A DNA stretch of 64,000 nucleotides from an uncultured Spirochaetaceae bacterium (GTDB lineage: Bacteria > Spirochaetota > Spirochaetia > Sphaerochaetales > Sphaerochaetaceae), in NCBI GenBank assembly GCA_900315435.1, contig OMYY01000001.1, forward strand, positions 1 to 64,000. The letters are read 5' to 3'. The notes below the pieces were generated by a model. That model was given only the letters and a program-made list of their open reading frames with translations, was not told where the DNA came from and did no database searches. Numbering within the stretch: the stretch's first letter is position 1; every line of letters starts with the position of its first letter. The translations under genes and the position numbers were made by a program. Shown piece by piece: positions 1-64,000 of the stretch.

Positions 1-18
1 GAAGAGGTGCTGGCCTGA

Positions 19-353
19 GGAAAACGTATCGGGTTGCATCCGACTATGAGCAATAGGCCGGTATTCCGTGTACCCGGAAAATACGGATATCTCTGGTACC
101 GTAACTTTGGTTGTTGTGTGTCCGAACCTCTTCCGCTACAGTCGTCTTCCAGCCGTCTCTGGTTGCGCACAAATGCGGCTGGACGGTCATGGCAAAGTGA
201 CACTGTAGCTCATAGGGGATGTTGTTTCCTTGCTTGAGTTGTTACTTGCAATCATGAGGTTCCATTCCCTTCTTGCATGCCCTTGGGTTTCCGCTCCATT
301 CCACAGAAATCTGTACAGAGTCAGGTTTCTCATTATTTCTCTTTAACCTAAAT
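19..353. other. Non-coding stretch with inverted repeats
   Basis: No convincing gene is visible. Two inverted repeats can be seen: an imperfect one at about 58-89 and a perfect 8-bp stem, 148-155 pairing with 176-183 around a 20-base loop. Open frames here are short, begin without a ribosome binding site and have no family character. It could hold a structured RNA or decayed sequence. I do not recognise an RNA family. Confidence 0.3.
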
Positions 354-918
354 TTACCTTGTTGGTGAGACAAGAATTCTCCCAAAGCTGATGATCTTCG
401 GGTTATCCTTCGCATAAGACCGCTGTTCCACAATGCCGTCTATCGAATACGCGTCGATAAACGAATAGGATGCATCATCGTCCTCGAGACAGATGGCCAC
501 ATGGGAAATATGGGGCGGGTCATCTCCCATAAAAATCAGATCGCCAGGCTCTGGGGAACGGAGCCTTTGCGTGTATGCTTTGGCAAGCATTGCTGCCGTA
601 GTGTCATCGAACAGGAGCGAGAATCCCGATGCTTGCAGTGCTTCTTTGTACACATTCACCACAAGACCAGAGCAATCGATGGAACCATCCGCTTCATCCC
701 ACCAGCTTTGTCGTCCGCCCCATCCATACGGCATGCCTAGGTATTTCCTTGTAGCGATGACGGCTTTTTCTCGAATCGCTTCGCTTGCCGGGATTGTATA
801 TTCGGACCTGTGCCTCTGTGGCACAACCAGGGAAAACCAATGCACTCAAGCCTACACAGAATGCATATACCACCTTTGTGGCAACAGGGTGATGGTTCTT
901 TCCTTTCATTTTTCCCAT
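354..918 (-). pseudogene. NlpC/P60 lipoprotein, frameshifted
   Basis: The downstream part reads as an NlpC/P60 cysteine peptidase: a DCSGL block with the catalytic Cys, a G-D-L-I-F-M stretch and a later HISHVAI block with the His. Such enzymes cut peptide cross-links in peptidoglycan. The matching N-terminus is in a different frame: an ATG at 918 behind AAAGAGG opens a lipoprotein signal peptide ending in the lipobox VFPGC. The two frames overlap at about 780-845, and a one-base shift would join them into roughly 188 residues. In the second frame alone, the only early start is a GTG at 845 with no signal peptide. This is either a decayed gene or a sequencing error. The family call is firm and the broken state is seen directly. 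Confidence 0.65.
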
Positions 919-998
919 GGGCAATTGCCTCTTTCCAATCGTAACATCTTCAGCAGGGGGAAGACAGTAGGCAGGTAGCATATTTCCAATGGTTTTTC

Positions 999-1079
999 GG
1001 GGTAACCGCTTCTCCGATGTTGGGGTGGCTGCCTGGTTGAAGACTTGTAGCGGAGAAAAAGCGTATCCCCTTTTCTTTT
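999..1079 (+). terminator. Hairpin plus T-rich tail upstream of PUR gene
   Basis: Arms 999-1016 and 1051-1070 are near-complementary, with GGGGTA and CGCTT/TCTCCG blocks pairing with CGGAGA, AAGCG and TATCCCC. TTTTCTTTTG follows directly on the plus strand. This looks like an intrinsic terminator with a large loop, or a leader attenuator for the downstream PUR gene. No plus-strand gene ends just before it, so its partner is unknown. Confidence 0.4.
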
Positions 1080-1122
1080 GCGGAATTTTCGTATAGAGTC
1101 GTGCACGATAAGGAAGGATGCT

Positions 1123-1752
1123 ATGGGACAGAGAGGCGAGGTGTTCTCAACCCGCGTGATGAAGGATGACGTGACCTATTTTTTCAATGTGAAGGAAAAT
1201 ATCTATGGAGAGATGTTCCTGAACATCGCGCAAAGCACGAAGGATGGTGGGCGTTTTGCACGTCAGGCCATTGTCGTCTACCAGGAGAAGCTTGACGACT
1301 TCCTGCAGGGGCTTGAGAAACAGATTGACTTTGTGAAGACTCATGCGCCAAAGGGGCGTCCGCTTGATTTCAAACCGATGCACTTCGGCGGCAAGAAGAA
1401 AGCTCCGGCTGAGGACGAACCTGTTGTCATCGGTCGTGTCTATGAGTTCAAGACCAACGAGGACGACTGGGGCGATCTCTCGGTGACCATCACCGAGCGC
1501 AAAAACAGCGCCGACATGACCTACAACCTTCGCCAGTCGATCAAGGTTTATCAGGAAGATCTCGGCGAGTTTGCCCGCAAGCTCCAGGAAGCCGTCGACT
1601 ACATCCACATCCATTCCCAGAAATCAACCACCCCGTCCAAGGCGGTCAAGGTCCAGCGTCATTTCGTGGTGCGCAGAAAGACGTCCTCGACCGGCGAGGA
1701 GCAACAGAACCCCGCGGCTTCGAGTGGGGAAGGACAGAGCCTAGAAGAGTGA
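1123..1752 (+). CDS. PUR-alpha-like nucleic acid binding protein (BpuR-type), two repeats
   Basis: A 209-residue protein with two PUR-type repeats, about 1-75 and 108-180. Each holds a beta-rich block (YFFNVKEN; LSVTITERK) followed by a helix (VVYQEKLDDFLQGLEKQ; KVYQEDLGEFARKLQEA). The tail of about 30 residues is Ser/Glu-rich. PUR proteins bind single-stranded DNA and RNA; the Borrelia relative BpuR is a known nucleic acid binding regulator with one such domain. I start at the ATG behind AAGGAAGG because MGQRGEVFS matches the family N-terminus; a longer frame from 1078 has no ribosome site. It converges on rnhB and the two coding ends overlap by 12 bases. Expression may be affected by the hairpin at 999-1079. 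Confidence 0.8.
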   Translation: MGQRGEVFSTRVMKDDVTYFFNVKENIYGEMFLNIAQSTKDGGRFARQAIVVYQEKLDDFLQGLEKQIDFVKTHAPKGRPLDFKPMHFGGKKKAPAEDEPVVIGRVYEFKTNEDDWGDLSVTITERKNSADMTYNLRQSIKVYQEDLGEFARKLQEAVDYIHIHSQKSTTPSKAVKVQRHFVVRRKTSSTGEEQQNPAASSGEGQSLEE

Positions 1753-2367
1753 AGGCTCTTGCGTATGTTCCTGGTGTTTCAGGTGAAATGACCTGCGGTG
1801 GATGGGACAGAACCCATATTGCCGCAGGTTTTTTTGATGGAGGGCGGTAGGGTAGCCCTTATGGATCTCAAATCCGTACTGGGGCCACTTTTTTGCCGCA
1901 TAGTCCATATACCGGTCCCTGGCTTCCTTGGCCAGGATCGAGGCTGCCATGATTTGGGGGACTTTCGCGTCTCCTTTGACGATTGCCTGGCAGGGAACGT
2001 CGGAAATCTGGGCGGGAACCCGGTTGCCATCAATCAGCACCAGCTGTACATCAGCCAGTTTCTGTACTTTCCTCAAAGCCCTGGTCATCGCCAGCATGGT
2101 CGCCTGCAGGATATTGTATGTGTCGATTTCCTGGGCGGTCGCCCAGGCGACAGCCCACACCGACTGTTTCTTGATGATGGCTTCGGCCTGTTCCCGCTCT
2201 CGGTGGGTCAATTGCTTCGAGTCGTTGAGCACAACGACGGGAAAATCGTCCGGCAGCAGCACACAGGCGGCGCAAACTGGTCCGGCCAAAGGGCCGCGGC
2301 CAGCTTCATCAATTCCTGCGATGCAATTCAGTGGTAGCCCCTGCGAGCTGAACAGTTCTTGCTCCAT
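1741..2367 (-). CDS. rnhB: Ribonuclease HII
   Basis: A 208-residue RNase HII, which removes RNA from RNA-DNA hybrids and single ribonucleotides from DNA. The DEAGRGPLAGP block at 20-30 supplies the first acidic pair (D20, E21). Further acidic residues lie at D113 (LIDG) and D133 (KGDA), with the family block MAASILAKEARDR near 140-152. I choose ATG 2367 over the TTG at 2406 because a promoter-like pair (TTGACG at 2401-2406, TATACC at 2379-2384) lies between them. The mRNA leader would then be only about 4-5 bases, and there is no Shine-Dalgarno sequence. It is divergent from smc. Confidence 0.93.
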   Translation of the reverse strand: MEQELFSSQGLPLNCIAGIDEAGRGPLAGPVCAACVLLPDDFPVVVLNDSKQLTHREREQAEAIIKKQSVWAVAWATAQEIDTYNILQATMLAMTRALRKVQKLADVQLVLIDGNRVPAQISDVPCQAIVKGDAKVPQIMAASILAKEARDRYMDYAAKKWPQYGFEIHKGYPTALHQKNLRQYGFCPIHRRSFHLKHQEHTQEPSLF

Positions 2368-2378
2368 ACGGAGGAAAC

Positions 2379-2406
2379 GGTATAAAATGGGACGATATTT
2401 CGTCAA
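2379..2406 (-). promoter_or_regulatory. Promoter of rnhB
   Basis: On the minus strand, TTGACG and TATACC are separated by 16 bases, and the -10 box ends 11 bases before the rnhB ATG at 2367. The predicted transcript would have almost no leader. The site overlaps the divergent smc start region. Confidence 0.45.
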
Positions 2407-2419
2407 GGATGGTCAACGT

Positions 2420-5200
2420 TTGTTTCTCAAGAATCTGGAATTGTACGGGTTCAAGTCTTTTGCCGACAAGACGCATCTGGATTTCTCCGAAGGAATCACG
2501 AGCCTGCTCGGGCCCAACGGCTGCGGGAAAAGCAATATCGTCAACGCCATTCAGTGGGTTCTGGGTGAACAGTCCACCAAGACTTTGCGTGCAAGCCGCA
2601 TGGACGACGTCATTTTCAATGGTACTGACAAACGCAAGCCCATGCAGTTTGCCGAAGTGGCTCTGACCATCGACAACTCCACCCATATACTGAACAGCGA
2701 CGCGACGGAAATCGAGATCAAGCGCCGCATTTTCCGCAACGGCGGCTCCAACGAGTATTTCCTCAACCGCCAGCAGTGCAACCTGCGCGACATTCGCGAC
2801 CTGTTCATGGATACCGGTGTCGGCAAGACCGCCTATTCGATCCTTGCCCAGGGCAAGATCGACGAGATCCTGCTGCAGAACCCCGACCAGCGCCGGAGCC
2901 TGTTCGAGGAAGCGGCGGGCATTTCCCGCTTCAAGGCCGACTCGATTGTCGCCGAGCGCAACCTGGAGAAGACCAACGAGAATATCGCCCAGGTCGAGGT
3001 CATCCTGAAAGAGACCCATCGCACCTACGAGACGAAGAAGACCCAAGCCGAAAAAGCCGCCAAGGCGAGGGTGTTGCGCGAGCAACGCTTCAGCCTGGAG
3101 GTTGACGTGCAGCTCAACTCGATCAAGACCTACCGGCAGATGCAGGAGAACTTCCGCAAGCAGTTCGCCGACAGCCAGGAACAGTTGTCCCAGCTACAGC
3201 AGCAGACCAAGGACGATACCGACCGGCTGGCATCCCTGCAAGAAGAGATGAAACAGCATGGGGCGGCCCGCATCAACTGCCAGATTGCCCAGAAGGAGCT
3301 CAATACCAAGCAGCAGGGTCTGAACGAACAGCTTGACATGCTGACCCGCCACTACCAGGAACTCTTCCTGGAGAAACAGCAGTATGAGGCGAAGGCCGCC
3401 GATTACAAGAGCCGTCTCGACATGGCCCAGGAGGCCTTGGACGAGCAGAACGAGAAGATGGAAGAGATCAACGACCGGCTGGACGAGGTCAACGGCCGGC
3501 TGGAGCGGAACAAGCAGCTTTTGCTCTCCACCAATGCGGAAATCGAGCTGGAAAATGGAAGGATCGGGGAAGGGGAACAGCAGGCGCTCGCTTTCCAGAA
3601 TCAACTGGAGGACCTGCAGGCGACTCTTGGACAGCTGACCGACGTGATTGTCGTCCAGCTGGACCAGAAATTGAAGGATTCTGGCTATAGCGCCGAGAGC
3701 AAGGAGCAAGCCGAACGGCAGTTCAAGAGCCTGCTGGAGAGCCTGAAGCAGACGGCAAGAAGCGGAGACAAGGTCTCGCTGGAATCGCTGGAGCGGCTTT
3801 CCGCACTTTTCGACGAGTTCGTCAGCCATGTCCCGACCTTCCTTGACGAACTGGTCGCCCCTGAGGGCATCATCGGCCAGAAGCACCAGATCGACTCGCA
3901 GATGAACGAGGTCAAGGAGCGGATAGGAAGCATGCGCGAGCATGTGGAAGAACTCCAGGCAAAATTGCGCGAGCTCCAGGGAAACGTGCAGCTCTATACC
4001 GATGCGATCAACCAGGACAACATCCTCAAGACCGAGCTGGATGCACGGAAGAACGGACTTTCGGCCCTGATCGAGCAGATGGAGAAAAACAACGACGACC
4101 TGAAATTCCAGTATGCCGACATGGTCCAGTCCGGCCAGACCGCCACAAGCCGTATCGGCACCACCCAGGACCAGATCCGTGACCTGGAGGAGCAGGGCGA
4201 GGAAGGCAAGCGCAAGCTGGCCGAGCTGAATGACACGCTGCGGGTGGAAGAGGAGACGATCGGCTCGCTGGAGTCCCAGATTGTCCATATTCGTGAAAGC
4301 CAGAACAAGGCGATCGATACGATCAACCGGTTGCGCGACGTGGTGACCAAGAGCCAGGCGAACATCGAGGCGCTGGATACCCAGGTGACAGGCGTCTACA
4401 ACAGCTTTTTCGAGAACTACGGAAAGAGCCTGAAGGAGTACGACTCCCGCCTGAAGGACGACTCGCTGGAGGACTATTCCATCATTCGGGGAAGGTTGGA
4501 AAGCGTGAAGAAGGAGCTCGACTCGATGGGCGGCATCAACCAGATGGCAGAGGACGAGTTCAACGACGTCAAGAAGCAGTACGAATTCCTTTCCAAGCAG
4601 ATGGATGACTTGGAGAAAGCCAAGAGCGACCTGGAGGGGGTGGTCGAGGACATCAAGAAACGGAGCGCGGACCTGTTCCTTGACACCTACCGCCAGATTT
4701 CCCAGAACTTCCAGGAGCTCTACCGCAAGCTCTTTGGTGGCGGTCGTGCCGAATTGCGTCTCGTCGACCCGGACCCCGGCAAGGTGCTGGAGACCGGCAT
4801 CGACATTTTCGCCCAGCCTCCAGGGAAAAAGCTGGTCAACCTGACCGCACTCAGCGGAGGAGAGAGGTCGATGACCGCCGTGGCGTTGCTGTTCGCCACC
4901 TATATGGTGAAGGCGTCTCCGTTCTGCATCCTTGATGAGATTGACGCGGCCCTCGACGACCGCAACATCGGCAACTTCCTTGCCGTGCTGCAGGGGTTTG
5001 CCGAGAAGAGCCAGTTCATCATCATCACCCACAACAAGCACACGGTGTTGGGCTCCTCGTCGATGTTGGGCGTCACCCAGATCGAGGCGGGTGTCTCGAC
5101 CACGGTCAGCTACAAACTGGCCCGCGTGGAAGGCAAGCCGGTCATCATGGATGCCGAGAACAAGACGGTCGACTTCACCGCTGACGGCAAGCGGAAATAG
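2420..5200 (+). CDS. smc: Chromosome condensation protein SMC, short form
   Basis: SMC ATPase that compacts and segregates the chromosome with ScpA/ScpB. The Walker A block GPNGCGKS is at 31-38, the ABC signature LSGGE at 811-815 and Walker B ILDEID around 837-842, with long coiled coils between. It has 926 residues against the usual 1150-1200. The middle (about 405-480), where a globular hinge is expected, looks helical and charged with no hinge-type glycine motifs. I prefer the TTG at 2420, behind AAGGA, because it gives the family N-terminus MFLKNLELYGFKSFA. An ATG at 2387 would add 11 residues but has GGAGG about 12 bases away. It is divergent from rnhB, and ffh follows after its own promoter. 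Confidence 0.93.
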   Translation: MFLKNLELYGFKSFADKTHLDFSEGITSLLGPNGCGKSNIVNAIQWVLGEQSTKTLRASRMDDVIFNGTDKRKPMQFAEVALTIDNSTHILNSDATEIEIKRRIFRNGGSNEYFLNRQQCNLRDIRDLFMDTGVGKTAYSILAQGKIDEILLQNPDQRRSLFEEAAGISRFKADSIVAERNLEKTNENIAQVEVILKETHRTYETKKTQAEKAAKARVLREQRFSLEVDVQLNSIKTYRQMQENFRKQFADSQEQLSQLQQQTKDDTDRLASLQEEMKQHGAARINCQIAQKELNTKQQGLNEQLDMLTRHYQELFLEKQQYEAKAADYKSRLDMAQEALDEQNEKMEEINDRLDEVNGRLERNKQLLLSTNAEIELENGRIGEGEQQALAFQNQLEDLQATLGQLTDVIVVQLDQKLKDSGYSAESKEQAERQFKSLLESLKQTARSGDKVSLESLERLSALFDEFVSHVPTFLDELVAPEGIIGQKHQIDSQMNEVKERIGSMREHVEELQAKLRELQGNVQLYTDAINQDNILKTELDARKNGLSALIEQMEKNNDDLKFQYADMVQSGQTATSRIGTTQDQIRDLEEQGEEGKRKLAELNDTLRVEEETIGSLESQIVHIRESQNKAIDTINRLRDVVTKSQANIEALDTQVTGVYNSFFENYGKSLKEYDSRLKDDSLEDYSIIRGRLESVKKELDSMGGINQMAEDEFNDVKKQYEFLSKQMDDLEKAKSDLEGVVEDIKKRSADLFLDTYRQISQNFQELYRKLFGGGRAELRLVDPDPGKVLETGIDIFAQPPGKKLVNLTALSGGERSMTAVALLFATYMVKASPFCILDEIDAALDDRNIGNFLAVLQGFAEKSQFIIITHNKHTVLGSSSMLGVTQIEAGVSTTVSYKLARVEGKPVIMDAENKTVDFTADGKRK

Positions 5201-5210
5201 ATGGGCAACC

Positions 5211-5240
5211 TTGACAGTTCAAGCGCCGTTACGGTATAAG
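5211..5240 (+). promoter_or_regulatory. Promoter of the ffh-rplS operon
   Basis: A consensus TTGACA (5211-5216) and TATAAG (5235-5240) are 18 bases apart, just after the smc stop and 19 bases before the ffh start. It is a good sigma-70 type match and probably drives the whole ffh-rpsP-khpA-rimM-trmD-rplS series. Confidence 0.75.
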
Positions 5241-5259
5241 CATACAGGATAGGATAGGT

Positions 5260-6615
5260 ATGTTCGAAGCGATAAGCGAAAAGTTTTCCGACATCATGCG
5301 CGCCATGGCCGGAAAATCCAAAATCACGGAAAAGAATGTCGAAGATGCGGTAGAGGAGATCAAAGTCGCGCTCCTGGACGCCGATGTCAATCTTCGCGTC
5401 GTTCGCCGGTTCATCAACGCAACATTGGAAGAGGCGAAGGGCGAGAAGGTCCTGAAGGCGGTCAATCCCGGACAGCAGTTTGTCAAGATCGTCTACGACC
5501 GCATGGTCTCGCTTCTTTCCGATCCGGACAACCAGAAATTGGCCCTGCGTGGGCCTGATGTCACCAGCGTGCTGCTGATGATGGGTCTACAGGGTTCTGG
5601 CAAGACCACCACGGCCGCCAAGCTGGGTGTCTTCCTGACCAAGCAGGGACGCCGTCCTTTGCTTGCCGCCTGCGACCTTGTCAGGCCTGCCGCCATCCAG
5701 CAGCTGAAAGTGCTCGGCGAGCAGGCGGGAGTTCCCGTCTATACCGAGGAAGGGGCAAATGATCCGGCGAAAGTCGCCAGCGATGCCCTTGCCTATGCCA
5801 GGAAATACCAGTATGACGTGCTGATCGTCGATACCAGCGGACGCATGTACCTGGACGACGAGCTGATGAATGAGCTTGGCCGCATCCAGAAAGCGGTCAG
5901 TCCGGACGAGACGCTGTTTGTCGCCGACTCCATGACCGGTCAGAACGCCGTCACCATCGCCAAGGAATTCGAGGACCGCATCGGCATCTCCGGCGTGATT
6001 CTCACCAAGTTCGACTCGGATACCCGTGGCGGCGCCGCGCTCTCGCTGCGCAGCGTAGTGGGCAAGCCGATCAAGTTCATCGGAACCGGTGAGAAAAAGG
6101 ACGATATCTCACCGTTCTATCCTGATCGTATCGCCAGCCGGATTCTCGGCATGGGCGATATCGTCTCCCTTGTCGAGAAGGCGCAGGAGACGGTCAGCCA
6201 GGAGGACGCGCTGAGGCTGCAGAAGAAACTGCAGAAGAACACGTTCGACCTGGAGGATTACCTGGAGCAGCTGGAGTCGATGAACAAGATGGGCTCCGTC
6301 GACCAGATCCTCGACATGATTCCGGGTATGAAGGGCGCCGTCGACCCCAACCAGATCGACCTGGGCGTCTTCGAGAAGGAAAAGGCGATCATCCGTTCGA
6401 TGAACAAGCGCGAGAGACACGATATCCGCATCATCGGGCCGGATCGCCGCAAGCGCATCGCTCGGGGAAGCGGTACGACGGTCAACGACGTCAACAAGCT
6501 GCTGAAGCGTTTCGAGAAGATGCGCAACGCGATGCACAAGTTCGCCAAGAACAAGAAGTATCAGATGGCCATGCTTGAGCAACTGCAGAAGATGCAGAAC
6601 CAGGCAGGAAGATAA
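5260..6615 (+). CDS. ffh: Signal recognition particle GTPase Ffh
   Basis: A 451-residue Ffh, the SRP protein that binds signal sequences and 4.5S RNA and docks with FtsY at the membrane. The N domain is about 1-90. The G domain has GLQGSGKTT at 109-117, an insertion-box region with CDLVRPAAIQQL, the G3 motif at 191-195 and the G4 motif TKFD at 249-252. The C-terminal methionine-rich M domain starts near 295. Two motifs deviate from the usual text: DTSGR instead of DTAGR, and TKFDSDTRGGA instead of TKLDGDARGGA. Length and domain order are normal. It is first in an operon with ribosomal and RNA-maturation genes. Confidence 0.97.
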   Translation: MFEAISEKFSDIMRAMAGKSKITEKNVEDAVEEIKVALLDADVNLRVVRRFINATLEEAKGEKVLKAVNPGQQFVKIVYDRMVSLLSDPDNQKLALRGPDVTSVLLMMGLQGSGKTTTAAKLGVFLTKQGRRPLLAACDLVRPAAIQQLKVLGEQAGVPVYTEEGANDPAKVASDALAYARKYQYDVLIVDTSGRMYLDDELMNELGRIQKAVSPDETLFVADSMTGQNAVTIAKEFEDRIGISGVILTKFDSDTRGGAALSLRSVVGKPIKFIGTGEKKDDISPFYPDRIASRILGMGDIVSLVEKAQETVSQEDALRLQKKLQKNTFDLEDYLEQLESMNKMGSVDQILDMIPGMKGAVDPNQIDLGVFEKEKAIIRSMNKRERHDIRIIGPDRRKRIARGSGTTVNDVNKLLKRFEKMRNAMHKFAKNKKYQMAMLEQLQKMQNQAGR

Positions 6616-6650
6616 ATTCGATCAATTACCGTAGGGTAGGAGGAATAGAG

Positions 6651-6920
6651 ATGAGTGTGAGCATGAGACTGAAGCGCTTTGGCGCCGCAAAAAGACCGGA
6701 CTATCGCATCGTCGTGATGGACCGCAGAGCCCCGATCGACAGCAAGACATTGGACGAGGTCGGCCAGTATCATCCGGTTCAGCCGGAGGGCAAGCAGGTT
6801 GTCCTTGATGCGGAGAAGATCAAGAGCTGGCTGGTAAAGGGCGCGCAGCCCTCTGATACGGTCAGGAGACTGCTGAACAAGAACGGGATCCAGATTAGCA
6901 GAAAGCCTGAGCAGAACTAA
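6651..6920 (+). CDS. rpsP: Small ribosomal subunit protein bS16
   Basis: 89 residues with the S16 pattern: an N-terminal block [20 protein letters not shown], then the [15 protein letters not shown] block and an ending close to the family length. It binds 16S rRNA in the 30S body. It is preceded by GTAGGAGGAAT and followed after 16 bases by khpA, the standard rpsP-khpA-rimM-trmD-rplS order. Confidence 0.97.
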
Positions 6921-6936
6921 GTTCTGGGGGCTCGCT

Positions 6937-7170
6937 GTGGAAAAAGACCTTGTTGAATATATCGTAAAGAGTCTTGTCGACAAGCCGGAAGAGGTGTCTG
7001 TCAACGTCGTGGAAGGGGAGAAATCCACCATCCTCGAGCTGAAGGTCGCCCAGGAGGATGTCGGCAAAGTCATCGGCAAGCAAGGCCGTATCGCGAAGGC
7101 GATCAGAATCATCCTGTCCGCCAGCGCGACCAAGAGCGGCAAGCGCGCCGACCTGACGATTCTGGACTGA
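6937..7170 (+). CDS. khpA: KH-domain RNA-binding protein KhpA
   Basis: 77 residues forming a single KH domain; the GxxG loop is GKQG at 47-50 within [13 protein letters not shown]. KhpA proteins bind RNA, often with KhpB, and affect small RNAs and envelope growth in other bacteria. The start is GTG behind GGGGG. The position between rpsP and rimM is the usual one for this family. Confidence 0.93.
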
Positions 7171-7174
7171 GCGC

Positions 7175-7681
7175 ATGGACGATTTGCTTGCCACCGCGAC
7201 CATCGGGGCTTCCTTTGGAGTGGCGGGAGAGGTGAAGCTCTACCCGAACAATCCATCAAGCGGCCACTTGAAGAAACTCAAGACCGTGACGTTGGAGTCG
7301 CCTGATGGAACGCGCAGACAGGTGCGTATCGTTTCGATGCGGAAGGTAGGCGAGCAACTGGTCGTCAAGTTCGAGGGATTCGATTCCCCGGAGGCGACGC
7401 GGGTGCTCGCCCGCTGTGTTCTTCTGGTGCCACGGGATCAGGCCTATCGGTTGAAGGAAGGTGAGGTCTACGCGGCGGACCTGGTCGGGTGCTCGGTTAC
7501 CTGGCAAGGCAAAGCCTTGGGAAAGGTGGCCTCGCTCATCGATGGACCCCAGGCATTGTTGCTTGAGGTCGAGAAGAACGACGGAACCAAGCAGTTCGTT
7601 CCTTACATGGCGCCCTTCATCGACGGGGTGGATAGCGAGGGCAAGGAAATCCGCCTGAAGGTGGATTGGATCCTGCAATGA
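7175..7681 (+). CDS. rimM: Ribosome maturation factor RimM
   Basis: 168 residues. The N-terminal RimM barrel (about 1-85) begins with the ATIGASFGVAGEVKL block. The C-terminal PRC-like domain (about 95-168) has the DLVGCSV, GKVASLID and FVPYMAPFIDGVD blocks. RimM helps assemble the 30S head near S19. It lies 4 bases after khpA, and its stop overlaps the trmD start as ATGA, so the genes are translationally coupled. Confidence 0.95.
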   Translation: MDDLLATATIGASFGVAGEVKLYPNNPSSGHLKKLKTVTLESPDGTRRQVRIVSMRKVGEQLVVKFEGFDSPEATRVLARCVLLVPRDQAYRLKEGEVYAADLVGCSVTWQGKALGKVASLIDGPQALLLEVEKNDGTKQFVPYMAPFIDGVDSEGKEIRLKVDWILQ

Positions 7682-8514
7682 ACATCACCGTCCTTACCTT
7701 GTTTCCGGAAATGGTAGAACCCTTTTTCACCAACTCGATCATGAAACGGGCGGTGGAGAAGGGGCTGGTTTCCTATAGGGTCCTGAACTTCCGGGACTGG
7801 GCGGAAGGGCGGCACAAGAGCTGCGACGACGTCCCGTTCGGCGGAGGGGCCGGAATGGTGCTGAAGTGCGGGCCGCTGGACAAGGCGCTTGAGGCGATTG
7901 ACGCCCACCGGGCGCGGGTCGTCTATGCGACGCCCTCGGGCAAGCGCTTCACCCAGGCCTATGCGGAGGATCTTGCCAAGGAGCAGGATCTGGTCTTCAT
8001 TTGTGGCCACTACGAAGGTCTTGACCAACGTATCATCGATACCTGGGTGGATGACGAGATCAGCGTGGGAGACTATGTGATGAGCTCGGGCGAAGTGGCA
8101 AGCCTGGTGATCATCGACGCGCTCTACCGTCTGGTGGAAGGGGTGATTACGGACGCATCGCTTGACGAGGAGAGTTTCCGTGGAGGGCTATTGGAATATC
8201 CCCAGTATACCCGGCCGGAGACCTATTGCTCAAAAACGGTGCCGGAAGTATTATTGAGCGGTCATCATGCCCATATCGTCGAGTGGCATGTGATGCAACG
8301 GCTGGAGAAGACCGCACGGAACCGACCGGATCTCTTGGAGACCGCCGATTTGGACGTCGATGCCAGATGCCGTTTGAATCAATTGTTCGTACATACAGTA
8401 GAGGATGATGGAAATGGACGAAGAAGTGAAAGAAGTGAAGGAAGAGCAGAAGGTCGAGGAGCAGAAGGCTCCCAAGGCTTCTCTCCAGCACGTGAACGTC
8501 ATCAAGGCCATTGA
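7678..8514 (+). CDS. trmD: tRNA (guanine37-N1)-methyltransferase TrmD, extended tail
   Basis: TrmD methylates G37 of tRNA using SAM and prevents +1 frameshifting. The trefoil-knot SAM site shows as [14 protein letters not shown] (105-118) and [21 protein letters not shown] (128-148). FGGGAGM at 54-60 is also typical. The ATG overlaps the rimM stop. The protein should end soon after the RPDLLE stretch near residue 223, but the frame runs to 278 residues with an Arg/Glu/Gly-rich tail. That tail overlaps the rplS N-terminus by 101 bases in another frame. The enzyme call is firm; whether the tail is functional is unknown. Confidence 0.95.
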
Positions 8515-8842
8515 GGCCCAGCAGATGAAGGACGGAGTCGAGAATTTCAACGTTGGCGACACCGTCAAGGTGAACTACAAGGTCGTCGAGGGCACCACTG
8601 AGCGTGTGCAGGCTTTCGAGGGTCTCGTCATCTGCAAGAAGAACACCGGACTGAGGAAGACCTTCACTGTCAGAAAGATTTCCTATGGCGTCGGTGTTGA
8701 GAGAATCTTCCCGATGCACTCTCCCCGCATGGAAAGTGTCGAGGTCCTGCGCCATGGCCGCGTGAGAAGAGCGAAGCTCTACTACGTGCGCGGAAAGATC
8801 GGCAAGGAAGCCAAGATCAAGGAGCTGATCGTCAAGAAATAA
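8414..8842 (+). CDS. rplS: Large ribosomal subunit protein bL19 with acidic N-terminal extension
   Basis: 142 residues. The L19 core starts near residue 29 with [15 protein letters not shown] and continues through [31 protein letters not shown] and the C-terminal [11 protein letters not shown] block. The first 28 residues are a low-complexity Glu/Lys/Val-rich extension absent from ordinary L19. I choose the ATG at 8414 because GAGG lies 9 bases upstream; ATGs at 8405 and 8408 are too close to it. The start lies inside trmD, and a strong terminator follows. Confidence 0.93.
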
Positions 8843-8863
8843 CTTCTTGCGAGAGGTTTTCAG

Positions 8864-8893
8864 GGCTGGGAGCAATCCCGGCCTTTTCTTTTT
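8864..8893 (+). terminator. Rho-independent terminator after rplS
   Basis: An 8-bp stem, GGCTGGGA paired with TCCCGGCC around GCAA, is followed by TTTTCTTTTT. It ends the ffh-rplS operon. Confidence 0.85.
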
Positions 8894-8954
8894 GCGATTT
8901 TTCCCCACCGTGATGGAAAATGCGGTACACTACTTCTTCTAAGGAGAAGGGAGC

Positions 8955-9296
8955 ATGTGGTATTGCAAACACTGTGGACAATCGTTTCGGAGCCTGCTCG
9001 CCTTGAAATTCGGCAGATGCGCCAACAGTCCCACGGGAAAACACGAGAGATTCCTTGGCGAGACCGACGGACGGTTTGTCTGCAAGCACTGCGGACAGGC
9101 CTTCAAGAGCCTTTCGTTCCTCGTCCATGGCCATTGCACCAAAAGCCCGACCGGCGTCCATGAACCCTACGAGGGGAAACACAGCGGCCGGTATACCTGC
9201 CACTACTGTGGGGAGACCTTCGCAGACATTTTTTCCATGACTCACGAGAACTGCCTGATGAGCCCGAGCGGACATCACGAACCTGAGGAGGAATGA
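8955..9296 (+). CDS. Small protein with three zinc-finger-like repeats
   Basis: 113 residues made of three tandem units of about 37 residues. Each reads C-x2-C-G-x2-F, about 10 residues, then C, S-P-x-G and a final H (units near 4-30, 42-68 and 80-106). The spacing suggests one zinc per unit, with two Cys from the first pair plus a later Cys and His. A strong AAGGAGAAGG precedes the ATG. The stop overlaps the first possible ATG of the next gene. I do not recognise the family. The fold and the metal are inference, and a nucleic-acid or protein-binding role is possible. Confidence 0.75.
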   Translation: MWYCKHCGQSFRSLLALKFGRCANSPTGKHERFLGETDGRFVCKHCGQAFKSLSFLVHGHCTKSPTGVHEPYEGKHSGRYTCHYCGETFADIFSMTHENCLMSPSGHHEPEEE

Positions 9297-9325
9297 CATT
9301 GCAAAAAGCTCAAGGAAAAGAGACA

Positions 9326-9805
9326 ATGTCAGCTATGGATATCCAAGGACAGAAACCATCGAGGCACGGCCGTCATAAAGCCCGTGGCTCGAACAAGCAG
9401 AAAAAGCAGCAGTCGAAACCCCAGCCGAAGCGCACCCTCAGCGCGAAGGAGATGCTCCTTCCCCACAAGACGCAGGTACGCCATAGCAATGCCCCTATTC
9501 CCGAGGTGAAGGTGGTACAGGAACCTAGGCCTACCTGTCCGCTTTGCGCGGGGGTGGTGGAGAATATCGCCGAGGCGATTTCCATGCCCGATGGGCAGTA
9601 CGCCCATTTCGACTGTGTGGTCAACCAGCTGAAAGAGCAGGAACATCTCGTCGAAGGCGAGTCGATCAGCTATGTGGGTAGCGGCAACTTCGCTGTCGTG
9701 CGCAAGGACGAGACGGGCAAGTACCAGATCGTCCGCAAGATTCCCTATGAGAACAAGGATGCCTTCGACGCCATGAAGAAGTTCGTGGAGGGCACCAAGG
9801 CATGA
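9326..9805 (+). CDS. Basic protein with Cys-His zinc-binding pattern
   Basis: About 159 residues. The first 40 are Lys/Arg/Gln-rich and probably disordered. Then come CPLC and, about 30 residues later, HFDC, which together could bind one zinc. A C-terminal block (SYVGSGNFAVVRKDETGKYQIVRKI, in two parts) looks like a beta hairpin. The start is uncertain: ATG 9326 has AAGGA 9 bases upstream, TTG 9299 has GGAGG 7 bases upstream, and ATG 9293 overlaps the previous stop. Its own stop overlaps coaD as ATGA. The function is unknown; its position between a zinc-finger gene and coaD gives no direct clue. Confidence 0.75.
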   Translation: MSAMDIQGQKPSRHGRHKARGSNKQKKQQSKPQPKRTLSAKEMLLPHKTQVRHSNAPIPEVKVVQEPRPTCPLCAGVVENIAEAISMPDGQYAHFDCVVNQLKEQEHLVEGESISYVGSGNFAVVRKDETGKYQIVRKIPYENKDAFDAMKKFVEGTKA

Positions 9806-10296
9806 CCAACCGCAGTATCGCGCTTTTCCCGGGATCCTTCGACCCCCCGACCAACGGCCATCTCGACATCATCCGTCGCAGCGCGGGCCTGTACGACAAG
9901 CTCTACGTGGTGGTCGCCGAAAATGTCGCCAAGCACTACCTGTTCACCACCGATGAGCGTAAGCACATGCTTGAGGCGATGGTGAAATCCTTGGGAAATG
10001 TCGAGGTGGTGGTCTACAGCGGGCCGGTCGTCCAGTTTGCCATAGAGCACGACGTGGGGGTGATCATCCGGGGGGTGCGGGCAATCAGCGATTTCAACTA
10101 CGAGTTCGAACTTGCCCTCTACTACAAACAGATCGACCCAGAGGTCGAGGTGCTCTTCATGCCGACAAGCCCTCAGTACTTTATGGTCCGTTCCTCGGCA
10201 ATCCGGGAGATGGCCTCGTTCGGACTCGACGTGGCCGCCATGGTGCCGCCCCTCGTTGCCCGTGCCTTGAAGAAGAAAAATCGAAAGAAAGCATAA
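9802..10296 (+). CDS. coaD: Phosphopantetheine adenylyltransferase
   Basis: 164 residues. CoaD transfers AMP to 4'-phosphopantetheine, the penultimate step of coenzyme A synthesis. The nucleotidyltransferase motif is FPGSFDPPTNGH at 9-20 (TNGH), with the conserved RGVRAISDFNYEFELA block and the late VRSSAIRE block that substitutes for ISSTxxRE. It overlaps the preceding gene by ATGA. The length is normal. Confidence 0.97.
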   Translation: MTNRSIALFPGSFDPPTNGHLDIIRRSAGLYDKLYVVVAENVAKHYLFTTDERKHMLEAMVKSLGNVEVVVYSGPVVQFAIEHDVGVIIRGVRAISDFNYEFELALYYKQIDPEVEVLFMPTSPQYFMVRSSAIREMASFGLDVAAMVPPLVARALKKKNRKKA

Positions 10297-10306
10297 GGAA
10301 ACAGGA

Positions 10307-11599
10307 ATGAAAGAAAACGTGCGTGACTTGCTCGGGTTCATCCATAGGAGCCCGAGTCCCTACCATGTGGTGAGGAACCTCGAGGAAATGCTTGCCAAAG
10401 CTGGTTTCACGAAGTTGTCCGAAGGAAAGGACTACCGCCTGGAGAAGGGCGGTTCCTATTACGTGAGCCGCAACGGCTCCGCCCTGATCGCCTTCCGTAT
10501 TCCCGGGTCTATCGAGGGCTTCTCCATCGTCAGCGCCCATACCGATAGCCCGTCCTTCCGGGTCAAGGACAACCCGGAGATCAGGAAAGACGGCTATATC
10601 ACCCTGAACGTCGAAGGCTACGGCGGGATGCTTCTCGCTCCTTGGTTCGACCGTCCGCTTTCCCTCGCGGGAAGGGTATGCATCGAGGAAAACGGAAAGG
10701 TTGCCTGCCGGCTTGTCAACCTCGACCGGGACTTGGTGATGATACCGAGCCTGGCAATCCACATGAACCGGAATGCAAACCATGGCATCGACTACAACGT
10801 GCAGAAGGAGCTGATGCCGCTGATCGGACAGGATGACGATTCCTTTTCGTTGCGCAAGCTTGTGGCAAAGGAAATCGGAGTTGACGAGAATGACCTGCTG
10901 GAGTCGGATTTGTTCCTGTACAACCGTGAGGAAGGGAAGGTGTGGGGCCTTGAGGACGCCTATTTCTCTTCTCCGAAGATCGATGACCTGGAGTGCGCTT
11001 ACAGCGCCGTCACCTCGCTGATCGCCAGCAAGCCGGAAAAGACCATCGCGGTCTGCGCGTTGTTCGACAACGAGGAAGTGGGTAGTGGAACCAAGCAGGG
11101 TGCCTTGAGCGATTTCCTCAGCGAGACGCTGGAGCGGATTTCCCTTTCGCTCGGCTGGAGCCGCGAGGAAAGCCTCGAGATGCAGAGCCGTTCCTTCATG
11201 CTCTCCGCCGACAACGGCCATGCCGTGCATCCCAACTATCCGGAAGCGTGCGATCCGACAAACCGTCCGAAAATGGGAGGCGGCGTGCTGGTCAAATTCG
11301 CCGCCAACCAGAAATATACCAGCGACGCCCATTCCGCCTCGTGCTTGGAACATCTTCTGAGGAAACAGGGAATTCCGTATCAGGTTTTCTTCAACAATTC
11401 CAACATCCCCGGCGGATCCACCCTCGGCAACCTGTCGACCAGACATTATTCCCTGCCCACCGTGGATATCGGAGTGGCCCAGCTTGCCATGCATTCCCCC
11501 TACGAGACGGCCAGTTGCGCGGATCTGTATTTCCTTGCGCAGGCGATGCATAGTTTCTACGAGCGGGATTCTTGGCTGGTTGTTGACTCACTTGAGTAA
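10307..11599 (+). CDS. M18 family aminopeptidase
   Basis: 430 residues. M18 enzymes are cytosolic, dodecameric di-zinc aminopeptidases that prefer acidic or aromatic N-terminal residues. Metal and catalytic blocks seen: SAHTDSPSFRVK with H78 and D80, the middle block ALFDNEEVGSGTKQG, the later FMLSADNGHAVHPNYPE, and the C-terminal STRHYSLPTVDIG. The N-terminal FIHRSPSPYHVV is also typical. The rpmF promoter begins inside its last codons. Confidence 0.93.
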   Translation: MKENVRDLLGFIHRSPSPYHVVRNLEEMLAKAGFTKLSEGKDYRLEKGGSYYVSRNGSALIAFRIPGSIEGFSIVSAHTDSPSFRVKDNPEIRKDGYITLNVEGYGGMLLAPWFDRPLSLAGRVCIEENGKVACRLVNLDRDLVMIPSLAIHMNRNANHGIDYNVQKELMPLIGQDDDSFSLRKLVAKEIGVDENDLLESDLFLYNREEGKVWGLEDAYFSSPKIDDLECAYSAVTSLIASKPEKTIAVCALFDNEEVGSGTKQGALSDFLSETLERISLSLGWSREESLEMQSRSFMLSADNGHAVHPNYPEACDPTNRPKMGGGVLVKFAANQKYTSDAHSASCLEHLLRKQGIPYQVFFNNSNIPGGSTLGNLSTRHYSLPTVDIGVAQLAMHSPYETASCADLYFLAQAMHSFYERDSWLVVDSLE

Positions 11600-11611
11600 A
11601 ATCGATATGCT
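11583..11611 (+). promoter_or_regulatory. Promoter of rpmF-acpP-rnc
   Basis: TTGACT (11583-11588) and TATGCT (11606-11611) are spaced by 17 bases, overlapping the 3' end of the aminopeptidase gene. The first gene downstream, rpmF, starts about 55 bases on. Confidence 0.65.
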
Positions 11612-11665
11612 GACTAGGCATTTGTAAAATACAGCAAAATTTCTGAATAAGAAGAGGATACAGAT

Positions 11666-11851
11666 ATGGCAACACCGAAATACAAGACTTCCAAATCCAA
11701 GGCGGCAAGCCGGAAAGCGGCCAACATGAAACTGGCGGCTCCGACGCTGACCAAGTGCCCGACCTGTGGCAACATGATCCTGCCCCATCGCGTCTGCCCG
11801 AAATGCGGCAGCTATCGCGGCAAGCAGGTCATCCAGATGGATGCGCAGTAA
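11666..11851 (+). CDS. rpmF: Large ribosomal subunit protein bL32
   Basis: 61 residues with the L32 pattern: a basic N-terminus (MATPKYKTSKSKAASRKA), then CPTCG and, 13 residues later, CPKCG. These form the zinc-binding four-Cys ribbon. It precedes acpP, as in many bacteria, although the usual plsX and fab genes are not between or beside them here. Confidence 0.96.
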   Translation: MATPKYKTSKSKAASRKAANMKLAAPTLTKCPTCGNMILPHRVCPKCGSYRGKQVIQMDAQ

Positions 11852-11862
11852 GGAGTTCGCCA

Positions 11863-12105
11863 ATGGATAAAGACGAATTGTTCAAGAAAGTGCAGAGCCT
11901 GGTCGCTGAGAAGCTCGAGATTGATCCGAGCAAAGTGACTCCGGAAGCCTCTTTCCGCAAGGATTTGGGTGCCGACAGCCTCGACACGTACGAACTGGTC
12001 TACGCGATTGAGGAAGAGATGGGTGTGACCATTCCGGACGAGAAGGCAAACGAGTTCGAGACGGTCCAGGACGCAATCGACTATCTCTCCACGCAAGTCA
12101 AATAA
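11863..12105 (+). CDS. acpP: Acyl carrier protein
   Basis: 80 residues, acidic, with the phosphopantetheine attachment motif GADSLDTYEL; S39 is the modified serine. It carries acyl chains in fatty acid synthesis. The start is the ATG behind AAGGAG, 11 bases after the rpmF stop. It is followed directly by rnc, the common acpP-rnc pairing. Confidence 0.97.
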   Translation: MDKDELFKKVQSLVAEKLEIDPSKVTPEASFRKDLGADSLDTYELVYAIEEEMGVTIPDEKANEFETVQDAIDYLSTQVK

Positions 12106-12108
12106 GCG

Positions 12109-12885
12109 ATGGAAGAGGTACTGTCCGACAAGGCTCCCGTGCTCTCGGAAGAGAGAATCCGGGAGCTTTCTCAGTTCAAGGAAGATTGCGGAATTCCGCT
12201 TTCCGACATGTCGTTGCTCAACCTCGCCTTCGTCCATCGTTCCTATGGAAACGAGGCGGGACACGGGGTGGGCAACAACGAACGTCTTGAATTCCTCGGA
12301 GACAGCATTCTTGGACTGACCGTGGCCGAGTGGCTTTTCAAGAACCTTCCCAAAAAGCATGAGGGCGATTTCTCGAAGATCAAGAGCATCGCCGTCAGCG
12401 AGGATAGCCTTGCGGTTGTCGCGGGCAAGCTGCACATCGGCAGGTACCTGTTGATGGGCAAGGGTGAGGAGCGTAGCGGCGGACGCACCAAGAAGGCGCT
12501 GTTGGCCGACTGTGTCGAGGCGCTTTTTGCCGCATGCTACCTGCAATGCGGGTTCGAGACGACCCGGACCTTTATCCTGAAGTACCTGGTTCCCCAGATC
12601 AACGCGGTTGTCTTGAACGGGTACCACCACGACTTCAAGACAAGCCTGCAGGAGTTCGTCCAGTACTATTGGAAGAAGGTTCCCTCCTACACGCTGGTGA
12701 AGAAGACGGGGCCGGAACATGCCTTCCAGTTTTTCGTGACGGTCTCCGTCAAGGACAAGGTCTACGGGCCTGCCGAGGGTACGACCATCAAGAATGCCGA
12801 ACAGATGGCGGCAAAAATCGCCTACGACGAGCTGAACATCGCCGAATGGGAAGAGAAGCGCAATGCGGATAAGGCGGCCAGGTAA
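12109..12885 (+). CDS. rnc: Ribonuclease III
   Basis: 258 residues. It cleaves double-stranded RNA in rRNA processing and antisense regulation. The catalytic signature NERLEFLGDSILGL is at 57-70, with the second acidic site in LADCVEALFAACYL. A C-terminal double-stranded RNA binding domain covers about 180-250 and ends in NAEQMAAKIAYDEL. It starts 3 bases after acpP and converges on cca. Confidence 0.96.
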   Translation: MEEVLSDKAPVLSEERIRELSQFKEDCGIPLSDMSLLNLAFVHRSYGNEAGHGVGNNERLEFLGDSILGLTVAEWLFKNLPKKHEGDFSKIKSIAVSEDSLAVVAGKLHIGRYLLMGKGEERSGGRTKKALLADCVEALFAACYLQCGFETTRTFILKYLVPQINAVVLNGYHHDFKTSLQEFVQYYWKKVPSYTLVKKTGPEHAFQFFVTVSVKDKVYGPAEGTTIKNAEQMAAKIAYDELNIAEWEEKRNADKAAR

Positions 12886-12896
12886 CCTGTTGCAGC

Positions 12897-14240
12897 CTAC
12901 TGCTTTCCGCGATAGGCGAGCGCAAGCTCAAGCAGCTTCTCTTTCGTGTTCTGGGCGGGGTCCTCGATGACGCAATCAAGCAGGTAGTCCAATGTCTTTC
13001 CCAGCACCGGGCCTTTTTCCAGCCCTGCCTCCATCAGTTCCTTTCCTCCGACGGCAAGATCCTTCAGGCAGAGGGCGTCCTCTGCCTGAAGCACCTTCTT
13101 GATCCGCAGGTCCAGATCCTCTACGGTGCGGTAATCCGCCACCCCGCACATCGATTCCTCGTCGCAGAAACGCATCCGGAAAAGGTCGTCGATATGCTCC
13201 TTGCCGATACGGTTGATGAAGCGCCGGACTGCCGCGTCGCTCCAGTCGGGAGTGTAGTGGAACATGTGGTGCTCGACCAGATGGGAGACTTGCTCGACCT
13301 CCTCGTTCGAGGCTTTCAGCCGCTTGAGGATGCTCCTGGTCAGATTGGCGCCGCAGGTGTCGTGTCCGTAGTAGGTGTTGGCCACATCGTTGTAGGCGAC
13401 GGTGTAGCTCTTGCCGATATCATGGAACAGGGCCGCCATGCGGACGTACAGCGGGTAGTGGTGGTTGGCTGCGACCTGGCAGGCGGCGATGTTGTGGTGG
13501 AGCACCGTGTCGTGGTGCATCCCGTTCTGCATCACCTCGCGTCCCTTGGCAAGTTCGGGAAGGATCACGTCCATGATCTTGGTCCTGTCCATCTCAAACA
13601 GTCCTCTGGCAGGGTGGTCGCTTCCGATCAGCTTGACCAGTTCCTCGTGAATCCGTTCCTCGCTGACGTGATGGAGGTTCTCCCTGAGCCGTTCCATCGC
13701 CTGCAACGTTCCTGGCTCGATCGCGAAGTCGAGCTTGCTGGAAAAGCGGAGCGCGCGGAGAATCCGGAGCGCATCTTCCTGGAAGCGTTCTTCCGGGTTC
13801 CCGATGGCCCGGACCAGGTGTTCCTTCAGGTCCCGCATTCCCTCGTGCCTGTCGATGATCGTGCCGTCCTGGCAGTCGACGGCAAAGGCGTTGATGGTGA
13901 AGTCCCTCCGCTTCAGGTCCTCGTCGAGGCTCCGGATGAAAGAGACGCTCGAAGGGTGGCGCATATCCAGGTAGATACCCTCATTGCGAAAGGTGGTCAC
14001 CTCGTAGCTCTCTCCGAACCAGCGTACCGTCACGGTACCATGCTCGATTCCGGTGGGAAGCACCTTCCGGAACAGGCTGGTGACCTCATCCGGCCTGGCG
14101 TCGGTGGCGAAGTCGTAGTCGTGGTTGGGAATCCCGATCAGGTAATCCCGGATACAGCCCCCGACGATGAAGAGGTGGAAGCCTGCCCGCGTGAAGACAT
14201 CCCCGAACGCCTTGATTTTTTCCGGTAGTGGATAACGCAT
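12897..14240 (-). CDS. cca: CCA-adding tRNA nucleotidyltransferase (class II)
   Basis: 447 residues. The N-terminal polymerase beta-type domain has VGGCIRDYLIG (26-36) and the metal pair DYD at 41-43. An RRDFTINAFA block, an EDALRILRALRF block and a C-terminal HD domain (LFHDIGKSYT) follow. It adds or repairs the CCA end of tRNAs, which fits the two tRNA genes here that do not encode CCA. The ATG at 14240 has no Shine-Dalgarno sequence. A -10 box ends exactly 6 bases before it, so the mRNA may be leaderless. A second, PcnB-type paralogue lies at 37547, making CCA addition the likelier role for this one. Confidence 0.9.
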   Translation of the reverse strand: MRYPLPEKIKAFGDVFTRAGFHLFIVGGCIRDYLIGIPNHDYDFATDARPDEVTSLFRKVLPTGIEHGTVTVRWFGESYEVTTFRNEGIYLDMRHPSSVSFIRSLDEDLKRRDFTINAFAVDCQDGTIIDRHEGMRDLKEHLVRAIGNPEERFQEDALRILRALRFSSKLDFAIEPGTLQAMERLRENLHHVSEERIHEELVKLIGSDHPARGLFEMDRTKIMDVILPELAKGREVMQNGMHHDTVLHHNIAACQVAANHHYPLYVRMAALFHDIGKSYTVAYNDVANTYYGHDTCGANLTRSILKRLKASNEEVEQVSHLVEHHMFHYTPDWSDAAVRRFINRIGKEHIDDLFRMRFCDEESMCGVADYRTVEDLDLRIKKVLQAEDALCLKDLAVGGKELMEAGLEKGPVLGKTLDYLLDCVIEDPAQNTKEKLLELALAYRGKQ

Positions 14241-14246
14241 GTCTCT

Positions 14247-14276
14247 ATCATGGTTTTTTGGTCGCCGGCAAGTCAA
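14247..14276 (-). promoter_or_regulatory. Promoter of cca, leaderless arrangement
   Basis: On the minus strand, TTGACT (14271-14276) and CATGAT (14247-14252) are 18 bases apart. The -10 box ends 6 bases before the cca ATG at 14240, so transcription should begin at or next to the start codon. Confidence 0.5.
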
Positions 14277-14297
14277 CTCGGTTGCAGGAAAAAGGGC

Positions 14298-14327
14298 TTG
14301 TCACTACAATGGTAACCCTAATATTGT
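14298..14327 (+). promoter_or_regulatory. Promoter of ileS
   Basis: TTGTCA (14298-14303) and TATTGT (14322-14327) are 18 bases apart and about 22 bases before the ileS ATG. The short leader leaves no room for a T-box. Confidence 0.5.
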
Positions 14328-14349
14328 CTTGCATACGATAGGGGGATAT

Positions 14350-17300
14350 ATGTTTCGTCCGGTAAGCACTAAAGTCAACTTCCCTGAGATGGAAGAAGAG
14401 ACACTGGCATTCTGGAAAGAGAACGACATTTTCAACAAGTCCATCGAGCAGAGACCTGTCTCTTCCGATTTCTCGTTCTATGACGGGCCTCCGTTCGCCA
14501 CGGGCCTTCCGCATTTCGGCCATTTTGTGCCGAGCACCATCAAGGACGCCATTCCCCGTTATCAGACCATGAAAGGCCACCGCGTGGTCCGTGGCTGGGG
14601 CTGGGACTGCCACGGCCTTCCCGTCGAGTACGAGATGCAGAAGACGCTGGGCGTTTCCGGCTACTCCGAGGTGGTGAAGTACGGCGTCGCCAAGTTCAAC
14701 GAGCAGTGCCGTTCCATCGTCCTCCGCTATACCAGCGAGTGGCGCAAGACCATCGAGCGCATGGGCCGCTGGGTCGATTTCGACCACGGCTATCGCACTA
14801 TGGACCCCAAGTATATGGAGTCCATCTGGTGGGTCTTCAAGACGTTGTATGAGAAGGGGCTGATCTACGAGGGGTTCAGGATCATGCCCTATGATCCAGG
14901 GCTTGCCTGTCCGCTCTCCAACTTCGAGGTCGCGTTGGGCGGCTATGAGAACGTCACCGACCAGGCGGTCACCGTCCGCTTCAAGGTGGACGGCAGGAAG
15001 GACACCTATTTCCTGGCTTGGACGACCACCCCGTGGACGCTTCCCAGCAACCTTGGCCTGACCTTCGGGCCTGATATCGACTATGTGGAGGTCGAGGACC
15101 AGAGCGACAAGAACCACTACATCCTCGGCAAGGCACGTATCGGCCATTATTATACCAAGCCGGAGCAGTACAAGATCGTCGAGGAGCACAAGGGTACCTA
15201 CTACAAGGGCTGGAGATATGAGCCTCTCTTCCCGTACTTCGCCAGTCTGAAGGAGAAGGGCGCCTTCGTCTGCATGACTGCCGACTACGTCACCACCGAG
15301 GACGGATGCGGCATCGTCCATACCGCCAATGGTTTCGGCGAGGACGACTACAACACCTTCAAGGACCAGTATCCGCAGGTGCCGGTCGTCTGCCCTGTGG
15401 ATGAGGAGTGCCGTTTCAACAGCGACGTGCCCGACTACCAGGGCCGCTTTGTCAAGGACTGCGACAAGGACATCATCGCCCGCCTGAAGGCAGAGGGGAA
15501 GCTGGTCAAGAGGGAGAACTACCTTCACTTGTATCCGTTCAGCTACCGGACCCATGGTCCGCTCATCTACCGTGCCCTTTCCTGCTGGTTCGTCGACGTG
15601 CAGAAGATCAAGAAGTCGATGCTGGACGCCAACAGCAAGATCAACTGGATTCCCGCCCATATCAAGGAAGGGCGCTTCGGCAAGTGGCTTGAGGGAGCCC
15701 GTGACTGGTGCATCAGCCGCAACCGTTTCTGGGGCAATCCGATTCCTATCTGGAGAAGCGAGAACGGCAAGTATGTCGAGGTGATCGGTTCCATCGAGGA
15801 GCTGGAGAAGAAGTGTGGACGGAAGGTGACCGACCTGCACAAGCACTTCATCGACGACCTGACCTGGAAAGCCCCCGACGGGAGCACGATGCACCGTATT
15901 CCCGAGGTGCTCGACTGCTGGTTCGAGTCCGGTTCCATGCCCTATGCCCAGCTGCACTATCCGTTCGAGAACAAGGAGTACTTCGAGAAGCACTTCCCGG
16001 CTGACTTCATCAACGAGGGACTGGACCAGACTCGTGGCTGGTTCTACTCGCTGACTGTCATCGCCGCTGCATTGTTCGACTCGCCGGCCTTCCTCAACTG
16101 CATCGTCAGTGGCCTTGTGCTCGCCGAGGATGGCAGGAAGATGTCGAAGAGCCTGCACAACTATACCGATCCGAACCTGGTCATCGAGAAATATGGCGCT
16201 GACGCGTTGCGTTTCGGCCTGCTCAACAGCGCAGTCGTCAAGGCCGACGAGGTCAAGTTCTCCGACTCGATGGTGCAGGACGTCCTGAAGGGACTGCTCA
16301 TCCCCCTGTGGAACGCCTATTCCTTCTTCGTCACCTACGCCAACATCGACGGATACACTCCGTCCGAGACCAGGTTCGAGGACCTGAAGAATCCGCTTGA
16401 CCGCTGGATCGTCAGTGTCAGCGAGAAGTTCATCAAGGACGTCTCCGAAGGTTTCGACAGTTACGACCTGCAGAAGACCTGCAGCCAGTTCGTGCCCTTC
16501 CTGGACAACCTGAACAACTGGTACATCCGCCGCAGCCGCCGCAGATTCTGGAAGAGCGCCAGCGATGAGGACAAGAAGCAGGCATACGACACGCTCTATC
16601 GCGTGCTGATGGACTACTGCAAGTGCATCTGTCCGGTCGTCCCCTTCATCACCGAGAGCATCTACCGGAACCTGAAGACCGGAACGATGCCTGAGTCGAT
16701 CCACCTCTGCGACTTCCCCGTGTATGACGACAAGCAACGCGATGTCGCCTTGGAGGAGGAGATGGCGCTGACCCAGAAGGCGATCGCCTTGGGCAGAACC
16801 GTCCGGGCTGAGGGCAACCTGAAGATCCGTCAGCCGCTGGCGACCCTCTACCTGGTCGACCGAGACGAGAAGGAGCGCGCCATCCTGAAGCGGATGGAGG
16901 ACTCCATCGCCGAGGAGCTCAACGTCAAGCAGGTCAAGCTGCAAGCCGATGAGAGCGGCCTGGTCTGCTACAGTGCCAAGGCCAATTTCAAGGTGCTTGG
17001 CAAGAAGCTGGGCAAGTCGATGAAGGAAGTGGCCGCCAAGATCAGCGCGCTTTCCAGTGACGAGATCGACGCCTTGCTTTGTGGAAAGTGCCTGAAGGTC
17101 GACTACGACGGTGGCTCGATCGAGCTTGCCGCGTCTGACTTGGACATCCGCCGCAGCGAGATGGAGGGGGTCAAGGTGCTGAACGACGGCACACTTACCG
17201 TCGGCTTCGATACCAAGATCACCGAAAGCCTGCTGTTCGAGGGCATGGCCCGTGATATCGTCCGCGCGATCCAGAACATCCGCAAGGATTCCGGTTTTGA

Positions 17301-17481
17301 CGTCGCCGACCATGTCAACGTCACCTGGGAAGGCGGCGATGTGGTCAGGAAGGTCTTCGACTCGTTCGGCGACTACATCAAGGGCGAGACTCTCGCGGAC
17401 AGCCTTGCCGCCGGAAGCGTCGACGCGCAACCGGTCGAGACAGGCGACGAGACCGTCAAGCTTGCGGTCACGAAGGCATGA
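14350..17481 (+). CDS. ileS: Isoleucyl-tRNA synthetase, eukaryote-type
   Basis: 1043 residues. It charges tRNA-Ile and edits valine. Class I signatures are HFGH at 55-58 and KMSKS at 597-601; the WTTTPWTLPSN block marks the editing domain. The text around CWFVDVQKIKKSMLDAN and WISRNRFWGNPIPIW-type blocks (here WCISRNRFWGNPIPIW) matches the type 2 form shared by eukaryotes and some bacteria, including spirochaetes. In general type 2 enzymes resist mupirocin; that is family knowledge, not shown here. The ATG at 14350 follows AGGGGG. The stop overlaps the next gene as ATGA. Confidence 0.97.
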   Translation: MFRPVSTKVNFPEMEEETLAFWKENDIFNKSIEQRPVSSDFSFYDGPPFATGLPHFGHFVPSTIKDAIPRYQTMKGHRVVRGWGWDCHGLPVEYEMQKTLGVSGYSEVVKYGVAKFNEQCRSIVLRYTSEWRKTIERMGRWVDFDHGYRTMDPKYMESIWWVFKTLYEKGLIYEGFRIMPYDPGLACPLSNFEVALGGYENVTDQAVTVRFKVDGRKDTYFLAWTTTPWTLPSNLGLTFGPDIDYVEVEDQSDKNHYILGKARIGHYYTKPEQYKIVEEHKGTYYKGWRYEPLFPYFASLKEKGAFVCMTADYVTTEDGCGIVHTANGFGEDDYNTFKDQYPQVPVVCPVDEECRFNSDVPDYQGRFVKDCDKDIIARLKAEGKLVKRENYLHLYPFSYRTHGPLIYRALSCWFVDVQKIKKSMLDANSKINWIPAHIKEGRFGKWLEGARDWCISRNRFWGNPIPIWRSENGKYVEVIGSIEELEKKCGRKVTDLHKHFIDDLTWKAPDGSTMHRIPEVLDCWFESGSMPYAQLHYPFENKEYFEKHFPADFINEGLDQTRGWFYSLTVIAAALFDSPAFLNCIVSGLVLAEDGRKMSKSLHNYTDPNLVIEKYGADALRFGLLNSAVVKADEVKFSDSMVQDVLKGLLIPLWNAYSFFVTYANIDGYTPSETRFEDLKNPLDRWIVSVSEKFIKDVSEGFDSYDLQKTCSQFVPFLDNLNNWYIRRSRRRFWKSASDEDKKQAYDTLYRVLMDYCKCICPVVPFITESIYRNLKTGTMPESIHLCDFPVYDDKQRDVALEEEMALTQKAIALGRTVRAEGNLKIRQPLATLYLVDRDEKERAILKRMEDSIAEELNVKQVKLQADESGLVCYSAKANFKVLGKKLGKSMKEVAAKISALSSDEIDALLCGKCLKVDYDGGSIELAASDLDIRRSEMEGVKVLNDGTLTVGFDTKITESLLFEGMARDIVRAIQNIRKDSGFDVADHVNVTWEGGDVVRKVFDSFGDYIKGETLADSLAAGSVDAQPVETGDETVKLAVTKA

Positions 17482-18305
17482 GAAGGCTTTCCATCCTGTT
17501 CCTGTTTCTCGGTCTGCTGGCGGGATGCGCCACGCGTACCTCGCTTTCCAGCAGGCCGGAAGCATTGCTCGCTTCCCTGTATCAAGAGGGAAGCGTGCTT
17601 GTATCTGTCGATGCGGAAAGCGAACCTGCTCTGGTTTTGGCCGCGGTGGGGGACGAGCGGCTTGCCCGCCGTATCTCCCGTGTCTCTCTCTTGCTTGGAC
17701 AGGACCACTATCCGCTGGACGAGCATGCGGGGAAAACCATCCTGGTCGAGGGGGATTTTCCATCGGTCGCCATCGGTTTCGTCATGGGTTCCATGGAAGG
17801 GTACGAGAAGCGGAAAGGGGGCTATTGGCAGGGAGCCGCCTATGCGGTCGGCCTGCTGGAGAAGAACCTTTTGCTGGTCACCGACGGCTCTTGGCTTGAA
17901 GAGGCAGAGCGGATTCGGATGTTGCCCTTGGCTTGGGACCCCTTGATTGGTTCTGTCCTTCTGAGTCCGATCGGCGTATACGCCAAGAGGCCGGTGACGT
18001 TCTTTCCTCTGCAGGCGGATCTGACCGAGGCTCTCCTGTCCAGCATCGACACGGTGACCGCCGGGTGCAGGAGGGCGAACGGATCGATGACAAGTGATGT
18101 CTCGATTCTGATGGCGGATGAGAAGAAGGCGGAAGCCCTGGGCAAGATCCTCCGCTCTGGCTATGTGCGGCAGCTGCGTGCCAGCGGACAAGCGGTCGAC
18201 GTGGCAAAACTCCGTACGATGTTTACGCTGAACGGAAATTTGCTTACTATGAGACAGATAGAATTACCAGATGTGGACCTGCAGATGCTGCAGGTCGCGT
18301 TTTGA
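17478..18305 (+). CDS. Predicted lipoprotein, unknown function
   Basis: 275 residues. A signal peptide (MRRLSILFLFLGL) ends in the lipobox LLAGC, so the mature protein is probably anchored to a membrane. The rest shows alternating beta and helix segments with no motif I recognise. It includes an N-terminal EALLASLYQEGSVLVSVD stretch and a region naming a possible substrate pocket (DFPSVAIGFVMGSMEG). It overlaps ileS by ATGA and is followed by the FmdB-type gene after 10 bases, so it is co-transcribed with translation genes. Confidence 0.8.
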   Translation: MRRLSILFLFLGLLAGCATRTSLSSRPEALLASLYQEGSVLVSVDAESEPALVLAAVGDERLARRISRVSLLLGQDHYPLDEHAGKTILVEGDFPSVAIGFVMGSMEGYEKRKGGYWQGAAYAVGLLEKNLLLVTDGSWLEEAERIRMLPLAWDPLIGSVLLSPIGVYAKRPVTFFPLQADLTEALLSSIDTVTAGCRRANGSMTSDVSILMADEKKAEALGKILRSGYVRQLRASGQAVDVAKLRTMFTLNGNLLTMRQIELPDVDLQMLQVAF

Positions 18306-18315
18306 GGAGAATACA

Positions 18316-18540
18316 ATGCCATTTTATGAGTATGAGTGTGATGCGTGTCATGCTACCATGACACTCGAGCAGTCTATCGCCAACCACAAGGCCCCGGAGG
18401 TCTGTCCGAAGTGCGGAACCAAGGGAACGGTCAGACGGGTATTCACCGCTGCGGCGGTCGAGTTCAAGGGAAGCGGCTGGTACTGCACCGACCATCACAG
18501 TCCAAGTGGAAATGTCGCGACGGGAAAGAAGGGGAAATGA
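18316..18540 (+). CDS. FmdB-family zinc ribbon protein
   Basis: 74 residues. The start MPFYEYECDACHATMTLEQS is the classical FmdB/CxxC_CxxC_SSSS beginning, with C-x2-C at about 8-11 and CPKCG around 32-36. A short tail follows. The zinc site is seen from the Cys spacing; the cellular role of this family is poorly defined. It lies one base before trpS. Confidence 0.88.
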   Translation: MPFYEYECDACHATMTLEQSIANHKAPEVCPKCGTKGTVRRVFTAAAVEFKGSGWYCTDHHSPSGNVATGKKGK

Positions 18541-18541
18541 A

Positions 18542-19540
18542 ATGGACGAAAACACGAAAAAACGCATTCTTACCGGCGACCGGCCGACCGGACGTCTCCA
18601 TCTGGGCCACTACGTCGGTTCCCTGAGAACGAGAGCCGAGCTGCAGGACGCGTACGACGAGATCATCGAGGTCGCCGACGTGCAGGCGCTGACCACCCAC
18701 TTTGAGAAGCCTGAGCTGATCAAGCAGTCGATTCTCGACGTGACGATCGACAACCTTTCCGTCGGCCTCGACCCCGACAAGGTCACGATCTTCCAGCAGA
18801 GCCAGATTCCCAGCATCGCCGAGCTGACCATCTTCTACTCGATGATTGTCAGCTGCAACCAGCTACGCCACAATCCGACCATCAAGACCGAGGCGAAGAA
18901 CTATGGCTATACCGACCTTTCCTATGGGTTTCTCGGCTATCCGGTCAGCCAGACGGCAGACATCACCTTCTGCAACGCCCACCTTGTTCCGGTCGGAGAG
19001 GACCAGCTGCCCCACATCGAGCTGGCACGCAAGATCGTGCGCAAGTTCAACGCTCTCTACGGTACTTCCATTGTCGAACCGGAGGCCAAGGTATCTTCCA
19101 CGGGAAGACTGAGCGGTCTTGACGGAAACGCGAAGATGGGCAAGAGCCTTGGCAACGCCCTCTATCTGTCCGACACGCCAGAAGAGATCTGGAACAAGGT
19201 GAAGGTGGCGGTCACCGACCCCGCCAAGATCCACCTGCATGATCCCGGGCATCCAGAGGTCTGCAATGTGTACAAGTACCACTGCGTCTTCAACAAGGAA
19301 GAGGCTCCTGGTATCTCGGAGCAGTGCAAGAAAGGAGAGCTTGGCTGCGTCGCCTGCAAGAAACGGCTGAACGCGGTGCTCAACAACCTACTGGATCCAA
19401 TGCGCGAGCGCAGGGCCTACTATGAGCAGCACCCTGACGAGGTGAAGGATATCCTCGCCAAGGGCAACAAGCGGTGCAACGAGATCGGCAACCAGAACCT
19501 TGCTGAGATTAAGGAGAAGATGCACATCCTGGTCAAGTGA
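18542..19540 (+). CDS. trpS: Tryptophanyl-tRNA synthetase
   Basis: 332 residues, a class I synthetase. The first signature is RPTGRLHLGHYVG with HLGH at 20-23. The second is KMGKS at 198-202, where Gly replaces the usual Ser. A TGDRPTGRLHLGHY opening and a FxxPVGEDQLPHIELAR-type block (here LVPVGEDQLPHIELAR) support the family. The ATG begins one base after the FmdB-type stop. The length is normal for bacterial TrpS. Confidence 0.95.
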   Translation: MDENTKKRILTGDRPTGRLHLGHYVGSLRTRAELQDAYDEIIEVADVQALTTHFEKPELIKQSILDVTIDNLSVGLDPDKVTIFQQSQIPSIAELTIFYSMIVSCNQLRHNPTIKTEAKNYGYTDLSYGFLGYPVSQTADITFCNAHLVPVGEDQLPHIELARKIVRKFNALYGTSIVEPEAKVSSTGRLSGLDGNAKMGKSLGNALYLSDTPEEIWNKVKVAVTDPAKIHLHDPGHPEVCNVYKYHCVFNKEEAPGISEQCKKGELGCVACKKRLNAVLNNLLDPMRERRAYYEQHPDEVKDILAKGNKRCNEIGNQNLAEIKEKMHILVK

Positions 19541-19599
19541 CGGGGATGATTTCGATGGCGGGCGCAGGCCCGCCATGTTCTTTTCAAGGAGGGAAGGTG

Positions 19600-20133
19600 A
19601 TGGAACAGCGGACCATGCAGGTCACCCCGAGCGTGGGGGACTTTCGGAAAGCCATGTATTACGCGCTAGTGATCCGTTACCATCGCCCTTTCCAGATCCT
19701 TGCCATCGTCCTCGGATTCACGGTCATCTACGCTTTTGCCGGCGCATGTGGCTTGGGTACCCCAAACCCGATGGTGTTCTGCATCGCAGGAGCCTATCTC
19801 GTCTGGGCGCTGGTCATGGCCTGTGGGGTGGAGCGGCAGATCCAGAGAAGTTTGCGGCAAACCGGGAATCCTGTCGGTGCGGACGTCCGGTTGGTAGCGA
19901 CGACCCATTCGCTTGCCTGGTCGATTCCTTCGCTGATGGCCCATGGCGATGTGCAGATGGCACGTCTTTCGGCAGTTTTCCATATTTCCGGATTGTTTCT
20001 CGTCTATCTGGATGCAAGAAGCACCCTGTTGATTCCTGAACGGGACCTTTCCCAAGCGGATATCGATTTCCTTGATGATGCTTTCCGCAACCGGCTGGGT
20101 GGGCGGTTCTACCAGCGTCACCGTCGCTCGTAA
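19600..20133 (+). CDS. YcxB-like membrane protein
   Basis: 177 residues. Two adjacent membrane segments (about 30-50 and 60-80) are followed by a soluble domain ending with VFHISGLFLVYLDARSTLLIPERDL. That block resembles the C-terminal YcxB domain, where a short beta sheet precedes a helix. The ATG sits behind AAGGAGGGAAGG. The function is not known. It is last in the ileS-trpS series and is followed by a terminator hairpin. Confidence 0.7.
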   Translation: MEQRTMQVTPSVGDFRKAMYYALVIRYHRPFQILAIVLGFTVIYAFAGACGLGTPNPMVFCIAGAYLVWALVMACGVERQIQRSLRQTGNPVGADVRLVATTHSLAWSIPSLMAHGDVQMARLSAVFHISGLFLVYLDARSTLLIPERDLSQADIDFLDDAFRNRLGGRFYQRHRRS

Positions 20134-20147
20134 CCGGGAGCAAAGAG

Positions 20148-20171
20148 AAGGTCCTGTCGATGCAGGACCTT
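20148..20171. terminator. Bidirectional terminator hairpin
   Basis: A perfect 9-bp stem, AAGGTCCTG paired with CAGGACCTT around six bases, lies between convergent genes ending at 20133 (plus) and 20180 (minus). The flanking T-tracts are short on both sides, so strength is uncertain. Confidence 0.6.
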
Positions 20172-20179
20172 CCGTTTGA

Positions 20180-22132
20180 TCAGCCTGCCGTTTCCGGCTC
20201 GCGATGTCTCTTCCCGTCGATTGCGGTGGAAACCTGGGTGAGAACCATGACGATGGCAATCAGGACGATGCCGATGATGTCGGTCTTGGTGCCAGGAACC
20301 ACCAGCGCCAATCCTCCTGCGATGGAGACACATCTCAGAAGCGGTTTCACAGGTCCGTTGAGGTAGCCGATGAAGCCGGCGCCGATTCCTATCAGTCCGA
20401 TGATGGCGGTGACCACCATGGGCAAGGCTTCGAGGAAGGTGCCTCCAATCATGATCATCTTCGGATTCATCGCGAACATGTAGGGAATCAAGAAGGCGGC
20501 GATGGCGAGCTTGGTCGCGTTGACGCCCGTCTTGAAGGCGTTGCCCCCTGCAATGGCGCTTCCCGCGTATGCGGCCAGGGCGACGGGTGGGGTGATGTCG
20601 GCGACAATGCCGAAGTAGAAGCAGAACATGTGCGCCGCCAGCATCGGGATGCCGGCACGGATCAGGATAGGAGCCGCGATCGTACTGGTGATCAGGTAGT
20701 TGCTGGTGGTGGAGACTCCCATTCCCAAAATCAAGCTGGTGAACATGGCGCAGACCAAGGCCAGAAAGACGTTGTTTCCAACCAGATTGAAGATACCGGC
20801 TCCGATGCGCTGTCCAAGGCCTGTCAGGGTGACCATGCCGATGATGATGCCGGCGGTGGAACACGCGGTGGCGACGCTGATGACGCTTCGGCCTGCCTGG
20901 GGCAGGGCCTTGAAAATCTGGAAGAAGGGGACTCTGGTGTTCTTTCGCAGATACGGGACAATCAGGCAGATGAGACAGCCGTACAGGGCGCTGCGGGTGA
21001 TGGTCAGACCGCTGAGCATGAAGTAGATGATGCAGGCAAGCGGAAGGATCAGATGTCCCTTTGCCCGCAACAAAAGAAGCAGTCTTGGCAGTTGCTCCCG
21101 TGGAGTTCCCTTCAATCCAAGCCGTTTTGCCTCGAGATGGACACTGATCCAGATGCCGATGAAATAGAGTGAGGCAGGGATGATCGCCACTAGGATCAAC
21201 TGGCGATAGGGGATGCCGCAGGCATCACTGATCAGGAAAGCCGCGCTTCCCATGACCGGGGGCATGATCTGGCCGCCGGTAGAGGCAGCGGCCTCGACTG
21301 CTCCGGCGAATTCCGGCTCATAGCCGAGGCTCTTCATCAATGGAATGGTGAAAGTGCCGGTGGAGACCGTGTTGGAGACGGAGGATCCACTGACCGTACC
21401 TTGCAGCGCGCTGGAAAGGACTGCCACCTTCGCTGGACCTCCTGCGGCCCATCCTGCCAGGGAGTTGGCCAGGTCGATGAAGAACTGGCCGATCTTGGTC
21501 TTCTCAAGGAAGGCGCCAAAGAGGATGAACAGGAAGATGTAGGTCGAACAGACCCCGAGGGGGTTGCCGATGACGCCCTCGGTGGTGATGAACAAATGGG
21601 TGATGATCCGCTTCAGCGCGAACCCGCGGTGCCGCAGGAATCCGCCCATATACTTGCCCACCATCCCATAAAGGAAGAAACAGGAGGCGATGATGACAAT
21701 CGGCGGACCGACGACGCGCCAGCAGGCAAGCAGCACCAGTGCGATGCCTAGACCCGCCATGACGGTATCCACCATGGTGTACGCCCCGGCACGGAACTGC
21801 AAGGGTTTGTAATTCACGATGAAATAGCCGACCGTGCAGACAAACAGGAATGCGAACAGGCAGTCGTACCAGGGTAGCTTGTGCCTGTCCGCATGCTTGG
21901 TCGCGGGGTAGAGCAGGAAGGCGAGACTGATGGCGAACCCCAGATGCGTATAGCGGAGGATCTGGAGCGGCACCTTGTTGGAAATCGACGCGTACAGCTG
22001 GAAAAGCGCGAAAACCGTCAGGATGACAGAAATGACGTTGTCCCCCGTTGGGGAGAAAATCTTATACTTGGATTCACGGTCAATCGCCGTAAGGTCGATT
22101 GGTTCCGTTGCAGGCTTGTTTGACATGTGCAT
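20180..22132 (-). CDS. TRAP transporter fused permease, TAXI type
   Basis: 650 residues, almost entirely membrane segments, carrying the fused small (DctQ-like) and large (DctM-like) permease parts. Typical DctM blocks are visible: GTVSGSSVSNTVSTGTFTIPLMKS, seen in two pieces, the GGQIMPPVMGSAAFL block and the late repeat TPPVALAAYAGSAIAGG. Together these mark a TRAP large subunit. Fused permeases usually partner TAXI-type binding proteins, which fits the upstream gene. TRAP systems import organic acids using a sodium or proton gradient. The partner gene is disrupted by an IS, so this transporter may be orphaned. Confidence 0.92.
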   Translation of the reverse strand: MHMSNKPATEPIDLTAIDRESKYKIFSPTGDNVISVILTVFALFQLYASISNKVPLQILRYTHLGFAISLAFLLYPATKHADRHKLPWYDCLFAFLFVCTVGYFIVNYKPLQFRAGAYTMVDTVMAGLGIALVLLACWRVVGPPIVIIASCFFLYGMVGKYMGGFLRHRGFALKRIITHLFITTEGVIGNPLGVCSTYIFLFILFGAFLEKTKIGQFFIDLANSLAGWAAGGPAKVAVLSSALQGTVSGSSVSNTVSTGTFTIPLMKSLGYEPEFAGAVEAAASTGGQIMPPVMGSAAFLISDACGIPYRQLILVAIIPASLYFIGIWISVHLEAKRLGLKGTPREQLPRLLLLLRAKGHLILPLACIIYFMLSGLTITRSALYGCLICLIVPYLRKNTRVPFFQIFKALPQAGRSVISVATACSTAGIIIGMVTLTGLGQRIGAGIFNLVGNNVFLALVCAMFTSLILGMGVSTTSNYLITSTIAAPILIRAGIPMLAAHMFCFYFGIVADITPPVALAAYAGSAIAGGNAFKTGVNATKLAIAAFLIPYMFAMNPKMIMIGGTFLEALPMVVTAIIGLIGIGAGFIGYLNGPVKPLLRCVSIAGGLALVVPGTKTDIIGIVLIAIVMVLTQVSTAIDGKRHREPETAG

Positions 22133-22149
22133 GTTCCTATTGTTGTCTG

Positions 22150-22181
22150 AAAAGGCAGGAATCCCTTAGGAATCCCTGCCT
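22150..22181 (-). terminator. Hairpin between binding protein and permease genes
   Basis: AGGCAGG pairs with CCTGCCT and the stem extends inward to about 13 bp with wobble pairs; TTTT follows on the minus strand. This intra-operon hairpin probably lowers permease relative to binding-protein expression. Confidence 0.6.
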
Positions 22182-23149
22182 GTCCAAGAAGATGGTTACT
22201 TCAGGAAATCAGGAATTGCGAGTCCCTGTTCCTCGTAGTATTTGCGAGCGCCCGGATGCAAGTTGGCGGGGATGCCGTTGAGGGCGGAATCGATGCTCAT
22301 GTACTTCGCCTTGGCGTTGATTGCCTGGATCTCACCGAGGTGCTCGTAGATAGCCTTGGTGAGTTCGTAGATGGCTTGGTCGGAGAACTTCTCGTTGACA
22401 ATCAGCATGCACTTGACCGCGACAGAAGTGATTGCATGACCGACATTGTAATCGTCGCTCGGCGTTTCAAACCTAGCGTAGTAAGGATACTTGTCAAGCA
22501 GGATCCGCATATGCTCATCGTCAATGGACAAGACGTCGATATTCTTGTTCAGAGAGAGCTCCATGACGTTTCCATTGGGGAAGCCGGAGCAGAGAAACAT
22601 GGCGTCGAAGGTGCCATCCTGAATTCCATTTTTCGCTGTAGCTTGGTCGGCGAAGGTTTCGTTGATATCGTCATAGGTCATGCCGTAGGCACCAAGGATT
22701 TGCCGTGCCGCGACCTCATATCCGCTTCCGACCGCGCCGACACAGATGTTCTTGCCTCGCATGTCGGCGACACTCTTGATGCCGCTTTTCTTGGAGACGA
22801 CCATCTGGACCATTTCGGGATAGCAGGCGGTAATCGCGTACAAGTTGGTGATAGGCTTGCCGTTGAAGAGCTCGATGCCATGCAGGGCATAGCTGTAGAC
22901 GTCGCTCTGGATCATCGCGAACTCGTTGTCTCCGCTGCCGACAAGGCGGGCGTTCTCTGTTGAGCCACCGGTGGCGTTGACGGTCAGGTTTGCCCCCGTG
23001 GCCTGATTGACCACCGTGCTGAGAGCGGAGCCGAAGGCATAGTAGTTCCCAGTAGCTGACCCAGTCCCCATTAGGTAACTGCCACTAAAGTGTTCCTCGA
23101 GCTTCCCGGATGATGCCTGTTCCGCGCCACCATTGGCGAAAAGTCCAAA

Positions 23150-23156
23150 CCCGACA
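23150..23156. repeat. Target site duplication, left copy
   Basis: CCCGACA directly abuts the IS left end (TGT). The same 7 bases follow the right end at 25710-25716. Confidence 0.9.
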
Positions 23157-23342
23157 TGTATTCCGACAGCAAAAATGGATAGGAAGTCCGAAAATAATGG
23201 ATAATGTGTCCGCCTGAATCGGATACAGGGAAATGACAGGCAATCCGCAGGAAACGGATAGCTTCTCCGGCATGGATGGATAATGCGATAGGATGTGATG
23301 CGGCTCGTATGGGCCGTTATTTCATTCTATCGGAGGTAGTCT

Positions 23343-24890
23343 ATGATAAAGGACTACAGGCAGCTGATGCTGCTGTCGAAGAAAGGTCTCTCCATACGGC
23401 AGATAGCCAGGATGGCAGGATGCAAATGGGAGACGGCAAGGGATGCGCTGGAGCGCATGAGGGAAGCCTATGGATCTTTGGATGCCATTCCACCCGAGGC
23501 CACATCGGATGACATAAGGGACATGGTCCGCACGAGGCATGAGACGCAGGACGGAGGGTATCTGCCGGTCGACTGCGACGAGATCCTTGAGAAGCGCCGG
23601 CACGGGACTTCGATGGATAAGCTGTGGGCCGGCTATGCAAAAGGAGCCGAGAAGCTCGGGAAGAACGCATACAGAAGATCCCGGTTCTGCGAGATTGTCG
23701 CTGATTATGCCTCGAGAAAAGGCATAGCGGTCAGCATTGAGAAGGTGCCGGGGATAAGATGCGAGGTGGACTGGGTCGGCGACAAGGCGCACATCACCGA
23801 TGTGGATACAGGGGAGCTGCTTCCGATCCACATATTCGTGATGGCCCTTCCATACAGCAGCTACTTCTACTGTGAGGGCTTCTTCGATGAGAGGATGGGC
23901 TCGTGGCTGACTGGCCATAAGCATGGCTTCGAGTTCTTCGGAGGGGTCCCTGTGGTTCTCGTTCCCGACAACTGCAAGACAGCTGTCACGGAAGGACGCA
24001 GAAGGTTCTATGAGGAAGTGGTCCTGAACAGGAAGTACAGCGATTTCGCAGACTATTACGGCATTGCCGTCAGACCTGCGCGCATCCGCCATCCGAAGGA
24101 CAAGAGCGTATGCGAGAGAAGCGTGAGGATCATAGAGGATGACATCATGCCGGAGATGGAGGAGCTGGACATCTATTCCCTCGATGAATTCAACAGCATC
24201 CTCAGGAAGAAGCTGATAAGAAGGCTGGCAAGGCCATTCTCCAAGCGCTATGGTTCCCGGACCTCGATATTCGAGGAGGAAGAGAAGAAGACGCTGCTCC
24301 CGCTCCCTGTTGCAGGATACCACTCATACACCGAGAGGGAAGCAGCTGTTGGCAGGGATGGGTACATACAGTACTCATGCGCCTTCTACAGTGTACCTCC
24401 GCAGTACATAAAGAAGAAGGTCATAGCGAGGAGCTACGAAGGCAGGCTCTACATCTATGATGATCATCGCATGCTGATAGCCGAGCATCCGATTGCCTCC
24501 CGCAAGTGGCAGAGGGTGACGGATCCGGAGCATCAGAGATACGACCTTGCGCTCTACGGAGGCTATTCGAAGATGGAATTCGACAATGCTGCCCGCTCCA
24601 TAGGCTCAGGCATGTATGAATGGGTGCAGCAGGTGAAAGGGAGATGGGAATGCGAGGCCGATTCATACAGGACGCTCCTGGGTGTCTTCTCATGGATAAA
24701 GCGGTTCCCTGCGGACATTGCGGAAGCTGCGGCACAGCAGGCGCTGAATTCAGGCATATTCAGCGTGAGGGGATTCAAGGCGATCGTCTCCAGATGCATC
24801 GCAGAAAGCGAGAAGACAAGGCAGGAGAAGCAGAACATCAACAGCATCTACATCGCACACAAGGAGGATGACAATGGATACGAAGGATAA
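23343..24890 (+). CDS. istA: IS21-family transposase IstA
   Basis: 515 residues. An N-terminal helix-turn-helix (LSIRQIARMAGCKWETARDAL, about 16-36, read in parts) is followed by an RNase H-like integrase core. The likely catalytic triad is D143 (EVDWVGD), D209 (VPDNCKT) and E258 (KSVCERSVR). A C-terminal Mu-transposase-type beta domain follows near 330-400. The ATG is behind GGAGG. It carries out strand transfer of the element with IstB. It overlaps istB by 17 bases. Confidence 0.95.
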   Translation: MIKDYRQLMLLSKKGLSIRQIARMAGCKWETARDALERMREAYGSLDAIPPEATSDDIRDMVRTRHETQDGGYLPVDCDEILEKRRHGTSMDKLWAGYAKGAEKLGKNAYRRSRFCEIVADYASRKGIAVSIEKVPGIRCEVDWVGDKAHITDVDTGELLPIHIFVMALPYSSYFYCEGFFDERMGSWLTGHKHGFEFFGGVPVVLVPDNCKTAVTEGRRRFYEEVVLNRKYSDFADYYGIAVRPARIRHPKDKSVCERSVRIIEDDIMPEMEELDIYSLDEFNSILRKKLIRRLARPFSKRYGSRTSIFEEEEKKTLLPLPVAGYHSYTEREAAVGRDGYIQYSCAFYSVPPQYIKKKVIARSYEGRLYIYDDHRMLIAEHPIASRKWQRVTDPEHQRYDLALYGGYSKMEFDNAARSIGSGMYEWVQQVKGRWECEADSYRTLLGVFSWIKRFPADIAEAAAQQALNSGIFSVRGFKAIVSRCIAESEKTRQEKQNINSIYIAHKEDDNGYEG

Positions 24891-25611
24891 CATACTCTCC
24901 ATCTGCGACTCCCTTCATGTGCTGGGGCAGCAGAAGGCAGCTGAGGACATACGAATGATAGCCGAGAAAGGCAGGCCTTCCCTTGAGGATCTTTCGTCAT
25001 GCCTCCGCGATTGTGCTGCAAGGTTCTCGAATGAGAGATTCGAACGCTATGCAAGACGGGCAAAGATAGGAAGCCTATGCTCCTTTTCTGACATCATCGA
25101 TTCCCCGGAACGCAGGCTGGACCTGGAATACATCTCTGAGCTGAATTCTCTTGGATTCATACGTAGCGGCTTCAATCTCGTGATCTGGGGACCTCCGGGA
25201 ACGGGCAAGTCATGGATCGCAAGGATGATTGCCACATCCGCATGCGCGGCCGGGCTACGCACGAGGTGGACGTCGTTTCCTGTTCTCTATGACCAGCTCC
25301 TAAGGCTCTACAGGAACACAGATGGACAGACGCTGGACAGCAAGCTCATGTACTATTCGAGATTCGATCTGCTGTGCATCGACGAATTCCCGAATGTCTC
25401 AGAGATGGACCCTTTCCTTGTGCAGCAGATGTTCAACACGTTCTCCGAGAGAGGTCATTCCATCCTCCTCTGCATGCAGTGCCAGCCGGAGAAGATGGAG
25501 GAGTTGTTCTCGATAACGAGCATAGGACAGTCCATAAAAGGACGGATCCTTCAGAAGGCAAAGAGGCTTCATCTCAGCGGCACTGATCTCCGTTTGACGG
25601 ACGTTTCATAA
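24874..25611 (+). CDS. istB: IS21-family helper ATPase IstB
   Basis: About 245 residues, a DnaA-like AAA+ ATPase that helps IstA choose and capture target DNA. Walker A is GPPGTGKSW near residue 109; Walker B is LLCIDEFPN near 165. I choose the ATG at 24874 because AAGGAGG lies 6 bases upstream; an ATG at 24868 overlaps that site. Translation is probably coupled to istA. Confidence 0.93.
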   Translation: MDTKDNILSICDSLHVLGQQKAAEDIRMIAEKGRPSLEDLSSCLRDCAARFSNERFERYARRAKIGSLCSFSDIIDSPERRLDLEYISELNSLGFIRSGFNLVIWGPPGTGKSWIARMIATSACAAGLRTRWTSFPVLYDQLLRLYRNTDGQTLDSKLMYYSRFDLLCIDEFPNVSEMDPFLVQQMFNTFSERGHSILLCMQCQPEKMEELFSITSIGQSIKGRILQKAKRLHLSGTDLRLTDVS

Positions 25612-25709
25612 AGGATTCTACGATTCCTGCGGATAGGTTCTCCGAACTGGGGCGGACAACCTATCCGTTTTCAAGCGGACATGTTCTCCTTTTGGGGCGG
25701 AAGAAAACA

Positions 25710-25716
25710 CCCGACA
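25710..25716. repeat. Target site duplication, right copy
   Basis: CCCGACA follows the IS right end (ACA) and matches 23150-23156. Confidence 0.9.
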
Positions 25717-25785
25717 GAAATGATGAGAGCAAAGCTCACAAGCTTTTTCACATGAGACCTCCTCATAATGTAATGACAAAATTCT

Positions 25786-25814
25786 AACATATTTCTCATA
25801 AATAAGAGGGTCAG
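25786..25814 (-). promoter_or_regulatory. Possible promoter of the TAXI transporter genes
   Basis: On the minus strand, CTGACC (25809-25814) and TATGTT (25786-25791) are 17 bases apart. The GTG start with its GGAGG site lies about 35 bases downstream. The match is moderate. Confidence 0.35.
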
Positions 25815-25880
25815 ATATGGAAATTGCCTGTTCTTTTTTCTTCTGTGTCTTTCCAAAGAACTCAAAATTCGTATAGGAAT

Positions 25881-27131
25881 CTATTGGTTTTTCGCATCAA
25901 GCCGCTCTTTGGCGATTGCCAGCATCAGCTTGATCCGGTTCTCCTGGTTCACATGGCTGGCCGACGGGTCGTAGTCGATCGGGACGATATTGGCGTCGGG
26001 CACCTTTTCGCGCACCGCATGGACCATGCCCTTGGCGACGATATGGTTGGGTAGGCATCCGAACGGCTGGGTGCAGATGATGTTGGAATACCCAAGGTGG
26101 ACCAGCTCCATCATCTCTGCCGTGAGCAGCCATCCTTCGCCCATCTTGACTCCGTAATCCAAGAGATCCCTGTCGTATTCCTTTTCCTTGAGATACGGTG
26201 CAGGCGCGATGTAGCAGTCGTGTCTCTTGATGGCGTCGATCATCTTCTTCTCTCCTTTGTAGAAGAATTTCAGGACACGTTGGGTGATGACGCTCTGCAG
26301 GAAGAGGTGTCCGTAGTATTTGCGGTCGAGCCTGGCGTTGTCAAAACCGTAGTAGAAGAAGTTCATGACGTTGGGAATCATCACCTCGCAGCCGTTTTCC
26401 TCGAGGAATTTCTGCAGTTGGTTGTTGCCCAGGTCGGAATACTTCATGTAGATCTCGCCGACAATGCCGACTTTGATCTTCGGCACCCGTTTGACCGGGA
26501 TGGCGGCGAATTCGTCGACGATTTGTCTGAAGTTCTCGTCCATGTGCCTGCCAAAGTAGCCGTGGTTGGACTTGAACTTCGCACCCATGATCTTGACCCA
26601 GCGCTGGATCAAGGCGTCCGTGTCTCCCTTGTGGGTCTCGTAGGGACGGGTCTGGTTGGCGACGGTCATGATCAGGTCGCCATAGACCGCCGCGGCATAG
26701 GCCTGCGCGACCATCAGCGGGGTCAGCTTGAAGCCCGGGTTCTCATCCATTCCCTTGAAATTCAGGCTGATGACGGGGACGTAGTCAAAGCCACAGGCTG
26801 CCAGCGCCTTCTTCAGAAGGAACAAGTAGTTCGAGGCACGGCAGCCACCTCCGGTCTGGGTGATCAGCAGGGCGACCTTGCGGGTGTCCCACCTGCCACT
26901 CTTCAAGGCATCGATGAACTGGCCGATGACCAACTGGGCCGGATAGCAGATATCGTTGTTCACGTAGCGCAGCCCCTCGCGGATCACGTTCGGTCCCCTG
27001 TTGTCGAGCACCTCGGTATGGTAGCCATGGTTGGCGAAAATCTCCCGCTCGAGCGCAAAGTGGATCGGGAGCATGTCTGGGGCGAGGAGCGTGTAGTCCT
27101 TGCGCATCTCCTTGGTAAACGGCTGGCTCAT
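25881..27131 (-). CDS. Acyl-CoA dehydratase activase-related protein, C-terminal half
   Basis: 416 residues. It resembles the last third of the large 2-hydroxyacyl-CoA dehydratase activase-related proteins (DUF2229 region onward), with NNDICYPAQLVIGQFIDAL, LITQTGGGCRASNY and IICTQPFGCLPNH blocks. The last two carry cysteines that could hold an iron-sulfur cluster. In other anaerobes this segment is part of one long chain; here it is a separate gene overlapping the upstream one by ATGA. The ATG at 27131 is chosen for that overlap; longer frames upstream read through the neighbour. The substrate is unknown and no dehydratase subunits are nearby. Confidence 0.85.
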   Translation of the reverse strand: MSQPFTKEMRKDYTLLAPDMLPIHFALEREIFANHGYHTEVLDNRGPNVIREGLRYVNNDICYPAQLVIGQFIDALKSGRWDTRKVALLITQTGGGCRASNYLFLLKKALAACGFDYVPVISLNFKGMDENPGFKLTPLMVAQAYAAAVYGDLIMTVANQTRPYETHKGDTDALIQRWVKIMGAKFKSNHGYFGRHMDENFRQIVDEFAAIPVKRVPKIKVGIVGEIYMKYSDLGNNQLQKFLEENGCEVMIPNVMNFFYYGFDNARLDRKYYGHLFLQSVITQRVLKFFYKGEKKMIDAIKRHDCYIAPAPYLKEKEYDRDLLDYGVKMGEGWLLTAEMMELVHLGYSNIICTQPFGCLPNHIVAKGMVHAVREKVPDANIVPIDYDPSASHVNQENRIKLMLAIAKERLDAKNQ

Positions 27132-30055
27132 TGGTTGTTCTTCTCCTCGATGGCCGAGAGCAGGCTGCGGAGCCTGATACGGACCGCTCCCAGATTGGTG
27201 ATCTCGTCGATCTTGATCTGGGTGTAGATCTTGTCCTTCTGCTTCAGGATGGCACGTACCTCGTCGGTGGTCACTGCGTCCAGACCGCACCCGAAGCTGA
27301 CCAGCTGGACCACCTGCATGTCGTTCTTGTCCAGCGTGTATCTGGCGGCGTCGTACATGCGGGCGTGGAAGGTCCACTGGTTGAGTACCCCGCGTTTCTC
27401 GTAGCCCATCAGCGGAGCGAGGGAATCCTCGCTGACCACGGCGCATCCAAGCTGCAGCATCAGCCTGTCGATGCCATGGTTGATTTCCGGGTCGTTATGG
27501 TAGGGGCGTCCTACCACCACAAGGATCGGCATGTGTCTCTGGCGCGCCAAGGTGATGATTTTGGCCGCCTGGCTTCGCACCGCCTTCTGGTAATCCCGGT
27601 AGGCCTGATAGGCTTTGCCCGATGCCTCCCGGATTTCCTTCATGGTGAACGTTCCCAAATCCTTCAGGATGGCGCTCATCCGTTTGGGAAAGTAGGCCTC
27701 GTCGCCTAGGGAGACAAAGGGATCCAGGAACCGCACGTGTCCCTCGCTCAGCTCGGGAATATTGTGTTGGATCACCTGCGGGTAGTAGGCGACGATCGGA
27801 CAGTTGAAATGGTTGTCCCCCTTGCGCTCGTCGACATTGTAGGAGGAACAGGGATAGAAAATCGTCTTGATTCCCGCCTGTATCATCTCCTCGATGTGCC
27901 CATGGACCAGTTTGGCAGGGTAGCAGATCGTATCGCTGGGAATCGTCGCCTGACCATCAAGATAGGTCTGCCGGCTGGACTGCCTGCTGACCAGCACCTT
28001 GTAGCCGAGGGACGTGAAGAAGGTATGCCAGAAGGGAAGGAACTCCCAGTTGCCCAACACCATCGGTATGCCGATTTCTCCCCGCTTTCCCTCCTGCGGC
28101 TGGAAATGCTCCATGTAGGTTTCCTTGAAGGCCATGATGTCGAGCACCGTCGGGTCCTCGATGAAGGCGGCAGGGTTGGTCATGCGCTCGCACTTGTTCC
28201 CGCTGACCATCCGTCTGCCTCCATCAAAGGTGTTGACGGTCAGCTGGCAATGGTTGGTGCACCCCTTGCACTGCATGGTCCTCGTCGTATGGACGAAGCT
28301 TTGCAACTGCTCCAGATCCAGCATCGTCCGTTCCTTCGGAGCTTTCTGGTGCTGCCGCATCGCATAGAGTGCGCAGCCATAGGCGCCCATCAGTCCCGCC
28401 TGGTCGACCCGGACCACTTCGGTCTGCAGCTCCTGCTCGAAAGCGCGGAGCACCGCATCGTTCAGGAAGGTCCCGCCTTGGACGACGATATGGCGGCCGA
28501 GGGTGGTGGCGTCAGTGGAACGGATCACCTTGTACAGCGCGTTCTTGACGACGCTGATGGCAAGGCCGGCAAAAATGTCGGAAACCTGGGCACCATCCTT
28601 CTGGGCCTGCTTGACCTGACTGTTCATGAAGACCGTGCACCGGCTTCCCAAATCGACCGGACGGGTCGACTGCAGGGCGAGCCGGGCGGCTTCTCCGGCA
28701 CTATAACCGAGCGCATTGCTGAAGGTCTGCAGGAAAGAGCCGCAACCGGAGGAGCATGCCTCGTTCAGGAAGATATCGTCCACCGCGCCATCGCGGATCT
28801 TGAAGCATTTGATATCCTGTCCGCCGATGTCGATGATGAAATCGACGTCAGGCATGAACGTGCGCGCCGCGATGAAATGGGCGATTGTCTCGACGATGGA
28901 GTATTCCAGGTTGAAGCCGTTCTTGACCAACGCCTCTCCGTAACCGGTGCTGCAGCCCTTTTGCAGATGGACCTTGGGGTACTTGCTCTGCACGTCGATC
29001 AGGAACTGGCGGACTGCCTCGACGGGGTTTCCGTTGTTGTTCTCGTAGCGGCTGTAGAGCAGGTTTCCCTCGGGGTCTACCAGGCAGCTCTTGATGGTGG
29101 TCGAACCGGAGTCGATGCCGACAAAGGCATCCCCCTCGTAGGTCTCGATATCCCGTTTGGGCAACTTTGCCTTGGCATGCCGTTCCTGGAACGCCCTCAG
29201 TTCGGATCCGTCCTTGAACAGCGGTTCCAAGGAGGAATAGGTCCCCTTGTTGGTATAGTTGGACAGTTCGTTCCGCAAGCTTTGATAATCGGTCTCTCCC
29301 GCTCCCGGAGCGAGGGCGGTGCCCAGAGCGACGTAGTACAGGGAGTTCTCCGGACAGAGTCCATGGGTGTGGAGCGCCCTGTCGAAACAAGCCCTCAGTT
29401 GGCTGAGGAAGGTAAGGGGGCCGCCGAGGTAGACGACGTTACCCTTGATCGGACGTCCCTGGGCGAGGCCGCCGATAGTCTGGTTGACCACCGCCTGAAA
29501 AATCGAGACGATGATGTCGCTTTTCTTCGCCCCTTGGTTGACCAGGGGCTGGACGTCGGTCTTGGCGAAGACGCCGCAGCGGCTGGCGATCGTGTAGCTT
29601 TGGGTCGCTTCCTTGGCCAGGTCGTCAAGCTGGTCGCTGCTCAGGCCAAGCAGGCTCGCCATCTGGTCGATGAAGCTGCCAGTCCCGCCGGCGCAGGTGC
29701 CGTTCATGCGGACCTCCAGGTTTCCGTCAAGAAACAGGATTTTCGCGTCCTCGCCACCAAGCTCGATGACGACGTTGCTGCCGGGCAGGTATTTCAGGAC
29801 GGCGGTACGGGTGGCGTAGACCTCCTGCACGAAGGGCAGGTGCAGGTTCTGGGCCATGCCCATGCCTGCCGATCCGGAAATGGAAATAGCGCATTTCCGG
29901 TCCTGCAGCAGCGGCCGCATCTTCTCGAGCAGGCTCAATGCCGTCTCGGGGATTTGGGAGTAATGTCTCTGGTAATGGGAAAAAAGCAAATTGCCCTGCT
30001 CGTCGAGCAGGACGCACTTCATCGTCGTGGATCCCACATCAAGTCCGAGTCTCAC
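27128..30055 (-). CDS. Acyl-CoA dehydratase activase-like protein with two ATPase domains
   Basis: 975 residues with two ASKHA-type ATPase domains of the BadF/BadG/BcrA/HgdC family. The first has GLDVGSTTMK at 4-13 and ELGGEDAK near 98-105, with C121 and C160 as cluster ligands. The second has GIDSGSTTIK near 317 and DIGGQDIK, with matching Cys in EACSSGCGSF and GSRCTVF. A Cys-rich segment (CKGCTNHC) and the start of the DUF2229 region follow. Family members use ATP to inject an electron into dehydratases or related enzymes. The start is GTG and the stop of thiI overlaps it as GTGA. The specific partner is unknown. Confidence 0.9.
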   Translation of the reverse strand: MRLGLDVGSTTMKCVLLDEQGNLLFSHYQRHYSQIPETALSLLEKMRPLLQDRKCAISISGSAGMGMAQNLHLPFVQEVYATRTAVLKYLPGSNVVIELGGEDAKILFLDGNLEVRMNGTCAGGTGSFIDQMASLLGLSSDQLDDLAKEATQSYTIASRCGVFAKTDVQPLVNQGAKKSDIIVSIFQAVVNQTIGGLAQGRPIKGNVVYLGGPLTFLSQLRACFDRALHTHGLCPENSLYYVALGTALAPGAGETDYQSLRNELSNYTNKGTYSSLEPLFKDGSELRAFQERHAKAKLPKRDIETYEGDAFVGIDSGSTTIKSCLVDPEGNLLYSRYENNNGNPVEAVRQFLIDVQSKYPKVHLQKGCSTGYGEALVKNGFNLEYSIVETIAHFIAARTFMPDVDFIIDIGGQDIKCFKIRDGAVDDIFLNEACSSGCGSFLQTFSNALGYSAGEAARLALQSTRPVDLGSRCTVFMNSQVKQAQKDGAQVSDIFAGLAISVVKNALYKVIRSTDATTLGRHIVVQGGTFLNDAVLRAFEQELQTEVVRVDQAGLMGAYGCALYAMRQHQKAPKERTMLDLEQLQSFVHTTRTMQCKGCTNHCQLTVNTFDGGRRMVSGNKCERMTNPAAFIEDPTVLDIMAFKETYMEHFQPQEGKRGEIGIPMVLGNWEFLPFWHTFFTSLGYKVLVSRQSSRQTYLDGQATIPSDTICYPAKLVHGHIEEMIQAGIKTIFYPCSSYNVDERKGDNHFNCPIVAYYPQVIQHNIPELSEGHVRFLDPFVSLGDEAYFPKRMSAILKDLGTFTMKEIREASGKAYQAYRDYQKAVRSQAAKIITLARQRHMPILVVVGRPYHNDPEINHGIDRLMLQLGCAVVSEDSLAPLMGYEKRGVLNQWTFHARMYDAARYTLDKNDMQVVQLVSFGCGLDAVTTDEVRAILKQKDKIYTQIKIDEITNLGAVRIRLRSLLSAIEEKNNQ

Positions 30056-31257
30056 GCTTCTGCATCCTTCAGTTCCGTACCGTGTACGTTGAAATCGATG
30101 GCGACGGTCTCCTGGACCGCCTTCTGGAGCAACTCGTCCATCTGCAGGTCAAGGAAATGCCTGCTCGCCGTTTGCTTGTCCGGGTGCACCAACGGGTGCT
30201 TCGGGCTGAAGACCACGCAACAGTCCTCGTAGGGGAGGATCGAGGTCTCGTAGGTACCGATCTTCTTGGCCAGATCCATGATTTCCCCCTTGGACATGCC
30301 TACCAAGGGCCGGAGGACCAGCCGGTCGCTCATGCTGTCGGAGAAGGACATGGAGTCCAGCGTCTGGCTGGCCACCTGGCTGAGGGCCTCGCCGGTGACG
30401 ATGGCGGTGGCATCTTCTTTCTCGGCGAGCATGTTGCCCACCTTCATCATCGCCGCCCGGAACATCAGCGTGGTCTCGTCCTCGGGCGCATGGTCCCTGA
30501 TCCAGAGTTGCTGTTCGGTGAATGGGACGACATGGAGCCGCATGCCCTGGTTGTAGGGGGCGAGGATGCTGGCGAGTTTCTTCACCTTGTCCAGCGCTTC
30601 CTGGCTGGTATAGGGGTAGGCATGGAAATAGACCGCTTCCATCTTCAGGCCGCGGCCCGCCATCTTGTAGCAGGCGACAGGGCTGTCGATGCCGCCGGAA
30701 AGCAACAGCATCGCCTTGCCGGCGGTGGTGCAGGGCAGTCCGTCCGGACCCGATTGCGGAGAGGCATACACATAGGCTCTGTCGCGAATCTCGCAGAACA
30801 GACGGAACTGCGGGTGGTGGACATCCACGCGCATGCCCGGATAGGTGGACAGCACGATGCCGCCGAGCTTGCTCTCGATGTCATAGCTGAGCATCGGAAA
30901 GAGCTTGTCGCTCCGTCTTGCCTCGACCTTGAAGGTTCCCGTCCCGGCGTCGAACGGAGGCTGGGCGATGACCTTCCGGGCCGTCTCGACAATCGCATCC
31001 CAGTCTTTCTCGCAGGAAAGGCATTTGGAGTAGCCGACCACGCCGAAAGTGGTGCGGAAAGCCATATCCATGATTTCTTCGGGGCACTCGTTGGTGATGT
31101 CGAAATACAGGCGTCCCTTCTGCTTGTGCTCCTCGCTGTGGTAGGGTTTCAGCTTGCTCTTGATATTCTGCTTGAGCCGCTTCTCGAAGAAGCCGCGGTT
31201 CAGTCCTTTCAGGGAAATCTCGCCCATACGGACGAGTATCGACGTATAGTTGTCCAT
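30052..31257 (-). CDS. thiI: tRNA 4-thiouridine synthetase ThiI
   Basis: About 401 residues. A ferredoxin-like and THUMP region (about 1-165) is followed by a PP-loop ATPase with the LLLSGGIDSPVA motif near 187-198. It adenylates U8 of tRNA and inserts sulfur supplied by a cysteine desulfurase. It lacks the extra rhodanese domain of enteric ThiI, as in most bacteria. Two adjacent ATGs (31260, 31257) follow GGAGG; the second has the better spacing. It lies directly after iscS, its expected sulfur donor. Confidence 0.93.
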   Translation of the reverse strand: MDNYTSILVRMGEISLKGLNRGFFEKRLKQNIKSKLKPYHSEEHKQKGRLYFDITNECPEEIMDMAFRTTFGVVGYSKCLSCEKDWDAIVETARKVIAQPPFDAGTGTFKVEARRSDKLFPMLSYDIESKLGGIVLSTYPGMRVDVHHPQFRLFCEIRDRAYVYASPQSGPDGLPCTTAGKAMLLLSGGIDSPVACYKMAGRGLKMEAVYFHAYPYTSQEALDKVKKLASILAPYNQGMRLHVVPFTEQQLWIRDHAPEDETTLMFRAAMMKVGNMLAEKEDATAIVTGEALSQVASQTLDSMSFSDSMSDRLVLRPLVGMSKGEIMDLAKKIGTYETSILPYEDCCVVFSPKHPLVHPDKQTASRHFLDLQMDELLQKAVQETVAIDFNVHGTELKDAEA

Positions 31258-32390
31258 CATGCACCTCCCAGGATGGAGAGAAGCGTGTCGCAGAGACCTT
31301 CCACCTCTTCCGTGGTATTGTCGGTTCCGAACGAGATCCGGATCGCCCCTTTGGCAATGGACGGCTCCTGCCGCATCGCCATCAGGATCGAGCCCTGGTG
31401 GCCCTTGGCGTTGTTGGAGCAGGCGGATCCCGAGGAAACGCAGTAGTCCTTGTCATAGAGCATCCGGGTCAGCACCTCGCTTGGAAGCTTGTCGTTGCTG
31501 ATTGTGAGGATGGCCGGCGAGGAGTGTTCCTCGGGGGTCACGAAATGGATGTGCGGGCAGGTGGAGAGGCGCTGCCTGACAATCGCGTTCAATGCCCGAT
31601 AGGTGGCGGCGTGGGTTTCCAGGTGCTCCACCGCGTCGGCGATGGCGACCGTCATCGCCTCGATGCCTGGCAGGTTTTCCGTCCCCGGCCTGAGCGCCTT
31701 CTCCTGTTCGCCGCCACGGCTCAGGGCGGTGATGCCGGCATCCTTGTTGTACAGGAGCCCGACCCCCTTGGGTCCGTGGAGCTTGTGGGCGCTGAAAGCG
31801 GCGCTGTCGACACCTAACGCATGCAAGTCCATGGGAATTTTTCCCAGCGCTTGGGTGGCGTCGGTATGGACATGGATCTTGCGTCCGATGGCATGTTCCT
31901 GCTTCCTGACCACCTGGACGATCTCCTCTACCGGCTGGATGGTGCCGACCACGTTGTTGACCAGCATGCAACAGACCAGCCTTGTCCGCTCGGTCAGCAC
32001 GCTGGCGATTTCCTTCGGGTCCAGGAAGCCACCAGGAGCGTCAACGGTGACGATATTCCATCCCAATCGTTTCAAAAGCCTGGCGTAGCCTGTGACAGCG
32101 CTGTGCTCGATGGCGGGGATGACGATGTCCCCGGGCTGCTGGGCCCAGAGATAGTTCTCCAGGATGATGCCGTCGCTTTCCGTGGCGCAACTGGTGAAGG
32201 TGAGCGTGGATGGTTCCACGCGTAGCAGCCGGGCGATTTCCGAGCGGTCTTCCTCCAGCCTCTTCCTTGCTTTCAGCCCTTCCTTGTGGAGGGACGAGGG
32301 ATTCCCCCACCAAGCGGTGGAGGCGCGGTTATAGGCGTCGAGTGCGGCGTCACTTATCCTAGTTGTTGCTGCGTTATCGAAATAGGCCAT
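31257..32390 (-). CDS. Cysteine desulfurase (NifS/IscS family)
   Basis: 377 residues, a PLP enzyme. It opens with MAYFDNAATTRIS. The PLP lysine is in the AFSAHKLHGPKGVG block and the active-site Cys in SSGSACSNNAKG. It supplies persulfide sulfur, here most likely for ThiI, which it overlaps. The ATG at 32390 is chosen because the family starts there and AGG precedes it; a longer frame reaches back to 32441 without support. No IscU or SufU gene is adjacent. Confidence 0.93.
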   Translation of the reverse strand: MAYFDNAATTRISDAALDAYNRASTAWWGNPSSLHKEGLKARKRLEEDRSEIARLLRVEPSTLTFTSCATESDGIILENYLWAQQPGDIVIPAIEHSAVTGYARLLKRLGWNIVTVDAPGGFLDPKEIASVLTERTRLVCCMLVNNVVGTIQPVEEIVQVVRKQEHAIGRKIHVHTDATQALGKIPMDLHALGVDSAAFSAHKLHGPKGVGLLYNKDAGITALSRGGEQEKALRPGTENLPGIEAMTVAIADAVEHLETHAATYRALNAIVRQRLSTCPHIHFVTPEEHSSPAILTISNDKLPSEVLTRMLYDKDYCVSSGSACSNNAKGHQGSILMAMRQEPSIAKGAIRISFGTDNTTEEVEGLCDTLLSILGGA

Positions 32391-32491
32391 AGATACCTGC
32401 TCTGAATATGTACCCAATAACGGCAAAATAAGCAAGGACAAGGAGCCTTCGCTTGTAACAGATGGCGTAAACTGGTAAAAAATATGAAGCT

Positions 32492-33553
32492 ATGGACGAA
32501 CTTTGGAAAACGACGCTGGCCGGAGGAAAAACGACCACCGTCCTGATTGCGCGGGGTTTACCGGATCTATCCCATCACCTAGGGGAATATGGGCGTAACG
32601 TGATGTGGGTGTTCGACACCCATACCGCCAAGTTCTTCAAGCAGCTTCCCCCGAACAACATCGTGCTGGAAAGCGGCGAGACGAACAAAAACATCAACAG
32701 CCTGCTGCGGATCATGGGCAGCGCCGCCGACTATGGGATGGCCCGTGACAGCCGTTTTATCGGCTTCGGCGGGGGAGTGGTCTGCGACATGGCGGCCCTG
32801 GCCGCATCGCTGTACATGCGTGGTTGCCGCCTGACCTTGGTGCCTACCACGCTGCTGTGCATGTGCGACGCCACCCTCGGGGGCAAGACCGCCATCGACT
32901 TCCAAGGCAACAAGAACCTGATCGGCAGCTTCTATCCTGCCGACGAGGTGCTGGTCTGCACCGACACGCTCCGTACCTTGCCCGACAAAGAATACCACAA
33001 TGGAATGGGGGAGATCCTGAAGCATGCCCTGCTCAGCCCTGATACCGAGCTGTACAAGTTCCTGTTGGCGCACCGCTCCGAGATTCTGAAGCGTGACCAG
33101 CAGATCGTGGAGAAGATGCTGGAACTTTCGCTGGCCGTCAAGCGCTTCTATCTGGAGCAGGACCCGACCGAGACCAAGGGAATCCGGCAGATGCTGAACC
33201 TGGGACATACGTTCGGCCACGCGCTGGAGTCGATCAGCCACTTCGGAACCTTCAGCCACGGAGAGTGCGTCGCCTGGGGGACCTGCAAGGCGCTGGAAGC
33301 CGGCATGGAGGCGGGCGTCTGCGACAAAGGCTTTGGCGAAAGCGGCATCAAGCTCTTCAAGCTCTTCGGCTACGACACCGATTACCGCATCGGACGAGGC
33401 GAGTGGCTGGAGTACCGCGAGCATATCGCCCATGACAAGAAGAAGGTGGACGGCAAGATCCGTTTCGTCATCCCCGAGAAGCAAGGATCCTGCCTGCTGA
33501 TGCCATTGGCGGAAACGATGATCCAGCATTTGGTCATCCAGCAGTATTCTTGA
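32492..33553 (+). CDS. aroB: 3-dehydroquinate synthase (AroB family)
   Basis: 353 residues. An NAD-dependent cyclase of the shikimate pathway. Family blocks are seen in order: GGGVVCDMAALAASLYMRG, VPTTLLCMCDATLGGKTAID, NLIGSFYPADEVL, GMGEILKHALL and NLGHTFGHALE with its zinc-binding His. It stands alone between divergent and convergent neighbours. It has no clear Shine-Dalgarno sequence. A promoter-like pair (TTGTAA at 32453-32458, TAAAAA at 32476-32481) would give a leader of about 4 bases. Confidence 0.92.
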   Translation: MDELWKTTLAGGKTTTVLIARGLPDLSHHLGEYGRNVMWVFDTHTAKFFKQLPPNNIVLESGETNKNINSLLRIMGSAADYGMARDSRFIGFGGGVVCDMAALAASLYMRGCRLTLVPTTLLCMCDATLGGKTAIDFQGNKNLIGSFYPADEVLVCTDTLRTLPDKEYHNGMGEILKHALLSPDTELYKFLLAHRSEILKRDQQIVEKMLELSLAVKRFYLEQDPTETKGIRQMLNLGHTFGHALESISHFGTFSHGECVAWGTCKALEAGMEAGVCDKGFGESGIKLFKLFGYDTDYRIGRGEWLEYREHIAHDKKKVDGKIRFVIPEKQGSCLLMPLAETMIQHLVIQQYS

Positions 33554-33601
33554 TTCCTAAGGGACAGCCAATCTCCCGAGGCCTGCGCCCTGGGGCGCGG
33601 C

Positions 33602-36115
33602 TCAGTCAGCCAGTTTCAGCAGACGTTGCCGCGCCTTCTTGGCGATACGGATGGTGGTGTCGTCTCCTTTTTCCGTCAGCCTGTCAATCAGGTCGCCCAA
33701 GGAGAAGAGAGAGGTGTCCAGAGCCTCGCCGAAATCCCTGCTTTGGGTGAAGCGGAATGAATCCCCGCTGCCTTCGAGCTGGATGAAGCAGAGCACCCTG
33801 CGGTCCTTGTGGCTCTTGACGAACTGAAGCAGACAGCCGAGTTTGTTCGCCAGTTCTTCGGCCTGGTCGATGGTGAAGGCGCCCTTCGGCACATTGTCGT
33901 AGATGATCGGGTGGAGCGGGATCTTTCCGTCCAGGTCGAGCAGGGTATAGAACTTGCTCGGGTACTCGACATAATAGGCTCCGACCTGCAGGGTCGCAGG
34001 GAAGTTCTTTGCCCGCTTGGTTGCCTTCTTGTGCTGTTGGGCCAGATAGGAAAGCTCCCCGGCGGGGATGACCACCAGCTGCATGCTCTTCTTGCCGCTG
34101 GTATGGACCGTCTCGAACTTGTGGCGGTAGATGGTCATGACGTCGTTGCCCTTGCGGTAGTCTCCTTCAACCGGCATGTGGGCTTTCCTGGTGCCATCCT
34201 GGTAATAGGCGTCGTCGTCCTTCCTGCCGCGGACCATGTCGGTCAACCGCTTGGCAAGCCCGGGCTGGATTTCGTCCAGCCACGACTCTTCCAAAGGACT
34301 GACCGAGCGGGCATACATGCGGCTGGTCTCGACGATTTCGCCGGCGATGATGAATTTCGGAAGGATGCGGAAGTAGGCGGAACCCGGATGGATGAAGATC
34401 TGGCCTGCGGTCAGCGACTGGTAGACGTTCCGCTCGCTCTTGATGCAGATGTACTGGGACAGTCCGCTGGCGATGCAGATCAGGTATTCTTTCGGAGTGC
34501 CCGAATGGGAAAGCGGAAAGCCGATTTCCCCGCAGATGTCTCCCAGCTGCTCGGTTACGTGGACGATTTCCTGCATGCATTGGTAGTCCAGGTAATACTG
34601 GTGGCAGAACGCCTGTTTCTTTTCCAGGGTATCCCCGGCCTTCAGATACCGTTCATAGACATGCAGGAAGGTGACGAAATCCCCGTATCGTGCGTCGCTG
34701 AACGATCTCTGGGCGGCGCGGGCCTGTTCTTCCTCGTCCGCTGGGAACAGGAAGGGCGTCTTGCTGGAAAGGAAGGCGACGGCGACCAGGACTTGCTCGA
34801 GGACGTCGGGGTAGCGGAGCAGGCTCTCGACAATCACCCGTGAATGGCGGGGGAGCAACGGGAACTTGCACATCAGCTCTCCGACCCTGGTCAAATGACG
34901 GGTCTCGTCGATGGCGCCAATGAAGCGGAGCGTCGCCTCGGCACTCTGGATCGCGCTGTTTTTCGGACGGGTAATGAAGGGAAAGTGCTCGTAGTCGTAG
35001 ATTCCCAGGTCGCTCATCCGCAGCACTACCTCGCTCAGGTCGGTGCGGAGGATTTCCTCGGTGGTGAAGGAGAATCGGCTCTCGAAGTCCTTTTCCCCGT
35101 ACAGGCGGTAGCAGACACCAGCCCTGGTGCGGCCTGCCCGGCCCTTGCGTTGTTCGGCGCTGCTCTTGGAAACCGGAAGGGGTTCCAGCGCGCTGGTGAA
35201 GTTCTTCTGGTTGTAGAAATTGATCTTGGCGATGCCGGAATCGATGACGGTGGTGATGCCGTCGATGGTGATCGATGTCTCGGCGATGTTGGTCGCGACG
35301 ACCACCTTGGTCTTGCCGGGAGGAGTGGGGGTGAAGACCGCCTCCTGCTGCTCCTTGCTGAGCCGGGCATAGAGCGGGTAGATGACCAGCTCCTCGTTCG
35401 GGTCATGTGCGAGCAGGTTGGAGACGGTACGGGTGATGTCGAACTCGCCGGGCTGGAAAATCAGGATATCCCCCTTGCCCTTGCGGCTCTTGACGATCTT
35501 CCAGATGGTCTCGTTCATCTTCTCCGTGTCGAAGGGGTTGACCGGCTGGTAGAAGATCTTGACCGGGTAGACTTGGCTCTGGATGCTGACCACCGGACAG
35601 TCGTCGAAGAAATGGGAGAAAGCCTTGGTGTTGATGGTGGCGGAACTGATGATCACCTTGAAGTCCTCGCGCTGGGAGAGCACCCCTTTCAGCAGGCCGA
35701 GGATGAAGTCGATGTTCAGGGACCGTTCATGCGCCTCGTCGACGACGATCACGCTGTAGGACTTCAGCAGCGGATCGGCCTTCAGCTCCTGCAAAAGGAT
35801 GCCGTCGGTCATGATCTTGACGCGGGTGGAGGGAGTCGTCGTGTCGGAAAAACGCATCTTGTAGCCGACGTAGGAACCCTCTTGGTCGCCTAGTTGCCGT
35901 TTGATGAAGTCGCAGACGCTCAACGTCGCTATGCGCCTGGGCTGCGTGATGCCGATCGACAGGGCGTCGGCGTACCCGGCCTCCTTGAGGATCAGGGGAA
36001 GCTGGGTGGTCTTGCCGCTGCCGGTCGGGCTTTCGACGACAATCACCTGATGGCCCGCAAGGCCGTCAAGGATTTCCTTTCGATGCTGCCATACGGGAAG
36101 GCTCTTGAAATCCAT
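33602..36115 (-). CDS. hrpA: DEAH-box RNA helicase HrpA-like
   Basis: 837 residues, shorter than the roughly 1300 of enteric HrpA. Motif I TGSGKT is at 31-36, TQPRRIA at 58-64, motif II DEAH at 126-129, SAT (motif III) shortly after, and motif VI is in the QRKGRAGRTRAG block near 330. An HA2/OB-fold helicase-associated region follows. It probably remodels structured RNA or ribosome-bound mRNA. Its ATG overlaps the hisS stop by one base (TAATG). Confidence 0.9.
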   Translation of the reverse strand: MDFKSLPVWQHRKEILDGLAGHQVIVVESPTGSGKTTQLPLILKEAGYADALSIGITQPRRIATLSVCDFIKRQLGDQEGSYVGYKMRFSDTTTPSTRVKIMTDGILLQELKADPLLKSYSVIVVDEAHERSLNIDFILGLLKGVLSQREDFKVIISSATINTKAFSHFFDDCPVVSIQSQVYPVKIFYQPVNPFDTEKMNETIWKIVKSRKGKGDILIFQPGEFDITRTVSNLLAHDPNEELVIYPLYARLSKEQQEAVFTPTPPGKTKVVVATNIAETSITIDGITTVIDSGIAKINFYNQKNFTSALEPLPVSKSSAEQRKGRAGRTRAGVCYRLYGEKDFESRFSFTTEEILRTDLSEVVLRMSDLGIYDYEHFPFITRPKNSAIQSAEATLRFIGAIDETRHLTRVGELMCKFPLLPRHSRVIVESLLRYPDVLEQVLVAVAFLSSKTPFLFPADEEEQARAAQRSFSDARYGDFVTFLHVYERYLKAGDTLEKKQAFCHQYYLDYQCMQEIVHVTEQLGDICGEIGFPLSHSGTPKEYLICIASGLSQYICIKSERNVYQSLTAGQIFIHPGSAYFRILPKFIIAGEIVETSRMYARSVSPLEESWLDEIQPGLAKRLTDMVRGRKDDDAYYQDGTRKAHMPVEGDYRKGNDVMTIYRHKFETVHTSGKKSMQLVVIPAGELSYLAQQHKKATKRAKNFPATLQVGAYYVEYPSKFYTLLDLDGKIPLHPIIYDNVPKGAFTIDQAEELANKLGCLLQFVKSHKDRRVLCFIQLEGSGDSFRFTQSRDFGEALDTSLFSLGDLIDRLTEKGDDTTIRIAKKARQRLLKLAD

Positions 36116-37446
36116 TACGCCAAGCCTTCCTTGATGGTCTTGACCGCCTCGTCAAGGGTGACCATCTGTCTGGTCTCCCTGCTCCGCAGGTCTTTCAGCG
36201 TCACCTTGCCTGCGTCATGCTCATTGCTGCCGCAGGTAAGGGCGAAGGGGATGTGCTGGAGTTCCGCGTACTTGAACTGGACGCCCATTTTCTTTCCCTC
36301 GGGAAGATACAAGTCGACATGGAGTCCTGCACCGCGCATCTTTGCCGCAAGCTCGTTGTACCAAGGTCTGAGCTCTTCGTCCATCACCATGACCAGCACG
36401 TCGGCAGCCCTGCTGTCGCCCAGCATGTTGCTGTCCAGCTCGCCCAAAGCCGCCATCAGGCGGTCCAGCCCGATCGAGGAGCCGACACCAGGCAGTTCCT
36501 GCTTGGTGTAGAGGCTGGCAAGATTGTTGTAACGGCCGCCACTGCAGACCGAGCCGAACTGGTCCAGTCCATTCAGGAAGGTCTCATAGACGATTCCCGT
36601 GTAATAGTCCAGACCGCGGGTGATCGACGGGTCGTAGACGAAGTGGTTGGCGATATGGGCGCTTTCCAGATATCCGTAGATTTTCCGCATGCGCGCGGTG
36701 TGCTCGTTTTCTCCACCGGCAAGCATGGCAAGTCGCTGCAGTGTTTCCAAGAATGGTTCCTGCTGGTCGTCTTTGGTGATGAAGCGCATCACCGCCTCGG
36801 CCTTGGCCTCGTCCGCGGTGATTCCGGTCAGGCTCTCCTTGACGGAGGCTGCGCCGACCTTCCTCAGCTTGTCCACTTCGCGCAGGATCTCCACCGCCTT
36901 TTCCTCGACACCCAGATGGGAGAGGAAGGCGTTGAACAGTCCACGGTGCGCGATATGGAAGGTGTAGCCCTGGATACCGAGCATGGAGAAGGAGGCGTCC
37001 ATCATCGACAGGATCTCGAAATCGGCTTCCGCATTGTCGACGCCGACGATGTCGAAGTCGCATTGGGTGAACTCGCGGAAGCGTCCTTTCTGCGGGTTCT
37101 CGCCCCGCCACACCTTGTCGATATGGAAACGTTTGAAGGGAAGGGGCAGTTCGTTCAGATGGGCCGCCATGAAGCGGGCGAAGGGCACAGTCAGGTCGAA
37201 ACGCATGGCGACCTCGCGCTCGCCATTGTCCTTGAAGTGGAAGATCTGCTTGTCGGTTTCGCCGCCGCCTTTGCCGAGCAACACCTCGGTGTATTCCAAC
37301 ACCGGCGTGTCGATGGGCACGAAGCCGTAGGAGGAGAACATCTCCTCAAGCTTCGCGATGATCGCCTTTTTCCTGATCTCGTTCTCCGGCATGGAGTCCC
37401 GGAAACCCTTGAGTACGCGTGGTTCTATGATTTTTCCGTTTGGCAC
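36115..37446 (-). CDS. hisS: Histidyl-tRNA synthetase
   Basis: 443 residues, class II. The start PRVLKGFRDSMPEN, motif 2 around FHIDKVWRGENPQKGRFREFTQCDFD, shown here in parts, and the HisA-type GLDYYTGIVYE and GGRYNNL blocks are diagnostic. A C-terminal anticodon-binding domain occupies about 330-440. The GTG start has GGAG 9 bases upstream. It is co-transcribed with hrpA. Confidence 0.96.
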   Translation of the reverse strand: MPNGKIIEPRVLKGFRDSMPENEIRKKAIIAKLEEMFSSYGFVPIDTPVLEYTEVLLGKGGGETDKQIFHFKDNGEREVAMRFDLTVPFARFMAAHLNELPLPFKRFHIDKVWRGENPQKGRFREFTQCDFDIVGVDNAEADFEILSMMDASFSMLGIQGYTFHIAHRGLFNAFLSHLGVEEKAVEILREVDKLRKVGAASVKESLTGITADEAKAEAVMRFITKDDQQEPFLETLQRLAMLAGGENEHTARMRKIYGYLESAHIANHFVYDPSITRGLDYYTGIVYETFLNGLDQFGSVCSGGRYNNLASLYTKQELPGVGSSIGLDRLMAALGELDSNMLGDSRAADVLVMVMDEELRPWYNELAAKMRGAGLHVDLYLPEGKKMGVQFKYAELQHIPFALTCGSNEHDAGKVTLKDLRSRETRQMVTLDEAVKTIKEGLA

Positions 37447-37546
37447 GGTAATGCGCTCCTGTTGTCATTCTGATTCGATTCGTGTTACAAACCTTATATC
37501 AGAAAATCTTAACTCTGGAAATAGATACACCTTTTCGAGCAACGCG

Positions 37547-38770
37547 ATGTTAATCAGATACAAACAAGATACGAAAGGGAAAAGCGTTCCCTTCGCGAAA
37601 ATCTACACGCCGGCCGAGCACCATATCAATCCCGATTTGATTGACAAGGATGCCTACTGGGCCGTGCGCAAGTTGCAGAACAGCGGCGCCGAGGCCTACC
37701 TGGTCGGTGGGGCGGTGCGCGATCTTTTGCTTGGACTTGTCCCCAAGGACTTCGACATCACCACAAGCGCCAGCCCGCGTCAGATCCAGCGGATGTTCTG
37801 GAACGCCCGCATCATCGGCCGCCGGTTCAAGCTGGTGCACTTGGTCTTCGGCGACAAGATCATCGAATGTTCCACGTTCCGTAGCGGGGAGATGGCGGAA
37901 GATGGGTCGAACAACGTATTCGGCAGCGTCGACCAGGATGCCAAGCGGCGGGATTTCTCCATCAATTCCCTGTATTACAACCCTGTCAACGGGCAACTGC
38001 TGGACTTCAACAACGCGATGGCCGATTTCCGCAAGCGCAGGATCACCAGCATCATCCCGCTGGACCAATCCTTTGTCGAGGATCCCGTGCGGATGGTCAG
38101 GGCCTTGAAGTACTCGGTGACCACCGGTTTCAGGCTCCGTCTGGATATCTGCATGGCAATCAGGAAATATGCTTCCGAGCTTGGCAGAGTCTCCACAAGC
38201 CGCTTGACCGAGGAGACCAACAAGATCCTTTCCAGCGGCCATTCCTATGAGATATTCAAGGCCTTGGAGCGCTACCGGCTGTTGGTCTACATGCTTCCCT
38301 GCTTCAGCATCTACTGCAAGTATCCGGAGGTGAAGAAAAGTCTTGCCGTTCTGGATAGGAAGGTGATGGACGCCAAGAACGGAAAAGGGGCGGAGGTCTC
38401 GCTTTCCGAGCAGATCAAGTATCTGGTCCAGCCGATGGTGGTCCTTGCCGGCAAGGAGGAGATGACCAGCGACGAGCGCTTCCACGAGGTCTACCGGCAA
38501 ATCAAGGTGCTGGTCAATCCGATGACGCCGCCCAACTACGAGGTGGAGGGAGCCGTCAGGGCGATCCTCAGCGAGCAGGGCTACAAGATCCCACGGACCA
38601 AGAACCGGGTGGTGAAGCAGAACCGTCCCCAGGCGCGTGGCGGGCAAAGACGGGGAGCTCCGGTCCGTCGCAACAGGAAGCGTGCGGGTGGAGGTGCGAG
38701 ACAGGCATCCGTTCCTGTGACGGCACAGGCGGCGACTCCGCAGACAAGCGCCGAGGCGCATGACCTGTAA
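37547..38770 (+). CDS. pcnB: Poly(A) polymerase PcnB-like nucleotidyltransferase
   Basis: 407 residues of the class II nucleotidyltransferase family. GGAVRD is at 54-59, the metal pair DFD at 68-70, then KRRDFSINSLYYN and EDPVRMVRALKYS. No HD domain follows. Instead there is a C-terminal region ending in a basic, Arg/Gln/Pro-rich tail of about 60 residues, as in PcnB, which adds poly(A) to RNA for decay. The separate cca gene supports a PcnB role here. A promoter-like TTGTCA (37462-37467) and TTACAA (37485-37490) lie upstream, divergent from hisS. Confidence 0.88.
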   Translation: MLIRYKQDTKGKSVPFAKIYTPAEHHINPDLIDKDAYWAVRKLQNSGAEAYLVGGAVRDLLLGLVPKDFDITTSASPRQIQRMFWNARIIGRRFKLVHLVFGDKIIECSTFRSGEMAEDGSNNVFGSVDQDAKRRDFSINSLYYNPVNGQLLDFNNAMADFRKRRITSIIPLDQSFVEDPVRMVRALKYSVTTGFRLRLDICMAIRKYASELGRVSTSRLTEETNKILSSGHSYEIFKALERYRLLVYMLPCFSIYCKYPEVKKSLAVLDRKVMDAKNGKGAEVSLSEQIKYLVQPMVVLAGKEEMTSDERFHEVYRQIKVLVNPMTPPNYEVEGAVRAILSEQGYKIPRTKNRVVKQNRPQARGGQRRGAPVRRNRKRAGGGARQASVPVTAQAATPQTSAEAHDL

Positions 38771-38779
38771 AGGTCCCGG

Positions 38780-39640
38780 TCACCCCCATTCCTCGATCTC
38801 GATCGATACCGAGGCGATGAAGATGGAGCTGCTCTTCTCGAGCGAGTCGGCGATGAACTCCTGCAGCTCCGTCAGCGTGCTGGCGATCTGGTGTGCCATC
38901 GGCATGCGGAGCCGGATGGCCAGCACATAACCTTCCGGGCGGACGATCGAGCTGACCGAGACCACCTGCAGCTGGCTGTCGAACTCGGACAGGCACTGGG
39001 CGACCATCTGTTTCAGGGCAACGTCGCTGATCCTCACCTTGGTGTATTTGCTGAACTCAGGACGGACGATCGTCTTTTCATATTCTTTCTGATTGCGGGC
39101 GACCGGATTCTTCTTTCGTTTCAGGAACACCTTCAACGAGTCATAGACAATCTGCGGATATTTGCGTGTCACCTCGATGGTGGGCACCGGAATGACATGC
39201 TTGCCCTCGGCATACCGGCTACGCATGGCCGCCTCGATTTCCGCCTTGGTGGCGATATCCTCGATATGCAGGATTTTCTCCGGCTGGGGAAGCCCCAGAC
39301 GGAAGCAGATCTTGAACACCATTTTCTCAGAGGTCCCGATGATCAGGATCTTCCGGTACTTTTCCTGGCGTAACGCCTTGACCACGCCGTCCCGGTGCGC
39401 ATCGTCGCCGAACACGGCGCAACGCACCGCCCCCAGCATGCTGTCGGCACGTTTTGCCGAGCGCCCGGCGATGATGCGGTCCCCTTTGATCAGGAGTCCG
39501 TCGTCTATGATCAGCTGGCAGTGGTACTGGTCAGCGATGATTTTCGAACGAAAGCTTTTGCCTGTACCGCTTTTACCCACCAATGCCATCGTTTTTGGCT
39601 TGGTGATCTGGAAAAAGAGGTACCGGAATATGCGATTCAT
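38780..39640 (-). CDS. P-loop protein with Asp23-like C-terminus
   Basis: About 286 residues. Walker A ALVGKSGTGKS appears near 20-30, so a nucleotide is likely bound. A region resembling small NTP kinases follows (QLIIDDGLLIKGDRIIAGRSAKR and IGTSEKMVFKI). The C-terminal 85 residues (VRISDVALKQMVAQCL onward) alternate strands and helices like Asp23/Gls24 domains. The combination is unfamiliar to me. I use ATG 39640 because a promoter (TTGCAA at 39670-39675, TATGAT at 39648-39653) ends 7 bases before it, again with no ribosome site. An ATG at 39652 would add four residues but overlaps the -10 box. The function is unknown. Confidence 0.75.
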   Translation of the reverse strand: MNRIFRYLFFQITKPKTMALVGKSGTGKSFRSKIIADQYHCQLIIDDGLLIKGDRIIAGRSAKRADSMLGAVRCAVFGDDAHRDGVVKALRQEKYRKILIIGTSEKMVFKICFRLGLPQPEKILHIEDIATKAEIEAAMRSRYAEGKHVIPVPTIEVTRKYPQIVYDSLKVFLKRKKNPVARNQKEYEKTIVRPEFSKYTKVRISDVALKQMVAQCLSEFDSQLQVVSVSSIVRPEGYVLAIRLRMPMAHQIASTLTELQEFIADSLEKSSSIFIASVSIEIEEWG

Positions 39641-39647
39641 ACGCTGT

Positions 39648-39675
39648 ATCATACAATATGTATGGATATTTGCAA
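39648..39675 (-). promoter_or_regulatory. Promoter of the P-loop gene, leaderless arrangement
   Basis: On the minus strand, TTGCAA and TATGAT are 16 bases apart. The -10 box ends 7 bases before the ATG at 39640. Confidence 0.45.
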
Positions 39676-39848
39676 ATCAGCGTACATGTTCCGGATGAAA
39701 GCGGGCAACAGCATACAAAGAATCTCTATGCATGGAAAACCGTATTTTTGTCACAACAGACAAAACAAAAGGAATATCAATTGGCGTTTCGCGCTGGTTT
39801 TGCGGGGAAGGATGCCGATCCGGTGGCATGATTTGCATGATTTTGCAG

Positions 39849-39877
39849 TTGTTCATGCCATTTCAATATCATATAAT
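39849..39877 (+). promoter_or_regulatory. Promoter of the rnf operon
   Basis: TTGTTC (39849-39854) and a perfect TATAAT (39872-39877) are 17 bases apart. Transcription would begin near 39884, about 28 bases before the rnfC ATG. Confidence 0.7.
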
Positions 39878-39881
39878 AAGC

Positions 39882-39896
39882 TTTGATTGTATCAAA
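39882..39896 (+). promoter_or_regulatory. Palindrome at the rnf transcription start
   Basis: TTTGAT-TGT-ATCAAA covers the predicted start site and the first bases of the mRNA. It could be an operator or a 5' stem-loop. It resembles an FNR/CRP half-site pair but with a 3-base rather than 4-base spacer. Confidence 0.35.
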
Positions 39897-39911
39897 AGGA
39901 GAGTGTGATTC

Positions 39912-41219
39912 ATGAGAGCACCTACGTTTCCGAAAGGTGGTGTGCATCCCGCAGATAAAAAGAGTCTCAGCAAGGACAGACCCATCGAGGTCCTGCCTGT
40001 GCCGGGCGAGCTCCTCGTTTCCTTGTCCCAGCATCTTGGCGCGCCAGCCAAGGCGCTGAAGGCGAAAGGCGACCATGTCGGCAAGGGAGAGAGGATCGGA
40101 GAGGCTGCAGGATTCATCAGCGCTGACGTGCATAGCCCGGTCAGCGGGACCATCACCGATATCAGACCGGTACGGCTCGCAAACAGCGTTCTGTGCGACG
40201 CCTATGTGATCAAGCCGGACGAGAACCAGCCAGAGTGGCCGGACGAGCGGTACGACTGGAAAGGGCAGAGCCCGAAAGAGCTTCTGGACCAGATCAAGGA
40301 GTATGGAATCGTAGGTATGGGTGGAGCGACATTCCCCACGCATGTCAAGCTTTCCGTGCCGCCCGACAAGCAGGTGGAGGCGGTTGTCGTCAATGGAGTC
40401 GAGTGCGAACCCTACCTGACGGCCGACTACCGGCTTGAGCTGGAGCATGCCCGCGAGGCGATGGAAGGGGCGTTGATCGCCCAAAAGATCACCCATGCCA
40501 GACGAGTGATCATCGGCATCGAGCTGAACAAGCCTGACGCCATCGCCCATTGCAAGGACGTCATCGCAAAGGAAGGGCTGGAAATCGAGGTGATGGGACT
40601 CCAGATGAAGTACCCGCAAGGTGACGAGAAGCAGCTCTTGAAGGCGACGCTTGACCGGGAAATCCCCTCAGGCAAGCTTCCTCTGGATGTCGGGGCGGTG
40701 GTCTGCAACATGGGTACCTGCTACGCCATCTATCAGGCGGTCGTGCTGCATCGCCCATTGGTCGAGCGGGTCGTCTCGGTCACCGGCGAGTGCATCGAGA
40801 ATCCCAAGAACCTGCTCTGCCCGATCGGGACGAAGGTCGGCGACCTGATTGCTTTCTGCGGCGGGTACCGCAAGGAGCCGGAGAAACTGGTCAATGGCGG
40901 TCCGATGATGGGCTTCGCCTTTTTCAGCACCGATACGCCGGTATGCAAGGGCACCAGCGGCATCCTCGCCCTGGAAGCACAGCCGCAGATCCGCCAGAGC
41001 CCGTGTCTGAACTGCGGCAAATGTCTGGCCGCCTGCCCGATCGGACTGGCGCCGAACAAGCTCTACCGCTTGATTGTCCGCGGCAAGTATGCCGAGGCCA
41101 TGGAGAATGACCTGATGGACTGCAAGGAGTGCGGATGCTGTTCCTACAGTTGTCCCGCGGGTCTCCCGCTGGTCCAGGCGTTCAAGACAGGCAAGAAGCT
41201 GGGGAGGAAGAAGAAATGA
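39912..41219 (+). CDS. rnfC: Rnf complex subunit RnfC
   Basis: 435 residues, a peripheral subunit thought to meet NAD(H) and carry two 4Fe-4S clusters. The N-terminal beta-barrel part has the SPVSGTITDI block; the central NuoF-like Rossmann part has GMGGATFPTHVKL. The clusters are in CLNCGKCLAACP and CKECGCCSYSCP near 367-410. AAGGAG precedes the ATG. It is first in rnfCDGEAB, the order common in clostridia and Thermotoga rather than the proteobacterial ABCDGE. Confidence 0.95.
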   Translation: MRAPTFPKGGVHPADKKSLSKDRPIEVLPVPGELLVSLSQHLGAPAKALKAKGDHVGKGERIGEAAGFISADVHSPVSGTITDIRPVRLANSVLCDAYVIKPDENQPEWPDERYDWKGQSPKELLDQIKEYGIVGMGGATFPTHVKLSVPPDKQVEAVVVNGVECEPYLTADYRLELEHAREAMEGALIAQKITHARRVIIGIELNKPDAIAHCKDVIAKEGLEIEVMGLQMKYPQGDEKQLLKATLDREIPSGKLPLDVGAVVCNMGTCYAIYQAVVLHRPLVERVVSVTGECIENPKNLLCPIGTKVGDLIAFCGGYRKEPEKLVNGGPMMGFAFFSTDTPVCKGTSGILALEAQPQIRQSPCLNCGKCLAACPIGLAPNKLYRLIVRGKYAEAMENDLMDCKECGCCSYSCPAGLPLVQAFKTGKKLGRKKK

Positions 41220-42298
41220 ATGCACCGACTTTGACGGTATCGGCTTCGCCGCATGTACATTCCCGGCAGAATACCGCTTCGATCATGTGGACGGTCAGTG
41301 CCGCCCTGCTCCCCGCAGCCTTGTGGGGAATCTACAGCTATGGGCCGAGGGCGCTGTGCGTTCTGGCCGTGTCGGTAGCCACCACCGTCCTTTCGGAGCT
41401 CTTGTGCGACAAGCTGACCAGGCAACCATCGACCCTGTGGGACGGCTCTGCCGTCCTCAGCGGGCTCCTTGTCGGCATGAACATGAGCCCCTCGATCCCG
41501 TTTTTCATCCCGATTATCGCTGGCCTTTTCGCCATGCTTGTGGCCAAGTGGAGTTTCGGAGGGCTGGGGGCCAACTGGGCGAACCCCGCCATCGCGGGCC
41601 GGGTCTTCGTTTTCTTCGGATTCACCAACGCGATGAGCAGCTTCCGCCTTCCCGGCGCGCTGGGACGTGCGCTTGGCGCTGACGCGATCGGTGGAGCGAG
41701 TCCGCTTACCTACCTGAAGGGCCGCCTGGTCGACGGCCTTGCCAGTACCGACGTGCTCGGCGGCAGCGGTTATCCATTCACCCAGTTCGCGGCGAAGGTG
41801 GCCGATATGTGCAACCTCAGCCCCTATGTCGTCGACGCTTTTATCGGCAACATCGCCGGTTGCATCGGAGAGGGAAGCTCGTTGCTGCTCCTTGCCGGTG
41901 GTATCTTCCTGCTCTGCAAGGAAGTGATTACCTGGCACATTCCGGTCGCCTATCTGGGAAGCTTCGCCCTCCTGAACTGGCTCTTTGGCGGTTTCGCCCA
42001 TGGTGCTGGTTTCGCCCAAGGCGAGGTCTTGATGCCGTTGTTCACCGGAGGTCTCTTCCTCGGCGCCTTCTTCATGGCCACCGACTATGTGACCACCCCC
42101 TGCACCCACAAGGGAGAGGTGATTTTCGGTATCGGTTGCGGGTTCTTTACCTTCCTGTTCAGGAATTTCGGTTCCATGCCGGAAGCTGTTTCCGTGTCGA
42201 TCCTGATGATGAACATCGTCACGCCGACCATCGACAGGTATGTGAAGAACCGGAAGTTCGGCTACGTGAAGCCGGCAAAGAAGGGGGCTCAGGCATGA
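41216..42298 (+). CDS. rnfD: Rnf complex subunit RnfD
   Basis: 360 residues and mostly membrane segments, homologous to NqrB. It carries a covalently attached FMN in the family. The expected attachment motif appears as GGAS-PLT at 159-165, with Ser162 where Thr is usual. NMSPSIPFFIPIIAG and NPAIAGRVFVFF are family blocks. The start overlaps the rnfC stop as ATGA. Confidence 0.94.
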   Translation: MNAPTLTVSASPHVHSRQNTASIMWTVSAALLPAALWGIYSYGPRALCVLAVSVATTVLSELLCDKLTRQPSTLWDGSAVLSGLLVGMNMSPSIPFFIPIIAGLFAMLVAKWSFGGLGANWANPAIAGRVFVFFGFTNAMSSFRLPGALGRALGADAIGGASPLTYLKGRLVDGLASTDVLGGSGYPFTQFAAKVADMCNLSPYVVDAFIGNIAGCIGEGSSLLLLAGGIFLLCKEVITWHIPVAYLGSFALLNWLFGGFAHGAGFAQGEVLMPLFTGGLFLGAFFMATDYVTTPCTHKGEVIFGIGCGFFTFLFRNFGSMPEAVSVSILMMNIVTPTIDRYVKNRKFGYVKPAKKGAQA

Positions 42299-42867
42299 AC
42301 AAGGACATGGGAAAGAACTTGCGTTATGGAGCCATCCTGCTGGCCATCTGCGCAATCTGCTCGCTGGCTCTCGCCGTGGTGAACCAGATCACCCTTCCGG
42401 TCATCCAGAACCACAACGCCAACGCCAAGGCACAAGCTCTGGCGCCTCTGTCTGGTGGCATGACCATCGGTGACGAGACTCCGGTGGGCGGGGACGAAAT
42501 GGTCTCCAGCTATTACCCCCTTTCCAAGGGTGACAAGGTTGGGGGATACATCCTGACCCTGAAGGGAAGCGGGTACGGTGGTGAATTCACCTTGCTCGCC
42601 TCCTACCTGACCTCGGGAGAAGTCATCAGCGCCAAGATGCTGAGCGACAGCGAGACCCCTGGTCTAGGCAAGAAGAGCGAGGAGGACTGGTACATGGAGA
42701 TGTTCCGAGGGACGGGCACGGCGGACAGGCCGGTTCCGACCAGCAAGGGCATGCTCTCCAAGGCAAACTCCGATGCGGTCAGCGGGGCATCCGTGACCTT
42801 TGGCGGCGTTAGCAAGTGTATCGCGTATGGGTCCGCCTACGTGGTCCGGAAAGGAGGTGCGAAATGA
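42295..42867 (+). CDS. rnfG: Rnf complex subunit RnfG
   Basis: 190 residues. One N-terminal membrane segment (about 10-30) anchors a periplasmic FMN-binding domain. The attachment motif is SGAS at 163-166, with Ser166 at the usual Thr position. The SETPGLGKK block is typical. ApbE would attach the FMN; no apbE gene is in this window. It overlaps rnfD by ATGA. Confidence 0.93.
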   Translation: MNKDMGKNLRYGAILLAICAICSLALAVVNQITLPVIQNHNANAKAQALAPLSGGMTIGDETPVGGDEMVSSYYPLSKGDKVGGYILTLKGSGYGGEFTLLASYLTSGEVISAKMLSDSETPGLGKKSEEDWYMEMFRGTGTADRPVPTSKGMLSKANSDAVSGASVTFGGVSKCIAYGSAYVVRKGGAK

Positions 42868-43508
42868 GCGGGCATGTGAAAGAATTCACCAAGGGGTTCT
42901 TCCGTGAGAACCCGACGTTCATCGTCTTGCTCGGTCTTTGCCCGACATTGGGAACCACCACGATGGTGGCGAACGGCATCGGCATGGGTCTGGGAGTCGT
43001 TTTCGTCCTCTTCTTCAGCAACATCATCATCAGCCTCTGCCGGAAATGGATTCCTGCGTCCATCCATATTCCCGCCTACATCGTCATCATCGCTTCGCTG
43101 GTGACGTTGCTGCAAATGCTTCTGGAGGCCTATGTCCCCTCGCTGTACGCATCCCTTGGCGTCTACCTGCCGCTGATTGTCGTCAACTGCATCATCCTCG
43201 GCCGGGCAGAGGCTTTCGCTTCCAGCCACGGTGTCCTGGACAGCGCCCTTGACGGGCTCGGCATGGGCATGGGGCTTACGATGAACCTGACGGTCATCGC
43301 CCTGATCCGCGAGGTGCTGGGCGCCGGAACCATCACGCTCTTCCCGATGGGAGGGTGGAATGGTGTGATCAATGTCCCCATCCTGCACACCACCCCGTGC
43401 CGCGTCATGACGCTGGCTGCCGGTGCGCTGTTGCTGATGGGCTATCTGCTGCCGGCATTCAAGGCTTTGATCAGCCTGATGACCGCTCCGAAGGAGGCCA
43501 CCAGATGA
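42864..43508 (+). CDS. rnfE: Rnf complex subunit RnfE
   Basis: 214 residues and about six membrane segments. It is homologous to RnfA and NqrD. Family blocks include FFRENPTFIVLLGLCPTLG, IPASIHIPAYIVIIASLVT and LGVYLPLIVVNCIILGRAEA. Conserved Cys residues (LGLCP, VVNCI) can hold the intramembrane iron cluster shared with RnfA. It overlaps rnfG by ATGA. Confidence 0.94.
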   Translation: MSGHVKEFTKGFFRENPTFIVLLGLCPTLGTTTMVANGIGMGLGVVFVLFFSNIIISLCRKWIPASIHIPAYIVIIASLVTLLQMLLEAYVPSLYASLGVYLPLIVVNCIILGRAEAFASSHGVLDSALDGLGMGMGLTMNLTVIALIREVLGAGTITLFPMGGWNGVINVPILHTTPCRVMTLAAGALLLMGYLLPAFKALISLMTAPKEATR

Positions 43509-44098
43509 CCATCATCGCGATTCTGCTGACGTATATCTTCATCAACAACTTCATCTTGGTGCAGTTTCTCGGACTGTGCCCGTTCATCGGCGTCTCCAAG
43601 AACAGCGAGAACGCCATCGGAATGGGAGCGGCGGTTACGTTCGTGACCGCCATCACCAGTACCATCTGCTGGTGCGTCTACCATTGGTTCCTGGTGCCGT
43701 TCCACCTTGAATACCTGGAAACGCTGACATTCATCCTGGTCATCGCCAGTCTGGTGCAGTTCGTCGAGATGGTGATCAAGAAGATCAGTCCCCCGCTGTA
43801 CAAGGCGCTTGGCATCTATCTGCCGCTGATCACCACCAACTGCGTGGTTCTCGGCATCGCGATCATCAACATCACCAACCAGTACAATGCCATAGAGAGT
43901 TTCTTCTCCGGCCTTGCAGCCGGGCTTGGTTTCACCCTTGCCATCATCCTGATGAGCAACATCCGCGAGCGGCTGGAGTTCAAGCCGGTCCCGAAGATCT
44001 TCCAAGGGGTTCCGATCGCGTTCACGTCCGCTGGCTTGATGGCTCTTGCCTTCATGGCCTTCGACAAGTCGCTGTTGACCAACCTGCATTTGGTCTGA
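43505..44098 (+). CDS. rnfA: Rnf complex subunit RnfA
   Basis: 197 residues with about six membrane segments, inverted in topology relative to RnfE in the family. It shows NNFILVQFLGLCPFIGVS and LGIYLPLITTNCVVLGIAI, whose cysteines pair with those of RnfE. The start overlaps the rnfE stop as ATGA. Confidence 0.95.
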   Translation: MTIIAILLTYIFINNFILVQFLGLCPFIGVSKNSENAIGMGAAVTFVTAITSTICWCVYHWFLVPFHLEYLETLTFILVIASLVQFVEMVIKKISPPLYKALGIYLPLITTNCVVLGIAIINITNQYNAIESFFSGLAAGLGFTLAIILMSNIRERLEFKPVPKIFQGVPIAFTSAGLMALAFMAFDKSLLTNLHLV

Positions 44099-44108
44099 GG
44101 AGGAAGGC

Positions 44109-44909
44109 ATGGGTGCTATTATCAGTGCGGTAGTGGTTGTCGCCGTCATGGGCGGTCTGTTCGGGTTCCTGCTTTCCTGGGCCGAGAAGAAGCTCGCGGT
44201 CAAGAAAAACGAGAAAGAGGAGGCTCTCGAGGCAATCATGCCGGGGGCCAACTGTGGCGGGTGCGGCTATGCCGGTTGTGCCGCGTATGCCGATGCGGTC
44301 GCCAGCGGCGAGGCTCCGATCGGTCTTTGCAATCCAGGGGGAAGCGCCTTGGCCGCGAAGATGGCAGAAATCATGGGGGTCGCCGCTCCTGAGACCGAGC
44401 AACGCAAGAAGGTCGCCCACGTCTTCTGCAAGGGTGACTGCAACGTTTCCAAACAGGACTACACATACCAGGGGATCAGCGATTGCAACAGCGCGGCCTT
44501 GCTTTTTGGAGGCGCCAACACATGCAAGAGCGGGTGCATGCGCCTTGGTTCCTGCATCGCCGTCTGTCCGGTGGGCGCCATCAGCAAGAATGCCGAGGGC
44601 CATATCGTCGTCGACGAGGATGCCTGCATTTCCTGCGAGAAATGCACCAAGGTCTGTCCGACCGGCGCGATCCGGATGTTGTACGAGGACAGCGAGTTTG
44701 TGGTAGACTGTTCCAGCCATGAGAAAGGCGCGGTCGTCAGGAGCCAGTGCTCGGTCGGTTGTATCGGGTGCATGATCTGCCAGAAGAAGTTCCCCGAGAG
44801 CGGATTCTCGGTTGACCGGTTCCTTTCCTCCTTTGACCAGACTGCCAGCCATGGCCAGGCCGAGCAGGCTCTTGAGGCATGTCCGGTAAAGGTCATCGTC
44901 AAACGATAA
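44109..44909 (+). CDS. rnfB: Rnf complex subunit RnfB
   Basis: 266 residues. An N-terminal membrane anchor (about 3-23) is followed by a Cys cluster ANCGGCGYAGCAAYADA (near 47-63) and two ferredoxin-like motifs, CMRLGSCIAVCPVGAI and CISCEKCTKVCPTGAI. A C-terminal CSVGCIGCMICQK cluster comes next. RnfB is the likely ferredoxin entry point. It follows rnfA after 10 bases behind GAGGAAGG and closes the operon. Confidence 0.96.
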   Translation: MGAIISAVVVVAVMGGLFGFLLSWAEKKLAVKKNEKEEALEAIMPGANCGGCGYAGCAAYADAVASGEAPIGLCNPGGSALAAKMAEIMGVAAPETEQRKKVAHVFCKGDCNVSKQDYTYQGISDCNSAALLFGGANTCKSGCMRLGSCIAVCPVGAISKNAEGHIVVDEDACISCEKCTKVCPTGAIRMLYEDSEFVVDCSSHEKGAVVRSQCSVGCIGCMICQKKFPESGFSVDRFLSSFDQTASHGQAEQALEACPVKVIVKR

Positions 44910-44915
44910 GGTCGT

Positions 44916-46784
44916 ATGCAGATACTCTTTGGTGGATACAGCCAGATAAGCGCAGGCACCCCTCATAGCGTCTATGAGCGGGTGCTTGAGTCTGTGCTCA
45001 AACCGCTGCTGACTTTGATCTACCACTCGAGTGACGCATCCTTTTCTCTCGCCCTTTCCGGGGCTGAGATGGAATGGCTCGACACTTCGCACCCCGAGGT
45101 CAACATGTTGATCCGCGACCTGGTCAAGAAGGGAAGGGTCAACATGATTGGTGGTACCTACTGGCAGGGAATCCTCTCCTTGTTGGCGCCAAAGGACCGC
45201 AACGCCCAGATCGAGAAGGCGACCACCGAAATCCGCAGGACCTACGGGGAGCGGACCAACAGCTGTTTCTGCTATGGGCAGGTGTTCTCTCCCTACCTGC
45301 TCAACACCCTCTCGCTCTGCGACATGTCCAGAATTCTGATCGGTCCCTGCAGCGGCAGTTGCAGCTTGGGTTGCGAAGAGCCCTTTGTCATGCACGAGCT
45401 GGACAAGCGGATGGTGGTTCTCCCGATTTCCAGCATGGCCAGCGCCTTGACCAAGAAATATGCCCAGCAGGCCATTTCCTTCGCCGTCTATCTGAAGGAG
45501 ATGGAGATGTTGGTCCGGCAGGAAGAGGAAAAGGACCTGATTTGCTTTCTCAACCTGGACCAACTGTCCGAGGGAGGAATCCAGGCTGAGGAGACGGTCG
45601 AGCTGTGCAGGCTTTTCTTCTCACAACACCCGGTCGCCATCGATGCTTTCGACGGAACCAAACGTGTCGGCTATCAGTGCGACGGCTGGTATGGGGATGA
45701 TTGCCAGCACTTCGGGGTACCCTGCTTCAACACCCTTTTCCAGAGGGACGAGACGATGGGGCAGCTGTATGGGCGGTATGTGGTGTTCAACGAGATCGCC
45801 AAGAACTACAAGCGCAACCGCGAGGTGAAAAAGCAGATCGAGAAGTACGCGAACAAGGCGGGGACCGGTTCCCCCTACATCATGGACGCCTCGGCCTCCA
45901 TGCTCCGGCAGGAGACAAAGCAGTATTTTTCCCGGCAGATCAGCGAGGCGGAAAACCTGCTTTCCCGCGAGATGGATTTCCAGTTTCCGGAAGTCTTTGA
46001 TTACAACAGGGATGGGATTGACGAGTATCGTTGCTCCAGCAAGAACCTGAGGTGTCTTTTCAGCCCAAAGGGCGGTTCGGTAGTCGAAATCTCCTATCTG
46101 CTGACCGGAAACAACTTCGCCATGGCAGGCCTTCCGCTACGTGACTGCGGAAAGGTCAATTCCTCGTTCGCTCACGGTGAGGGAATCCGCATGCCGCTGA
46201 TGACCGACATCGTCCTCAAGGAAGGACAGGATCCCACGACCCTCGATTTGGGACCCGAGTCCTCTGGCGACCTGTCACGCCATATGTATATCGTCGACGA
46301 GAGCCAAGGCGTGAAAGGGGAGTACGGCTTCTCGATCAAGCACGGAAACCTGCTGGTCGACAAGCGTTACCGGCTCAAGCAGAACACCCTGATCGCCGAC
46401 ATATCCCTCACCCACATCGGCAAAGAGGGGCCCGCCAAGGGTTCCTATGGGCTTTCCTGTCCGATCACGGTGCTTCCTGACCACGATGAGGTTTCCATTA
46501 CCGTCAACGAGGAGCCGGTCAGAAGATACCGTCCTTCCAGTGATGCGGAACAGGTGGTCGAGCACGTCCATTCCTCTCGCGCGGTCGGGATGATGACGGC
46601 GACACTTTTCAGCCCGATGGCCTACACGTTGGTCAAGGAACGTGTCTCGATCCACACCCGCACGGTTCTCGGTGACGAGGATATCACGCTGTTCCACCTG
46701 ATGGTGCCTCTCTGGAACTTCAACCTGAAACCTGGCGAAAGCGTCACGTACCATCTTGGTTTCCGCATCGAGAAGAACAGCTGA
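44916..46784 (+). CDS. GH57-like protein, probably catalytically inactive
   Basis: 622 residues that follow the layout of GH57 4-alpha-glucanotransferases: an N-terminal barrel (ALSGAEMEWLDTSHPE, then VNMIGGTYWQGILSLLAPKDR), a central part and a DUF1926-type C-terminal beta domain. Key residues differ. The N-terminal His-Gln-Pro motif is replaced by GGYSQIS, and the strand that should carry the nucleophile Glu (family text TERVW) reads YGQVF at 120-124, with Gly121 in its place. The acid/base region is also altered (FLNLDQLSEGG). It may bind rather than cleave alpha-glucans. It starts 6 bases after rnfB and may share that transcript. Confidence 0.75.
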   Translation: MQILFGGYSQISAGTPHSVYERVLESVLKPLLTLIYHSSDASFSLALSGAEMEWLDTSHPEVNMLIRDLVKKGRVNMIGGTYWQGILSLLAPKDRNAQIEKATTEIRRTYGERTNSCFCYGQVFSPYLLNTLSLCDMSRILIGPCSGSCSLGCEEPFVMHELDKRMVVLPISSMASALTKKYAQQAISFAVYLKEMEMLVRQEEEKDLICFLNLDQLSEGGIQAEETVELCRLFFSQHPVAIDAFDGTKRVGYQCDGWYGDDCQHFGVPCFNTLFQRDETMGQLYGRYVVFNEIAKNYKRNREVKKQIEKYANKAGTGSPYIMDASASMLRQETKQYFSRQISEAENLLSREMDFQFPEVFDYNRDGIDEYRCSSKNLRCLFSPKGGSVVEISYLLTGNNFAMAGLPLRDCGKVNSSFAHGEGIRMPLMTDIVLKEGQDPTTLDLGPESSGDLSRHMYIVDESQGVKGEYGFSIKHGNLLVDKRYRLKQNTLIADISLTHIGKEGPAKGSYGLSCPITVLPDHDEVSITVNEEPVRRYRPSSDAEQVVEHVHSSRAVGMMTATLFSPMAYTLVKERVSIHTRTVLGDEDITLFHLMVPLWNFNLKPGESVTYHLGFRIEKNS

Positions 46785-46790
46785 GGTTTG

Positions 46791-46820
46791 TTGCATCTTT
46801 TCCCTCCCATCAAGTATGAT
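46791..46820 (+). promoter_or_regulatory. Promoter of prfB
   Basis: TTGCAT (46791-46796) and TATGAT (46815-46820) are 18 bases apart, about 31 bases before the prfB ATG. Confidence 0.55.
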
Positions 46821-46851
46821 GGGTACATCATTATCAATAAGGAAGTCGTCT

Positions 46852-47971
46852 ATGTTTATCCAGAATAAAGCCATGTTTGAAACCATCAAGGAAGAAGCGT
46901 ACCAAGAATGGAGGCGTCTTTGACAACTCCGACATCAAGAACCAGATCGCGCAACTCGAGGCCCAGACAGCCCAGGACGGCTTCTGGAACGACAAGGAAA
47001 ACGCAAACAAGCTTTTCGGCAAGCTCTCTGACCTGAAGAATTCCTATGAGCCTTGGAAAGAGCTGGTCGCGAAGGTCGACGAGACGCAGGAGCTGATTGA
47101 CCTGTATGCCTCCGAACCCGACGATCCGGACACCCAGGCGCAGATCGACAAGCAGATCCAGGACCTGAACGAGGATTTCCAGAAGCTCAGGCTGAAGACC
47201 ATGCTCTCGGGCAAGTTCGACAAGAACAACTGCTTTCTCTCCATCCATGCAGGCGCCGGCGGGACCGAGGCTTGCGACTGGGCCGGCATGCTGGAACGCA
47301 TGTACCTGCGCTACTGTGAGCGCAACGGCTTGAAAGCCGAGGTCGAGGACGAGCTGGAGGACGAGGAAGGTGGCGGCATCAAGAGCTGCACCATCCATAT
47401 CGTGGGCGATTACGCCTACGGCTATCTGAAGGGGGAGGCGGGCGTCCACCGTCTGGTCCGTATCAGTCCTTTCGACGCTGCCAAGCGCCGTCATACTTCG
47501 TTCAGTTCCGTCTATGTCTCTCCGGAAGTCAACGACGACATCGAGATCGAGCTGAAGCCCGAGGACTATCGTCTGGACACCTACCGCTCCGGTGGTGCCG
47601 GTGGCCAGCACGTCAACAAGACCGATAGCGCCGTCCGTATCACCCATTATGCCACCGGTATTGTCGTCCAGTGCCAGAACGAGCGTTCCCAGTACATGAA
47701 CAAGGATATGGCCTTCAAGATGCTCCGCGCCAAGCTGTACGAGTACTACGAGCAAAAACGCAAGGAAGAGCACGACAAGAATGCCATCGCCAAGAAGGAG
47801 ATCGCGTGGGGCAGCCAGATCCGCAGCTATGTCTTCCAGCCCTATACGATGGTCAAGGACCATCGCACCAACTTCTCTGTCGGCAATATCCAGGCGGTCA
47901 TGGATGGCGACATCCAGCCCTTCATCGAGAGCTTCCTTGTCTGGAACAAGGAAAACGGGGTGCTCGATTGA
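46852..47971 (+). CDS. prfB: Peptide chain release factor 2 with programmed +1 frameshift
   Basis: RF2 reads UAA and UGA stop codons. Translation starts at ATG 46852 behind AAGGA. After 23 codons it meets CTT-TGA at 46918-46923, preceded by an internal GGAGG three bases upstream. Skipping one base continues in the frame from GAC 46922 to 47971, for about 372 residues. This is the classical RF2 autoregulatory site: low RF2 favours the shift. The protein shows the SPF discriminator (RISPFDAAKRR) and the catalytic GGQ (RSGGAGGQHVNKT). Reading from the downstream ATG at 46877 would miss the real N-terminus. Confidence 0.95.
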
Positions 47972-49194
47972 GGCATCGATGGCTGACGCTCGCGCTCACC
48001 ATGCTTTCCTGCGCTTCCTTGTGTGCCGCCGACTGGCGGATCGCCAGCATCACGGCGAATGAGGAAGCGGGCGCATTCCATGCGTTGGTTGTCCGTCAGG
48101 TCGGCCACCATCTGACCCAATCCACCCTCCATTATTCCGGTTGGGAGGCCGAAAGGGGAAGGCAGGAGCGGGAGTGGGCGGTCTGGCAGTCTTGGTCGAA
48201 GGCCTATGAATCCCTGACGCTTCCCTCGTGGGGGGAAGCGTCTTCTGTCTCTACAGACACCTTCCCTATGGAGGTCGAGCTGACCGAGGTCACTCCTGAC
48301 CAGACGCTTCTGTCCCTCGCAGAGGAAGGAAATCTTTCCTGGTTTTGCGATGCCTATGGCTATGACGAGGTGCTGCTTGACGAGACCACGAGTGTCGGCG
48401 GAAGGGTGCGCTGCCGTCTTTCCAGCTACGTGCGGGCGACCGATCAGCTTACCTTGCTGGTCGACAGGTTGAGTTTCCGGGAGGACGCAAGCGACCTGAC
48501 CAGCGACGTCGTCCTGGCATTGCTGGGTACCCATCGGCAGGATCCGGTCAGCGCGATCGTCCTTTCCGGCGCTCCCCCCGCGGTGGCGGTCACGGTGGAC
48601 GGTGTTTCCTCCCAAAGGGACGCCTTCCTTGTGGTCCTTCCTCCTGGCCGCCATACCATCGGCTTGAGTGCCAACGGGTATGAGCCCAGGAACGTGGAGG
48701 TGGAATGTCTGTCTGGCCAGAGCCTGGATCTGGATGCGACGCTCCAGCAGGCCCGCCTTGCCTCGCTTTCTGCGGCGAGCAGGCAGGGAGTGGTCACCTG
48801 GTTTGTCGACGGAACCAAGCAAGGGACCGCATCATCGCTGACCTTGGAGGATCCGACGCTTCCGTTGCTGGTCACCGCACAAAAGGATGGTTTTGCGACC
48901 TTGAGCCACCAGCTGACCAAGGAGCGGGGAATCGTCGATTTTCAGTTGAGCAGGGATTGGACGCGGGATCCCAACCTTTCCCGCAGGGTGCAGAAACAGT
49001 TCTACAATGCCTTTGTATCGCTGATCTTCAGTGTGGGTTTGACGCTTGCGTATCCCACTTTGTATAACGTATATGGGGATGGAGATTACCTGAGCGGGGG
49101 TCTCTATGTCGCGTTCCAAGGGGCTGCTGTCATGAGCGCCATCAGCCTTGTCCGCTCCCTGTTCACCTATTCGGTGACCACCATGCAGCATTGA
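47968..49194 (+). CDS. Exported PEGA-domain protein
   Basis: 408 residues from a TTG that overlaps the prfB stop as TTGA. That start gives a good signal peptide (MRHRWLTLALTMLSCASLCA before ADW). A PEGA repeat lies near 203-258 (VAVTVDGV, then LPPGRHTIGLSANGYEP), with a second weaker one after it. Two hydrophobic segments near the C-terminus (about 340-360 and 375-400) suggest membrane attachment. PEGA domains are surface or periplasmic beta modules. The function is unknown. Position between prfB and ftsY suggests only co-expression. Confidence 0.75.
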   Translation: MRHRWLTLALTMLSCASLCAADWRIASITANEEAGAFHALVVRQVGHHLTQSTLHYSGWEAERGRQEREWAVWQSWSKAYESLTLPSWGEASSVSTDTFPMEVELTEVTPDQTLLSLAEEGNLSWFCDAYGYDEVLLDETTSVGGRVRCRLSSYVRATDQLTLLVDRLSFREDASDLTSDVVLALLGTHRQDPVSAIVLSGAPPAVAVTVDGVSSQRDAFLVVLPPGRHTIGLSANGYEPRNVEVECLSGQSLDLDATLQQARLASLSAASRQGVVTWFVDGTKQGTASSLTLEDPTLPLLVTAQKDGFATLSHQLTKERGIVDFQLSRDWTRDPNLSRRVQKQFYNAFVSLIFSVGLTLAYPTLYNVYGDGDYLSGGLYVAFQGAAVMSAISLVRSLFTYSVTTMQH

Positions 49195-49216
49195 TTGCCA
49201 AGAAAAGGACGACGAA

Positions 49217-50092
49217 ATGTTCAGACAATTTGGAGAGAAGCTCAAGGCGCTGTTCAGCCGCAAGACCTTTGACGAGAACTACTTCGAGGAGCTGGAGGAC
49301 CTTCTGATCGAGGGAGACCTCGGTCCCAAGATGGCCGGGCAGATCAGCGATGAGGTGCACGAGGCGGCCAAAAGCGCCAGACCGAAGAGCAACGAGGAAC
49401 TGCAGTTGCTGGTAAAGTCGTTGCTGAGGGACAAGGTGAAGAGCTTTGTGCCGGTCGTGGACGACAAGAGTCCCACCGTGTTCCTGATCCTCGGGGTCAA
49501 CGGAGTGGGCAAGACCACCAGCATCGCCAAGCTGGCCCATCTGTACCAGAAACAGGGCCACGAGGTGGTCCTCTGCGCTGGCGACACGTTCCGCGCGGCC
49601 GCTATCGAACAGTTGGAGGTCCACGCCAAACGCCTGGGGGTACGCATCATCGAGCAAAAGAACGGAACCGACCCGGGGAGTGTCGTCTATGACGCGATTA
49701 CCAGTGCCCAGGCGAAGGGAAAGGGCCTTTTGCTTGTCGACACCGCCGGCCGCATGCACACCAAGGAGAACCTGGTCCGCGAGCTGGCGAAGATCGACAA
49801 GGTGATCCGCGGCCGGGGCATCGATGACGCGCACTACAAGAAGTTCCTGGTAATCGACAGCACCACCGGTCAGAACGGGGTCAGCCAGGCGGAGCTCTTC
49901 AATGCGGCGGTTCCGCTGGACGGGCTGATCCTGACCAAATACGACAGCCTTTCCAAAGGCGGCGCGCTGGTCCAGATCGGCGACAAGCTGGGCATCCCCG
50001 TCTCCTTCGTCGGGACTGGGGAGGGGTATGACGACCTCCATCCCTTCGACAGCGAGGAGTTCCTCGACACGCTGGTGGGACTCCAGCACTGA
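49217..50092 (+). CDS. ftsY: Signal recognition particle receptor FtsY
   Basis: 291 residues with NG domains only; the acidic N-terminal A region of enteric FtsY is absent. G1 is GVNGVGKT at 93-100, DTFRAAAIEQL near 123-133, G3 DTAGR at 175-179 and G4 TKYD later. It docks Ffh-ribosome complexes at the membrane. Its partner ffh is at 5260. It is followed by an exported protein and an ABC exporter. Confidence 0.96.
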   Translation: MFRQFGEKLKALFSRKTFDENYFEELEDLLIEGDLGPKMAGQISDEVHEAAKSARPKSNEELQLLVKSLLRDKVKSFVPVVDDKSPTVFLILGVNGVGKTTSIAKLAHLYQKQGHEVVLCAGDTFRAAAIEQLEVHAKRLGVRIIEQKNGTDPGSVVYDAITSAQAKGKGLLLVDTAGRMHTKENLVRELAKIDKVIRGRGIDDAHYKKFLVIDSTTGQNGVSQAELFNAAVPLDGLILTKYDSLSKGGALVQIGDKLGIPVSFVGTGEGYDDLHPFDSEEFLDTLVGLQH

Positions 50093-50093
50093 C

Positions 50094-50873
50094 ATGCGCT
50101 TGGCGGTGGCGGCAGCTTTGATCCTGGCTCTTCACCCTCTTTCCGGGGCGAGCGTCCAGGCAGGCGTGCGCTATCGCCCGGACGGATCGCTCTTGGAGCG
50201 GACGACAGGGGAAGGGAAGGAGCAGTTCTCCTACGACCCGGACGGCCGCCTGGTGCAAGTGCGTCTTACCGGAGCCGACGGCCTCGAGAGCATCACCTGG
50301 TACAGCTACGATTTGCGTACCGGGCGTCTCGCCTTGGTGCAGGAAGCCGACTCAGTCACTTGGTTCGACAATCGGGAGATAATCTCTCTTGCCGACGGCA
50401 ATTCCTTCGAGCAGTTTGAGAAACTGGGAGATTCCTATTATTTGCGCAGCCACATCGTCGACGGCATGGCTGACCGAAGGCAAGGTACGGTCACCATCGA
50501 CGAGGAGGGGAACCTGGTCCATCAGCGGCAGGAAGACGACAGGACCATCACCGAAGTCTACGACAGGAAGGGAAATCTGGTCGAGGAGACGGTCACCCAA
50601 GGGGGAATCGTCACCCAGAAGAGCGAGCGGAGCTACGACGAGACCGGACTGCTGGTCTCGGATACCATCTCCTATGGGGACGGCAGGAAGGAGCAGATGC
50701 GCTATGAGAAAGGTATCCTGACGGAGCAGGTGGACTTGCAGGACGGGAAGGTCGTGAAGGAGACACGTTTTCTCCCCGCCCGGGTGGAGACGGTCTACTC
50801 GGAAGGGCTGCCCTATGCGAGGATTACCTACAAGGCGGATGGCCGGAGTGTCGGAAAGGTGGAGTATCTATGA
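50094..50873 (+). CDS. Exported protein with YD-like beta repeats
   Basis: 259 residues with a signal peptide (MRLAVAAALILALHPLSGA, cleaved near ASVQA). The mature part repeats a short beta unit of the form Y-D-x2-G-x-L (FSYDPDGRLVQ, VTIDEEGNLV, EVYDRKGNLVEE, RSYDETGLLV), like small RHS/YD modules. It begins 2 bases after ftsY and overlaps the permease gene downstream by ATGA, so it is probably a periplasmic partner of that ABC system. That role is inference. Confidence 0.7.
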   Translation: MRLAVAAALILALHPLSGASVQAGVRYRPDGSLLERTTGEGKEQFSYDPDGRLVQVRLTGADGLESITWYSYDLRTGRLALVQEADSVTWFDNREIISLADGNSFEQFEKLGDSYYLRSHIVDGMADRRQGTVTIDEEGNLVHQRQEDDRTITEVYDRKGNLVEETVTQGGIVTQKSERSYDETGLLVSDTISYGDGRKEQMRYEKGILTEQVDLQDGKVVKETRFLPARVETVYSEGLPYARITYKADGRSVGKVEYL

Positions 50874-51997
50874 ACGTCAGACGTCTGCTGGTCGCCCGCT
50901 ACGGTTTTTCTCCAGAAAACCACCACCGCCAGAGCAATATCCGCATCGTCATCTCCCTTGCCTTTTCCATGGCGGCCATGCTGGTCATCCTTTCGGCCAT
51001 GCACGCCCTCGCCAGCGCCCGTCTCTCGGATATCCGTACCTACGAGACCTTTGACCTGCAGGTGCCGGTCGCGGACAGACAGGCAGGAGAGCTCCTTGTC
51101 AAAGAGCTTGACGTCCAGGATCACATCGACGCATTCCTGGTCGCGGAGGAGCCGGCCTTGCTGAGCGGGGGTGCCGGGAACCGGATGGTCCGGATCCGCT
51201 ATCTGCCCAGAGATCTTGCCTGGTACGACAACTTGTCCTTGCAGGGGGAAAAGGGATGGATGCCTTCCTCGCTTGTCGCATGGAAATGTGGGTTTTCGAT
51301 TGGAGGGGTGATGGAGATCTCGACAATCGGGCAGGGGAAGCAGGCCAGGGTGGTGCCCAGGCGGGCTAGCCACCAGGTCTCCGGCACCTTCGCCAGCAGG
51401 GACGCCACTCTGGATTCCCAGTACGTCCTGGCATCGATCGACGAGGCTCCGCCGACCGCCTCGTGGTTTGTCGCGGTGGTGACCGACCTGGATACCGCAC
51501 GGGTCAAACGGCTGATTGCCAAGGCGCATCCGGACTTGGATCCTCAATCCTGGAAGGATTTGCGTTCTTCGCTCTACGGGGCGCTCCGGCTGGAACAGCT
51601 GGTGGTCCGTTTCGTATTTCTGGTCTTGCTCCTCGTCATCCTCCTTTCGGTCCGGCGTGGAAATGAACGGCTGGTCAGCCGCAAGCGGCGGGAAATCGGG
51701 ACATTGCTTTCCATGGGGTTGTCCAAACGTTCCCTTGTCGCCGTGTTTCTGGAGGAAAGCCTGGCTTCCACGTTGCTCGGGCTCCTTTTGGGACTCCTTC
51801 TGGGCTGTGGGGTCATGCATGTGGTCAACAGGATGGGCGGCACTGCCTTGCTCTATGGCCTGCCTGTCCTTAAGGTCGACTGGATGCCCACCATCCTGGT
51901 TTCCTTGTCTGTGTTTGCCGGATCCTTGCTCATGGCCTTCCTTGGCATGCACAGGACTGTTTCCCTTTCGTTGATGGAGATGTTGCGCGATGACTGA
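50870..51997 (+). CDS. ABC exporter permease (LolC/LolE-like)
   Basis: 375 residues. One N-terminal membrane segment (about 25-48) is followed by a large periplasmic domain to about 245, then three segments near 247-265, 295-320 and 340-362. That is the FtsX/LolC layout. The KRREIGTLLSMGLSKRSLVAVFLEES coupling block, read in two pieces, is typical of this type. It probably extracts lipoproteins from the inner membrane with its two neighbours, as in LolCDE. It overlaps the ATPase gene by 8 bases. Confidence 0.85.
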   Translation: MNVRRLLVARYGFSPENHHRQSNIRIVISLAFSMAAMLVILSAMHALASARLSDIRTYETFDLQVPVADRQAGELLVKELDVQDHIDAFLVAEEPALLSGGAGNRMVRIRYLPRDLAWYDNLSLQGEKGWMPSSLVAWKCGFSIGGVMEISTIGQGKQARVVPRRASHQVSGTFASRDATLDSQYVLASIDEAPPTASWFVAVVTDLDTARVKRLIAKAHPDLDPQSWKDLRSSLYGALRLEQLVVRFVFLVLLLVILLSVRRGNERLVSRKRREIGTLLSMGLSKRSLVAVFLEESLASTLLGLLLGLLLGCGVMHVVNRMGGTALLYGLPVLKVDWMPTILVSLSVFAGSLLMAFLGMHRTVSLSLMEMLRDD

Positions 51998-52667
51998 ATA
52001 TGTGCTGGAAGCTTACGGAATCACCAAGTCCTATCCCGAGGCGAACGGACAGCTCCTCCCGATCCTGAAAGGAGTAGATGTGTGCCTCGAGCGTGGAAAG
52101 AGCTATGCGATTGTCGGCAATAGCGGGAGCGGCAAAAGCACGTTGCTGGAAATCCTGGCGACCTTGCTGCCTGCGGATTCCGGAACCCTCTCCATCATGG
52201 AACGTGATGTGAAGAGCCTGAATCCCGCGGCTCTCGCCACCTTGCGCAACCGTGCCCTGGGATTCATTTTCCAGAACAGCCAGCTGCTGGGGGATTTCAA
52301 TGCCTTGGAGAATGTGATGATGCCGCTGTTGATCAAGGGGGAAAACGCGTCTGATGCGAAGCGGAGGGCGACGGACCTCTTGGTGCGGGTCGGGCTTGAC
52401 CAGCGGCTATGCCACAACCCCGACCAGCTCTCCGGTGGCGAGCGGCAACGGGTGGCCGTCGCCCGTGCCCTTGCCTGTCGACCTGCCATTGTCTTTGCCG
52501 ATGAGCCGACGGGAAGTCTGGATGAGAGGAATGCCAAGGTGGTGGAGGATCTGCTGCTTGATTTGGCCGGGGAAGGAAGGTTCACCCTTCTTCTGGTGAC
52601 CCACAACAGGCTCTTTGCCGAACGGACCGACCAGGTCTGGCATCTTCGTGAAGGAGTACTTGCATGA
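51990..52667 (+). CDS. ABC exporter ATPase (LolD-like)
   Basis: 225 residues. Walker A GNSGSGKS is at 43-50, followed by a Q-loop in FIFQNSQLL, the signature LSGGERQRVAVARAL near 149 and Walker B AIVFADEPTGSLDERN. The text is closest to the LolD/MacB group. It is sandwiched between two permease genes, overlapping both, which suggests one complex. Confidence 0.92.
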   Translation: MTEYVLEAYGITKSYPEANGQLLPILKGVDVCLERGKSYAIVGNSGSGKSTLLEILATLLPADSGTLSIMERDVKSLNPAALATLRNRALGFIFQNSQLLGDFNALENVMMPLLIKGENASDAKRRATDLLVRVGLDQRLCHNPDQLSGGERQRVAVARALACRPAIVFADEPTGSLDERNAKVVEDLLLDLAGEGRFTLLLVTHNRLFAERTDQVWHLREGVLA

Positions 52668-53755
52668 CGTTCCAGGGACTGGTTTCAAGCCATATGTGCC
52701 GGGAGCGGAAACTTCGGGGGCAGTTTGTCCTGTTGTTGCTGATTTCCTTTCTGGTGAGCTATGGACTGGTCTTTGTCAACTCGATGGTCGAGGGGATCCA
52801 GCAACGATATGTGATGCTGGGGGACGGGGAGATCACCATCCAAGGAGCCTATCCGGAGGGGGAGCAGGTGGTGCTTGCGTCTGCCTTGATCTATGGGACC
52901 GACGCGGTCAAGCCAATCGCGCTGAAAGGGGTAGGAGCCGGGTATTTTTCCGATGAGCGGAAGGCTGCCCTTCGCTCGCTTTCCTTTGCAGGGGAGCAGG
53001 ATGCCCACAGCGTGACGCTTGGCAGGACCTTGGCAACCGAGCTGGGACTCCGCCTCGGAGACCGTGCCTTGGTCGTGATTGCCTTCGAGGACAGTTTCCG
53101 GCCGGTGCTGTGCAAGGTAGGCGGCATCTACGATTCGGGTTACGCCGAGCTGGATGCCAATCTCGCGTTTCTGCCATCCAAGGCATTGGACCCCTATGGA
53201 TTTCCCGTCCAGACCGAGTTGGTCGTTGGAAAGGGATTGGAACAGACTTTGGATCGGATCAGAAAGGAAGGGTATTCCGCCCGTGCCTGGTACGAGGAAG
53301 AGGATGACCTGGTGGAAAACCTGGTCACGAGCCGGAAACTGATTCTGGTTGTCTTCTGTGTCATCATCCTGCTTGCCGCCTATTTCGCCAGCGAGTTCGC
53401 CTCGGTCTTGATCTATGACCGGCGAAGGGACATCGCCCTGCTTTCCTTGTTGGGAAGCACGCACCGTTCGATCATGAGGGCATTCATCCGTGGTATCTGC
53501 ATTTTGGAGAGCGCGGCCGTCTTCCTAGGGCTTGTCCTCGGTATTGCCGTCTCTTTTCTTTCCCGTCCCCTGCTGGGAGCCGTCGCCGACTACGGGTTTC
53601 CTTCGCTGACCTATTACTTGCTGACCTTCACCATCAAGGTGCCGTTCGGACAGCTGGTGCTCGTCACCCTTTTCCTGCTTGCCGCTTCGGTGGTTTCGGC
53701 AACCATCGGTATTCGTGGAATCCGGAGAATAGAACCTCTTTCGCTGGTTGCATAA
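52664..53755 (+). CDS. ABC exporter permease (LolC/LolE-like), second subunit
   Basis: 363 residues with the same layout as the permease at 50870: an N-terminal segment (about 20-40), a periplasmic domain, then three segments near 225-245, 275-300 and 330-355. It also has the RRRDIALLSLLGSTHRSIM-type coupling stretch (here DRRRDIALLSLLGSTHRS). The two different permeases plus one ATPase match a LolCDE arrangement. It overlaps the ATPase gene by ATGA. Confidence 0.85.
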   Translation: MTFQGLVSSHMCRERKLRGQFVLLLLISFLVSYGLVFVNSMVEGIQQRYVMLGDGEITIQGAYPEGEQVVLASALIYGTDAVKPIALKGVGAGYFSDERKAALRSLSFAGEQDAHSVTLGRTLATELGLRLGDRALVVIAFEDSFRPVLCKVGGIYDSGYAELDANLAFLPSKALDPYGFPVQTELVVGKGLEQTLDRIRKEGYSARAWYEEEDDLVENLVTSRKLILVVFCVIILLAAYFASEFASVLIYDRRRDIALLSLLGSTHRSIMRAFIRGICILESAAVFLGLVLGIAVSFLSRPLLGAVADYGFPSLTYYLLTFTIKVPFGQLVLVTLFLLAASVVSATIGIRGIRRIEPLSLVA

Positions 53756-53783
53756 GGACAGAGAAGCCCCCTTTTGCTATACT
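53755..53783 (+). promoter_or_regulatory. Promoter of rnz, leaderless arrangement
   Basis: AGGACA (53755-53760) and TATACT (53778-53783) are 17 bases apart. The -10 box ends 6 bases before the ATG, and there is no Shine-Dalgarno sequence. Confidence 0.5.
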
Positions 53784-53789
53784 GTCGGC

Positions 53790-54713
53790 ATGAGTTTTGA
53801 AGTATTCGCTCTTGGTACGGGCGGCATGCAGCCGCTTCCCGGTAGATTCCTGACCAGCGCCATGGTGCGCCGCGAGGGAGAGCTGTTCCTGTTTGATTGC
53901 GGGGAAGGGACCCAGGTCTCGCTGAAGATGTTGGATTTGCACTGGAAGAAGATCGACAAGATCTTCATCAGCCACATGCACGCCGACCATGTCACGGGAC
54001 TCCCGGGAATACTGATGCTTTCCAGCCAGGTCGACCGCGAGACCCCATTGACCATCTACGGACCTCCGAAACTTGCCGAGTATGTCGAGTCCTCGCGCAG
54101 GATCCTGGACATGTACATCAACTACGAGATCATCGTCAAACCGGTTTCCGAAGGAGTGGTGGTCGACGAGGCGGAATATACGGTCAGCGCCTTCCGTCTG
54201 GAGCATACCAAACCTTGCTGGGGCTATGTGCTGCAGGAGAAGATGCGTCCGGGAGCCTTTCATCCCGAGGCTGCCACTGCCGCGGGGGTTCCGGTGGGAC
54301 CGATGTGGGGGCAGCTGCAGAAAGGGCAGAGCGTCACCCTGCCTGACGGGAAGGTCGTGACTCCAGAGGAGGTGATGGGTCCTCCCCGCAAAGGACGCAA
54401 GTTCAGCTATGTGACCGACACCCTCTACCTGCCCAGAATTGCCGAATTCGTCAGGGACAGCGACCTGTTGCTCTGTGAGGGAATGTTCACTGCGGAGCTC
54501 GAGGAGACGGCCCGGGAGAAGAAGCACATGACCAGTGCGCAGGCCGGCATGATCGCCCGTGACGCCCATGTGAAAAAAATGGGACTGTTGCATTACAGTC
54601 CCCGGTATAGCAATGGTGAATTGAAATATCTGGCCCGCGATGCCCAAGCCGTCTTTCCAGACGCGATACTGACCCGGGACCGGATGTCGTTCGACATCCC
54701 GCTGGAGGATTGA
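53790..54713 (+). CDS. rnz: Ribonuclease Z
   Basis: 307 residues, a metallo-beta-lactamase fold enzyme that trims tRNA 3' ends. The metal site HMHADH is at 62-67, with FDCGEGTQ at 35-42, RLEHTKPCWGY, a phosphodiesterase-like AGMIARDA stretch and the late LHYSPRY block. It would produce tRNA ends for CCA addition, consistent with CCA-less tRNA genes here. A longer frame back to 53748 is unsupported. Confidence 0.94.
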   Translation: MSFEVFALGTGGMQPLPGRFLTSAMVRREGELFLFDCGEGTQVSLKMLDLHWKKIDKIFISHMHADHVTGLPGILMLSSQVDRETPLTIYGPPKLAEYVESSRRILDMYINYEIIVKPVSEGVVVDEAEYTVSAFRLEHTKPCWGYVLQEKMRPGAFHPEAATAAGVPVGPMWGQLQKGQSVTLPDGKVVTPEEVMGPPRKGRKFSYVTDTLYLPRIAEFVRDSDLLLCEGMFTAELEETAREKKHMTSAQAGMIARDAHVKKMGLLHYSPRYSNGELKYLARDAQAVFPDAILTRDRMSFDIPLED

Positions 54714-54716
54714 CCC

Positions 54717-55514
54717 TCAGGCTTTCGCCTCTCCAATGAGGATGTCGCTGTCGATGACACGGCCGCTACGGGAGGCGTAGCCCAGCTTCAGCTCGTTTCC
54801 CGGCTGCTCGGTCCGCAACGTCTCGACCACCTTGTCCATCACCTCTTCGGTTTCCTCTTGGTTGAAGAAGGGGAAGATCATCGCTTCCGTGCCATCATCC
54901 AAGGTGAAGGCAAAGGCGCTGGGGTCGATCAGGCTGGCGATGCGCTCATTGGTCTTGGCCCGGCCCGCCTCGTCGCTGCTGGTGGCGAGCACCAGGGTCA
55001 GGTCGTAGTCCATGTCGGCGGCGCTTTCCAGCTCGTTCTCAAGAATGGATGAGAAGGAATCCTCGACGCTCTGGGTTGCGGCAGGGATGGTGACGGTCGG
55101 GCTGATTGCGGTCTCTTCGCTTTCAGCGACAATCGGCTCCTCCGTCTTTGCCGGTTCCTCCTTTGTTGCTTCAGACAGCGGCTGGGAGAAAACCATGTTC
55201 TGGCTCTTGAGTCTGGCCGGGTCGTCGCCGGGAAGGCGGGAAAGCGGCTCGTCATAGGCGTTTGGCGGAAGTTTGTCGACCTGGTCGGCATACTCGTCAT
55301 CCCTGCGGTGGGCCACCATCACGCCAGCCTGAATCATTACCAGCCCGATCAGGATGGGGAACAACTTGACCATGACATCATAGATTTGCTGTTGGCTGAT
55401 CTGGTATTTCGGAATAAGGTAGGCACCAAACGCGTAAACTAGCGCTCCCAGCACCAGCACTGTGATTACAAGGCTCGCGAAAACTTGCTTGCCGTAGCTT
55501 TTCCTTTCTGCCAT
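54717..55514 (-). CDS. Membrane protein with degenerate GGDEF-like domain
   Basis: 265 residues. Two membrane segments (about 12-34 and 47-67) are followed by an acidic, Pro/Glu-rich linker. The C-terminal domain (about 155-265) has the order of a GGDEF domain: FSSILENELESA, DLTLVLA, then DDGTEAMIFPF where GGDEF should be, and LKLGYASRSGRVIDSDILIGEA. The signature is lost, so it should not make cyclic di-GMP. It may bind nucleotide or act as a scaffold. This is a hand comparison. GGAGGACGAG precedes the ATG. Confidence 0.65.
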   Translation of the reverse strand: MAERKSYGKQVFASLVITVLVLGALVYAFGAYLIPKYQISQQQIYDVMVKLFPILIGLVMIQAGVMVAHRRDDEYADQVDKLPPNAYDEPLSRLPGDDPARLKSQNMVFSQPLSEATKEEPAKTEEPIVAESEETAISPTVTIPAATQSVEDSFSSILENELESAADMDYDLTLVLATSSDEAGRAKTNERIASLIDPSAFAFTLDDGTEAMIFPFFNQEETEEVMDKVVETLRTEQPGNELKLGYASRSGRVIDSDILIGEAKA

Positions 55515-55584
55515 CTCGTCCTCCGGATATGTACATGGTCCCCGTTTCCGAGTACCATTTCGATTATACGGTTGGCGTCAATCA

Positions 55585-56016
55585 ATGACAAGAAAGAAAT
55601 GGATGGCTTCGGCTTTTATTTTCCTGATTACTCTGCTTTTGCTGGAGATTTGCATCGGAACGCATGGTCTGACCTATATCTACGCCATGAGACAAGAGGT
55701 CCGGGAGCTTGCCTACGAGGCGCAGCAGAAGCAGGTGCAGGTCGACGCGCTCCTTTCCCGAAGCCAGAGCATGGCGGCAGGGGAAGGGGTCCAGGATGCC
55801 GCCTTCAAGCTGGGCTATCAGCGCGAAGGCGAGCAGGTCTATTTCTTCGACCAGCCAGGGCTCCAAGAGCCGGTTCCCGTTGTGGCGGCAAAGGCGAGAG
55901 TCTCCCACTATGTGCATTTGCCGCTCTGGGCGAACGCGCTGATTGCACTGGCGGTCGCCCTACTGAGTGTGGTACTCTTTGTGGCCGAGGAAAGGAGGAG
56001 GGTTTCGTATGAGTGA
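55585..56016 (+). CDS. FtsB/DivIC-like septum protein with a second membrane segment
   Basis: 143 residues. An N-terminal membrane segment (about 8-28) is followed by a short coiled coil (MRQEVRELAYEAQQKQVQVDALL in parts) and the DAAFKLGYQREGEQVYFF block typical of FtsB/DivIC proteins, which bridge division proteins. Unlike most members it has another hydrophobic segment near 113-133. It starts without a strong ribosome site and overlaps the TsaC gene by 8 bases. Confidence 0.6.
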   Translation: MTRKKWMASAFIFLITLLLLEICIGTHGLTYIYAMRQEVRELAYEAQQKQVQVDALLSRSQSMAAGEGVQDAAFKLGYQREGEQVYFFDQPGLQEPVPVVAAKARVSHYVHLPLWANALIALAVALLSVVLFVAEERRRVSYE

Positions 56017-56587
56017 CAAGGAGTCGAACGTCTGCTATAAAAGTCAGGCTGATGCTCTGGATCTGACTGTGCGGATGTTGGACGAAGGAAAGGTGCTTGT
56101 GCTTCCCTGCGATACCATCTATGGGCTGTGCGCAAAGGTGGGGAAGACGACGATGGAGGCGCTGTACGCCCTGAAGGAACGGGACCAGCGCAAGCCGTTC
56201 CTCCAGCTCGCCACCCTCGAACAGGCCGAGCGGCTCTGCGAGGTGCCCGAGGACATCAAAGCGGTTTGGCCTTGCCAGCTTACCGCAATCATGCGCAACC
56301 GGGACGGGAGCGGGAAGACCGCCATCCGCGTTCCTGACGATCCATTCCTGCAGAACGTGCTTTCCCGGCTGGGTTCCCCGATGTATTCGACCAGCGTCAA
56401 TATGTCCGGCTCCGCAAGCCTGACCAACATGACCGACATCATCTATGCCTTCAACGGCAAGGTGGACCTCTTTGTCGTCGACGGAGAAATGCAAGGCACC
56501 GTGCCCTCGACGTTGATCGATTGCACGGTGCGTCCCTACCGGATTCTCCGCAGTGGCGGCTATGACGCCACAAGCCTGATCCGTTGA
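56009..56587 (+). CDS. Threonylcarbamoyl-AMP synthase (Sua5/YrdC family)
   Basis: 192 residues, the single YrdC-type domain without the Sua5 C-terminal extension. It shows VLPCDTIYGLCAKV (32-45), KERDQRKPFLQL, a TAIRVPDDPFLQ block and the STSVNMSGSAS block. It makes the precursor for t6A37 in tRNAs that read ANN codons. GGAGGAGGG precedes the ATG. The partner genes tsaB/D/E are not in this window. Confidence 0.9.
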   Translation: MSDKESNVCYKSQADALDLTVRMLDEGKVLVLPCDTIYGLCAKVGKTTMEALYALKERDQRKPFLQLATLEQAERLCEVPEDIKAVWPCQLTAIMRNRDGSGKTAIRVPDDPFLQNVLSRLGSPMYSTSVNMSGSASLTNMTDIIYAFNGKVDLFVVDGEMQGTVPSTLIDCTVRPYRILRSGGYDATSLIR

Positions 56588-57907
56588 TCAGTTGCTGATT
56601 TTCCTCGCTTCCAGATAATACCGTTTCTCGGTGGCCTCTCCCATGCTGAATGTCTTGCGTGGGAAGGCTTTGTCATGCCTGATGGTATCGAAGAAGGTTT
56701 GTTTGGCGATATCAGGCAGGACGAGTCCGGCGTTTCCGGCCTCTTTGGAAAGCTTCTGGACGATTGCCGTCCCATGGACGTAGTCGACCGTCGTCTTCCC
56801 TTCGGAGGTGAGGATGTCGATCACTTTCTGCAGGGTTCCCGCGGCGATTGCGCAGACTGGATCCTCGAGGATGAAGAGCTTGGGTCCCTCGCTGTCCACA
56901 TAGCCGAACTTCTGTCCTTTGACAGCAGGGTCGTTGACTGCCGCGCAGAGCGTCTCGAAATCCGGTTCTCCGACGACCTTTCCTCCGGAGGCGAAATTCT
57001 CTACCGTCTCGCAGAAGGTGTCGAAGTCCACGTGGAACAGGACGCGATGGATCGGTTCAAAGGTCAGTCCGTCGTCATGGATGTTTTCCAGTTCGACCAG
57101 GCAGAAGCGTCCGGGGTCGTTTGCGCGCTGCGCCTCGGAAAGCGTCGTTTTCCGATCCTCCCAGCAGCTTTTGGCGGTGGCGAGGCTGTGGTTGCCATCG
57201 CCCATGGCGAAGAGCAGGGGATTCTTCGGGTCGAGGGCTTCGTACAGCTTCTCGAACCCTTTGGCGACCAGTTCCAGGTCCTCCGCCTTGTCGACCAAAA
57301 AGCCTTCGATGGACCCGCCGCCAGCCATCAGCTCTGTCTCGTAGACCTTGGTCAGCTGGTCGCGTTTGGCCGCCAGGGCTTCGATGATCTGGCGTTCCGC
57401 ATCATCGATCAGCACCATGATATGGGGGATTTCCAGCACGGCGTTCTTGCGGATTTCCTTGCGCGGCGGAATGCGGGAAAGGATGGTTCCCTCCGTGGCG
57501 CGGATCAGGCTGGTGCTCTCCTTGGAATAGTCGTATTGGTCCAGGTCGAGGGCTGCCATCAGGCCCCAGCGGCTATGGCCGATGGCTGTGGTGCGGTGCA
57601 CCAGCAGGAAGGAGTGGGGATAGGTGGCGAACAGCTGTTGGTCCAGATACTGCCGCATCGTCTGGTCGATGCGCTTGATGCGCTCCTCCTTGTCCGGTTC
57701 TTCCAGGTAGACTTCGGGATAAATCAGGTGGAGCGTGGAAGGGGCCTGGCCCACGTACTCCTCGACCCGTTTCCAGTACTCCGGCTCCGAGGTAAACTGG
57801 TCGCAGGCCACCACGGCCCATCTGGAAAGGTCGACCGACTTGACCGGAAGCAGGATATCTGCTGGTCTCAGCCCGAGTTTCATGAAGCGTTCATCTATGG
57901 TTTGCAT
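56588..57907 (-). CDS. DUF1015 family protein
   Basis: 439 residues with the layout of the DUF1015 family, which includes ParB/SerK-like kinases of free serine or related small molecules in some organisms. Visible blocks are the opening ADILLPVKSVDLSRWAVVACDQ (read in parts), LIYPEVYL, RATEGTILSRIPPR and the core MGDGNHSLATAK. The ATG at 57907 is behind GAGGAGGAA; a longer frame upstream is unsupported. A promoter (TTGCAA at 57951-57956, TACACT at 57929-57934) drives it, divergent from the small membrane gene. The substrate is unknown. Confidence 0.85.
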   Translation of the reverse strand: MQTIDERFMKLGLRPADILLPVKSVDLSRWAVVACDQFTSEPEYWKRVEEYVGQAPSTLHLIYPEVYLEEPDKEERIKRIDQTMRQYLDQQLFATYPHSFLLVHRTTAIGHSRWGLMAALDLDQYDYSKESTSLIRATEGTILSRIPPRKEIRKNAVLEIPHIMVLIDDAERQIIEALAAKRDQLTKVYETELMAGGGSIEGFLVDKAEDLELVAKGFEKLYEALDPKNPLLFAMGDGNHSLATAKSCWEDRKTTLSEAQRANDPGRFCLVELENIHDDGLTFEPIHRVLFHVDFDTFCETVENFASGGKVVGEPDFETLCAAVNDPAVKGQKFGYVDSEGPKLFILEDPVCAIAAGTLQKVIDILTSEGKTTVDYVHGTAIVQKLSKEAGNAGLVLPDIAKQTFFDTIRHDKAFPRKTFSMGEATEKRYYLEARKISN

Positions 57908-57970
57908 ACAAGCAATTCCTCCTCGGACAGTGTATCCTGATTCTCGGCCCTTGCAAACGAATTTGTGCTG

Positions 57971-58000
57971 TTGCTCCGGCTCCCTTTCCGGTGGTATGCT
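57971..58000 (+). promoter_or_regulatory. Promoter of the small membrane gene, leaderless arrangement
   Basis: TTGCTC (57971-57976) and TATGCT (57995-58000) are 18 bases apart, with the -10 box ending 6 bases before ATG 58007. The divergent promoter at 57929-57956 lies just upstream. Confidence 0.5.
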
Positions 58001-58006
58001 GGATGC

Positions 58007-58351
58007 ATGTTGCAGACACAGAGACTTCTCGCTTTTTCCTCCAGGGTGCACACGTATCTCCTTCTTCTGCTCTGTTTCTTTTTTGTCGCTTTTCTTGGAG
58101 GCAGTTATTTCCCGGTTGATGAGCGTTACATCGACTTGCTGGTGCTCTGCCATGAGTTGGTCTGCTGGACCATCTATCTGATGGGTGTCTGGATTCTGGT
58201 GCTGGCGGGAATCGTCACCGTGCTGGCCGGAATCTTCCCTCTGAAACTCTGTCTGCTGGACGTGCTGCGGGTCGCCATCGCGTTCGGCATATCCTATACC
58301 ATCTCTTTCGCCCAGCATCTGGTCGGGCAGGGAATGGTCATCGGTTTGTGA
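58007..58351 (+). CDS. Small membrane protein, unknown function
   Basis: 114 residues with about three membrane segments (near 16-32, 45-72 and 80-105). It has no motif I recognise. The ATG has no ribosome site and sits 6 bases after a -10 box, so the mRNA may be leaderless. It is followed by the chorismate mutase gene after 18 bases. Confidence 0.65.
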   Translation: MLQTQRLLAFSSRVHTYLLLLLCFFFVAFLGGSYFPVDERYIDLLVLCHELVCWTIYLMGVWILVLAGIVTVLAGIFPLKLCLLDVLRVAIAFGISYTISFAQHLVGQGMVIGL

Positions 58352-58369
58352 CCCGAAGGAAGGAAACAC

Positions 58370-58765
58370 ATGTCTATCTGCGCGCTCAGAGGAGCCACGG
58401 GAGTCAGTGAGGACAGCCCCGAGGCAATCGTCAAGTCGGTCAGGGAATGTTTCGAGGCGCTCTTGGCGGAAAACCATCTCTCCGAGGCCGACCTTGCCTG
58501 CATCCTCTTCACCATCACCTCGGACTTGCAGAGCAAGAATCCGGCTGGAGCGCTCCGTGAGAGCGGCCATGGCTCATGCGTCCCGCTGTTCTGCATGCAG
58601 GAGCCTGAGATCAAGGGGATGATGCCTAGGTGCGTCAGGATCCTGTTGGTCCTGAAAGAGGAGAGAAGCGGTCTGGTGCCTGTCTATATCAATGGCGCGG
58701 AACGGCTTCGCCCGGACCAGTTTCCGGGAAATGGCCGGACCGAGACGAAAAAAATCCACGGATAG
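58370..58765 (+). CDS. aroH: Chorismate mutase, AroH type
   Basis: 131 residues matching the monofunctional AroH fold (trimeric pseudo-barrel), not the helical AroQ type. It opens with CALRGATGVSEDSPEAI, has the LFTITSDLQSKNPAGALRE block, CMQEPEI and the later RCVRILLVL block whose Arg binds chorismate. The PVYINGAERLRPD ending is typical. It converts chorismate to prephenate for Phe and Tyr synthesis. The GAAGGAAG site precedes the ATG. It converges on tRNA-Thr. Confidence 0.9.
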   Translation: MSICALRGATGVSEDSPEAIVKSVRECFEALLAENHLSEADLACILFTITSDLQSKNPAGALRESGHGSCVPLFCMQEPEIKGMMPRCVRILLVLKEERSGLVPVYINGAERLRPDQFPGNGRTETKKIHG

Positions 58766-58778
58766 CGCGATCCGTGGA
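58748..58778 (-). terminator. Terminator of tRNA-Thr
   Basis: A 9-bp stem TCCACGGAT/ATCCGTGGA is followed on the minus strand by seven T. It lies just past the tRNA-Thr 3' end and overlaps the aroH coding end. Confidence 0.8.
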
Positions 58779-58785
58779 AGCGACA

Positions 58786-58858
<73 letters not shown>

Positions 58859-58932
58859 GTTTCGTGTGCAAGCATACAGGAAATGGATTCCCTCTGTCAA
58901 ATCGCGTGCCGACAGTTTTTTTGCAAAATGTA

Positions 58933-58962
58933 TTGACTAAAGCGAAGGGTTGCGGGTACAGT
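58933..58962 (+). promoter_or_regulatory. Promoter of tRNA-Tyr
   Basis: TTGACT (58933-58938) and TACAGT (58957-58962) are 18 bases apart, about 19 bases before the mature tRNA 5' end. Confidence 0.6.
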
Positions 58963-58981
58963 CACTCTTGCTTGAAAGCTT

Positions 58982-59063
58982 GGAGAGGTTCCCGAGTGGT
59001 CAAAGGGGACAGACTGTAAATCTGCTGCTTATAGCTTCGAAGGTCCGAATCCTTCCCTCTCCA
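58982..59063 (+). tRNA. tRNA-Tyr (anticodon GTA)
   Basis: An 82-base class II tRNA: acceptor GGAGAGG pairing with CCTCTCC, anticodon loop CTGTAAA in a CAGA/TCTG stem, a long variable arm (CTGCTTATAGCTTCGA region) and T loop GGTCCGAATCC. No CCA is encoded. Confidence 0.92.
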
Positions 59064-59067
59064 ATCA

Positions 59068-59095
59068 GGTCTCTTCTTCGGAAGAGGCCTTTTTT
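59068..59095 (+). terminator. Terminator of tRNA-Tyr
   Basis: A 9-bp stem (one G-T pair), GGTCTCTTC with GAAGAGGCC around TTCG, is followed by six T. Confidence 0.85.
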
Positions 59096-59112
59096 GTGAT
59101 TGGGTGGTGGAT

Positions 59113-59547
59113 ATGGGGTGTTTCTACGATCGGGGGTTGAAGTTCTCCTGCAACGGCTGCCGATATTGCTGTGGCGTCGAACCCGGATACGTCTTCCTGT
59201 GCGAGGCCGATATCGCCCGTCTGTGCGCATTTCTCCATATGGAGCGCGGCCAATTCCTTTCCACCTATTGCAGGCGAACCGCTGAATCGGGCTTCCGCTA
59301 TTCCCTTTTGGAAAAAACCAGGAATGATTGTATATTTCTTACAGAGAAGGGATGTGCGGTCTACGAGGCGAGGCCGGTCCAGTGCCGGACCTATCCATTT
59401 TGGGATACGATTGTGAAGGACCGGCAAAGCTGGGAGGCCGAAGGGGCTTTTTGTCCCGGCATCAATCATGGCAAGACACATTCCAAACGCGAAATCGAGG
59501 AGCAGATGGCGATGAGCATGCTCCGCCACATGGGAGTTTGGGAATAG
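59113..59547 (+). CDS. YkgJ-family Cys-cluster protein
   Basis: 144 residues. The N-terminal FSCNGCRYCCG block, then CIFLTEKGCAVYEARPVQCRTYPFW and a late FCPGIN give the eight-Cys pattern of the YkgJ/Fe-S-Zn cluster family (former UPF0153). The bound metal is presumed. ATG 59113 and GTG 59104 are both possible starts. It lies between tRNA-Tyr and dnaG and is probably co-transcribed with dnaG after 3 bases. Confidence 0.8.
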   Translation: MGCFYDRGLKFSCNGCRYCCGVEPGYVFLCEADIARLCAFLHMERGQFLSTYCRRTAESGFRYSLLEKTRNDCIFLTEKGCAVYEARPVQCRTYPFWDTIVKDRQSWEAEGAFCPGINHGKTHSKREIEEQMAMSMLRHMGVWE

Positions 59548-59550
59548 GGC

Positions 59551-61470
59551 ATGGCGAGTTTTTCCGACGAGACACTCCAGAAAATCCGGGACCGGATCCT
59601 GGTAAGCGACGTTGCCGCCAGGTACGCGAAGATCGAGCACCGGGGCAACGAGCTGTGGTGTTGCTGCCCCCTGCATGGCGAGAAGACCGCCAGCATGGTG
59701 CTGCACGACGACACCGGCTTCTTCCATTGCTTCGGATGCGGCCGGAGCGGCACCATATTCAACCTGGTGATGGAGATGGAGAAGGTCTCGTTTCCCGAGG
59801 CGGTCAGGGAACTGGCCAAACAGGCGGGAGTGGAACTGGAGCAGCTCAGTCCCCAGGAGGTGGAGCGGAACAAGCAGAAGGAGGCGATGTTCGGACTGTA
59901 TGACCGCCTGGCCACCTACTGCCACAATGTCCTGCTCAAGAGCAGGAACACCGCCGTGGTGCGGGCCCGCGGGTATCTGGAGCACAGGGCTGTCGCAAAG
60001 AACATGTGGGAGAGCTTCAATATCGGCTACATGCCCGGAGCCGACTTCCACAAGGAACGCGATTTCTCCATTTACGAGATGCTCAAGGGTTTCGGCTATT
60101 CCGAAGAGCTTCTTTCCCAAAGCGGTCTGTTCAGCAAGAACCACCCCGACTACTGCCTGTTCACCGGCCGCATCGTCTTCCCGATCAGGGATGCGAAAGG
60201 CAACACCGTCGCTTTCAGCGGCCGCGACCTCACCGGGCAGAGCAGGGCGAAGTACATCAACTCGTCCGACTCTCCCATCTTCAACAAGCGGGAAAACCTG
60301 CTTGGCCTGTACGAGTCGCTTCCGCTGCTCAAAGGGAAGGAGAGTCCCCGGAGGATCATCATCTGCGAGGGAAACTTCGACGTGGTGGCGCTCCACCAGG
60401 CAGGTCTCGGCTATGCCATGGCCTCCTGCGGTACTGCCTTCACCTTCGACCATACGCAGGTGATGAAGCGGTACGCGGACAAGGTCACCTGCCTGTTCGA
60501 CAGCGACGACGCCGGGCAAAAGGCGACAACCAAGGCGTTGGTCATCCTCCAACAAGCCGGTCTGGTGGGAGATGTGGCGCGTCTGACGCTGGGGAAGGAT
60601 GCGTCCGAGGTATTGCAGGAACACGGAGCCGAAGCACTGCGCAATGAGCTTGGCAGGACAAAAGATGGCTTTACCTATCTTGTCGATTCGGCTGTAAGTC
60701 GTTATGATATAATGTCGTCTGATGCTAAACTGGGCGTAATGGACGCCGTGTTGCCCTTTTTGGAGGTGACGAAGAGCCAGATCGTGCTTGATGACCTCCT
60801 GGGAAGACTGGCTCTAACGCTTGGTGTGGAAAAGGATTCCGTGAAGGCGGATTATGCAAAGCGCGCCCATAGCGACGCTCGGTATCCGTCGCATCGGGTT
60901 CCGGAAGAGACGCCATCGGAAGCATGGGCCGAAGGAGATGAAACGGCTTCTCCGGTCCCTGACGTGGTTGCCAGACCCATCAGACCATTGTTGACCAACA
61001 GCATCGACATCGAGCTCCGATGCATGCTGTATGTCATGAACAAGCGGTCCTTGTTCGATGAAGTGAGGAGCCGGCTGGAGATTGGCGATATGCGCAATAA
61101 CGAGGCGCGCGAGCTCTACCGGGTCTTGGAAGACGTGAAACGGGAGGGTGCTGGAGAGGTCAGCAACGAATACATTCTCAACAAGATTTCTGATCCACAG
61201 ATTGCAAGTGATGTGAACGCCTCCTTCTCGATGAAGGAATTCACGACCGATGTCGAAGAAAATATCCAAGAAGCACTGGTTCGGATCAAGATTCGGAACC
61301 TGGATGACAAGAGAACCGAAATCAGGGGCCTGCTGCAGATAACGCAGTCAGATTCCAAAGAGGTTGCCCGCCTGGTCCAGGAACTTCTCGAGCTGAACGC
61401 CAAGGTGAACCAACTGAGGGAACAGCTCAAGCAACAGGCCGCCGCACAGAAAAAAGTTAACAATCAATGA
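59551..61470 (+). CDS. dnaG: DNA primase
   Basis: 639 residues. It makes RNA primers at the replication fork. The CHC2 zinc site uses C39, H42, C60 and C63 (CCPLHGEKTAS, then FHCFGCG). The primase core has GRIVFPIRDAKGNTVAFSGR and the TOPRIM EGNFDVVALHQAGL near 270-285 with its acidic residues (FDSDDAGQKA). A C-terminal helicase-binding region is present. It follows the YkgJ-type gene and precedes rpoD, the conserved macromolecular-synthesis pairing without rpsU. Confidence 0.97.
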   Translation: MASFSDETLQKIRDRILVSDVAARYAKIEHRGNELWCCCPLHGEKTASMVLHDDTGFFHCFGCGRSGTIFNLVMEMEKVSFPEAVRELAKQAGVELEQLSPQEVERNKQKEAMFGLYDRLATYCHNVLLKSRNTAVVRARGYLEHRAVAKNMWESFNIGYMPGADFHKERDFSIYEMLKGFGYSEELLSQSGLFSKNHPDYCLFTGRIVFPIRDAKGNTVAFSGRDLTGQSRAKYINSSDSPIFNKRENLLGLYESLPLLKGKESPRRIIICEGNFDVVALHQAGLGYAMASCGTAFTFDHTQVMKRYADKVTCLFDSDDAGQKATTKALVILQQAGLVGDVARLTLGKDASEVLQEHGAEALRNELGRTKDGFTYLVDSAVSRYDIMSSDAKLGVMDAVLPFLEVTKSQIVLDDLLGRLALTLGVEKDSVKADYAKRAHSDARYPSHRVPEETPSEAWAEGDETASPVPDVVARPIRPLLTNSIDIELRCMLYVMNKRSLFDEVRSRLEIGDMRNNEARELYRVLEDVKREGAGEVSNEYILNKISDPQIASDVNASFSMKEFTTDVEENIQEALVRIKIRNLDDKRTEIRGLLQITQSDSKEVARLVQELLELNAKVNQLREQLKQQAAAQKKVNNQ

Positions 61471-61488
61471 AGAGAGAATTGAGGTAGC

Positions 61489-63540
61489 ATGCTCGAAGAC
61501 AATGTTCGTGAGGCCATCGTCAAGGCGATGGTGAAGAAGTACGCAGAAACCCAGTCCGTGACCCGTGACGATATTCGTGCCGCTCTTGGCAAGAAAGCCA
61601 CGGAAGATGATGTCGAGGATATCGTCCAGTCCCTGGCGACCGATGCCAACATCCCCTTGAGCGATGAGGGCGGAGATGTCGACGACGAGTCTTTTGAGAA
61701 CGGCCCCAGCGAGGAGGACCTCGCGGGAGAGGACGAAGAACTCGCAGCCGAGCAGGAAGAGGACGCGGAAGACCTGCTTCCTGATGACGAGGATATGACG
61801 CTCGACTCGGTGCCGGACTTTGACGAGGATGCTTCCCGCGCCCAGGACGATAAGAAAAAGGGCGACGATGACGATGCCGACAAAGACGAGGAAGAGGAGG
61901 AGGACGAGGAAGACGAGGCCTCCTTCCAGAACGGCTGGCAGATGAGCAACGACGACGACACTGTCGGCGGTGGCGAGCGTATTGTCGACATATCCTCCCT
62001 GGACGACCACGACGGACCGCAATCCCATCATCAAAACGTCATGCTGGGGACCGACAGGGCAGACACCAACGGTGACGACCCGATCCGTCTGTATCTCAAG
62101 GAAATCGGACGGGAGAACCTGTTGACGGGCGACCAGGAGGTGGAGCTTGCCAAGAAGCTTGAGCAGGGCAGCGAGATCATCAAGGCGGTCATCCGTGACA
62201 GCGGCATCATGATCACCCGCTTTTCCAACATCCTGCAGACGATCAACACCAAGATCGACGACGAGGAAGGCAATTTCAGCCCGAAGGACTACAAGGAGCT
62301 GATCACCAACCAGAAGCGTTACTCCCAGTATTACAAGGCACAGCTGAAAGCCCTTGGCCTTGAGAAGCCGTTGAGGAACTACGTTGCCAGCAAAGAGCAG
62401 AAGAACTCTTCCGGCAAGAACATCTTCAATGACGAGGAGCTGAAGAAACAACGCAAGGTGTTGCTGGAGAAGCTGGCCAAGGTCAAGCTGGAGCAGGAAG
62501 AAATCATGGCCTTCACCCAGGACTTCGTCGACGCCGAGATCAGGATCAAGCAGTGCAACGAGACCAAGCAGCGGTATGAGAACAAGTTGCAGATTTCCAG
62601 CGCCAAAGACCTGAGACAGCTAGGCCGTGACCTGAATACCAGCAGCAAGTGCAGGGAAATCGAGCAGAACCTGCAGCTCTCCGCCGATGAGATCAAGGAG
62701 AACATCAGCCAGTTGCAGCACACCGAGAAGCAGCTGAAGATGATCGAGTACCAGTTCGAGGAGTCCACTGACGACATCCTCGTCCATGCCGAGAAGATCA
62801 AGACGGGACAGAAGATGATGAAGGAGGCGAAGGACAAGCTGACCAAGGCCAACCTGAGGCTTGTCGTATCCATCGCCAAGAAGTACACCAACAGGGGCCT
62901 GCATTTCTTCGATTTGGTCCAGGAAGGAAACATCGGGTTGATCAAGGCGGTCGAGAAGTTCGATTACCGCAAGAAGTTCAAGTTCTCGACCTATGCGACC
63001 TGGTGGATCCGCCAGGCGATCACCCGCTCGATCAGCGATCAGGCCCGTACCATCAGGGTGCCCGTGCATATGATCGAGCAGATCAACAAGGTGGTGAGGG
63101 AGAGCAGGATCCTGATGCAGTACCTCGGCCGCGAGCCGACGGACGCTGAGATCGCGGAACGCCTTGGCTGGACCGAGGAGAAGGTCAAGACGGTGAAGAA
63201 CGTCGCCAGGGAGCCGATCAGCCTCGAGACGCCGGTTGGCGAGGAGGAAGATTCGCTTCTGTCGGACTTCATCGAGGACAAGGATGTGCAGGATCCTGCC
63301 AAGCAGGCGGCGTTCGCCTTGTTGAAGGATTTGCTCAAGGGCGTGCTGGAGACGCTTCCGGCCAGGGAGCAGGAGGTCATCCGCATGCGCTTCGGCCTGG
63401 ATGACGGCTACCCGCTCACCCTCGAGGAGGTCGGTCTGATTTTCGGAGTCACCCGTGAGCGAATCCGCCAGATTGAGGCGAAGGCCCTTCGCCGTCTGCG
63501 GCATCCCAAACGCAGCCGCGTGCTGAAGGACTTCGTATGA
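61489..63540 (+). CDS. rpoD: Primary sigma factor RpoD
   Basis: 683 residues. Region 1.1 is about 1-50, followed by an extremely Asp/Glu-rich stretch (about 50-145) and a non-conserved region. Region 2 has [17 protein letters not shown] and [13 protein letters not shown], which bind the -10 element. Region 3 follows, and region 4 has [29 protein letters not shown]. Good TTGACA/TATAAT-type promoters in the window match this sigma. Its stop overlaps a small gene as ATGA. Confidence 0.97.
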
Positions 63541-63815
63541 CGAAAGAGGATTTGATTCCGGTTGTCAGGCAACTCGCGGCGAAGGCTTTGGTCAAGACCC
63601 CTTTGGGCGTCGATGACATCATCGACGCTCTTGGCGGTAGTTCGAACGCGTTGCTCCAGGATGTGGCGAAAGTCTACCGCATGCTGAAGGAATTGAAGGT
63701 AGACGTGACCGACGATGGAAGGATCCGGGCCTACGAGGAGCAGCATGCGGGAAAGGACATGGCCGGCGACCTTGTCAAGGCGGGGCTTGGGTTCCTGCAT
63801 GTACTGAAGAAGTAA
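63537..63815 (+). CDS. Small sigma-1.1-like protein downstream of rpoD
   Basis: 92 residues, overlapping the rpoD stop by ATGA. Its first 62 residues follow the sigma region 1.1 pattern and align with residues 5-57 of the neighbouring RpoD. Examples are VDDIIDALG against RDDIRAALG and KVDVTDDG against NIPLSDEG. The tail holds a hydrophobic helix ([14 protein letters not shown]). It could bind the DNA-entry channel of RNA polymerase or sigma in trans, like the delta subunit of Gram-positives. The similarity is by eye and the role is inference. Confidence 0.6.
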
Positions 63816-63825
63816 GGCTTCGTCA

Positions 63826-63855
63826 TTGACACAGGAAACGCTACGGTTGTATTTT
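63826..63855 (+). promoter_or_regulatory. Promoter of the last gene
   Basis: TTGACA (63826-63831) and TATTTT (63850-63855) are 18 bases apart, about 50 bases before the ATG at 63905. Confidence 0.5.
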
Positions 63856-63904
63856 GATATGGCTGTACGCGTTGTGTTGATTTGTAGTGTTCCAGGAGAG
63901 AAAC

Positions 63905-64000
63905 ATGGAAGAAGAGAAGAAGACGGTGTTTGAAAAACTGAACCAGCTGCAGGATGTTCTGATGCAGAAGTTCGCTCTCGAGGATGAGATCGAGCAGCTG
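63905..64000 (+). CDS. 5' end of a coiled-coil protein, cut by window edge
   Basis: Thirty-two residues from an ATG behind CCAGGAGAG. They are Glu/Lys/Leu-rich with heptad spacing, a coiled-coil start. Spirochaetes often have a long coiled-coil zinc-ribbon protein after rpoD, and this may be its beginning, but too little is visible to say. Confidence 0.6.
   Translation, partial: MEEEKKTVFEKLNQLQDVLMQKFALEDEIEQL

Follow-up and report, generated by a model that had tools for sequence, protein, structure and literature searches.

An IS21-family element splits a TAXI-type TRAP binding-protein gene inside its signal peptide in an uncultured spirochaete

In the assembly of an uncultured Spirochaetaceae bacterium (GCA_900315435.1), an insertion sequence lies between two fragments that resemble the start and the body of one gene for a TRAP solute-binding protein (SBP). 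This raises the questions of whether an intact ancestral gene was broken here, how recently, and what the break would mean for the transporter. The locus was analysed in a window of 64,000 nucleotides (contig OMYY01000001.1, positions 1 to 64,000 of the forward strand). Altogether, we consider it very nearly certain that an IS21 element was recently inserted into the SBP gene and split it, with loss of the transporter deduced from this damage.

An IS21-family element with intact istA and istB

The element spans 2553 bp (23157..25709, plus strand), has the ends TGT...ACA, and is the sole full-length copy in its own assembly. It carries intact genes for the DDE transposase IstA (515 aa; 23343..24890, plus strand) and, directly behind it and overlapping its end, for the AAA+ ATPase helper IstB (24874..25611, plus strand), which has 245 residues from an ATG after GGAGG, or 247 if read from 24868. 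IstA matches the model NF033546 transpos_IS21 with 199.4 bits against a cut-off of 160. Alignment with IstA of IS5376 (PDB 8q4d) showed that its residues D143, D209 and E258 correspond to D124, D187 and E233, the catalytic residues named in PMC11208146. IstB passes PF01695 IstB_IS21 (75.7 bits, cut-off 24.1) and falls below the NCBIfam IstB cut-off (NF038214, 90.8 versus 200); its best PDB matches are IS5376 IstB, and its translation contains the Walker A motif GPPGTGKS. The two family models, the DDE triad and the Walker A motif thus bear out the IS21 identity first assigned from the letters alone.

Target-site duplications of the IS21 family are 4-8 bp long, and that of the present element is 7 bp, CCCGACA. 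Its ends are of the TG...CA type and carry multi-unit terminal inverted repeats: the left end (23157..23285, plus strand) bears repeated units of ~20 bp of the form GGATA...TCCG, and the right end (25624..25709, minus strand) contains inverted copies of them. Repeated units in opposite orientation at the two ends are the described plan of the family (PMC10122671). Compared to the studied members IS5376 and IS21, the sequence of the element is distant, whereas its plan shows no difference, sharing the order istA then istB with a short overlap, the DDE triad, the AAA+ IstB, several ~20-bp repeats per end, the TG...CA ends and a short target duplication.

Full-length relatives of the element, 88% and 84% identical (L033 and L034), were found in other genomes of the family, together with end fragments up to 100% identical. 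These relatives have exactly the same boundary in different flanks, which establishes where the element ends without recourse to the target duplication; the copy in L033 has an apparent 4-bp duplication, TTTC. The own genome holds the one full copy, one partial copy of 83% identity (C57:7606-9027) and one relative of ~69% (C29:31427-33673) (L002-L004). A preference of the element for signal peptides of binding proteins finds no support, as the sequences flanking its other copies have nothing in common, and the one copy whose surroundings were examined, that in L033, sits near unrelated genes.

The rebuilt gene and its empty site in a sister species

The insertion site lies within the signal-peptide codons of a minus-strand gene for a TAXI-type TRAP SBP, and CCCGACA stands on both sides of the element (23150..23156 and 25710..25716). 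The 5′ part of the gene (25710..25751, minus strand), closely preceded by GGAGG, comprises a GTG start and 14 codons of the signal peptide, VKKLVSFALIISVG, and the 3′ part (22196..23156, minus strand) comprises the remaining signal peptide and the whole mature protein, open to the stop. Removal of the element and one CCCGACA copy from the minus strand restores one continuous reading frame, 331 codons up to the stop, VKKLVSFALIISVGFGLFANGGAEQASSG..., which starts with the GTG at 25751, preceded by GGAGG, and is translated as VKKLVSFALIISVGFGLFANGGAEQ.... The original prediction had given the 2553-bp element, the two CCCGACA copies, the junction, the frame, the coordinates and the length exactly so, and its GTG start and GGAGG site are confirmed as well.

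The prediction had also proposed that relatives be compared for an empty site. Searching public species genomes with the 3′ part revealed such a site in a sister species, a Spirochaetales MAG (isolate SUG1938, JAQYHB010000044), which carries this gene with a protein identity of 99.7%. The sister locus (L012) has the same gene order and an uninterrupted gene of 331 codons, VKKLVSLALIISVGFGLFANGSAEQ..., in which the supposed ancestral gene is found with the predicted junction. TGTCGGG, the minus-strand form of the duplicated target, occurs once in this locus, exactly at that junction. The two contigs are collinear over ~48 kb, with their alignment interrupted at 23156 and 25709. In addition, a 3.9-kb stretch of a genome of the same genus (L006, genome G002) is letter-identical to the sister locus.

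The insertion event is therefore real, since the sister species retains the undamaged gene, and we found nothing that speaks against the insertion itself. A chance match of 7 bp at both ends of a defined element would have a probability of ~6e-5 (4^-7), a consideration made irrelevant by the empty site in the relative, which rules out a chance origin of the repeats. The arrangement might instead be ancestral, the gene truly starting elsewhere with another start or signal peptide, so that nothing was lost. No evidence in support of this reading was found, and it is refuted by the sister's empty site with the predicted peptide; complete signal peptides resembling it, with the form MKKRQLFLIALLALVMSISLFAAGDSEKA, also occur in distant members of the family. 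We give it practically no credence.

The interrupted transporter and the age of the insertion

The 3′ part matches TIGR02122 TRAP_TAXI with 281.9 bits (cut-off 84.35) and PF16868 with 268 bits, which confirms the interrupted gene as that of a TRAP binding protein and places it in the TAXI class. Downstream lies a fused TRAP permease of 650 aa (20180..22132, minus strand; TIGR02123 TRAP_fused, 684.9 bits, cut-off 320.65), whose reading frame is uninterrupted, as had been claimed, and whose protein is 98.8% identical in the sister species. Among 21 other loci examined that have a related SBP, every one whose sequence extends far enough downstream shows the permease immediately behind that SBP. 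A TAXI-subfamily SBP with an adjoining fused permease gene is likewise the layout of the systems of TtGluBP (PDB 1us4/1us5) and VcGluP; unlike in those systems, the binding-protein gene is split here, and the signal peptide for export, present in the sister, is divided by the element.

Among solved structures, the glutamate/glutamine binder of Thermus and a chain nearly identical to it are the closest. In the alignment, the Tyr of TG-x-Y, the Ser of TGGS and a Gln matching Gln78 of TtGluBP are shared with TtGluBP; the roles of residues in TtGluBP and VcGluP, including the key tyrosine and glutamine, are described in PMC11574862. These residues hint at an amino-acid or organic-acid ligand, and the earlier term "organic acids" is a guess at the level of the class.

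Outside the genus, the nearest SBP relatives found in our scan are 69-77% identical, with one partial match of 81% (L013-L031, L055), and those of the SBP and permease come mostly from rumen and gut Clostridia and Synergistota. Within the own family, a single genome reaches 63% SBP identity and the others at most 37%. As the closest relatives beyond the genus are mostly Clostridia and Synergistota and the own family is distant, the comparison suggests that the SBP-permease pair (20180-25751) may have been acquired horizontally. In the related SBP genes, flagged internal stop codons proved to be ordinary gene ends in the loci read. One related gene, in an uncultured Dysosmobacter MAG (L029, 5001-5926), changes frame in the alignment at 5186, which suggests either a frameshift or a mistake in the assembly. 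The region upstream of the split gene (25881-30055, minus strand) encodes a 2-hydroxyacyl-CoA-dehydratase-type activase protein of 975 aa with two activase stretches, together with a companion of 416 aa that is weakly similar to DUF2229 and whose gene starts 4 bp within that of the activase.

The split gene and its sister counterpart differ at 12 of 996 nucleotides, 11 of them at third positions, and at 2 of 331 amino acids, with an intact frame and a dN of 0.0026, a dS of 0.047 and a dN/dS of ~0.06. Since so few replacement changes point to purifying selection during nearly all the time since the two copies parted, the insertion would have come late. These comparisons support a recent insertion, as judged against the divergence from the sister species, and the absence of the element from the sister agrees with this part of the original prediction.

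A coding sequence without decay is expected of a very young allele or one at low frequency, and most cells of a mixed population could carry an intact gene, the insertion being a minority or transient variant. As the source assembly is a draft (96.6% complete, 85 contigs), the insertion may indeed not be fixed in the population. Against a minority variant, both sides of the element were assembled through within one contig, and the own assembly yielded no second intact or uninterrupted copy of the gene. We thus regard a minority variant as unlikely, while giving it more weight than any other alternative to a recent insertion that inactivated the gene.

The SBP gene as a whole is itself unusually similar between the two species. 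Without the element, it shows 98.8% DNA identity (22196-25751 against 4956-5951 of the sister locus), differing at 1.2% of sites, compared to 6.9% for the sequence on either side (Fisher p 4e-16, by a test that ignores differences in constraint). Its dS lies below the values for the neighbouring genes (0.17-0.40) and for the intact ribosomal-protein genes in the comparison (0.085-0.20). The two species may recently have exchanged this gene alone by homologous recombination, or its synonymous sites may be under constraint. Strong codon bias is not supported as the cause: the effective codon number is 47.9, the bias is weaker than in the neighbours, and the ribosomal genes diverge more.

Consequences for export and transport

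We propose that the IstA transposase, with its helper IstB, brought the element into the signal-peptide region of the SBP gene. The insertion duplicated 7 bp of the target, and it cuts the remaining gene off from its promoter region, its ribosome-binding site, its start codon and its first 14 codons. Read into the element, the 5′ fragment stops after CFLPPQKENMSA, giving 26 residues in total. Listing the codons across the junction revealed no ATG, GTG or TTG in the frame of the 3′ fragment before 23071 (codon 40, past the signal peptide), which makes loss of export very likely, and with these two fragments no exported binding protein would be expected. The fused permease is intact and now cut off from the upstream promoter region; it would be left without its binding protein and would probably be transcribed much less.

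The minus strand at the left end of the element (23157-23329), read outward, forms an open stretch of ~57 codons that shares the reading frame of the interrupted gene. Translation of the SBP might accordingly still begin inside the element and give it a hydrophobic, element-derived leader, RFRRTHYPLFSDFLSIFAVGIHV, fused to GFGLFANGG, and some activity would then be kept. After 23329, this frame runs without a stop across the junction and on into the gene, and the joined sequence combines a charged part with a hydrophobic core, whose best 12-residue mean is 2.02 versus 2.53 for the native peptide. However, the frame lacks ATG, GTG and TTG before 23071 and offers near-cognate codons only (CTG, ATC, ATT, ATA) with no clear adjoining ribosome-binding site, and a promoter scan of the element found no sigma-70-like match on the minus strand. 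We therefore hold residual activity by this route to be improbable. A shade less probable still is that this leader replaces the signal peptide, the insertion only lowering or rewiring expression of the transporter.

With a 26-residue 5′ fragment, a startless 3′ fragment and no promoter-like site, an insertion that inactivated the gene would probably mean loss of this transporter in this strain. This reasoning also draws on a DctP-type TRAP transporter, whose uptake in liposomes is strictly SBP-dependent (PMC9971032), and assumes that the dependence carries over to TAXI systems. Two observations weigh against a complete loss of function: the genome holds two other TAXI SBP-permease pairs, whose SBPs are ~25% identical to the split one, and the ~57-codon frame into the element is fairly hydrophobic near the junction.

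Insertion of an insertion sequence into a gene is a well-known type of event, and the present case is ordinary genome turnover. Literature searches on TAXI systems together with insertion sequences and on the name of the sister isolate returned nothing relevant for either topic. Together with its matching empty site, the locus is a documented case of an IS21 element recently inactivating a gene in a spirochaete lineage of the gut type, and it offers a natural candidate for asking whether a TAXI permease can serve any use when its own binding protein is missing.
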